Assembly (NCBI GenBank): GCA_903872185.1
Contig: CAIQJL010000127.1
Location: 1 to 37,129, forward strand
Source: an uncultured Bacteroidota bacterium
GTDB lineage: Bacteria > Bacteroidota > Bacteroidia > Bacteroidales > GWA2-32-17
Direction of reading: 5' to 3'
DNA: 37,129 nucleotides
Shown: piece by piece, positions 1 to 37,129 of the stretch
Position numbering within the stretch: the stretch's first letter is position 1
Layout: every line of letters starts with the position of its first letter
Notes under the pieces: generated by a model
What the model was told of the DNA's origin: nothing
Database searches by the model: none
The model's input: only the letters and a program-made list of their open reading frames with translations
Position numbers and translations under genes: made by a program

Positions 1-17
1 TTAAAATATTTTCTTAA

Positions 18-611
18 ATGAGAATTATCTTATTTTTTATATTGTTGGGGCTTTCGTTTAATTGCTTTTCTCAAAATGCGGATATTGAATTATTGCGTAA
101 GATTAATTTAAACAGAAATAAAAATCTTGATGGTGGTTTTCAGTTTATTTCTAATACTACAGGAATAGTTAGTTTTGGGGTTCCCGCAGTTGTACTAGGA
201 ACTGGTTTGATTTTGAATGATAGTTCAATTAAACACAAAGGATTATTACTTGTATCTTCATTGGCTTTAACTTCTGGAATTACTGTAATAATGAAGTATG
301 CAGTAAATCGTGATCGTCCATTTAAAACTTATCCTGAAATTGAAAAAATGTCTTCTGCTGGTAGTCATTCATTCCCATCAGGGCATACGTCTGAGGCATT
401 TTCAACAGCAACTTCATTAAGTTTGGCATTTCCTAAGTGGTATGTTATAACTCCATCTTATTTGTGGGCATCATCTGTTGGGTATTCCAGAATGCATCTT
501 GGAGTACATTACCCAAGTGATGTTGCAGTTGGTGCATTGATTGGTGCAGGATCGGCATTTCTTTGTTATAAAGCTCAAAAGTGGTTAAATAAAAATAGAC
601 ATAATAAATAA
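18..611 (+). CDS. Exported PAP2-family phosphatase
   Basis: A 197-residue type 2 phosphatidic acid phosphatase (PAP2) protein that probably removes phosphate from a lipid phosphate or pyrophosphate at the membrane or in the periplasm. All three PAP2 motifs are present: K93-x6-R100-P101, F119-P-S-G-H123, and S157-R158 with H164 and D168. The N-terminus is a hydrophobic signal-like stretch ending FNCFSQ, and further hydrophobic segments lie around residues 48-65, 78-92 and 170-183. The substrate cannot be told from sequence; undecaprenyl pyrophosphate or phosphatidylglycerophosphate are usual for the family. A second, clearly different PAP2 gene lies beyond the transposase downstream. The ATG lies 17 bases from the window edge, so the upstream context is unseen. 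Confidence 0.85.
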   Translation: MRIILFFILLGLSFNCFSQNADIELLRKINLNRNKNLDGGFQFISNTTGIVSFGVPAVVLGTGLILNDSSIKHKGLLLVSSLALTSGITVIMKYAVNRDRPFKTYPEIEKMSSAGSHSFPSGHTSEAFSTATSLSLAFPKWYVITPSYLWASSVGYSRMHLGVHYPSDVAVGALIGAGSAFLCYKAQKWLNKNRHNK

Positions 612-619
612 TTTTTTTC

Positions 620-683
620 ATGCTACGTAGTAGCATAATGTTTATAAAAAATCAAAATAATACTTTTTAGCTACAGAGTAGCT
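620..683. repeat. Pair of short palindromes upstream of the RAYT gene
   Basis: Two compact hairpins lie between the PAP2 stop and the RAYT start. The first (620-636) has 7-bp arms atgctac/gtagcat around the loop gta. The second (669-683) has 6-bp arms agctac/gtagct around the loop aga. They share the GCTAC/GTAGC core and are 32 bases apart. Stem size, three-base loop, pairing and position beside a Y1 transposase match REP doublets (BIME-like units). A transcription terminator role is unlikely because neither has a good U-tract. Confidence 0.6.
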
Positions 684-714
684 GAATGTAAATTGATAAA
701 TACTTAAGAATACT

Positions 715-1176
715 ATGGCAAACACTTATTCTCAAATGTATGTTCATATTGTTTTTGCAGTAAGAAACAGAGAAAATTTAATTCCCAAAAAACACAAAGA
801 GGAATTACAAAAGTATATTACAGGTATAGTCACAAACCGTGGACAAAAGCTTTTAGCCATTAATTGTATGCCCGATCATACACATATTTTTATAGGGTTT
901 AAACCAAATATATGTATTTCAGATTTGGTAAGAGATATAAAGACTTCAACCTCAATATTTATTAAGGAAAAACAATTTACTCAATTTAAATTTTATTGGC
1001 AGGAAGGATTTGGATCATTTACGCATTTTCATTTACAATTAACAACTGTAATTAATTATATTTTAAATCAAGAGGAGCATCATAAACAAAATACTTTTAA
1101 GGATGAATATTTAGAATTACTTGCTAAATTTGATGTGGATTTCGATTCGCAATATTTATTTGAATGGTATGAATAA
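715..1176 (+). CDS. REP-associated tyrosine transposase (RAYT, Y1/HUH family)
   Basis: A 153-residue single-domain Y1 transposase of the IS200-like REP-associated type (TnpA_REP). It would nick and rejoin single-stranded DNA at short hairpins through a 5'-phosphotyrosine link. The HUH metal site is D54-H55-T56-H57 in the context CMPDHTHIF, and the probable nucleophile is Y115 in TTVINYILNQ. It is followed by the family-typical NQEEHHKQNTF (118-128). The usual residues between WQEG and the helix are replaced by FTHFHLQL, a small divergence. Length is full for the family and there is no frameshift. Two palindromes lie on each side, the first downstream one starting 7 bases after the stop. No accessory tnpB and no IS ends are seen, so it is probably a domesticated RAYT rather than a mobile IS. 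Confidence 0.88.
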   Translation: MANTYSQMYVHIVFAVRNRENLIPKKHKEELQKYITGIVTNRGQKLLAINCMPDHTHIFIGFKPNICISDLVRDIKTSTSIFIKEKQFTQFKFYWQEGFGSFTHFHLQLTTVINYILNQEEHHKQNTFKDEYLELLAKFDVDFDSQYLFEWYE

Positions 1177-1183
1177 TGATATT

Positions 1184-1241
1184 AAGCTCCTATGGAGCTT
1201 ATCTTTGAAAATGAAATTTAGCTTAGTGTCCCGCTGGGACA
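1184..1241. repeat. Pair of short palindromes downstream of the RAYT gene
   Basis: The first hairpin (1184-1200) has 7-bp arms aagctcc/ggagctt with the loop tat and begins 7 bases after the RAYT stop. The second (1227-1241) has 6-bp arms tgtccc/gggaca with the loop gct. They are 26 bases apart. Architecture (6-7 bp stem, 3-base loop, paired) matches the upstream pair, but the stem sequences differ, so RAYT recognition of all four is an inference. The rest of 1242-1425 is AT-rich with no ORF or clear promoter box. Confidence 0.58.
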
Positions 1242-1425
1242 AACATAATTTGAACAAATATAATTTATCAATAAATATTTTATCCCGATTAGTCAAGAAT
1301 AATCTGAAATAAAAGAAACTAAAATTTTATAATAACTAATAATAATAATAAATTAACAATTAACAAAAAAATATAAATAATGTGTTTTACATTAATTGTT
1401 AAAATTAAACATTAATCATTGCAAC

Positions 1426-2019
1426 ATGATAGAATATTTAAATCAACTAGATATCCAATTGTTTTTGTTCTTAAATGGATTACATAATTCCTTTTTTGAT
1501 CCAATAATGTATTGGTTAAGCGATAAAGATATTTGGATTCCTTTTTATTTCTTTATTGCTTTTTTAATAATCAGGCATTATAAAAAAGATTCTATTTTAA
1601 TTTTACTTTTTGCAATTGTTGCTCTTGCTCTTTGTGACCAGGCAGCATCTCATTTAATAAAAGTAATTGTAGAGAGGTTAAGGCCATCGCATGAGCCAAT
1701 GCTAGAAGGATTAGTTCATATGTCATCTGCTGGTCCAGGCGGGATGTATGGTTTTGTATCTTCACATACAGCGAATGCCATAGGTATGGCAGTTTTCTTT
1801 GGATTAGCTCTTGATAAATCATTCAAAATAATGAAATATATCATATTTATTTGGGCAATTTTAGTATCTTACAGTCGCATTTATAATGGCGTACATTATC
1901 CAGGTGATGTAATTTGTGGAGCTCTTCTTGGAACTGCTATCTCATTTGGAATGTATAAGTTATATTTGTTTACAAATAAAAAACTTTTATTGAAAAAACA
2001 TAATAATATTAAAAACTAA
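1426..2019 (+). CDS. Integral membrane PAP2 phosphatase (undecaprenyl-diphosphatase-like)
   Basis: A polytopic PAP2 protein of about 197 residues, resembling Bacteroidetes proteins annotated as undecaprenyl-diphosphatase or phosphatase PAP2, which would recycle the lipid carrier for cell-wall synthesis. From the chosen start the motifs are K79-x6-R86-P87, S112-S113-H114, and S150-R151 with H157 and D161. Five or six hydrophobic helices surround them. The frame is open from a TTG at 1396, but the ATG at 1426 gives MIEYLNQLD, a typical N-terminus for this group, so I start there. The stop is four bases before eno, suggesting cotranscription. Not related to BacA/UppP despite the similar reaction. 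Confidence 0.85.
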
Positions 2020-2023
2020 AATT

Positions 2024-3301
2024 ATGGAAATACTACATGTTGATGCAACAGAAATTCTCGATTCAAGAGGAAATCCTACGGTTGAAGCTACAGTTATATT
2101 AGCTGATGGTACAATGGAACGTGCTATGGTTCCGAGTGGCGCATCTACAGGCGAGCGTGAAGCTTGTGAGTTACGTGATGGTGACAAAAAACGTTATCAA
2201 GGTAAAGGAGTTTTAAGAGCAGTAAATAATGTGAAAACTAAAATTGCTCCTGAGCTAACAGGAAAGTTTTTTTCTCAGCGTGACTTAGATTATTTTATGA
2301 TGTCGATTGATGGCTCTCCAAATAAATCAAATTTAGGAGCTAATGCAATTCTTGCAGTCTCTATGGCTTTTGCACGTGCTTGTGCAACAAGTAAGGGAAT
2401 GCCATTATTTCAATATTTAGGTGGAAGTAATGCATACTTGTTACCTGTTCCTTGTATGAATGTTATTAATGGTGGAAGACATGCTGATAACAATGTGGAT
2501 TTTCAGGAATTTATGATTGCTCCTCATGGTGCACGTACTTTCAACGAATCTATTCGCATGGGTATTGAAGTATTTCATAGTTTAAAAGGAGTACTTAATG
2601 CAAAAGGATATAGCACTGGTGTTGGCGACGAAGGTGGATTTGCACCAAATTTAAAATCAAATGAAGAAGCAATTGAAGTAATTCTTGAAGCTATAACAAA
2701 GGCTGGTTTTAAACCTGGTAAAGATGTTAGTATTTGCTTAGATCCTGCTGCAAGTGAAATGTGGGAAAAAGGAAAATACCGTTTCTATAAAAGTTCTAAA
2801 AAATTAGTTACCAGTGATGACATGGTTAAAATGTGGGAGAGTTGGGTAAAACAATTTCCGATAGTGTCACTTGAAGATGGTTTAGCAGAAAATGATTGGA
2901 AAGGATGGAAAAATCTTACCGACTCTGTTGGTAAAAAAATTGAAATAGTTGGTGATGATTTGTTTTGTACAAATAAAGCTATACTTGCTGAAGGAATTGC
3001 AAAAGGTGTTGCTAATTCAGTTCTTATTAAATTAAATCAAATTGGTACTGTTTCAGAAACTTTAGAAACAATAGAATTAGCATATAAGAATGGTTATAAA
3101 GCTTTTATTTCTCATCGTTCTGGCGAAACTTCTGATTCATTTATAGCTGATTTAGCTGTAGCAGTGAATGCTGGGCATATAAAAACTGGTAGCGGTTGCA
3201 GAAGTGAGCGTATCGAAAAATTCAATCAATTAATTAGAATTGAGAATGAATTAGGAACAAGTGCTCGTTTTGCTGGAATTAGCGCATTTCAAAATCAGTA
3301 A
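2024..3301 (+). CDS. eno: Enolase (phosphopyruvate hydratase)
   Basis: Enolase of 425 residues, interconverting 2-phosphoglycerate and phosphoenolpyruvate in glycolysis and gluconeogenesis. Visible active-site features are the mobile loop SGASTGERE (38-46), H154, the general acid E203 in GDEGGFAPN, the magnesium ligands D240, E284 and D311, the catalytic lysine K336 in LIKLNQIGT, and the SHRSGETSD segment (363-371). Length and order are normal. It follows the PAP2 gene by four bases and precedes the FISUMP lipoprotein by 13, so the three could share one transcript ending at the terminator near 4130. Confidence 0.98.
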
Positions 3302-3314
3302 TTTATTGCTAAAA

Positions 3315-4079
3315 ATGAATGTTTATAATAAGCTTAATGTCGGTTTAACAAGAATATTTGTTTTTTTATTTTTATTTTCTTTTAGTTGTAAGAAACATGA
3401 AGAACAGAAAAATTATATTGAAACAGAACCTTTAATTAATACTATTAGGGATATTGATGGAAATGTCTACCATACCGTTAAAATAGGAAATCAAGTTTGG
3501 ATGGTTGAGAATTTAAGAACAACATCCTTCCGAAATGGCGAACCAATAACTTTGGTTTTAAATAATAATCAATGGGCAAATATATATGCGGGTGCATATT
3601 GTTATTATGGAAACGACACCTCAAATATTAGATTATATGGTAATTTATATAATTGGACTGCCATAAATGATAGTAGGAAATTGGCTCCGGTTGGCTGGCA
3701 TGTTGCTTCTGCTTACGATTGGAATAAATTGGCAAAGTTTCTTGATTCAGAAGTTTCTGATACAATAAGTATCGGTGGTTATAATAGTTTAATTGCAGGT
3801 GGTAAGCTTAAAGTAGTAGGTACTAATAATTGGAATATTCCAAATACTGGTGCAACAAATGAAATCGGTTTTACGGCACTTCCGGGAGGATATCGCACGG
3901 CTGATGGATTATATACAGGGATAAAAGTATCTGGGTGTTGGTGGACAAGTAGTGAGTTTCCTTTTATTAATGGGTCTTCTGATGCTATAAATCAGGTGCT
4001 GTTTTATAATAATACTTACATAGGTACGTATAATTCTAGTTATTATACTGGTTATGCTGTTCGTTGTGTTAAAGATTAA
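3315..4079 (+). CDS. FISUMP-domain (Fibrobacter succinogenes major paralogous) lipoprotein
   Basis: A 254-residue predicted lipoprotein. The N-terminus is a short positive region, a hydrophobic run and a lipobox ending FSFSC, with Cys25 the likely lipidated residue. The mature part matches the Fib_succ_major domain: DGNVYHTVKIGNQVWMVENL early, APVGWHV in the middle, then GFTALPGGYR, CWWTSSE and the C-terminal YAVRCVKD. The domain is frequent in surface proteins of Fibrobacter and Bacteroidetes; its role is unknown. The open frame reaches back into eno (3261), but the ATG at 3315 gives a proper lipoprotein signal and avoids a 41-base overlap. A strong terminator follows. Confidence 0.85.
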   Translation: MNVYNKLNVGLTRIFVFLFLFSFSCKKHEEQKNYIETEPLINTIRDIDGNVYHTVKIGNQVWMVENLRTTSFRNGEPITLVLNNNQWANIYAGAYCYYGNDTSNIRLYGNLYNWTAINDSRKLAPVGWHVASAYDWNKLAKFLDSEVSDTISIGGYNSLIAGGKLKVVGTNNWNIPNTGATNEIGFTALPGGYRTADGLYTGIKVSGCWWTSSEFPFINGSSDAINQVLFYNNTYIGTYNSSYYTGYAVRCVKD

Positions 4080-4095
4080 ATTTTATTTTAGATTA

Positions 4096-4130
4096 AAAAA
4101 CCTGTCATCAATATTTGATGGCAGGTTTTT
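4096..4130 (+). terminator. Rho-independent terminator after the eno/FISUMP genes
   Basis: A 15-bp stem (4096-4110 with 4116-4130; one G-U pair) has a five-base loop. The stem begins with five A and ends with five T, giving a U-tract on the plus-strand transcript. It lies 17 bases after the FISUMP stop and 22 before the next ATG. The A/T symmetry could also stop transcription from the other strand. Confidence 0.9.
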
Positions 4131-4151
4131 ATATTTTAATATAATAGAATA

Positions 4152-5525
4152 ATGTATGTTATTGTCGACATAGAAACCACTGGTGGAAGTTTTAAACACG
4201 AACGTATTACTGAGATTGCCATTTATTCTTATGATGGCGAGAAAATTACCGATCAATTTGTGACTTTAATTAATCCAGAGAAATCAATTCCGTATTTTAT
4301 AACAAATCTTACAGGCATTTCTAATGAAATGGTTGCTGATGCTCCTCGTTTTTACGAAGTAGCCAAACAAATTGTAGAGATAATGCGGGGTAAAATTTTT
4401 GTTGCCCATAATGCTACATTTGATTATAATTTTATTAAAAATGAATTTAAGGCATTGGGTTTTGATTTTAAGCTCGAAACATTGTGCACAGTAAAGTTAA
4501 GTCGTAAGCTTTTTCCAGGTCTTAAATCCTATAGCTTAGGCGAACTTTGTAAAAGTTTAAATATTGGAATAGAAAACCGACATCGTGCAGCTGGTGACGC
4601 TATTGCTACTGTGAAATTATTTAATCTGCTTTTAAAACAGAATTCAGAAACCGGAAATAAAATTCCAGTTAAAAAAGAAAAATATAGGATTCCCGAGGGT
4701 TTACATCCAAATATTACAATTAAAACTATTGAAGAAATTCCTGAGGCAATAGGTGTGTACTATTTGTTAAATGATAAGAATGAAACTATATATATAGGTA
4801 AGAGCAAAAGCTTGCGGGATAGAGTTTTGACTCATTTGAGAAATATGTCAAGCCGTAAAACGATAGAAATGGCTGCTAATGTTGCATTAGTTGGTCATGA
4901 AGTTTGTGGAACTGAATTAATAGCTTTATTATTAGAATCAGAAGAAATAAAGAAAAATAAACCTTTATATAACAGATTGCAAAGGCGAACAGGTTTTGCC
5001 TGGGGGCTTTTTTCATATGAGGATCGCGGAGGATATGTTCATCTGGCTATTGAAAAGAATACTTCAGGGCTAGCTCCAATTACAACCTTTCATTCATACG
5101 ATGAAGCTTTGGAATTTTTAGAAACAATGATTGATAAATATTCTCTTTGCCAGAAGTTTTGTGGTTTGTATAACTCAACAGGACCTTGTTTTTATTGTCA
5201 GGTTGGTAAATGCAAAGGTGCATGTACAGGCAATGAATTGTCAGAAAAATATAACTCAAGAGTTAATAAATTGTTGAAATTCTGTACTCTTGGCGATAAT
5301 AGTTTTCTTATTATAGGAGAGGGAAGAAGTGACGAAGAATTTTCTGTTGTTAAAGTAATTAATGGCGCATATTGCGGATTCGCTTATTTCGATAATTCTA
5401 CGCAAATTAACAATATTCAGGAAATAGCAGAGAATATTCCTAGTCGAATGGATAATAGAGATGTTAGAATGATAATAAAAAATTATTTACTTAAAAATTC
5501 GAAAACTAAGATTGTGAAATTGTAG
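4152..5525 (+). CDS. DnaQ-like exonuclease fused to GIY-YIG (UvrC/Cho-like) nuclease
   Basis: A 457-residue two-nuclease fusion. Residues 1-165 are a DEDDh 3'-5' exonuclease like the DNA polymerase III epsilon subunit: D6-I-E8 in VDIETTGG, H86-N-A-T-F-D91, and H144-x4-D149 in HRAAGDA. Residues about 196-285 are a GIY-YIG endonuclease of the UvrC N-terminal type: GVYYLL, then IYIGKSKSLRDR, and E261/E263 in LLLESEE. The rest carries six cysteines (333, 337, 346, 349, 354, 358), recalling the cysteine-rich segment of UvrC/Cho proteins. No UvrC C-terminal endonuclease or HhH region is present. Likely a DNA repair or proofreading accessory; this fusion is known in Bacteroidetes and elsewhere, with a poorly defined role. 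It has its own unit behind the terminator. Confidence 0.9.
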   Translation: MYVIVDIETTGGSFKHERITEIAIYSYDGEKITDQFVTLINPEKSIPYFITNLTGISNEMVADAPRFYEVAKQIVEIMRGKIFVAHNATFDYNFIKNEFKALGFDFKLETLCTVKLSRKLFPGLKSYSLGELCKSLNIGIENRHRAAGDAIATVKLFNLLLKQNSETGNKIPVKKEKYRIPEGLHPNITIKTIEEIPEAIGVYYLLNDKNETIYIGKSKSLRDRVLTHLRNMSSRKTIEMAANVALVGHEVCGTELIALLLESEEIKKNKPLYNRLQRRTGFAWGLFSYEDRGGYVHLAIEKNTSGLAPITTFHSYDEALEFLETMIDKYSLCQKFCGLYNSTGPCFYCQVGKCKGACTGNELSEKYNSRVNKLLKFCTLGDNSFLIIGEGRSDEEFSVVKVINGAYCGFAYFDNSTQINNIQEIAENIPSRMDNRDVRMIIKNYLLKNSKTKIVKL

Positions 5526-5572
5526 AAAATCTATCTGCAAATTAATGTAAATATTGTTAAGTTTAAAATAAT

Positions 5573-6802
5573 TTATTCTTTCTTTTTAATAAACTGTAAA
5601 AAAGATTTTCTAGTTAACTGGTGGAATACAATAGCATATATTATTATCCATAGCGGTTCAATTGACACATTATATCTATCGCCTTGATAAAAAGCAATGC
5701 CCATCATTAATACCAGATACCAAAAGATTAGATAAAAAATAAAGTAAGGTTTTAATAACAAAGTATTTTTCTTTTTTAAATAGTAAAACAAAAATAAACA
5801 TGGTAAAATAAAAATAATGTGAAGTTGATAAAACAACTTGTTCATTTTATTCATTGTTGCATAAAAAAATGGGTGTTTATAACCAGGTGGATAAGATAGA
5901 AAAGTCGGTACACCTCTTATGTTTTCACGAATAATATTATCTTTAAAATTTGTAATGAATATTTTAAAATGATTTAGCATATAAGAAAGCATAAATCCAG
6001 TTGATTTACCTTTAACAATTGGTTTTGCTTCGTCAATAGTAATGTTTTCAGCAATTGCATATCCTTGTGCAAAGAAATATTGATTTAATGTTGCTGTTCC
6101 TTTTGTTGATAAAGAAAATCTGTCGTGTTTTATTACCATTATTGAAAACTGAATAATAACGGGTATAAGAACTATGAAAAGTAAATATTTTTTATTGTCT
6201 TTTAGGAAACTTTTTAAATAAACAAATTGAAAAACAATAACAATTAGCAATATAAGTATAGGAAAGAAAATTGGTTTTATTACAGAAAGAATGGAAAAGA
6301 AAAGAACAATAGTGTAGAAACTCTTTATTTTTTTAAAATCGAATGAAGTGTCTGTTAAATAGTATATTAACCAGCTTATTACAAATGTAGCAGTAACGTC
6401 TGAAAGGGCATGTAGAGTTAATGCTATATAAGATAAATTTACAGCTAAAAGCAAAGCGCCAATATATGCCAGATAAATATTTGTAACTCTTTTTAAAGAA
6501 AAGAATAAAAAATTTATTGAACCTATCCATAGAATAAACTGAAAAAACCACATTGCTTTTACACCACCAATTATAAGGAACAGCTTTAGTAAAAATGGAA
6601 ATAAGTATGGATTCAGCATTGTTTGAATGGTTTCTTTCTGTTCAAATATCCAGTTACCCACTGCTAGATAACACAGTGAGTCGGACGAAGAAAACATTAT
6701 AACAGCGTTTACTCCAGTTTTAAGGTTTATAAATACAGTAAAATAAACTAATAAAAGAAAAACATTCAGAATTAGGAGTTGTATAGATTGTTTTTTATTC
6801 AT
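5573..6802 (-). CDS. Polytopic membrane protein, probable GT-C-type glycosyltransferase
   Basis: A 409-residue protein with about ten hydrophobic helices. The first loop after helix 1 holds an acidic residue (D41 in SSSDSLCYL), where GT-C lipid-linked sugar transferases (families 39/83/87 and relatives) keep a catalytic Asp, and LHALSDVTATF (130-140) resembles the helix start common in that superfamily. This suggests transfer of a sugar from a polyprenyl-phosphate donor on the outer face of the inner membrane, but the acceptor is unknown and the assignment is by general resemblance only. It is alone on the minus strand, converging on the DnaQ-GIY gene with a 47-base gap that holds no obvious hairpin. 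Confidence 0.6.
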   Translation of the reverse strand: MNKKQSIQLLILNVFLLLVYFTVFINLKTGVNAVIMFSSSDSLCYLAVGNWIFEQKETIQTMLNPYLFPFLLKLFLIIGGVKAMWFFQFILWIGSINFLFFSLKRVTNIYLAYIGALLLAVNLSYIALTLHALSDVTATFVISWLIYYLTDTSFDFKKIKSFYTIVLFFSILSVIKPIFFPILILLIVIVFQFVYLKSFLKDNKKYLLFIVLIPVIIQFSIMVIKHDRFSLSTKGTATLNQYFFAQGYAIAENITIDEAKPIVKGKSTGFMLSYMLNHFKIFITNFKDNIIRENIRGVPTFLSYPPGYKHPFFYATMNKMNKLFYQLHIIFILPCLFLFYYLKKKNTLLLKPYFIFYLIFWYLVLMMGIAFYQGDRYNVSIEPLWIIIYAIVFHQLTRKSFLQFIKKKE

Positions 6803-6975
6803 GTTCCGAATGACAAAAAGATATAGAGGTAAAATTCAACTCCTAAAGTGAATTCATGTAATGTATAATTTTTACATTGTTGTTACAACTTATATGTAAA
6901 CTCTTATATGCACTTATTTGTTATAGTAAACTGCGATAAAGTTTAATAAAACAATAAATACTTTTTTAAATACAA

Positions 6976-7167
6976 TTAATTGCAAGTGTAACCTGCTGAT
7001 TCGTATAAGTTAATCTCGTTGTCGTATTCCGTGCTAGTGTTAAAATCACTTCGGCAAACTTCATATTGAACATTAGTGTTATCTGTGCATACAGAACAAG
7101 ATTTTTTGCAAGAAGTAAATATGCTTGAAAAAGCAATTACCATAATAAATAATATTATTTTTTTCAT
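6976..7167 (-). CDS. Small cysteine-containing lipoprotein
   Basis: A 63-residue predicted lipoprotein. MKK, a hydrophobic run and the lipobox FTSC give Cys20 as the lipidated residue, leaving a 44-residue mature part with four more cysteines (24, 27, 38, 62). The Cys-x2-Cys near the start and even number of cysteines suggest two disulfides or a metal site. I do not recognise a family. It stands alone with about 170 bases on either side. The good signal and sensible composition argue that it is real. Confidence 0.65.
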   Translation of the reverse strand: MKKIILFIMVIAFSSIFTSCKKSCSVCTDNTNVQYEVCRSDFNTSTEYDNEINLYESAGYTCN

Positions 7168-7334
7168 TTTATTCTGTTTTATTGAAAATAAGAATGTAAA
7201 TATATAAAGATTATTAGATAAAGTTAATAAAAATTATTTTTATCGGAAATGATTGTGAATAATTATAAAATATTCCAAATTAGTCTGTTAATCATTGATA
7301 ATTGCTGAAATAATACTATCAGTTACTAACGAAA

Positions 7335-8276
7335 TCAATGCGTATCCAAACCATGCATCATATATATAAGATGCTCAAATGTTTTTAAAATTTCTGCCGT
7401 ATACTCATTTACGGCTTTTACACTTCCAGGAAGTGTGTATATAATACTGTTACCAATAGTTCCTGAAACACCACGACTGAGCAATGCATTTGGTTTTTCT
7501 GCGCCATATTTCATGCGAATTTGTTCCATAATACCAGGAATTTCTTTTTCCAACATTGGCTGAACTGTTTCAACAGTGATATCGCGGGGACCAATACCAG
7601 TTCCACCGGTAGTAATTATACCATCATATTTTTCGTGAACAGCTTTTTGTATATGCTGATTTAATTCTTCTTTGTTATCAGGAATAATGTGATTTGATAT
7701 TTTTACTTTTCTCTTTTTTTCAGAAAAATGTATTTTTAATAATTCAGTAATTCTAGGTCCGCTCAAATCCTCATACTCACCTGCACTTGCACGATCACTT
7801 AAAGTAATAACATAAAATTTAAAAACTTTTGGATGAAAAATCATATTATCACCTTGTTTTAAAGAACCGCATCTTTTTACTCTTAAAAAAATACCTTCTT
7901 TAGGCATAACGCAATTACCAGTTTCGTTATATATTGAACAATTACTGCCGTGACATTTTTTTCCGATTTGTGTAACTTCAAGCTCAACATTACAACCAAT
8001 AAATCTATCAAGAGGTAAACAATCTTTTATTTCTAATCCTTCGCAAGTAATGTTTTCTGCAAATTCTCCAGGTTCTAATTTTCTTCCCATTACTTTTTCA
8101 AAGCGTTCAATACTTTCAGTAGCTAGCATACTCACTTGCCTATGCCAGTCACCCGCATGAGCATCTCCATCTACTCCTTTGTTTGTAAATATAATTTCTT
8201 TTACAGGTTTTTTTATTGTCCCTTTAACTTCTGAAATATTTACTGATAATATTTTAATTTCTGCAATTTGTTCCAT
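7335..8276 (-). CDS. MOSC domain fused to MogA/MoaB-type molybdopterin adenylyltransferase
   Basis: A 313-residue fusion. Residues about 5-145 form a MOSC domain (molybdenum cofactor sulfurase C-terminal type), with G-V-D-G-D-A-H-A-G and K-x-C-H-G-S-x-C. The C-terminal half is a MogA/MoaB domain, with the TLSDRAS motif, TTGGTGIGPRD and NALLSRGVSG. MogA adenylylates molybdopterin before molybdenum insertion; MOSC domains handle activated sulfur or transfer of the cofactor. Having both suggests late-stage Moco assembly and maturation in one polypeptide. The frame extends to a TTG at 8291, but the ATG at 8276 gives MEQIAEIKILSVN, a natural MOSC start. Third gene of the plsY-moaC unit, 33 bases after moaC. 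Confidence 0.9.
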   Translation of the reverse strand: MEQIAEIKILSVNISEVKGTIKKPVKEIIFTNKGVDGDAHAGDWHRQVSMLATESIERFEKVMGRKLEPGEFAENITCEGLEIKDCLPLDRFIGCNVELEVTQIGKKCHGSNCSIYNETGNCVMPKEGIFLRVKRCGSLKQGDNMIFHPKVFKFYVITLSDRASAGEYEDLSGPRITELLKIHFSEKKRKVKISNHIIPDNKEELNQHIQKAVHEKYDGIITTGGTGIGPRDITVETVQPMLEKEIPGIMEQIRMKYGAEKPNALLSRGVSGTIGNSIIYTLPGSVKAVNEYTAEILKTFEHLIYMMHGLDTH

Positions 8277-8309
8277 AAATATTTTTTTCAAATTTAATAA
8301 GAAAAATAA

Positions 8310-8759
8310 TTAAATTTTAGTTTTTTTAATCAACTTAATCTCACTTATTATCATTGATTTATCTACTGCTTTGCACATGTCATAAATAGTTAATAAAGCA
8401 ACTGAAGTTGCAGTAAGCGCTTCCATTTCTACTCCTGTTTTTCCAGTACACTTTGCTTCTGAAATAATGTAAACTCCTTTTTTTGTTAGAGTTGCTTTAA
8501 CTGATACTTTGTTCAGTTCAATGTTATGACAAAGTGGAATTAGCTCTGATGTTCTCTTTGCTGCCTGTATTCCTGCGATTTCGGCAACAGTTAATACATC
8601 ACCTTTTTTCATTTGGTTATCGCTAATTAACTTTAAGGTTTCAGGTTGAAGTAAAATATTTCCTTCAGCAATAGCGATCCTAATCTGATCGGGTTTTAAA
8701 CCTACATCAACCATGTTTGCTTTTCCGTTCTTATCAGTATGTGAAAGTGTTTTTGCCAT
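8310..8759 (-). CDS. moaC: Cyclic pyranopterin monophosphate synthase MoaC
   Basis: MoaC of 149 residues, converting the MoaA product 3',8-cyclo-7,8-dihydro-GTP to cyclic pyranopterin monophosphate in molybdenum cofactor synthesis. It shows the N-terminal M-V-D-V motif, S-E-L-I-P-L-C-H-N, and the signature GVEMEALTATSVALLTIYD followed by M-C-K-A-V-D-K. Length is normal. It sits 29 bases after plsY and before the MOSC-MogA fusion, so the two molybdopterin genes are probably cotranscribed. moaA, moaD, moaE and moeA are not in the window. Confidence 0.97.
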   Translation of the reverse strand: MAKTLSHTDKNGKANMVDVGLKPDQIRIAIAEGNILLQPETLKLISDNQMKKGDVLTVAEIAGIQAAKRTSELIPLCHNIELNKVSVKATLTKKGVYIISEAKCTGKTGVEMEALTATSVALLTIYDMCKAVDKSMIISEIKLIKKTKI

Positions 8760-8788
8760 AAAAATAATATTAAAATAAAAATCTTATG

Positions 8789-9445
8789 TTATGATGAGTG
8801 TCCGCCGCGGCGGATTTGTGATTTAAAAAGATATGTTTTGTTTTCAGATGCAGTTACCAGTCTCATAATATTTTTCTGATGTGTAATAACAATAGTTACT
8901 GAGGCTAAAACAGAAAATATCATTAAAGAGATTGATGGTGTTCCCAAAATGAAATTTATAAGTAATGGGAAAAAAATACCTGCTAGTAGTGAACCTAATG
9001 AAACATATTTTGTGATTATTAAAACAATTAAAAATAATCCTGCACATATTCCAGCTGCAATTGGATGCAACGCTATTGAAATGCCTAACATTGTTGCAAC
9101 TCCTTTTCCTCCTTTAAACTTTGCAAAAACTGGAAAAATATGGCCAAAAACAGCAACTATTCCAAGAATAATCGGTATTAGAAAGTTATCTGAACTATCA
9201 GGAAACACCTGCATAACATTTCGTGCAATAAAAACAGGAGCCCAACCTTTAACAACGTCTATAATAAAAACCGGGATTCCTGCTTTTGGGCCAAGTACTC
9301 TGAAAGTATTTGTAGCTCCGGCATTTTTACTTCCATGATCACGTACATCAATTCCGTAAAAATATTTTCCAATCCAAACAGAGGTTGGAATTGAACCCAT
9401 TAAATACGCAAAAAATATAAATCCTATAAGAAATACAACTGACAT
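8789..9445 (-). CDS. plsY: Acyl-phosphate:glycerol-3-phosphate acyltransferase PlsY
   Basis: An integral membrane acyltransferase of 218 residues that makes lysophosphatidic acid from acyl-phosphate and glycerol 3-phosphate, the first step of phospholipid synthesis. The three PlsY motifs are visible: GSIPTSVWIGK near the N-terminus, GSKNAGATNTFRVLG, and FKGGKGVATMLG. The conserved region ends near T-A-S-E-N-K. The last residues, QIRRGGHSS, are encoded partly by a 14-base perfect GC-rich palindrome and look like an added tail. Probably first gene of a plsY-moaC-mosC/mogA transcript; a near-match -7 box (TACTTTTA on the minus strand, 9461-9468) precedes it. Confidence 0.95.
   Translation of the reverse strand: MSVVFLIGFIFFAYLMGSIPTSVWIGKYFYGIDVRDHGSKNAGATNTFRVLGPKAGIPVFIIDVVKGWAPVFIARNVMQVFPDSSDNFLIPIILGIVAVFGHIFPVFAKFKGGKGVATMLGISIALHPIAAGICAGLFLIVLIITKYVSLGSLLAGIFFPLLINFILGTPSISLMIFSVLASVTIVITHQKNIMRLVTASENKTYLFKSQIRRGGHSS
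8801..8814. repeat. 14-bp perfect palindrome inside the 3' end of plsY
   Basis: The sequence tccgccgcggcgga is its own reverse complement and is strikingly GC-rich in this AT-rich DNA. It encodes the R-R-G-G region at the PlsY tail, ending 10 bases before the stop. It resembles REP-like or other dispersed palindromes and may have entered the end of the gene, changing the C-terminus. It could also form an mRNA hairpin between plsY and moaC. Confidence 0.6.
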
Positions 9446-9555
9446 TAATTATTTTTTATGTAAAAGTAAGATTAAGAAATCCAAAAACTAAATTTTAGCA
9501 AAAATAGTTAACACTTTTCTGTTGAGTTTATAATATCTGATTTAACATATAAAAG

Positions 9556-9585
9556 AAATGGCAATTCGTTAAAGAATTGCCATTT
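9556..9585 (-). terminator. Terminator hairpin after the arcC-OTC operon
   Basis: Arms aaatggcaattc (9556-9567) and gaattgccattt (9574-9585) form a perfect 12-bp stem with a six-base loop, 21 bases beyond the OTC stop. On the minus strand the stem is followed by cttttat, a weak U-tract. It could also slow transcripts from the other side. Confidence 0.75.
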
Positions 9586-9606
9586 AAAATATTAAAGATA
9601 AAATTT

Positions 9607-10608
9607 TCAACTACCTAATGTAGCAACCATTACAGCTTTAATAGTATGAACTCTGTTTTCAGCTTCATCAAAAACAATGGAATGCGAAGATTCAAAAACA
9701 TCGTCGGTTACTTCTAAACCATCAAGTTTATATTTTTGATAAATTTCTTCACCCATTTTTGTCTCGCGATTATGGAATGCAGGTAAGCAATGTAAAAATT
9801 TCACTTTTGGGTTTCCTGTAAGTTGTAGCATTTTTGAATTTACCTGATATGGTTTTAATAGCTTAATACGCTCAGCCCAAACTGAATCAGCTTCGCCCAT
9901 TGATACCCATACGTCGGTGTATAGAAAATCTACTCCTTTAACTGCTTTAGCAACATCATCGGTAATAGTAATTTTTGCTCCGGTTTCCTTTGCAATTTCT
10001 TTTGCAATTTTTACTAATTCTGCTGAAGGCTGACATGCTTTTGGGGCAGCAGCTCTAAAATCCATTCCCATTTTTGCAGCACCAATTAATAAAGAATTTC
10101 CCATGTTGTTTTTTGCATCACCGCAATAACAGAAAGAAACCTGATTTAAAGGTTTGTCAGAATGTTCCATTATTGTTAAAAAATCAGCAAGAATCTGAGT
10201 TGGATGAAATTCATTTGTTAAGCCATTCCAAACTGGAACACCTGCATATTTTGCAAGTTCTTCAACAATTGATTGACCAAATCCACGGTATTCAATTCCG
10301 TCATACATTCTTCCTAAAACTCTTGCAGTATCTTTCATTGATTCTTTTTTACCAATTTGAGTTCCTGATGGTCCCAAATATGTAACATGTGCACCTTGAT
10401 CAAATGCAGCTACTTCAAAAGCACAACGAGTTCTGGTAGAATCTTTCTCGAAAATTAAAGCAATATTTTTGCCTTTTAGTTTTTGTTGCTCAGTTCCGGC
10501 ATATTTTGCCTTTTTTAAATCTAATGATAGATTTAACAAATAAGTAATTTCTTGTGGAGTAAAATCCAATAACTTTAAAAAGCTTCTGTTTCTGATATTA
10601 AATGCCAT
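9607..10608 (-). CDS. arcB: Ornithine carbamoyltransferase
   Basis: A 333-residue carbamoyltransferase close in layout to E. coli ArgF and Pseudomonas ArcB. It has the carbamoyl-phosphate loop STRTR, the HPTQ motif and HCLPAFH near the C-terminus. The ornithine-binding SMG loop is present in [10 protein letters not shown], which separates it from putrescine carbamoyltransferase and from the acetyl/succinyl-ornithine enzymes known in Bacteroides. It interconverts ornithine plus carbamoyl phosphate and citrulline. Twenty bases after arcC on the same strand, it most likely works in the citrulline-breakdown direction, feeding carbamoyl phosphate to carbamate kinase for ATP. An anabolic argF role cannot be excluded; the symbol follows context. 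Confidence 0.93.
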
Positions 10609-10627
10609 AATTTTTGGTTTTTTATTG

Positions 10628-11572
10628 TTAATTTAATACTATTATTGTTCCTGCTTCTTTATCATGAAGTTGATCTGCAACTGTAATAATTGCTTCTTTT
10701 CCTCCATTTTTTACAAACTGAATGCATGCTTTTACCTTTGGACCCATGCTTCCTTCGCCAAACTGACCTTCTGCTAAATATCTTTCAGCATCCTGAATTG
10801 TAAGTCTATCTAGTTTTACTTCGTTTGGTTTATTAAAATTGATACAAACTTTAGGTACGTCGGTAATTATATAAAATTCATCGGCACCAATTTGATTTGC
10901 TAAAAGCGATGAAGCTAAATCTTTATCAATAACTGCATCAATTCCTTCTAATTTATGAGGTTCTACATAAAAAACAGGAATACCACCACCACCAACAGCA
11001 ATTACAATATTTCCTTCGCGAGCAAGTTTTGCAATAGATTTGCGGTTTGCAATTCGGTTTGGCGAAGGTGAAGCAACAACTTTTCTCCATCCATTTCCTT
11101 TTGCATCCTCTTTATATGTTGAATTAGTTTCTTTCGCAAGTTTTTCAGCCTCTTCTTTTGAATAATAAGGGCCAATTGGTTTTGTCGGATTTAGAAAAGC
11201 TGGATCATTTTTATCAACAAGAACCTGAGTAATTAGGGTAATAATATCCTCATCCATTCCTTTTGCTTCCAATGCGTTTCTGAGTTGTTGTTCTATAATA
11301 TAACCAATAAAACCTTGACTATATGCACCGCAAATGTCTAAAGGCATTTCGGGAACACCATGAATTTTTTTGCCACCATCATTTTGTAAAAGAATATTTC
11401 CTACTTGTGGACCATTTCCATGTGTAATAACTAAGTTATATCCTTTTTGAATTAAAGGAACAAGTTTTTCGCATGTTTCATATGCATTTTTTTCTTGTTC
11501 GCTTATAGTTCCTTTTTGCCCAGCCCTTAAAAGTGCATTACCACCAAAGGCTACAACTGCTAGTTTATTCAT
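10628..11572 (-). CDS. arcC: Carbamate kinase
   Basis: Carbamate kinase of 314 residues, transferring phosphate between carbamoyl phosphate and ADP to give ATP, ammonia and CO2. It shows the amino-acid-kinase N-terminus [20 protein letters not shown], the AVGGGGIPV loop and [10 protein letters not shown]. Length is typical. It is the first gene of a two-gene minus-strand operon with ornithine carbamoyltransferase. No arginine deiminase lies within the window. A TAnnTTTG box on the minus strand lies about 26 bases upstream of the start. Confidence 0.97.
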
Positions 11573-11597
11573 ATCAGATTAATTAAAAATAAGGCTG

Positions 11598-11605
11598 CAA
11601 AACTA
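11598..11605 (-). promoter_or_regulatory. Bacteroidetes -7 box for arcC
   Basis: The plus-strand CAAAACTA reads TAGTTTTG on the minus strand, a full match to TAnnTTTG. It would place a start site roughly 20 bases before the arcC ATG. I see no convincing -33 TTTG element at the usual distance. Chance matches occur about once per kilobase or so per strand in DNA this AT-rich, so position is the main support. Confidence 0.45.
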
Positions 11606-11710
11606 AATATTATTTTCCACATCTTAGTGATAAGACGATATTCTAATTTATATGTCAGTTAACAGCTAAATAAAATTTATTATTAATGTATAGTAATTAT
11701 CTATTTTTTT

Positions 11711-11751
11711 TACTTTTGCAATAAATTTAAAATCCGTGTTAGTTACATTTG
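11711..11751 (+). promoter_or_regulatory. Two tandem TAnnTTTG boxes upstream of the arginine decarboxylase
   Basis: TACTTTTG (11711-11718) and TACATTTG (11744-11751) both match the Bacteroidetes -7 consensus exactly. The second would give a leader of about 30 bases before the ATG at 11789; the first, about 65. The upstream TTTG might also act as a long-spaced -33 element for the second (25 bases between). Two promoters or one extended promoter are both possible. Confidence 0.5.
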
Positions 11752-11788
11752 ACATAAATAAACAATTCGTCTAACTTACATTAGAAAA

Positions 11789-13180
11789 ATGAAAACAAAA
11801 TATCTAGACCTAATTGAACAAACTTTTGATTTTCCGCAGGATGAGTTTAAAGTTATTGAAGATGAGTTGTCATTTCACGATATCCCTTTAATGGATATTA
11901 TCAAGCAATATGGAACACCATTAAAAATTACTTATTTGCCTAAGATATCCGAGCAAATACAGAAAGCAAAGCGTTTCTTTAATGTTGCAATTGCTAAATC
12001 TGACTATAAAGGAGACTATTTTTATTGTTATTGTACAAAAAGCTCACATTTTTCATTTGTATTGGAGGAAGCTTTAAAAAATGACATTCATATTGAAACT
12101 TCTTCGGCCTTCGATATTCCAATTATAGATCGTTTATACGAAAATGGAAAAATTACTACAGATACATATATAGTATGTAATGGTTTTAAAAAGGCGTTGT
12201 ATATGCAGTATATCTGTGAGCTTATAAACAGTGGTTTTCATAATACAATTCCTGTTTTAGATAATAAAGATGAATTAGATTATTATGAAAAAAATGTAAA
12301 AGTTAAAGCTCAATTAGGAATTAGAATAGCTGCCGAAGAAGAGCCAAGCTTCCAGTTTTATACTTCACGCTTAGGCTTTAGATATAATGAAATTATAGAT
12401 TATTATAATACCAGAATTAAGGATTCAAAGAAATTTGAGCTTAAAATGCTTCATTTTTTTATTAATACTGGTATTAAGGATACCTCTTATTACTGGAATG
12501 AGCTTACCAAGTGTGTCTCTGTATACATAGAATTGAAAAAGATTTGCCCTGAGTTAGATAGTTTAAACATTGGCGGTGGTTTCCCAATTAAAAATTCATT
12601 GGCATTTGACTACGAGTATGATTACATTGCAGAAGAGATCATCAGTCAAATAAAACGTTTATGTGAACAAGGCGAGGTACCCGAACCTAATATTTTCACT
12701 GAATTTGGATCGTATACAGTAGGTGAAAGTGGGGCAGTTCTCTATAACGTATTAGATCAAAAAAAGCAAAACGATAGAGAGCAGTGGGATATTATTGACA
12801 GTTCATTTATGACAACACTGCCAGATATATGGGCAATGAATCAAAGATTTATCCTATTAGCAGTTAATAATTGGGAATTACCATACGAAAGAGTTTTTCT
12901 TGGTGGATTAACATGCGATAGTCAGGATTATTATAGTGAAGAAGCTCATGTAAATGCAATTTTCCTACCTAAATTTGATAAGGAAAAGCCTTTATATATA
13001 GGATTTTTTCATACTGGAGCATACCAAGAAGCTTTAGGTGGATATGGTGGAATTCAACATTGTTTATTGCCGGCACCAAAGCATATTATTATTACTAAAG
13101 ACGAAAATGATGACTATACAACCAAACTATTTGCTAAAGAGCAGAGTGCTGTTTCAATGTTAAAAAACTTGGGTTACTAA
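11789..13180 (+). CDS. speA: PLP-dependent arginine decarboxylase (fold-type III)
   Basis: A 463-residue fold-type III (alanine racemase-like) decarboxylase matching the arginine decarboxylase form common in Bacteroidetes, shorter than classical SpeA. It would turn arginine into agmatine for polyamine synthesis. Features: Y-C-T-K84-S-S-H holding the probable PLP lysine, IRIAAEEEP, LNIGGGFPIKNS as the phosphate-binding glycine loop, FTEFGSYTVGESG, GGLTCDSQDYY with the substrate-site C-x-S/D pattern, and FFHTGAYQEALGGYGG. The arginine rather than ornithine or diaminopimelate specificity is recalled from family resemblance. Divergent from arcC-OTC, so arginine-related genes share this intergenic region. 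No terminator is seen before the next gene. Confidence 0.83.
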   Translation: MKTKYLDLIEQTFDFPQDEFKVIEDELSFHDIPLMDIIKQYGTPLKITYLPKISEQIQKAKRFFNVAIAKSDYKGDYFYCYCTKSSHFSFVLEEALKNDIHIETSSAFDIPIIDRLYENGKITTDTYIVCNGFKKALYMQYICELINSGFHNTIPVLDNKDELDYYEKNVKVKAQLGIRIAAEEEPSFQFYTSRLGFRYNEIIDYYNTRIKDSKKFELKMLHFFINTGIKDTSYYWNELTKCVSVYIELKKICPELDSLNIGGGFPIKNSLAFDYEYDYIAEEIISQIKRLCEQGEVPEPNIFTEFGSYTVGESGAVLYNVLDQKKQNDREQWDIIDSSFMTTLPDIWAMNQRFILLAVNNWELPYERVFLGGLTCDSQDYYSEEAHVNAIFLPKFDKEKPLYIGFFHTGAYQEALGGYGGIQHCLLPAPKHIIITKDENDDYTTKLFAKEQSAVSMLKNLGY

Positions 13181-13273
13181 ATATTATAACACTCCTTATT
13201 TTTTTCATTTTATAGCACGTCATTTAAAATATTTTTTTATTTTTGTCTTTAATATTTGAAGCAAATAAATAGC

Positions 13274-13969
13274 ATGCGATATTCCGCAATGAGGTTTACG
13301 GGACTGATTTCTATATTTTTATTAATATTTACTTTGTCATGTGATATGGCTGGCTTTTCTGGTAAGCTTGACGAGGGTATTATAGAATATGATATGGTTT
13401 ATCTTCAAGATGAAAAAGATAATCCTCTTATTAGCTTGTTGCCAACTACAATGACTGTGAAATTTAAAGATGACGTTACAATTCAAAAAATAGAAGGTTG
13501 GATGGGTATTTTTCAGATGGCAGGAATCGCTGATAGAGATAATAATAAGAGACAAGCCCTATTAAAGATAATGAATGAAAAATATTATTATGAAACTACT
13601 ATGGACGGCCCTACTTTTGGATATGATGAAATGCCAGGGTTAAAGGTTGAAAAATCGGATTCTACAAAAACTATTGCTGGATATAAATGTAAAGCATATA
13701 CTGTATATGTAAATGATTCTGCAAACACTATATTCACTGTGTATTATACAAATGAAATACAAATCAATAACCCAAATTGTAACAATCCATTTAATATGAT
13801 AGATGGTGTGTTATTAGAGTATCAAATGGCTTTTCAAAAAATTCCTACACATTTAGTAGCTAAAAAAGTAATTAAAGAAAAAGTTAATGATGAGGAATTT
13901 TTGATTCCTGAAGGATTTGTGAAGGTTCAAAAAGCAAAGATGATCGAAACTATAAATAATTTAATGTAG
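13274..13969 (+). CDS. Predicted lipoprotein related to the next gene (DUF4412/GLPGLI-like)
   Basis: A 231-residue predicted lipoprotein with lipobox FTLSC (Cys23 from the ATG at 13274). The open frame extends to a TTG at 13256; an internal ATG at 13289 is also possible, and all keep the signal. The mature part starts GIIEYDMVYL, has TMTVKFKDD, then TIAGYKCKAYTVY and ends with PEGFVKVQKAKM. The pattern (a beta-rich start, an I-A-G-x-x-C-K motif, then a strand describing an exported protein) recalls DUF4412 or GLPGLI-type periplasmic proteins of unknown function. It is a paralogue of the next gene, 22 bases away. Confidence 0.7.
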   Translation: MRYSAMRFTGLISIFLLIFTLSCDMAGFSGKLDEGIIEYDMVYLQDEKDNPLISLLPTTMTVKFKDDVTIQKIEGWMGIFQMAGIADRDNNKRQALLKIMNEKYYYETTMDGPTFGYDEMPGLKVEKSDSTKTIAGYKCKAYTVYVNDSANTIFTVYYTNEIQINNPNCNNPFNMIDGVLLEYQMAFQKIPTHLVAKKVIKEKVNDEEFLIPEGFVKVQKAKMIETINNLM

Positions 13970-13991
13970 TATTTTTTTAATATAAAATTTT

Positions 13992-14672
13992 ATGAAAATT
14001 GTTAATGTTGTATTGCTATTTGTTGCTGTATCTTTTTCAGTAAACTGTGTTGCTCAAAAAAACAAAAAAGCTAAACCTTTTGAAGGTCATATTTTTTATT
14101 CTGTTACGCCGCAAGGAGAGGTAGATGCTTCATTAACTGCTCAACTTCCTACTCAAGTTAAAATTTATTTTAAAGGTGATAAAACACGCGAAGAGAAAAT
14201 AACACCAATGGGTTCAGTTGTTACTTTGAATGATATTACAACAAAAGTACAAGTTGTGCTTATTGATATGATGGGACAAAAAATGGCTCTTAAAGCTACA
14301 AAAGAAGAAATAGAAAAAGTTTTAGCTAAAATTCCTCAAGGAACTTTAGTTGTTGGCTCAGAAACAAAAAAAATAGCTGGATTAAATTGTAAAAAGATTG
14401 ATTTTACACAAGAGGGTAAAACAGAAACAATTTTTATTACCGAAGAATTAGATATTCCTAATTCTAATTGGCAAACTGAATATAAAGATGTTCCAAATGT
14501 TATATTAGAGTTTGTTCAGGTAATTCCTACACAAGATAGTGAAATTAAAATGCTTGTAAGTGCAACAGAAGTTAAAAAAGAAAAGATAAAAGCCGAAATG
14601 TTTGTTGTTCCAACCGGGTACCAGGAAATGTCAATGTCTGAGTTTAAGAAAATGATGGGTGGCGGAGAGTAA
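13992..14672 (+). CDS. Exported protein, tandem paralogue (DUF4412/GLPGLI-like)
   Basis: A 226-residue exported protein. The signal peptide ends SVNCVAQ; cleavage by signal peptidase I after AQ or lipidation at the Cys are both possible. Shared with the preceding gene are an initial GHIFYSV strand, VKIYFKGDKTR, the K-I-A-G-L-N-C-K-K motif, and a C-terminal V-P-T-G-Y-Q-E-M before a short tail (ending MMGGGE). Function unknown; two adjacent paralogues suggest duplication and possibly a heteromeric pair in the envelope. Both would be ended by the strong terminator at 14702-14730. Confidence 0.7.
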   Translation: MKIVNVVLLFVAVSFSVNCVAQKNKKAKPFEGHIFYSVTPQGEVDASLTAQLPTQVKIYFKGDKTREEKITPMGSVVTLNDITTKVQVVLIDMMGQKMALKATKEEIEKVLAKIPQGTLVVGSETKKIAGLNCKKIDFTQEGKTETIFITEELDIPNSNWQTEYKDVPNVILEFVQVIPTQDSEIKMLVSATEVKKEKIKAEMFVVPTGYQEMSMSEFKKMMGGGE

Positions 14673-14701
14673 TTCACTTTTAACTGTTCATAAAAAATTC
14701 A

Positions 14702-14730
14702 AAAAAATCCTCTTAACCAGAGGATTTTTT
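14702..14730 (+). terminator. Rho-independent terminator after the paired envelope genes
   Basis: Arms aaaaaatcctct (14702-14713) and agaggatttttt (14719-14730) form a perfect 12-bp stem with the loop taacc, ending in six T. It lies 29 bases after the stop of the second envelope gene and isolates it from ftsK, which starts 50 bases later. Confidence 0.92.
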
Positions 14731-14780
14731 GCTTAAAAATAAGCACTTTCGTTACTTGTTTAAGTAAGTATTATTCTAAT

Positions 14781-17237
14781 ATGGCTGAGAAAAAAAAGAA
14801 AACCGAAAAAGATTCCGAAACAACCGATGAAAAAAATGTTTCTTTTTTAAAAAAGTCTATTAATTTTTTAGTTGACGATCGTACAAAAGCAGTTGTAGCT
14901 ATTGTAATTTTTTGTTTTGCCCTATTTACTTTATTTTCATTTATTTCATATTTGTTTACATGGCAAACCGACCAAAGTAAACTAAGTATTAGTTGGTTTT
15001 CACTTATTTCTGATGAAAACATTACAGTTGATAATTGGGCTGGAAAAACAGGTGCTTTTGTTTCAAATCTATTTATCAATAGGTGGTTTGGGTTGGCTTC
15101 TCTCTCATTTTTGTTATTCTTTGTGTTAATAGGATTTCGTCTATTAAATTTAAAACTTTTACCTTTTGGAAAAACTACCAGATATCTTATTTTTCTTACT
15201 CTTTGGGTTTCTGTGACCCTTGGTTATATATTTGGAGATAGCTGGTTTGTATTAGGCGGTGCAAATGGATTTTTTATTAGTAAATGGTTAAATTCTGCAG
15301 TTGGTAAAATTGGAACTTTCTTTATACTTGGAGTTACTGCTTTTACATTTATAATATTTGTTTTTCGTGATGCATTACTTTGGTTTAAAAGAATTTTAAA
15401 TAAGTCAAAAAATGCCTTAATTCCCTCAAAAGTTGTAAATAATAAGACCGAAGATGCAATCAGTGGCCGAACTTTTTCAGATGATACAGAAGATAAAAAT
15501 ATTGAAGAAAATCAAGAAAATATAGCTGAAATACCACTTGAAATTGAGAATGAAATTGAGGATGATGTAATTTCAGAAGAAATTATTGATGATGGCTTTG
15601 AAGCTGTTCCAACTACAAAATTAATTAAATCTGAAACTCCTGATGAAATTACTTTAACTGTTGAACGTAAGGAATCTGAACCTGAAGTAGAGGTAACTGA
15701 TATGATTCAACCACCAATGGGTGATTTTGACCCTAGGCTAGAGCTTTCGCATTATAAATTTCCACCTATTGATTTATTGGAAGATCATCGTTCATCAAAT
15801 TCAGAGGTAAGCGAAAATGAATTAGTGGCCAATAAAAATAAAATTATTGATACCTTAAAAAATTACGGAATTCAGATTGATAAGATTAAAGCCACAATTG
15901 GACCAACCGTAACATTATATGAAATAGTTCCTGCTCCCGGAGTTAAAATTTCTAAAATAAGAAATCTTGAAGATGACATAGCTTTAAGTTTAGCGGCATT
16001 AGGAATAAGAATTATTGCACCAATACCAGGGAAAGGTACTATTGGTATTGAAGTTCCGAACTTGAATCCTGAAATTGTTTCTATGCGTTCTGTTATAAGT
16101 TCTTCAAAATTTCAGGAAGCTAAATTTGATTTACCTGTAACATTGGGTAAAACAATACAAAATGAAGTTTTTGTATTTGATTTAACAAGATCCCCACATT
16201 TACTAGTTGCAGGTGCTACTGGTCAGGGTAAATCTGTTGGTTTAAATGCAATTATTACGTCATTATTATATCGTAAGCATCCAACCGAACTTAAATTTGT
16301 ACTTATTGATCCCAAGAAAATAGAGTTATCCAGTTATGCTATAATTGAAAAACATTTTCTTGCTAAACTTCCTGATTCAGCTGATGCAATTATTACTGAT
16401 GTTCAGAAAGTGAAAAATACTCTTCGTTCATTAACAATTGAAATGGATAGTAGATATGATCTCTTAAAAGAAGCTGGTGGAGTTCGTACAATTAAAGAAT
16501 ATAACGAGAAGTTTTTAAAACGTCAGCTAAACCCTAATAAAGGACATAAATATTTACCTTATATAGTAGTTGTAATTGATGAGTTTGCCGATCTTATTCA
16601 AACTGCTGGTCGTGATATTGAAGATCCTATTGCACGTATAGCTCAGCTTGCAAGAGCTATTGGGATACATTTAATAATTGCAACCCAACGTCCTTCAACT
16701 AATATTATTACAGGATCAATAAAAGCTAACTTCCCTTCACGACTTGCATTTAGAGTTTCTTCTATGATTGATTCACGAACTATACTTGATTCTCCAGGAG
16801 CAAATCAGTTGATAGGAAGAGGAGATTTGTTGATTTCACTTGGTGGAGATTTAGTACGTGTTCAATGTGCATTTATTGACTCACCTGAAATAACAAAACT
16901 TACAGAATTCATTTCAAAACAACAAAGTCCTTCACATCCATTTTATTTGCCAGAAATTCCTGAAGAAGGTGAGGGTTTATCAAGCGAAGGTTTTGATCCA
17001 AATAAAAAAGATGAGCTTTTTGCAGATGCAGCAAGATTAATTGTACAAAATCAACAAGGAAGTACTTCGTTAATTCAGCGTAGATTTTCCATTGGATATA
17101 CAAGAGCTGGAAGGATTATCGATCAGTTAGAAGCGGCAGGTATAGTAGGGCAATATGAGGGTAGCAAGGCTCGTCAGGTTTTATATAAAGATTTAGTTTC
17201 TTTGGACCAATATTTGACTCAAATGGGAATTAATTAA
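14781..17237 (+). CDS. ftsK: DNA translocase FtsK/SpoIIIE
   Basis: An 818-residue DNA translocase that pumps DNA at the septum and helps resolve the chromosome terminus during division. The first 30 residues are highly charged, then four hydrophobic segments lie between about 33 and 205, and an acidic linker spans roughly 215-330. The motor has Walker A G478-A-T-G-Q-G-K-S485 and Walker B with D600-E601 in VVVIDEFADL, and TQRPSTNIITG follows. The C-terminal gamma winged-helix (about 745-818; LIQRRFSIGYTRAGRIIDQL) would read polar sequence motifs. The first of a close group with LolA and a nitroreductase. Confidence 0.97.
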   Translation: MAEKKKKTEKDSETTDEKNVSFLKKSINFLVDDRTKAVVAIVIFCFALFTLFSFISYLFTWQTDQSKLSISWFSLISDENITVDNWAGKTGAFVSNLFINRWFGLASLSFLLFFVLIGFRLLNLKLLPFGKTTRYLIFLTLWVSVTLGYIFGDSWFVLGGANGFFISKWLNSAVGKIGTFFILGVTAFTFIIFVFRDALLWFKRILNKSKNALIPSKVVNNKTEDAISGRTFSDDTEDKNIEENQENIAEIPLEIENEIEDDVISEEIIDDGFEAVPTTKLIKSETPDEITLTVERKESEPEVEVTDMIQPPMGDFDPRLELSHYKFPPIDLLEDHRSSNSEVSENELVANKNKIIDTLKNYGIQIDKIKATIGPTVTLYEIVPAPGVKISKIRNLEDDIALSLAALGIRIIAPIPGKGTIGIEVPNLNPEIVSMRSVISSSKFQEAKFDLPVTLGKTIQNEVFVFDLTRSPHLLVAGATGQGKSVGLNAIITSLLYRKHPTELKFVLIDPKKIELSSYAIIEKHFLAKLPDSADAIITDVQKVKNTLRSLTIEMDSRYDLLKEAGGVRTIKEYNEKFLKRQLNPNKGHKYLPYIVVVIDEFADLIQTAGRDIEDPIARIAQLARAIGIHLIIATQRPSTNIITGSIKANFPSRLAFRVSSMIDSRTILDSPGANQLIGRGDLLISLGGDLVRVQCAFIDSPEITKLTEFISKQQSPSHPFYLPEIPEEGEGLSSEGFDPNKKDELFADAARLIVQNQQGSTSLIQRRFSIGYTRAGRIIDQLEAAGIVGQYEGSKARQVLYKDLVSLDQYLTQMGIN

Positions 17238-17249
17238 CATTTTTATTTT

Positions 17250-17933
17250 ATGAAAAAGCATATAATTTTATTTGCAAGTTTATTTTTAGCTTATTCAGGA
17301 TTTTTAAGTGGTCAGAATGCTAAAACAGAAGCAGCTTATCAAGCAGTAGATCCAAAAGCTAAAACAATACTCGATCAGGTTTCGGCTAAAACAAAAGCAT
17401 ATAAAACTATTGAAGCTGAATTTGGAATTGTTGTAGAAAGTAAACAGGAAAAAACAAAAGATTCTAAAAAAGGAAAAATCTGGATTAAGGGAAGTAGATA
17501 TAAAGTTGATTTAGCTTCATCAAATATTTTTAACGATGGTAAAACTCAATGGACTTATATGAAAGATGCCAATGAGGTTAATATTACAACTCCCGATCCG
17601 AATGATGATAGTTCATTGAATCCTGCCAAAATGTTTACTATTTACGAAAAAGGGTATAAAATAAGATACATTGGTGAAAAATTTGAAAATGCTCGCGCTT
17701 TGTATGAAATTGAACTTTATCCGATAGATCTAAAGAAAGATTTTACTAAAATCACTCTTAAAGTTGACAAAACGAAAATGCAGATATATAGCATGAAACG
17801 TTTGGGAAAAGATGGTACAGATTATTTGATTGAAGTTATTAAAATGGATACAGATAAAGAAATGGCAGATGCTATGTTTACATTTGATAAAACAAAGTAC
17901 CCAAAGGTTGAAGTAAACGATATGAGGGAGTAA
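17250..17933 (+). CDS. lolA: LolA-like outer membrane lipoprotein carrier
   Basis: A 227-residue periplasmic protein of the LolA/LolB fold family, with a signal peptide ending at SGFLSGQ. It would carry lipoproteins across the periplasm. Characteristic parts are ILDQVSAKTKAYKTIEAEF, KGKIWIKGSRYKVD, ...FNDGKTQWTYMKDANEV (the LolA D-G-x-x-x-W-x-Y pattern), and ITLKVDKTKMQIYSMKR. The ftsK-lolA neighbourhood also occurs in Proteobacteria, which supports the call. LolA-like proteins in Bacteroidetes are diverse, so the precise cargo is uncertain. Twelve bases separate it from ftsK, six from the nitroreductase. Confidence 0.85.
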   Translation: MKKHIILFASLFLAYSGFLSGQNAKTEAAYQAVDPKAKTILDQVSAKTKAYKTIEAEFGIVVESKQEKTKDSKKGKIWIKGSRYKVDLASSNIFNDGKTQWTYMKDANEVNITTPDPNDDSSLNPAKMFTIYEKGYKIRYIGEKFENARALYEIELYPIDLKKDFTKITLKVDKTKMQIYSMKRLGKDGTDYLIEVIKMDTDKEMADAMFTFDKTKYPKVEVNDMRE

Positions 17934-17939
17934 TTTTTA

Positions 17940-18485
17940 ATGGATTTTCTTGAACTTGTAAAAACTAGGCAGAGTGTTAGAAAATACTCATCTAAACCAG
18001 TTGAAAAAGATTTAGTTCTAAAATGTCTTGAGGCTGGTCGTTTAGCGCCTTCTGCAAGTAATTCTCAACCTTGGCGCTTTATTGTTGTTGATGAACCAGA
18101 ATTATTAAAAAAAGTTGCAGATGCTACAACTAATGGTGGATTGCCAATAAATAAATTTGCAAAACAAGTTCCTGTAATAATTGTTATAGTAATTGAGCGA
18201 CCAAAATTACTAACTCGGCTTGCTGGTAAATTAAAGCATAAAGATTTTGAATGGACAGATTTGGGTATTACTGCTGAACATATCTGTCTTCAGGCAACTG
18301 AACTTGGACTTGGAACATGCATGATTGGTTGGTTTGATGAACCAAAAATAATTGAATTATTAAATGTTCCAAAATCAAAAAGAGTAGGTGTTGTAATTAC
18401 ATTAGGTTATGCCGAAGAAAATTATTTACAACGTAAGAAAATAAGAAAAAGTCCGGAAGTTTTGTATTCTTATAACAAATGGTAA
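17940..18485 (+). CDS. Nitroreductase-family oxidoreductase
   Basis: A 181-residue FMN-dependent nitroreductase-like protein. Motifs are TRQSVRKY at the N-terminus, RLAPSASNSQPWRF for FMN binding, DLGITAEHICLQATELGLGTCMIGWF as the core helix, and GVVITLGYAEE near the end. It may use NAD(P)H to reduce nitro, quinone or other acceptors; the substrate is unknown. It overlaps in transcription with ftsK-lolA by position. Its stop is one base from the stop of the convergent NADH dehydrogenase gene, so no terminator separates them. Confidence 0.88.
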   Translation: MDFLELVKTRQSVRKYSSKPVEKDLVLKCLEAGRLAPSASNSQPWRFIVVDEPELLKKVADATTNGGLPINKFAKQVPVIIVIVIERPKLLTRLAGKLKHKDFEWTDLGITAEHICLQATELGLGTCMIGWFDEPKIIELLNVPKSKRVGVVITLGYAEENYLQRKKIRKSPEVLYSYNKW

Positions 18486-18486
18486 T

Positions 18487-19746
18487 TTAATTTTTAGAAT
18501 TTTTGTTCCCTAAAATTAATCTTAAAGAAGAATCAGCTGTAAAGTAACTCCATGCCCAGTTTAAAAAAATAAAAAGTTTATTTCTTACACTAAGAATAAG
18601 CATTAAATGTAAAAACATCCATAAGTACCATGCAAAATTTCCTTTAAACTGTAAGAAGGGAAAGTCTACAACTGCTTTATGTTTTCCAATTGTAGCCATT
18701 GAGCCAAGATCATTATATTCATATTTTTCTAATTGTTTATTTAGCAATATTTTTCTAAAGTTTCTTGCTAATATTTTACCTTGGTTAATTGCCGTATTTG
18801 CAACTTGTGGGTGTCCATTTGGATATTTAGGAGTTTCCATATATGCAATATCTCCAATTGCAAAAATGTTTTGGGTATTTATAATTTTATTAAATCTGTC
18901 AACTTTATAACGATTTGTTTTTGTTATGAAATCAGAGGAAATGCCATCAATTAAATTGCCTGTTACACCAGCTGCCCAAATAACATTTTTACTTTTAATT
19001 GATTCGTTATTGCTTAATGTTGCGATTTTTCCATCGTAGTTTTTTACATATAACTCAGTTTTTATTGTTACTCCTAATTTATCCAAGTATTTTCTGGAAG
19101 CTTTTTTTGCTGTTTCACTCATGTTATTTAAAGTGTTTTTGCTTCCTTCAATTAGTATGATATTTAGCTTAGTGAAATCAAAATCTGTATAGTCTTTAGG
19201 TAGAATATATCTTTTCATTTCGGCTAATGCTCCTGATAGTTCCACCCCAGTTGGACCTGCGCCTACAATAACAATATTTAAATAATATTCTTTTTCTTCT
19301 TCTGAAATACTGAATAATTTCTCGAAACTTAATAAAATGTTATTTCGAATATCAATTGCATTCTGAGTAGTTTTCATAACAAAAGCATTATTCATGATTT
19401 CGTTATTTCCAAAGAAATTAGTTTTACAGCCTGATGCAATTACTAAATAGTCGTATGTAAAAGTGCCAGTATTTGTTTCTAATGAATTATTTTCTTGGTT
19501 TATGCTTGTTACCTCGGCTAATCTAAAATGAATATTTTTATATTTTTGAAAAATTTTTCTGAACGGAAAAGAGATACTTGAAGGCTCGAGTTGTGAACTT
19601 GCTACCTGATATAATAGTGGTTGAAATTGATGATGATTAAATCTATCAATTAAAATAATGTTATAATTAGTGCTTTTTAATTTTCGAATTAACTGTAAAC
19701 CAGCAAAACCTCCTCCAACTATTATAATTGTTTTTGGATTATCCAT
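18487..19746 (-). CDS. ndh: Type II NADH dehydrogenase (NDH-2-like)
   Basis: A 419-residue flavoprotein of the NDH-2/pyridine nucleotide-disulphide oxidoreductase group. It would transfer electrons from NADH to quinone at the inner membrane without pumping protons. It has an FAD dinucleotide fold GGGFAGL (11-17), QPLLYQVA, a second nucleotide fold VGAGPTGVELSGALAE, AAGVTGN, and the C-terminal FAD motif FAIGDIAYM. The region WYLWMFLHLMLILSVRN near the end is a hydrophobic membrane-anchoring segment typical of NDH-2. Length fits. It lies downstream of the kor genes on the same strand but behind their terminator. Confidence 0.88.
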   Translation of the reverse strand: MDNPKTIIIVGGGFAGLQLIRKLKSTNYNIILIDRFNHHQFQPLLYQVASSQLEPSSISFPFRKIFQKYKNIHFRLAEVTSINQENNSLETNTGTFTYDYLVIASGCKTNFFGNNEIMNNAFVMKTTQNAIDIRNNILLSFEKLFSISEEEKEYYLNIVIVGAGPTGVELSGALAEMKRYILPKDYTDFDFTKLNIILIEGSKNTLNNMSETAKKASRKYLDKLGVTIKTELYVKNYDGKIATLSNNESIKSKNVIWAAGVTGNLIDGISSDFITKTNRYKVDRFNKIINTQNIFAIGDIAYMETPKYPNGHPQVANTAINQGKILARNFRKILLNKQLEKYEYNDLGSMATIGKHKAVVDFPFLQFKGNFAWYLWMFLHLMLILSVRNKLFIFLNWAWSYFTADSSLRLILGNKNSKN

Positions 19747-19791
19747 TTTATTAAATCAGTTTATTTATATAATCTTTAATTGTAAATATAT

Positions 19792-19822
19792 AAAAAAAGC
19801 ACGTTTAAAACGTGCTTTTTTT
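19792..19822 (-). terminator. Strong terminator downstream of korB
   Basis: A-tract, gcacgttt, one-base centre, aaacgtgc, then a T-tract give a near-perfect 15-bp inverted repeat (19792-19806 with 19808-19822). It is symmetric and should work on both strands. It lies 17 bases beyond the korB stop and 45 bases upstream of the ndh start, so it ends the kor transcript before ndh. Confidence 0.9.
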
Positions 19823-19839
19823 AATATGAAATTTATTTT

Positions 19840-20877
19840 TTAAACCTCAAAAGTGTCACCGCTATTTAATAAATCATTAACAGTTAATATTTTGGAGTTT
19901 GCTTTAGCATAAGTGATTTGATCTTCAACCATATCATCATAAGTTGGATACATTGCTGAACGAATAACACCCATAGCCACAGGATATAATGGTGGAGCCA
20001 TTTTTGCAAGCATCAACTGAATTCCAGGATCTTGTTGAAATTGATCATGTACTAAAATGTCATTTTCAGTAATTCCATTTTCTCCAATTGTAACAACTTC
20101 CAAACGAGTTTGGCTTAATCTGATACCTTTTTTGTTACCAGCACCAAATAACATAGGTTCACCGTTTCTTAATACTAGTTGATTATCTTCTCTAGTATCC
20201 TTAGATGTAATTGGTGCATGAACTTTATCATTATAAATAATACAGTTTTGTAAAACTTCAACTAAAGAAGTTCCATCATGACGAGCAGCCTCGAACATTA
20301 CTTCTGTCATTAATTTTATATTGTTATCAGGTACTCTTGCAAAGAAAGTTCCTTGTGCACCAATAACCAATTCACCCGCATTAAATGGATGTTCAATTGT
20401 TCCTTGTGGGGAAGTTTTTGTGATAGATCCCATAGGTGAAGTAGGAGAGTATTGGCCTTTTGTTAAACCATAAATCATATTGTTAAATAAAATGATATTT
20501 AAATCAATATTTCTACGGATAGTATGAATAAAATGATTTCCACCAATTGCCATTGAGTCACCGTCGCCGGTTGCTACCCAAACAGAAAGTTTTGGATTAG
20601 AAATTTTTACACCAGATGCAATTGCGTTTGCACGACCGTGTATTCCATGGAATCCATAAGTGTTCACATAATATGGAAAACGTGAGGAGCACCCAATACC
20701 AGAAACCATCATGAAATTTTCTTTACGGTATCCAATTTTAGGGAAAACATTTGCAACAGCTGCAAGAATAGCATGAGCGCCACAACCTGCACACCATTTT
20801 ACCATTTGATCGCTTACAAAATCTTCTTTAGTAAGCTCAACGTTACTACGTTCAATTGTGTTTAATATTTGTTCCAT
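19840..20877 (-). CDS. korB: 2-oxoacid:ferredoxin oxidoreductase, beta subunit
   Basis: The thiamine-diphosphate-binding beta subunit (345 residues) of a 2-oxoglutarate-type ferredoxin oxidoreductase. It shows C29-A-G-C32-G and C63 (cluster cysteines; a later Cys in EVLQNCIIYND is the probable fourth ligand), the ThDP motif GDGDSMAIGGNHFIHT, and LFNNMIYGLTKGQYSPTS, typical of KorB. It works with KorA, oxidatively decarboxylating 2-oxoglutarate (or possibly another 2-oxoacid) to an acyl-CoA with reduced ferredoxin, and can run reductively. Five bases after korA. Confidence 0.93.
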   Translation of the reverse strand: MEQILNTIERSNVELTKEDFVSDQMVKWCAGCGAHAILAAVANVFPKIGYRKENFMMVSGIGCSSRFPYYVNTYGFHGIHGRANAIASGVKISNPKLSVWVATGDGDSMAIGGNHFIHTIRRNIDLNIILFNNMIYGLTKGQYSPTSPMGSITKTSPQGTIEHPFNAGELVIGAQGTFFARVPDNNIKLMTEVMFEAARHDGTSLVEVLQNCIIYNDKVHAPITSKDTREDNQLVLRNGEPMLFGAGNKKGIRLSQTRLEVVTIGENGITENDILVHDQFQQDPGIQLMLAKMAPPLYPVAMGVIRSAMYPTYDDMVEDQITYAKANSKILTVNDLLNSGDTFEV

Positions 20878-20882
20878 GGTTG

Positions 20883-22727
20883 TTATTTCTCAAGTAATTT
20901 GTAATATTTTTCTTTTAATTCGTGAATCATAAATGGCAAAGATTGAACTTTGTTTGCCTGGTTATATTTGAATTCAGGATGAGTAATTCTCAAATATCCT
21001 AAAAATTGTCCGCTATTTAATTCGCAAACAATTATTTTTTTGAATTTCCCGAAAATTTCTTCAGTGTTTTTTGGAAGAGGCATAATATGTTTGAAATGTG
21101 CATGACCAACTTTATAACCTTCTTTTTTCATTTCAATAACTGAGTCTCTGATTACACCTTTTGTTCCACCCCAGCTAACAATTAGTAAGTCGCCTTCTTG
21201 ATCACCAAATAATTCTTGTGGGTCAATATAATTTGCAACACGTTGAACTTTTTCTGCTCTTAATCCAACCATTAATTCATGGTTGATAGGATCCATTGAA
21301 ACTGTTCCAATTCCATTTTCTTTTTCTAATCCACCAACTCTGTGACGTAATCCTTCTGTTCCAGGAATTGCCCATGGACGTGCAAGAGTTTTTTCGTCGC
21401 GATTATATGGTTTATAATTTGGATCATTTGCTTTAGCAAGTGGAGCAGTAATTTTTGGTAAATCTTTGGTATCAGGAATTTTAAATAATTCTGAACCATT
21501 ACCTAATGAGCCGTCAGTTAATAAAATAACAGGAGTCATATGCTCAATACTTAATTTTGCAGCTTCAAAAGCACTGTAAAAACAATCTGCTGAAGATGAA
21601 GCAGCCATAACGATTAATGGACATTCACCGTTTCTACCATAAAGTGCCTGGTATAAATCTGATTGTTCAGATTTTGTTGGTAATCCTGTTGATGGGCCAC
21701 CACGCTGAACATTTACAATTACTAAAGGAAGTTCAGTAATAACAGCTAAACCTAATGCTTCACTTTTTAATGAAAGGCCTGGTCCAGATGTAGTGGTTAA
21801 AGCAAGAGAACCTGTAAAACTAGCTCCAATTGCAGAACAAATACCTGCAATTTCATCTTCTGCTTGAAAAACTTTAGCACCTAATGACTTATATTTAACA
21901 ATTTCCATAAGTATTTCGGTAGCTGGAGTAATAGGATAAGATCCAAGGAATAATGGTCTTTCAGCTTTTTCGCCAGCGGCAATTAAACCCCAGGCTGCAG
22001 CAACGTTACCGGTAATGTTACGATAACGACCTTTTGGCATACTTGCACTTGGAACTTTATATAAACACTCAAGTTGTGGGTTAGTTGCAGCATAATCAAA
22101 TCCAGCTTTTACAACTCTTTTATTCATTTCAACAATTTGTGGTCTTGTTGCAAATTTCTTTTCTAAATAATGAAAAGTATGATCTAAGTTTTTTCCGTAT
22201 AGCTTGAAAGCAATACCTAAAGCAAACATGTTACGACTTTTATATGTAGTCTTAACATCTATATTTAAGTCTTTAATACATTCTTTAATTAAAGTAGTAA
22301 AAGGTGCAGAAATAATCTTGAAATCTTTTAAACTACCATCAGTAAGTGGATTTGATTTGTAGCCTGATTTTTCTAAAGCAGAATCATCATAAGCATCAGA
22401 ATCTGTAATAATAATAGTTTCTTTCTTAGTCCATTTTAAATTTGCACGTAATGAAGCAGGATTTAATGCTACAATTGTGTCGCAAATGTCACCAAAAGTG
22501 AGAATTTTTTTACTTCCAAAATGGATTTGAAAACCAGACACACCAGCTACGGTATTTTGTGGGGCCCTGATTTCTGCCGGATAATCCGGAAAAGTAGTAA
22601 GATCATTACCATCATAAGCTGCTGTATCTGCAAACAAAGTACCGGAAAGTTGCATTCCGTCACCTGAGTCGCCTACAAATTTAATTACAGCATCTTCTAA
22701 TTCAACAACGTTTTTTACTTCGCTCAT
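20883..22727 (-). CDS. korA: 2-oxoacid:ferredoxin oxidoreductase, fused gamma-alpha subunit
   Basis: A 614-residue subunit. The N-terminal 190 or so residues are the gamma domain (FVGDSGDGMQLSG, FPDYPAEIRAPQNTVAGVSG); the rest is the alpha domain with SYPITPATEI, QAEDEIAGICSAIGASFTG, TTTSGPGLSLKSEALGLA and VNVQRGGPSTGLPTKSEQSD. This gamma-alpha fusion is the usual layout for KorA in Bacteroidetes and actinobacteria. With KorB it forms 2-oxoglutarate:ferredoxin oxidoreductase, here probably linking the TCA cycle to ferredoxin. No delta ferredoxin subunit is nearby. Divergent from rsfS across a 197-base region. Confidence 0.94.
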   Translation of the reverse strand: MSEVKNVVELEDAVIKFVGDSGDGMQLSGTLFADTAAYDGNDLTTFPDYPAEIRAPQNTVAGVSGFQIHFGSKKILTFGDICDTIVALNPASLRANLKWTKKETIIITDSDAYDDSALEKSGYKSNPLTDGSLKDFKIISAPFTTLIKECIKDLNIDVKTTYKSRNMFALGIAFKLYGKNLDHTFHYLEKKFATRPQIVEMNKRVVKAGFDYAATNPQLECLYKVPSASMPKGRYRNITGNVAAAWGLIAAGEKAERPLFLGSYPITPATEILMEIVKYKSLGAKVFQAEDEIAGICSAIGASFTGSLALTTTSGPGLSLKSEALGLAVITELPLVIVNVQRGGPSTGLPTKSEQSDLYQALYGRNGECPLIVMAASSSADCFYSAFEAAKLSIEHMTPVILLTDGSLGNGSELFKIPDTKDLPKITAPLAKANDPNYKPYNRDEKTLARPWAIPGTEGLRHRVGGLEKENGIGTVSMDPINHELMVGLRAEKVQRVANYIDPQELFGDQEGDLLIVSWGGTKGVIRDSVIEMKKEGYKVGHAHFKHIMPLPKNTEEIFGKFKKIIVCELNSGQFLGYLRITHPEFKYNQANKVQSLPFMIHELKEKYYKLLEK

Positions 22728-22899
22728 TACTGTTTTGTTTTGATTATCAATTAGAATAATGTAAATTATTATTTTTAAAATAAAGTTTAAAGTTATGTAA
22801 AAAATTAATTTAAAAACATATTTTTTGTCAGTTTTTCACTATAAAAGTTATATAAAATGTGCTTTTCGAAGTTTTGATTTAAAAACTAAATTTATTAGT

Positions 22900-22907
22900 T
22901 ACCTTTG
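22900..22907 (+). promoter_or_regulatory. Bacteroidetes-type -7 box for rsfS operon
   Basis: TACCTTTG matches TAnnTTTG exactly, 18 bases before the rsfS ATG. A TTTTG at 22872-22876 lies 23 bases upstream and could be the -33 element. It would start a transcript with a leader of about 12 bases, covering the rsfS-to-psd group. Confidence 0.6.
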
Positions 22908-22924
22908 CATAATTTAAGGATAAT

Positions 22925-23314
22925 ATGATTGTGAAGAAAATTACTAAAACAACTAAGAAGACTAATAAGCCTGCACTTTTAGAATCTATAATTGAAGCTG
23001 TAAAAGATAAAAAAGGTAAAGATATAGTTGTTGTTGATTTAAGGGAAATTACAAGTAGAGTTTGCGATTATTTCATAATTTGCAATGCAGATTCCAATAC
23101 TCATGTTCAATCAATAGCAAGAGGCGTTGAAGATAATGTGAAAGTAATCATGTCTGAAAAACCCTATTCAAAAGAGGGTTTAATTAATTCTCAGTGGGTA
23201 CTTATTGATTATGTGTCGGTTGTTGTGCATATTTTGGAAACTTCATTTAGGGAATATTATAACCTTGAAGGTTTATGGGCAGATGCTACAATTACTCATT
23301 ATGCATCAGAGTAA
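22925..23314 (+). CDS. rsfS: Ribosomal silencing factor RsfS
   Basis: RsfS (YbeB/Iojap family), 129 residues. It binds ribosomal protein uL14 and blocks subunit joining under poor growth conditions. Motifs: SIIEAVKDKKGKDIVVVDLREI, CDYFIICNADSNTHVQSIA, W-V-L-I-D-Y-V-S-V-V-V-H and FREYYNLEGLWADA. The N-terminal 15 residues are a lysine-rich extension. An AAGGA sits four bases before the ATG, one of few Shine-Dalgarno-like sites here. It leads the ftsH-cdsA-psd group, as in many Bacteroidetes. Confidence 0.96.
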   Translation: MIVKKITKTTKKTNKPALLESIIEAVKDKKGKDIVVVDLREITSRVCDYFIICNADSNTHVQSIARGVEDNVKVIMSEKPYSKEGLINSQWVLIDYVSVVVHILETSFREYYNLEGLWADATITHYASE

Positions 23315-23341
23315 TTTTTTATTAATTAGAATTTTATTGTA

Positions 23342-25354
<2,013 letters not shown>

Positions 25355-25357
25355 AAT

Positions 25358-25573
25358 ATGAAAAATGAAATTGATGAGAATTGGGTTTTTGTTTTTAAAA
25401 CTACAGATGAAAATCTTTGTGAAAGAGCTAAACTTATTTTAAAAAATGAGAAAATTGAGAGTGTTATAATGAACAAGAAAGATAGTAATTTTTTAATTGG
25501 TGAACTTGAGCTATTTGTAAAAATGGAAGATATGGGCAACGCTCATTTAATATTAAAAGGAATTATTATTTAG
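25358..25573 (+). CDS. DUF2007-family small protein
   Basis: A 71-residue protein matching the DUF2007 (putative signal-transducing) family, seen in many Bacteroidetes between ftsH and cdsA. The pattern is VFVFKTTDENLCERAKLILKNEKIESVIMNKKD (too short for more detail), then ELELFVKMEDMGNAHLILK. The small alpha-beta fold resembles PII-like/GlnB-type binding folds, but no role is established. It lies three bases after ftsH and four before cdsA, implying cotranslation. Confidence 0.8.
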   Translation: MKNEIDENWVFVFKTTDENLCERAKLILKNEKIESVIMNKKDSNFLIGELELFVKMEDMGNAHLILKGIII

Positions 25574-25577
25574 TAGT

Positions 25578-26474
25578 ATGTTAAAACGAACATTAACAGG
25601 GGCTATTTTTGTAACAGTTTTAATTTCTTCTATCTTGTTAGGTAGTATTACTTTCTATTTATTGTTTTCTGTTATTGTTATACTTTCAATGATAGAATTT
25701 TATAATTTTTCTGAACATACTTCCGCAAAACCACAAAAGTGGCTTGGAGTATTTACAGGATGGCTTTTTTTTACTTTTAATTATTTGTATGCAGTAGATT
25801 TTATACAATTAAGATATTTTGTAATTTTTATTCCTATTTTTATGTTGTTTATGATAAATGAGTTATATCTTTATCATAAAAGGCCTTTAACAAGTTTAGC
25901 ATTTTCGTTTTTAGGAATTATATATGTAGCAGTTCCTTTTGCAATGCTTAATTATTTTGTTTTTCGAAGAGGAGTTAATCTTACAGAAGTAAATGTTACT
26001 GCTGGTACCGAAGATTTAATAAATAATTCGGTTGAATACATGAATTTTTTAAATCCTGATAAAACTGTATTTTATACTCCATATTTTTTATTGGGTTTTC
26101 TTATTCTTATTTGGATATATGATACTTTCGCTTATTTGGTTGGTATTGCAATAGGCAAGCACAGATTATTTGAGCGTGTTTCTCCTAAAAAATCATGGGA
26201 GGGGGCAATAGGGGGTGCTATTTCTACAATTGGACTTTCTTTGATTTTCCCATTTTTCTTTCCATCTATACTTTGGTATCAGTGGATGGTATTAGCTGGA
26301 CTAATCGTGATATTTTCTACATATGGTGACTTAGTTGAATCTCTTTTTAAAAGAAGCTTAAAATTAAAAGATTCTGGATCAATGTTGCCTGGGCATGGTG
26401 GAATGCTTGATCGTTTTGATAGTGTGCTAATTGCTGCTCCTATTGTATTTGTATATTTGCAATCTCTTTATTAA
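25578..26474 (+). CDS. cdsA: Phosphatidate cytidylyltransferase
   Basis: CDP-diacylglycerol synthase of 298 residues with about eight membrane helices. It activates phosphatidic acid with CTP for phospholipid synthesis. The signature is SLFKRSLKLKDSGSMLPGHGG followed by M-L-D-R-F-D-S, and K-K-S-W-E-G-A-I-G-G lies upstream. It precedes psd, the enzyme two steps later towards phosphatidylethanolamine; phosphatidylserine synthase is not in the window. Length is typical. Confidence 0.96.
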   Translation: MLKRTLTGAIFVTVLISSILLGSITFYLLFSVIVILSMIEFYNFSEHTSAKPQKWLGVFTGWLFFTFNYLYAVDFIQLRYFVIFIPIFMLFMINELYLYHKRPLTSLAFSFLGIIYVAVPFAMLNYFVFRRGVNLTEVNVTAGTEDLINNSVEYMNFLNPDKTVFYTPYFLLGFLILIWIYDTFAYLVGIAIGKHRLFERVSPKKSWEGAIGGAISTIGLSLIFPFFFPSILWYQWMVLAGLIVIFSTYGDLVESLFKRSLKLKDSGSMLPGHGGMLDRFDSVLIAAPIVFVYLQSLY

Positions 26475-26506
26475 TTTCGTTTATTTGCAAAAATTTTTAA
26501 TTTAAA

Positions 26507-27193
26507 ATGGCAGAAAACCTCAAAAAAGTTTCATCGGCAAAAATTCATAAAGAAGGCTATAATAGTATTTTGGTTGTTTTTATTTTTCTATTGATTTTTA
26601 ATAGTGTAATTGATTATTTTATTCCTGGTTTATTACCAATAAAATTATTTCTTTTAGGTGCATCTATTTTTGTATGGATTATTGTTGTATATTTTTTTAG
26701 AGTCCCTAAACGTATATTAATTGGTGAAGACAATAAAATTTATGCTCCTGCTGATGGAAAGGTTGTAGTAATTGAAGATGTATTCGAAAAAGAATATTTT
26801 AACGATTATAGAACTCAGGTTTCAATTTTTATGTCGCCTTTAAATGTTCATGTAAACTGGGTACCGGTTAGTGGAAAAGTTCAATATCTTCAATATCATC
26901 CGGGTACTTATATGGTTGCATGGAAACCAAAGGCTTCAGAAGAAAATGAAAGATTTACTACAGTTTTTAAAACAAGCGATAATACCGAAATATTAATCAG
27001 ACAAATTGCTGGAAAACTTGCACGTCGAATTGTCTCTTATGCAAGTAAAGAAAAGGAATATAAGCTAAATGATCAGATAGGTATTATAAAATTTGGTTCA
27101 AGAGTTGACGTTTTCTTACCTACAGATGCAAAATTACTAGTTAACATTAATCAGAAAGTAACTGGTAACAAAACTCAGATTGCTGAATTGTAA
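26507..27193 (+). CDS. psd: Phosphatidylserine decarboxylase proenzyme
   Basis: A 228-residue pyruvoyl-dependent decarboxylase that turns phosphatidylserine into phosphatidylethanolamine. Two hydrophobic segments lie between 20 and 66. The core is IYAPADGKVV, then MSPLNVHVNWVPVSG, Y-H-P-G-T-Y, and the self-cleavage site FG197-S198 in IIKFGSRVDVFLP. Cleavage would leave a pyruvoyl group on the new alpha-chain at S198. This is the short (PSD-A/archaetidylserine-like) form. It ends the rsfS group, eight bases from the convergent dgt stop. Confidence 0.95.
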   Translation: MAENLKKVSSAKIHKEGYNSILVVFIFLLIFNSVIDYFIPGLLPIKLFLLGASIFVWIIVVYFFRVPKRILIGEDNKIYAPADGKVVVIEDVFEKEYFNDYRTQVSIFMSPLNVHVNWVPVSGKVQYLQYHPGTYMVAWKPKASEENERFTTVFKTSDNTEILIRQIAGKLARRIVSYASKEKEYKLNDQIGIIKFGSRVDVFLPTDAKLLVNINQKVTGNKTQIAEL

Positions 27194-27201
27194 TTAAATT
27201 A

Positions 27202-28320
27202 TTATTTTATAAACGCAATAGGTTTTGGTAAAGAAATTTGCCTCATTGCTTCCATTGCATAATGGTCAGTCATGCCCGCAATAAAATTCACTACAATTTG
27301 TTGCTGATTTTCTTTGGTTTGGTTATAATAATCATTCATTCTTTCTATATATGCTCCAAATGACCTGTCAAGCTTTAGGTTCAGAGTTTTGTATTTCTCG
27401 AATTCATTACCAGTTTTTTGTAATAAATCAATAAAATGTTCGAAAAGTGATTTTATAATATTTTTACAAAATTTGCCATATTCAAGCATTCGTGGATTAT
27501 TATAAATGTATTTATAATTAAAAATTTTAAGTTCGTTCATTAACTCAAAATATTCATCAGAAAGCCTTATTTCATCGGTGTCTTTTGAACTTTCAATTAA
27601 GTCCATAACAAGGTGATTAATGATTTCACCGTTTTTATTTCCCAATCTTTTTGCAATTTTATCTGGAACATCTTTAGCATTAATAAAATCTTCAACCATA
27701 AATGCATCTTCAAGGTCGCGACCTAAGTATGCAATCTTATCAGCAAAACGCATAATGCATCCTTCGTAAGAGTTTGGAATGCTGGCTCTGTCTTTAATTT
27801 CATCAAGATTTTTTAATATGTGTGATGGTGAAATGGAACGTTCAAATTTTTCGCCGCAATGACTTATTATTCCATCTAAAACTCCATAAGTTAGATTTAA
27901 TCCTAAGCCATCTTGTGCTAGATATTCAGCAATTTTATAACTATGAATTTCGTGAATAAATGAATTAGATTTATTTAATGCTTCACATAATGCTTCTTCT
28001 CCAGTGTGCCCAAAAGGAGCATGACCTAAATCATGGCCAAGACCAATTGCATACGCCATTTCGGTATCAAGTTGCCATCCATATTTATTTAAACCTTTAC
28101 ACACAGAAGCACAAATTGTAGCAACGTGCAACACATGTTCGATTCTTGTGCATACATGATCATTTTCGGGAGCAAAAAATACTTGAGTTTTATGTTTTAG
28201 TCTTCTAAATTCCATTGAATGCAGAATTGCAGTTTGATCACGGAAATATTCGCCACGAATTGGAAATTCTTTTGCGAATCTTCTTTTTTTATATACGTCG
28301 TCAGCAAATGGATTTTTCAT
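27202..28320 (-). CDS. dgt: dGTP triphosphohydrolase-like protein
   Basis: A 372-residue HD-domain phosphohydrolase of the Dgt family, which cleaves dNTPs to deoxynucleosides and triphosphate. Motifs: FRRLKHKTQVF, R-I-E-H62, G-L-G-H96-D97-L-G-H-A-P-F-G-H-T-G-E with the HD metal pair, and ADKIAYLGRDLEDA carrying the last Asp ligand. The shorter size, compared with about 500 residues for E. coli Dgt, is usual for the deoxyguanosinetriphosphatase-like subfamily. Substrate preference is not clear. Nothing upstream looks like its promoter; three palindromes occupy that space. Confidence 0.92.
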   Translation of the reverse strand: MKNPFADDVYKKRRFAKEFPIRGEYFRDQTAILHSMEFRRLKHKTQVFFAPENDHVCTRIEHVLHVATICASVCKGLNKYGWQLDTEMAYAIGLGHDLGHAPFGHTGEEALCEALNKSNSFIHEIHSYKIAEYLAQDGLGLNLTYGVLDGIISHCGEKFERSISPSHILKNLDEIKDRASIPNSYEGCIMRFADKIAYLGRDLEDAFMVEDFINAKDVPDKIAKRLGNKNGEIINHLVMDLIESSKDTDEIRLSDEYFELMNELKIFNYKYIYNNPRMLEYGKFCKNIIKSLFEHFIDLLQKTGNEFEKYKTLNLKLDRSFGAYIERMNDYYNQTKENQQQIVVNFIAGMTDHYAMEAMRQISLPKPIAFIK

Positions 28321-28355
28321 GTATTAAAAATAATATAAAAAAATGAATTTTTATG

Positions 28356-28373
28356 TTTGGACTAAAGTCCAAA
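28356..28373. repeat. Palindrome 1 of the dgt-purS intergenic cluster
   Basis: Arms tttggact (28356-28363) and agtccaaa (28366-28373) flank a two-base loop aa; an 8-bp perfect stem. It lies 35 bases from the dgt start and 200 from purS. REP-like in size; not a terminator, because the flanking genes are divergent. Confidence 0.55.
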
Positions 28374-28381
28374 TATTTTGT

Positions 28382-28421
28382 TTTTTTATTGCCCCGACCT
28401 TAAGGTCGAGGCAATAAAAAA
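28382..28421. repeat. Long palindrome 2 of the dgt-purS intergenic cluster
   Basis: A 40-bp palindrome centred between 28401 and 28402 with one C/A mismatch (28394 against 28409). The core reads cgaccttaaggtcg and is surrounded by gccc/gggc-like and A/T-rich arms. The A-run and T-run flanks make it look like a symmetric terminator, yet it sits between divergent genes where a terminator is not needed. Confidence 0.65.
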
Positions 28422-28432
28422 TTTTGAATAAA

Positions 28433-28444
28433 GGGCTTCAGCCC
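28433..28444. repeat. Palindrome 3 of the dgt-purS intergenic cluster
   Basis: Gggct (28433-28437) and agccc (28440-28444) with the loop tc, flanked by ttttg and caaaa-like bases. Third hairpin within 90 bases, each with a two-base or no loop. Stem sequences differ from those beside the RAYT. Confidence 0.5.
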
Positions 28445-28573
28445 AAAATTTTATAGATATTAATTCTTTTTGAATTACTAATCTTAAATGGCATATGTTT
28501 TTTTAATTATAATTTATATATTTAAACCATCAAATAAATTTTTGCTAATAATTGAAATATAAATAATTACAAT

Positions 28574-28828
28574 ATGAAATTTCTTGCTGAAATTAATGTA
28601 ATGCCTTTAAAGGCTCTTCTAGATCCACAAGGAAAAGCAGTTTTGCAAAGTATGCATAATATTGGTTACAAAACTGTTGGTGATGTAAGAATTGGTAAAC
28701 ATATTACCATCGAACTTGAAGCAGATGCAAAAGAAGTAGCTGAAGCTATTATTGCTGATGCATGTAAAAAAATGCTTTCAAATCAGATTATGGAAAGCTT
28801 TGAGTTTACCATTAAACAGGTAAAATAA
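28574..28828 (+). CDS. purS: Phosphoribosylformylglycinamidine synthase subunit PurS
   Basis: An 84-residue PurS, the small dimeric subunit that bridges PurL and PurQ in the fourth step of purine synthesis. It matches from KFLAEINVMPLKALLDPQGKA to the C-terminal strand FEFTIKQV; the pattern V-M-P-L-x-x-L-L-D-P-Q-G-x-A-V is diagnostic. It lies alone, with purQ and the small purL elsewhere. Its presence implies a split FGAM synthetase rather than the single long PurL of some Bacteroides and Proteobacteria. Confidence 0.93.
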   Translation: MKFLAEINVMPLKALLDPQGKAVLQSMHNIGYKTVGDVRIGKHITIELEADAKEVAEAIIADACKKMLSNQIMESFEFTIKQVK

Positions 28829-28850
28829 TTAAATTATAATAAAGGTGTTT

Positions 28851-28888
28851 GTTATTCTGAACGACCGCAAAGGCGGATGAAGAATCTA
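28851..28888. repeat. ATTCTGAACGA...GAAGAATCT repeat-like element
   Basis: A 38-base element with outer parts ttctgaacga and gatgaagaatct around a 4-bp hairpin ccgc-aaag-gcgg (28865-28876). I recall closely similar sequences dispersed in many Bacteroidetes genomes; that is from memory, not a search. It lies after purS and 26 bases before the stop of the convergent DAHP synthase gene. Confidence 0.45.
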
Positions 28889-28913
28889 TAAATGATTTTT
28901 TGAAAAGTGATTT

Positions 28914-30026
28914 TTAGCTTTTCTTATTTTCTGAACTCTTGTAAACAACTTCTGTTTGTTTTCTTATCGATTCATCATGAATTAACTGCAGGATTTGTTT
29001 AATAAAATCATTATCAAGGCCAAGTTTTAAGCCTTGTTCGACTCTAGTTTCAATAATTTCTTTCCATCTCCGAAGCTGAAGAATGGATATATTGTTATGG
29101 CTTTTATAAAGTCCGATTTCTTCAACAACTTTCATTCGCTGAATTAATAATTCTAATAGTTGGTAATCTATGGAATCAATTTTTGAGCGAAAAGTCTCAA
29201 GTTTATCAATTATCTCAATATCGTTAATATTTACCTGACGGAAATGTAATGAATTCAGTAAATCATTTAATTCAGTTGGTTTTAATTGTTGCATTTTATC
29301 GCTTAAAGCTTCGATAGGAGATATGTGACTCTCAATCATTAAGCCATCAAAAGTAAGATCTAATGCTTTTTGCGAAATATCTTTAATGAAATCTGTATGT
29401 CCGGAAATATGACTAGGATCGCATAAAATTGGCAGGTTTGGGTAACGAGTCATTAATTCAATTGCAATTTCCCATTTGGGAATATTTCTTAATGATGTTT
29501 TTTCGAAAGGGAAAAAACCTCGGTGTATTGCTGCAATTTTATTTACCCCGGATTGTGAGATACGCTCTATAGCTCCAATCCATAAGTCAATATCTGGGTT
29601 AATAGGGTTTTTAACAAGTACAGGACAACTACAATTATGCAAACTTTCTGCAATTTGTTGTACTGAAAAAGGGTTGGAAGTTGTTCTTGCTCCAATCCAA
29701 AGCACATCAATACCAGCATCTAAACAGTCTTTAACATGTTCGGGAGTTGCAACTTCTACAGCAATTTTTAAATTTGTAATCTGCTTAACTTTTTTAAGCC
29801 ATTTTAATGCTTTTTTTCCGGCACCTTCAAAACTTCCAGGGCGAGTTCGCGGTTTCCAAACGCCAGCTCTGAAAATTGAAACGTTAGGAATTTTAGAAAT
29901 AGCTTCGGCAGTAGTTAATACCTGATTTTCATTTTCGGCACTGCATGGTCCGGCAATAATTAATGGTGTTTGAATTTTTTCTTCAAACCATTGATCAATA
30001 GGTAATATGTTTAATGTATCTGCCAT
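28914..30026 (-). CDS. Bifunctional DAHP synthase/chorismate mutase
   Basis: A 370-residue fusion for aromatic amino acid synthesis. Residues 1-265 are a type I-beta (KDO8P-like) DAHP synthase: IAGPCSAEN, RAGVWKPRTRPGSFEGAG, VATPEHV, WIGARTTSNPF, LVKNPINPD, AAIHRGF, CDPSHISGH and MIESHISP. Residues about 270-350 are an AroQ-type chorismate mutase (ETFRSKIDSIDYQLLELLIQR, then KVVEEIGLYK). Chorismate mutase often feedback-controls the synthase in such fusions. It is a single gene with a TAnnTTTG box 11 bases before the start, so a very short leader. Confidence 0.94.
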   Translation of the reverse strand: MADTLNILPIDQWFEEKIQTPLIIAGPCSAENENQVLTTAEAISKIPNVSIFRAGVWKPRTRPGSFEGAGKKALKWLKKVKQITNLKIAVEVATPEHVKDCLDAGIDVLWIGARTTSNPFSVQQIAESLHNCSCPVLVKNPINPDIDLWIGAIERISQSGVNKIAAIHRGFFPFEKTSLRNIPKWEIAIELMTRYPNLPILCDPSHISGHTDFIKDISQKALDLTFDGLMIESHISPIEALSDKMQQLKPTELNDLLNSLHFRQVNINDIEIIDKLETFRSKIDSIDYQLLELLIQRMKVVEEIGLYKSHNNISILQLRRWKEIIETRVEQGLKLGLDNDFIKQILQLIHDESIRKQTEVVYKSSENKKS

Positions 30027-30036
30027 TTAATACTTG

Positions 30037-30044
30037 CAAAGTTA
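30037..30044 (-). promoter_or_regulatory. -7 box close to the DAHP synthase start
   Basis: CAAAGTTA reads TAACTTTG on the minus strand, an exact TAnnTTTG match, ending 11 bases upstream of the ATG. If used, the mRNA would be nearly leaderless. No clear -33 box is seen. On the other strand, TAACTTTA (30133-30140) is a 7-of-8 match close to the protease start. Confidence 0.45.
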
Positions 30045-30155
30045 AGCAAATGTTAGAAATAATATTAAATTATTATATTTCTTAATGCAACTAAAAAAGA
30101 TTGTTATATGTCTTTAATTTAATTCAAAACTGTAACTTTAGTAAAAATTTATACA

Positions 30156-32621
30156 ATGAAAAATATATTATCTTTTATTCTTTTAATATGCTCATTAAGT
30201 ATGTTAGCTGCTCCATTTAATGGGCAGATAAAGCAGTTTAAACAACCAGATGGGAGTTCTGTAGATTTGAAATTATTCGGAACCGAATTATATATGCGTG
30301 CCGAAGGACTTGATGGGTATACGCTTATAAGAGATAAAAATACAAACTGGATTTGTTATGCAAATATTTCAAATGATGGAACTGAATTAATTTCTACTGG
30401 AATTGTCTATAATGGAAAAAAAGATAATGCTTCAACTTTAAAAAATAATCTTGATTTTCCAAAACATATTGATATCTCTAAAAAAGCTATTGAAAATAAC
30501 ATTCTGAAAAATAAAGAAAAATCAGGCCTTAATAAAAAAGTACCTGAGAATAATGTAAAGACAGCACCACATCAGGTAATAGGAAATATCAGAGGACTTT
30601 GTGTTGTAGTTGATTTTTCTGATGAACCGCATACTTTGCCTATTTCGGAATTTCAAGATTTTTGTAATAATTTAACTTATAATAATTATGGTAACAATGG
30701 GTCATTAAGGACTTATTATTCTGATGTGTCGGGTGGTTTAGTCGATTATCAGAATGTTGTTTATGGTTATTATCGTGCACCATTAACTTTTGCCGACTAT
30801 GAACAAATGCCATTTGCACAAGGTGCTCAGGAAATATTAGGTTTGGCTTTAAATTGGATAGAATCAACAGGTTTTGATTTTTCTACATTAACAACTAACC
30901 CTGATGGTAGTATAATGGCAATAAATTTAATGTATACCGGAGCTGCTCAAAACTGGTCGCAGGGAATGTGGTATCATCAAGGATATTATGATAGTTTTAG
31001 CGCAGACGGAGTAACATCTGGAGATTATAATTGTTCGCCTGCAAATAATCCTTTAGGGTTAGCTACTGTTGTTCATGAAAATGGTCATATGATTGGAAAA
31101 TGGCCAGATACATATAAATATAATTCTGATACAGGTCCTGATGGTATTGGTGCATTTGATTTAATGTGTTGGTATGGTGATGAGTTTAATCCTGTTTTAC
31201 CAAATCCTCATTTTTGGTCAAATGCAGGATGGGGAAAAGTTGTTGATGTTACCAATTTTAATGGTTTAAATTCTGATACAGTTAATTCTTTAACTTGTTA
31301 TAAATACAAAAATTTAAATGATACAAATGAGTTTTTTCTTTTAGAAAATAGAAATCAAACAGGCAGAAGTTTATTTATAGAAGATAATGGATTAACAATA
31401 TGGCATATTGATAGGATGGGTGATAATCAAACAACTCACCATGAAGTTTATCTGGTTCATGCTAATGATGATATATTGAATCATTCAGACGCATGTTTTC
31501 ATTCAGGATTTAACAACGAATACGGAATTTCAACTACTCCAAATACTTTATTTTTTAATGGTAATCCGAGTGGTCTAAGAGTTTGGAATATTGGACCTGT
31601 AAATAATATTATGACATATAAATTAGGTGCAGGACAGGCAGCTCCTACATTTAATCTATCATATGTTAGCATTACCGGAGATGGCAATTCAAATGGTTTT
31701 ATGGAACCTGGTGAGTATGGAAATATTAATATTAATGCCAGTAATTATGGACAACTTAATTCTGCTAATTCAATTGTTACTTGTTCAGCTATTGGTGCTA
31801 ATTCTGGATTTGTAACAGTTAATAATCCTACAATTAATGCAGGAGTTATAAATGTTTCTCAAACAATTCCGATAAGTTTTAACATAACTATAGCACCTGG
31901 TACTCCAATAGGAACAAGTATTGAATTAAAATTTGAGATTTCTGATGGAACCTATTCTACTTATTTTACAAAATATTTTATTGTAGGTGTACAGGTAATA
32001 ATATCTAATCAACAAATTGAAACATGTTCTGCAATTTTCTATGATGCCGGTGGATATGTTTCTAATTACAGTAATAATACAGATTATGTAACAACATTCA
32101 TTGCTCCTTCTTCGACTAATCCAGTTAAAGCTAGTTTTTCGTCATTTGATTTAGAGTTTGAAGCAAATTGCGGATATGATTATTTGAATATTTATAATGG
32201 AACGTCAACAGCTTCTCCATTAATTGGTACTTATTGTGGTACAAATTCTCCTGGTATTGTTACTTCTACTAATTTATCTGGAGCATTAACCTTCGAATTT
32301 CATGCTGATCCTGGTGTTACAGGATCAGGATGGATAGCTTTTATTTCATGTGTGGGAATAACTGGAATTAATGATATTGAAAAGGAAAATCAGTTTCAAA
32401 TTTTTCCAAACCCTTCAAATGGATTATATAATTTAAATATTGATAACAAAAATCAAGTAGCAGTTTCGATAACAGATATTCTTGGCAAAGAAATATTGTT
32501 TAATGAAAAACAAATTGAAGGCAATTTGTCAATTGATATATCTGGCAATCCAAATGGAATATATTTGTTGAAAATCAAAACTGACAAAGAAGTATTCTTT
32601 AGTAAATTAGTAAAAGAATAA
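30156..32621 (+). CDS. T9SS-exported M6-like metalloprotease with CUB domain
   Basis: An 821-residue secreted protein. A signal peptide (ending about residue 19) is followed by a propeptide-like region; the M6 (immune inhibitor A-type) peptidase core runs about 140-490, with zinc-binding H307-E-N-G-H311 and W-P-D318 close by. The usual spacing is H-E-x-x-H-x4-P-D, so this has one extra residue. A strand-rich domain (500-610) and a CUB-like domain follow (623-732; cysteines 624, 672, 694, 732; YDYLNIYNG). A T9SS type A sorting domain ends it (746-821; F-Q-I-F-P-N-P, D-I-L-G-K-E, G-I-Y-L-L-K). It should be exported across the outer membrane and anchored or released, digesting proteins outside. 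Two hairpins follow the stop directly. Confidence 0.88.
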   Translation: MKNILSFILLICSLSMLAAPFNGQIKQFKQPDGSSVDLKLFGTELYMRAEGLDGYTLIRDKNTNWICYANISNDGTELISTGIVYNGKKDNASTLKNNLDFPKHIDISKKAIENNILKNKEKSGLNKKVPENNVKTAPHQVIGNIRGLCVVVDFSDEPHTLPISEFQDFCNNLTYNNYGNNGSLRTYYSDVSGGLVDYQNVVYGYYRAPLTFADYEQMPFAQGAQEILGLALNWIESTGFDFSTLTTNPDGSIMAINLMYTGAAQNWSQGMWYHQGYYDSFSADGVTSGDYNCSPANNPLGLATVVHENGHMIGKWPDTYKYNSDTGPDGIGAFDLMCWYGDEFNPVLPNPHFWSNAGWGKVVDVTNFNGLNSDTVNSLTCYKYKNLNDTNEFFLLENRNQTGRSLFIEDNGLTIWHIDRMGDNQTTHHEVYLVHANDDILNHSDACFHSGFNNEYGISTTPNTLFFNGNPSGLRVWNIGPVNNIMTYKLGAGQAAPTFNLSYVSITGDGNSNGFMEPGEYGNININASNYGQLNSANSIVTCSAIGANSGFVTVNNPTINAGVINVSQTIPISFNITIAPGTPIGTSIELKFEISDGTYSTYFTKYFIVGVQVIISNQQIETCSAIFYDAGGYVSNYSNNTDYVTTFIAPSSTNPVKASFSSFDLEFEANCGYDYLNIYNGTSTASPLIGTYCGTNSPGIVTSTNLSGALTFEFHADPGVTGSGWIAFISCVGITGINDIEKENQFQIFPNPSNGLYNLNIDNKNQVAVSITDILGKEILFNEKQIEGNLSIDISGNPNGIYLLKIKTDKEVFFSKLVKE

Positions 32622-32687
32622 TCTTTCAAGCGAAGACGCTTTAAAGAGGCTGTAAAATTTATCTTTTAAGCGTCCTCGCTTAAAAGA
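32622..32687. repeat. Two related AAGCG/CGCTT hairpins after the metalloprotease
   Basis: Hairpin 1 (32622-32647): tctttcaagcg and cgctttaaaga with one mismatch and the loop aaga. Hairpin 2 (32662-32687): tcttttaagcg and cgcttaaaaga, an uninterrupted 11-bp stem with the loop tcct. Identical AAGCG/CGCTT cores with different loops mark them as two copies of one palindromic unit, starting one base after the stop codon. No good T-tract follows, so a terminator is possible but not obvious. Confidence 0.65.
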
Positions 32688-32757
32688 TTAAAAGACTATC
32701 TCGAAATAATTAGTTTCTTAGTAAAAAACTTTTAACATTCTTTCTTTCTATCTACTC

Positions 32758-33225
32758 TTAGTGGCATCCACAACCTTGTGGCATTAAATTATTTGGATCT
32801 AATGGCTGTTTTATAGTTGCAAATGGTCTTTTATCTATTATTTTATATACTGTTTTGATTCCATGGTTAACACAATTTAAGCATACTTCTTCGGAATAAG
32901 TTTTTACAAAAACTTTATTATCATGTGTTTTAATTTTTTTGCTGAAAATTAAATATTCTTTATTCATTTTAAAAGTAGTATCAGAAGTTTCAATCTGCAT
33001 TTTCATGTGACGTGTGCCTTTCTGAATTTCTGTTAAATCAAATTCTATTAACAATCTTATTTCATCTGAACATTCATTATAAGTTGGTAACTGGTATTTA
33101 CTTTTTAAAACTCCTGTAAATATCATATCAGAATTTTTAAACATTCTTAAAAATGTAGAGTCGGCTAATTGTGCATTAGAATAGTAGCTAGAAATTAATA
33201 TTATTGTAAATATCAAATAACGCAT
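32758..33225 (-). CDS. Small secreted protein (TIMP/netrin-like?), coupled to the serine hydrolase
   Basis: A 155-residue exported protein with a signal peptide ending YSNAQ. The pattern S-D-M-I-F-T-G-V-L-K-S, then EFDLTEIQKG, and a strand ending Y-L-I-F-S-K recall the beta-barrel TIMP-like/netrin-type domain in which an exported protein first describes a secretion 'cost' strand followed by K-E-Y-L-V-F. The resemblance is weak. Four cysteines lie in the C-terminal third (EEVCLNCVNH and QGCGCH), a possible disulfide or metal site. Its ATG overlaps the stop of the serine hydrolase as TAATG, so translation is likely coupled. Function unknown. Confidence 0.6.
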   Translation of the reverse strand: MRYLIFTIILISSYYSNAQLADSTFLRMFKNSDMIFTGVLKSKYQLPTYNECSDEIRLLIEFDLTEIQKGTRHMKMQIETSDTTFKMNKEYLIFSKKIKTHDNKVFVKTYSEEVCLNCVNHGIKTVYKIIDKRPFATIKQPLDPNNLMPQGCGCH

Positions 33226-34766
33226 TAGTGTTGTATGTTTTCCTGAATTCTTTTAAAAGTAAGTTCGGTAAAATCGAAATCAGGATTTGGTACATCTATT
33301 TTAAATTCATCAACTTCAGCATTTTGATTTAAAATAAAGTTAACTTTTCCTTTTGGTAAAGAGGGGAAATTTTTAAATTCAACAACGAAAGTATCATATT
33401 GCCAATGTTCAAGTACCGAGAAAAAATCGGGAGCTGGAACAAATTGTAAATTTAATTTTCCATCTTTAAGAGTAATTGTTGCATTACCATATAAATCTCC
33501 TCCATAAGTTCCGCAATATTTTTCGAGTGGTAAAGTGGTTTTAGAATTTTTATTTCTTTTTTCTTCGGCTTCTTTTTCTTCTTTTATTTTGTTTTCTTCG
33601 TTGGTCTTAACATATTTCACCAATATGGAACTATAATCTTTTCCTTCAACATTAAAAAATCTATCCATAATACTATACATTAATGTATATGGAAGATAAT
33701 TTATACTATTTGTTAAAATAACAAATCCCAGCTTTTCTTCTGGAACTAATACAACTTGAGAAATCATTCCATCTAATCCGCCACTGTGATTTATTACTTT
33801 TCTACCATGGTAATCGAATAAATCCCATCCTAAACCATAGCTATGAAAATGCATTGATGGAAACATATAGTCATCAAATTTTGAAATATCTTCTACAGTT
33901 TGTGCCGACCACATTTCTCGTTGTGCATCTTTTGTAAAATACAAATGATTTTCTTGTGTGCCGTTATTTAATTGCATTTTAATCCACTTGCTCATATCAT
34001 TTATAGTAGAATTTATTCCACCTGCAGGTGCAATGTTATCCCAGCTAATATATTTTACTGTAACAGTTTTTCCATTGTTTTTTGCGTGTGGAATTGCTAA
34101 ATTTTTATATTCAACATGTTTTTTAATTGTTGTATTAGTATTTTTCATTCCAAGTGGCTCAAAAAACTTTTCTTTAATGTAATCATCATAACTTTTACCA
34201 GTAACTTTTGGAATAATTTCTCCAGCGGTTAAAACCATTAAATTTGAATAACCATAATGACTACGAAAACTATAAACGGGTTTTAAATATTTAACTCTTT
34301 TAATAATTTCTTCTCTAGTGTATGTTGTTGCATCCCAAACTAAATCGCCACTAAAAGTTTCCAATCCGCTTCTGTGACAGAGTAAATCTCTTATTGTCAT
34401 TTCATGAGTTACAAATGGATCGTACATTTCAAAATAAGGAATATAGTCTGTAACTTTATCATCCCATTTAATTTTTCCTTCATCAACTAAAGTAGCAAGA
34501 GCAGCGGCTGTAAATGCTTTTGTATTACTCGCAATTCCAAACATTGTGTTTTCATCTACTTTTTCTGGTTTTCCAATTTCTCTTACACCAAAACCTTTTG
34601 CGAATATTAAAGTATCGTTTTTGACTATACCGACAGCCATACCAGGTATTTCCCATTCTGTCATACACTTCTGAATATAAGTTTCTAATTTTTGAAGATC
34701 TGGTTTTTGTGCAAGAACATTAGTTAATGCAAACAGAAAAGTAATAAAAAATATAAATTTTCGCAT
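33225..34766 (-). CDS. Serine hydrolase, class C beta-lactamase/DD-peptidase family, with DUF3471
   Basis: A 513-residue exported serine hydrolase (beta-lactamase family, Pfam 'Beta-lactamase'). The signal peptide ends at VLAQ20. The catalytic motifs are S80-N-T-K83, Y173-S-N175 and H327-S-G-G330. Residues about 412-510 form a DUF3471-like C-terminal beta domain (Y-C-G-T-Y and WQYDTFVVEF). These proteins in Bacteroidetes include DD-peptidases, esterases and D-amino-acid amidases; true antibiotic resistance is unlikely to be inferred from sequence alone. An E/K-rich low-complexity linker (about 395-408) separates the domains. First gene of a two-gene unit. Confidence 0.88.
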   Translation of the reverse strand: MRKFIFFITFLFALTNVLAQKPDLQKLETYIQKCMTEWEIPGMAVGIVKNDTLIFAKGFGVREIGKPEKVDENTMFGIASNTKAFTAAALATLVDEGKIKWDDKVTDYIPYFEMYDPFVTHEMTIRDLLCHRSGLETFSGDLVWDATTYTREEIIKRVKYLKPVYSFRSHYGYSNLMVLTAGEIIPKVTGKSYDDYIKEKFFEPLGMKNTNTTIKKHVEYKNLAIPHAKNNGKTVTVKYISWDNIAPAGGINSTINDMSKWIKMQLNNGTQENHLYFTKDAQREMWSAQTVEDISKFDDYMFPSMHFHSYGLGWDLFDYHGRKVINHSGGLDGMISQVVLVPEEKLGFVILTNSINYLPYTLMYSIMDRFFNVEGKDYSSILVKYVKTNEENKIKEEKEAEEKRNKNSKTTLPLEKYCGTYGGDLYGNATITLKDGKLNLQFVPAPDFFSVLEHWQYDTFVVEFKNFPSLPKGKVNFILNQNAEVDEFKIDVPNPDFDFTELTFKRIQENIQH

Positions 34767-34800
34767 ATGAAGTATTTTTCTGCGAAGTTAATAAAAAACG

Positions 34801-34828
34801 AAAAGGCAGCTCTTTCGAACTGCCTTTT
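34801..34828 (-). terminator. Terminator after the small lipoprotein gene
   Basis: Arms aaaaggcag (34801-34809) and ctgcctttt (34820-34828) give a perfect 9-bp stem with a ten-base loop. The A/T ends make it usable on either strand. It lies 38 bases after the small-lipoprotein stop and 35 bases upstream of the serine hydrolase start. A smaller hairpin (taccc-ttgc-gggta, 34847-34860) lies between the stop and this stem. Confidence 0.75.
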
Positions 34829-34865
34829 CAGCTAACTAAACCAAATTACCCTTGCGGGTATTTTA

Positions 34866-35057
34866 TTACTTTGGAGCTACTGTGCTATCAACTGTAGTTG
34901 TTACAGTAGAGTCAATAGTTGTGTTAAGATCGTTAAGAGCTTGATCTAATTGTGCATTTAAAGAATCAAGTGATTTAATATCACCTTCTGAAGGACCACC
35001 ACATGATGCTAAAGCAAACATAGAAGCTACGAAAAGAACAAACATTACTTTTTTCAT
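34866..35057 (-). CDS. Small Thr/Asp-rich lipoprotein
   Basis: A 63-residue predicted lipoprotein. MKKVMFVLFVASMFALAS and Cys19 make a textbook lipoprotein signal (lipobox LASC). The mature part is 45 residues, beginning GGPSEGDI, then heptad-like leucines (DSLNAQLDQALNDLN) and a Thr/Val/Asp tail. A short coiled-coil stretch could make it an oligomeric envelope spacer, in the manner of Lpp, though no homology is claimed. It has its own terminator and a long upstream region. Confidence 0.72.
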   Translation of the reverse strand: MKKVMFVLFVASMFALASCGGPSEGDIKSLDSLNAQLDQALNDLNTTIDSTVTTTVDSTVAPK

Positions 35058-35172
35058 TGTTTCAAATTTTAAATTAATTAATCGTGTTAACTTTACCCTT
35101 AATATTTAAAAACATAAAAGGTAACCCATTTATGTGAAAATATTTTCTGTTTTTATTTAATTTTACAAGGTT

Positions 35173-35180
35173 TACTTTTG
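35173..35180 (+). promoter_or_regulatory. TAnnTTTG box in the sigma-factor leader region
   Basis: TACTTTTG is an exact match to the -7 consensus, 142 bases before the sigma ATG. A weaker TACTTTTT (35284-35291) lies 30 bases from the ATG, with TTTTG 24 bases before it. A 7-bp inverted repeat, tattttc-aa-gaaaata (35217-35232), lies between them. This 264-base region therefore has two candidate start sites and a possible operator or leader structure. Confidence 0.4.
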
Positions 35181-35321
35181 CAATTATATAAAAATTAGCC
35201 TATTGTGAAAGGAAATTATTTTCAAGAAAATATGATTTTAAAAAATTTGTTAAATTTTGAATAATAATTTAGACTAGTAGGGTTACTTTTTTAAAAATTT
35301 AATATAAAAGAACGAAAACGG

Positions 35322-35906
35322 ATGAAATTGGGTAATTACTGGAGCGAAGCAGAATTATTGCAAGGAGTTAGAGATAATAACGAACATGCAATTAAAACTA
35401 TTTATAAGCTTCATTTTCCAACAGTTGAAAATTTTATCCGTCAAAATGGAGGCTCGGTGCAGGATGCAAAAGATGTGTTTCAAGATGGTTTTTTAGTTCT
35501 TTATCGTAATGTAAAAAATGCTGATTTTATTCTTGAGTGCAAGATTAAAACTTACATTTATTCAGTTTGTCGTAGAATTTGGCTTACCGAGTTGAAGCGA
35601 AAAAATAAAGTTCCTTCAATAGTTAACGAGCTTGATGAATATGTAAATGTTGATGAAATAGGTATTGAAGAGTATAATGAGCATGAAATGAAATTATCGC
35701 ATTTGTCGCAATGCTTGGTTTTATTAGGTGAACCTTGCAGTTCTTTGCTTTCTGATTTCTATTTAAATAGTTTATCGATGCAGGAAATTGCAAAAAAAAT
35801 GGGATACACAAATGCTGATAATGCAAAAACTCAAAAGTATAAATGTCTTTTGCGTTTGAAAAAAATATTTTTTGAAAAAGAAGTTTTGAAAAAGGAGACA
35901 ATATAA
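35322..35906 (+). CDS. ECF-type RNA polymerase sigma-70 factor
   Basis: A 194-residue sigma-70 family factor with regions 2 and 4 only, the extracytoplasmic-function layout. Region 2 spans about 10-95, with A-K-D-V-F-Q-D-G-F and Y-S-V-C-R-R-I-W-L-T-E-L-K-R for -10 recognition. Region 4 spans about 125-183, with the helix-turn-helix SMQEIAKKMGYTNADNAKTQ reading the -35 box. A helical linker joins them. It belongs with Bacteroidetes ECF factors paired with membrane partners. Only one base separates it from the next gene, which looks like its membrane-bound partner, so it probably answers an envelope signal. Its own promoter may be autoregulated. Confidence 0.9.
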   Translation: MKLGNYWSEAELLQGVRDNNEHAIKTIYKLHFPTVENFIRQNGGSVQDAKDVFQDGFLVLYRNVKNADFILECKIKTYIYSVCRRIWLTELKRKNKVPSIVNELDEYVNVDEIGIEEYNEHEMKLSHLSQCLVLLGEPCSSLLSDFYLNSLSMQEIAKKMGYTNADNAKTQKYKCLLRLKKIFFEKEVLKKETI

Positions 35907-35907
35907 A

Positions 35908-36966
35908 ATGGACTTACTAAGATTAACAGAATTAAGCGAAAAGTATTCTGAAAATTCACTTACAGAAAGTGAGCGTGCGGAATTATTTTCTGCAATAAAT
36001 TCTGATTCCGATTTAAAATTACAATTTGAAGAAAACATTTCACTTTTTAATAATTTACAATCATTAAAAGTTGAAAAACTTTCAAGAAAATGGTTCGAAG
36101 AAGTTGAGAACGAAAAGAAAAATGAAAAAATAACTTCGTTAAATTTTAGAACAAGAATTATTCATTATGCCGCAGTTGCTGCTGTTAGTTTTTTTGCTGT
36201 AGCAGGTACTCTTTATTTCTCTGGTTGGTTTTCTTATAAAAAACACTTACAGGCATATACACAATTAGGAAATAATGTAACATCTCTCACCAATAATCAA
36301 AAGTCGATGTGGGATGCTTTTTTCTCACCAGAAAAATCTGAATATTCATTTACAGCAGGAACTGGCTTTGCAATTTCATCAGAAGGATATATTATTACCA
36401 GTTTTCACGTTGTTAGAGATTTTGATTCTATTATAGTTGTAAATAATATTGACTCACTAATTCGATATCATGCAGAATTAGTATATAATAATATAGAATC
36501 TGATGTAGCTATATTAAAAATTGCTGATTCTACTTTTTCTTCTTTTGGAAAAATTCCATATAAGTTTAATAGTAAGAATTGTAATCTTGGAGAGTATGTT
36601 TATACTTTAGGTTATTCAAAACGTGATGTTGTTTTTGGCGAAGGATCTGTAAGTTCATTTACTGGTTATAATGAAGATTCTTCTACAATTCAGGTTTCTA
36701 TTCCCTCAAATCCTGGTAATAGTGGCGGTCCGCTTTTAAATTCTAAAGGTGATATTATTGGAATGTTATGTGCAAAGAATAATGAGATTGAAGGCGCTAC
36801 TTTTGCAATAAGATCAGATTTATTGATTAATTTAGTTGATAGTCTTAATTCCAGATTAGATGATAAGAAAATTGTATTAAATAAATACAATAATATTTCT
36901 ACACTTGATAGACCTATGCAAATTAAGAAAATTAAATCCTTAATTTTTAGGGTTGAGGCATATTAG
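35908..36966 (+). CDS. Anti-sigma-like segment fused to membrane-anchored trypsin-like protease
   Basis: A 352-residue single-pass protein. The cytoplasmic N-terminus (1-82) starts LTELSEKYSENSLTESERAEL, which resembles the start of FecR-like and zinc-free anti-sigma domains (a short helix, N-S-L-T-x-x-E-R, then L-x-x-x-I). A membrane helix spans about 85-106. The outer part (145-320) is a trypsin-like S1C (DegP-like) protease with H167 in SFHVV, D199 in SDVAILKI and S272 in NPGNSGGPLL. No PDZ domain follows. One base after the ECF sigma gene, it probably binds the sigma factor inside and processes a substrate, or itself, outside. The anti-sigma role is inferred from position and weak resemblance. 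Confidence 0.8.
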   Translation: MDLLRLTELSEKYSENSLTESERAELFSAINSDSDLKLQFEENISLFNNLQSLKVEKLSRKWFEEVENEKKNEKITSLNFRTRIIHYAAVAAVSFFAVAGTLYFSGWFSYKKHLQAYTQLGNNVTSLTNNQKSMWDAFFSPEKSEYSFTAGTGFAISSEGYIITSFHVVRDFDSIIVVNNIDSLIRYHAELVYNNIESDVAILKIADSTFSSFGKIPYKFNSKNCNLGEYVYTLGYSKRDVVFGEGSVSSFTGYNEDSSTIQVSIPSNPGNSGGPLLNSKGDIIGMLCAKNNEIEGATFAIRSDLLINLVDSLNSRLDDKKIVLNKYNNISTLDRPMQIKKIKSLIFRVEAY

Positions 36967-37016
36967 CATTTTTAGATTTACTTTGAAACTTTCAACTTTA
37001 TATTTTTAGCTTATAA

Positions 37017-37129
37017 CTATTGTTGTTTAGTCTTCCTAATCTGTATATCAGGAAAAATTAATGGGCTTTTAATGGTATCAGTAATAACGTTCACTATTTT
37101 CACATCATTGTCTTGATTGTAATGAAGAA
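37017..37129 (-). CDS. Partial gene running off the right edge (C-terminal 36 codons)
   Basis: An open minus-strand frame enters from the right edge and ends at a TAG at 37017-37019. It encodes a 36-residue C-terminus beginning LHYNQDNDVKIVNVI and ending IQIRKTKQQ. Composition is protein-like, other frames are interrupted, and it would converge on the protease gene, leaving 50 bases between the stops. The start and identity lie beyond the window; no family can be named. Confidence 0.45.
   Translation of the reverse strand, partial: LHYNQDNDVKIVNVITDTIKSPLIFPDIQIRKTKQQ

Follow-up and report, generated by a model that had tools for sequence, protein, structure and literature searches.

In the last 2 kb of the window, the whole 37,129-nucleotide stretch analyzed here, a gene for an ECF sigma factor is followed on the same strand by a gene for a 352-aa transmembrane protein that appears to fuse an anti-sigma domain to an HtrA-type protease (Table 1). 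The original prediction described the sigma gene as ending one base before the gene of a 352-residue protein, and the ORF coordinates are exact; the gap is the single base at position 35907. The sigma factor is the only member of its subfamily in the source genome at an E value of ≤1e−12, and it may already belong to a numbered ECF group.

Table 1. Positions of genes, putative promoters, and protein regions at the sigma-protease locus, numbered from the first nucleotide of the window
Feature	Position	Strand	Remarks
Small lipoprotein, 63 aa, lipobox ASC, predicted to be coregulated	34866..35057	-	ORF; counterparts at other loci
Second, divergent promoter copy (putative), GGGTTAC-N16-TATTAA	35099..35127	-	Faces the 63-aa lipoprotein gene
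Putative ECF promoter of the sigma-protease operon, GGGTTAC-N16-TATAAA (TATTAA in relatives)	35280..35308	+	Kept in 5 genomes of the genus
ECF sigma factor, 194 aa	35322..35906	+	Sigma70_r2 2e−9 (Pfam), sigma70-ECF 3.2e−18 (NCBIfam)
Predicted anti-sigma/HtrA-type protease fusion, transmembrane, 352 aa	35908..36966	+	ATG at 35908, stop ends at 36966
Residues 1 to 77: predicted cytoplasmic zinc-less anti-sigma domain, three predicted helices, net charge −6	35908..36138	+	Profiles, NCBIfam, hhalign, model
Residues about 84 to 104: single transmembrane helix	36157..36219	+	Hydropathy; helix 80 to 104 in the model
Residues 105 to 148: periplasmic linker with long helix 110 to 139, proposed cleavage region	36220..36351	+	Least conserved region
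Residues 149 to 305: HtrA/DegS-like trypsin-fold protease, no PDZ	36352..36822	+	Trypsin_2 7.8e−24; triad 79/79
Catalytic triad codons H167, D199, S272	36406..36408, 36502..36504, 36721..36723	+	Within the protease domain
Residues 335 to 352: conserved C-terminal helix-strand tail	36910..36963	+	Also in secreted protease relatives without the anti-sigma domain

The 352-aa protein was originally read as having an acidic N terminus, one membrane helix, and a periplasmic S1C protease with the triad H167/D199/S272 and no PDZ domain, and these features hold. The mean net charge of the N-terminal domain over the orthologs is −6.1, close to that of the protein itself, and hydropathy reveals one hydrophobic segment only. 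An AlphaFold2 model (39 orthologs) places helices at residues 3 to 14, 20 to 32, and 34 to 72, followed by the transmembrane helix, the linker helix, a trypsin-like beta fold, and a short helix and strand at the C terminus. Mean pLDDT is 80, with values of about 90 up to residue 50 and of 50 to 67 in the linker. In addition to the Pfam match to Trypsin_2, the protein matches the NCBIfam models of DegP/HtrA (4.1e−24) and DegS (1.1e−15), both within the protease domain. H167 lies in TSFHVV, D199 in ESDVAIL, and S272 in PGNSGGP, and the protein has the trypsin-like domain, His-Asp-Ser triad, and GNSGG motif by which S1C proteases are recognized. Because the triad is unchanged in all 79 distinct orthologs, the protease is very probably active. 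Neither Pfam nor NCBIfam gave a PDZ match in the 352-aa protein, which ends in the short conserved tail instead; the protease domain is therefore S1C-like, but the protein is not a DegS ortholog.

Is the pairing of this protease with the sigma factor more than a coincidence of gene order? A search for the same pair in other Bacteroidetes, suggested in the original prediction, gave 88 paired loci, some of which represent one genome reached via two collections, with 77 distinct sigma sequences. Each of the nine other genomes from the genus and family encodes a full-length ortholog of the protease, as do two further genomes from the order, and a scan of contigs recovered such orthologs from Bacteroidales MAGs, Pedobacter, Mucilaginibacter, Pontibacter, Chryseosolibacter, and Chitinophagaceae. 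Among 151 Sphingobacteriaceae genomes, 136 encode an ortholog, with one match per genome. Wherever the DNA upstream of a full-length ortholog could be read, an ECF sigma gene of the same subfamily immediately precedes it in the same orientation, at a distance of −98 to +110 bp; the sole full-length ortholog without a sigma gene (L049) begins at a contig edge. No such sigma gene lies beside the matches to HtrA and to secreted proteases, which lack the N-terminal domain. In 395 sampled genomes of the phylum, a full-length protease and a sigma factor scoring above 220 bits occurred in the identical 29 genomes, with a gap from 221 to 180 bits between the paired sigma factors and the next sigma factor. 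Homologues that commonly lack an adjacent sigma gene, one of the two outcomes named at the outset as speaking against an anti-sigma function, were thus not seen among full-length proteins with readable upstream DNA. Mirror-tree analysis of covariation gave partial correlations of 0.60 and 0.61 and did not distinguish the N-terminal domain from the protease domain. Judging from these comparisons, the pairing is not due to chance, because the two genes, their order, the catalytic triad, and the promoter described below are kept across genomes of Bacteroidales, Sphingobacteriales, Cytophagales, and Chitinophagales.

The N-terminal domain is best described as a zinc-less relative of the class I (zf-HC2/RskA-type) anti-sigma domains, and this assignment runs mainly through its relatives. 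The comparison with anti-sigma families that had been proposed for it was successful in NCBIfam, where NF047528 matches the 352-aa protein at 7.7e−4, and unsuccessful in Pfam, which gave no match for the N-terminal part of the protein itself. Among 39 orthologs, the NCBIfam anti-sigma models PRK13920, NF052375, and NF047528 match 15, 14, and 8 proteins, respectively. When N-terminal fragments were searched in isolation, NF052375 matched 4 of 10 at an E value of <0.05 and a fifth at 0.073, the best match (3.4e−7) covering residues 13 to 108 of ortholog L041. At an E value of ≤1e−6, NF052375 had no match in 41 close relatives; the known model therefore misses this branch. A profile of the N-terminal domain (A6) was searched against 3,065 ORFs, most of them near the studied loci, and its specificity holds for that set and not for whole proteomes: its matches were limited to the orthologs, a fragment of one ortholog, and 14 other proteins, and the gene for each of the 14 immediately follows a related ECF sigma gene. 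Two of the 14 exceed the Pfam gathering score for zf-HC2, the zinc anti-sigma domain, and profile-profile comparison with the N-terminal domains of sister anti-sigma proteins by hhalign gave 97.9%. A sequence search of the PDB with the profile returned only helical look-alikes (PPAR, E value of ≥0.005), which we read as chance.

The HxxxCxxC zinc motif is absent from the 352-aa protein and its orthologs. Many class I anti-sigma domains lack this motif; its absence therefore excludes only the zinc subset. Like class I members, the 352-aa protein is encoded beside its ECF sigma factor and apparently cotranscribed with it, at 88 loci and with one conserved promoter in front, and it has a homologous N-terminal helical domain according to profile, profile-profile, and NCBIfam matches, without a direct Pfam match. 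The anti-sigma reading, a guess when first made, is now well supported by the strict pairing and by the homology of the N-terminal domain to the domains that follow sister ECF sigma factors, and on these grounds we consider it highly probable that the 352-aa protein is an anti-sigma factor.

The next-closest ECF sigma factors in other genomes are mostly followed immediately by a single-pass protein with a similar N-terminal domain and a different periplasmic part. These sister pairs (L219 to L221, L227 to L236, and L238), from Bacteroidetes and allied groups, share with the pair described here the order of a related sigma factor, a related N-terminal domain, and one transmembrane helix. However, no protease is present in their periplasmic parts, which were judged by eye to be TPR-like or left unassigned, and some of the sister proteins keep a CxxC zinc motif. 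At three further loci (L222, L224, and L226), related ECF sigma genes are followed by a gene for a small thioredoxin-like secreted protein (WCPVC, WCNVC, and WCSVC, respectively) and by no anti-sigma protein.

A promoter and a regulon of small lipoproteins are additions to the original reading. The element (G)GGTTAC-N16/17-TATTAA lies upstream of 68 of the 77 distinct sigma genes, compared with 0.02 expected from shuffled upstream regions. It is kept in the five genomes of the genus, in which most of the DNA further upstream is not conserved. The exact pattern occurs at 68 sites in 37 whole genomes versus 7 for the reversed control. We consider it highly probable that the promoter in front of the sigma gene is autoregulatory. 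A divergent small lipoprotein gene is present at 67 of the 76 loci with enough upstream DNA, in 41 cases directly behind a strict promoter match; the encoded proteins have 60 to 75 aa and often occur in tandem copies behind the promoter. From this arrangement, we predict an autoregulated ECF sigma factor with a regulon of small envelope lipoproteins. The 63-aa lipoprotein in the window and its relatives (L197 to L210) form lipoprotein families; in many relatives, the proteins are rich in D, S, T, and K and are encoded in two or three tandem copies that each have their own GGGTTAC promoter. No other neighboring genes are conserved across families at the sigma-protease loci. In several Chitinophagaceae, a distal promoter site precedes the gene for a 96-aa AMPK1_CBM/CBM48-like protein, and further small lipoprotein genes also lie behind distal sites; some distal sites look like chance. 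The 96-aa protein, found behind the promoter in five Chitinophagaceae genomes (L176, L178, L179, L182, and L184), has no evident signal peptide and would be an unexpected, possibly cytoplasmic target of an envelope sigma factor.

How does this protein compare with known systems? Its nearest precedent is RsgI9 of Clostridium thermocellum, an anti-sigma factor that likewise crosses the membrane once and bears an S1C-peptidase-like domain on the extracytoplasmic side (PMC12203970). However, RsgI9 belongs to the SigI system as an orphan, and its cytosolic domain is beta-barrel-like, whereas the protein described here has an ECF sigma partner and a helical, class I-type domain; Pfam and NCBIfam gave no match to the RsgI domain, and the partner is not a SigI. 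Moreover, the peptidase-like domain of RsgI9 is described as cellulose binding, with autocleavage assigned to the periplasmic domain (PMC12203970), whereas the triad is invariant in the 79 orthologs of our protein. The RseA/DegS/RseP pathway of sigma-E and the MucA/AlgW pathway share with our system the single-pass anti-sigma factor, the DegS-like protease domain, and RseP, but in those pathways the protease (DegS or AlgW) is a protein of its own with a PDZ domain, whereas in our system it lacks PDZ and is fused to the predicted anti-sigma domain, an arrangement that would function as RseA and DegS combined in a single chain. HtrAw of Brevibacillus shares the N-terminal transmembrane anchor and the HtrA protease, but it has a PDZ domain and neither an anti-sigma domain nor a sigma partner. 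Full-text literature searches, with incomplete coverage of subscription journals, returned no description of an anti-sigma/protease fusion.

We hypothesize that the 352-aa protein acts as an anti-sigma factor, contains its own site 1-type protease, and, with a subsequent RseP step, controls an autoregulated lipoprotein regulon, a model to which we assign a probability of about 0.55. The N-terminal three-helix domain, having lost its zinc motif, would hold the sigma factor at the inner face of the membrane, and the PDZ-less periplasmic HtrA-type protease would replace the separate site 1 protease of RseA-type systems. An unfolded or mislocalized envelope protein could serve as the trigger by engaging the protease, which would then clip the linker between the membrane and the protease domain, most likely that of a neighboring copy in trans. 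RseP, which is encoded in the source genome and present in 4/4 genomes tested, would next cut the stub within the membrane, and cytoplasmic proteolysis would free the sigma factor. Freed sigma factor would use GGGTTAC-N16-TATTAA to transcribe the operon that encodes it and the divergent small lipoprotein genes, of which there are one to three, and the lipoproteins would presumably be protective in the envelope. Comparative sequence analysis supports the architecture, the strict pairing, the homology of the N-terminal domain, the triad, the promoter, the lipoprotein targets, and the presence of RseP. We see about even odds that the sigma factor is released through cleavage of the 352-aa protein by its own protease domain or that of another copy. 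Self-cleavage in the linker is plausible because there are precedents: in Brevibacillus HtrAw, the N-terminal membrane anchor is removed by autoprocessing in trans, and only with substrate bound (PMC5359297), and in RsgI anti-sigma factors autocleavage takes the place of site 1 cleavage and is followed by RseP and ClpXP (PMC12203970). More tentatively, the locus could encode an envelope stress system with a single component: an anti-sigma factor that doubles as its site 1 protease and, when the PDZ-less protease engages a substrate, cleaves neighboring copies in trans. The freed sigma factor would then flood the envelope with the tiny lipoproteins, which may in turn act on the protease as substrates or inhibitors and close the loop.

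The protease could instead act on other envelope proteins, with the anti-sigma factor releasing the sigma factor through a change in shape or oligomeric state and without self-cleavage, or after a first cut by a separate protease. We regard this as a less probable but serious explanation. The linker, the least conserved part of the protein, has no conserved cleavage motif among the orthologs, and the source genome encodes a separate HtrA (C202). In addition, the protease module together with the conserved C-terminal tail is found in signal peptide-bearing, secreted proteins without the anti-sigma domain; the main job of the protease may therefore be on envelope substrates, with signaling by occupancy. 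However, the membrane-tethered HtrA for which there is a precedent processes itself (PMC5359297), and RseP is present, whose substrates generally require a prior site 1 cut (PMC7593790), both of which speak against this alternative.

Two further explanations dispense with an anti-sigma function. If the N-terminal domain did not bind the sigma factor, the protease would be just a membrane-anchored effector under sigma control, the alternative raised in the original prediction, for which a shared operon and promoter would be expected as well; this seems improbable to us, since the sigma factor and the protease are never separated and the N-terminal domain is specific to proteins encoded directly downstream of ECF sigma genes and related to zf-HC2 domains. 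ECF sigma partners act positively in some systems, and the sequence data leave the sign of regulation free, such that the 352-aa protein might be a positive cofactor needed by the sigma factor, as for some FecR-regulated sigma factors. The zf-HC2 and RskA-like families, however, are negative regulators, and we consider a positive role very improbable. An anti-sigma factor that carries its own first protease remains our preferred reading.

Class I anti-sigma domains were found beside 6% of Bacteroidetes ECF sigma factors, compared with 32% on average, and other classes were suggested to dominate (PMC7406223). The family described here may belong to the anti-sigma part missing from that survey; its diverged, zinc-less domain is largely missed by standard models, and profile A6 could find anti-sigma factors in Bacteroidetes that Pfam misses. 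In Sphingobacteriaceae, the sigma factor, anti-sigma factor, promoter, and predicted regulon form a nearly universal set. Sensor, brake, and first protease may share one chain, and this can be tested in culturable soil bacteria.

Several minor observations concern the protein and the rest of the window. A second C-terminal match in the source genome (C59:2-115) was rejected as a second copy of the gene; its 38 residues, 100% identical at a contig edge, were taken to represent a contig overlap. Weak matches to the defense protease Avs1b, to SLATT, and to viral proteases were judged to reflect generic trypsin-fold or helix similarity; no defense context was seen around the locus, and a search of plasmids gave one match only, to the protease domain. 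Near the sigma-protease pair, positions 33225 to 34766 (minus strand) encode a beta-lactamase-family serine hydrolase with DUF3471, which has the same position in L215. Positions 28914 to 30026 (minus strand) encode an apparent fused DAHP synthase/chorismate mutase, read off the sequence alone. The 821-aa secreted protein encoded at positions 30156 to 32621 (plus strand) has an HENGH motif, a CUB domain, and a type IX secretion C-terminal tail and is probably an M6-like metalloprotease.
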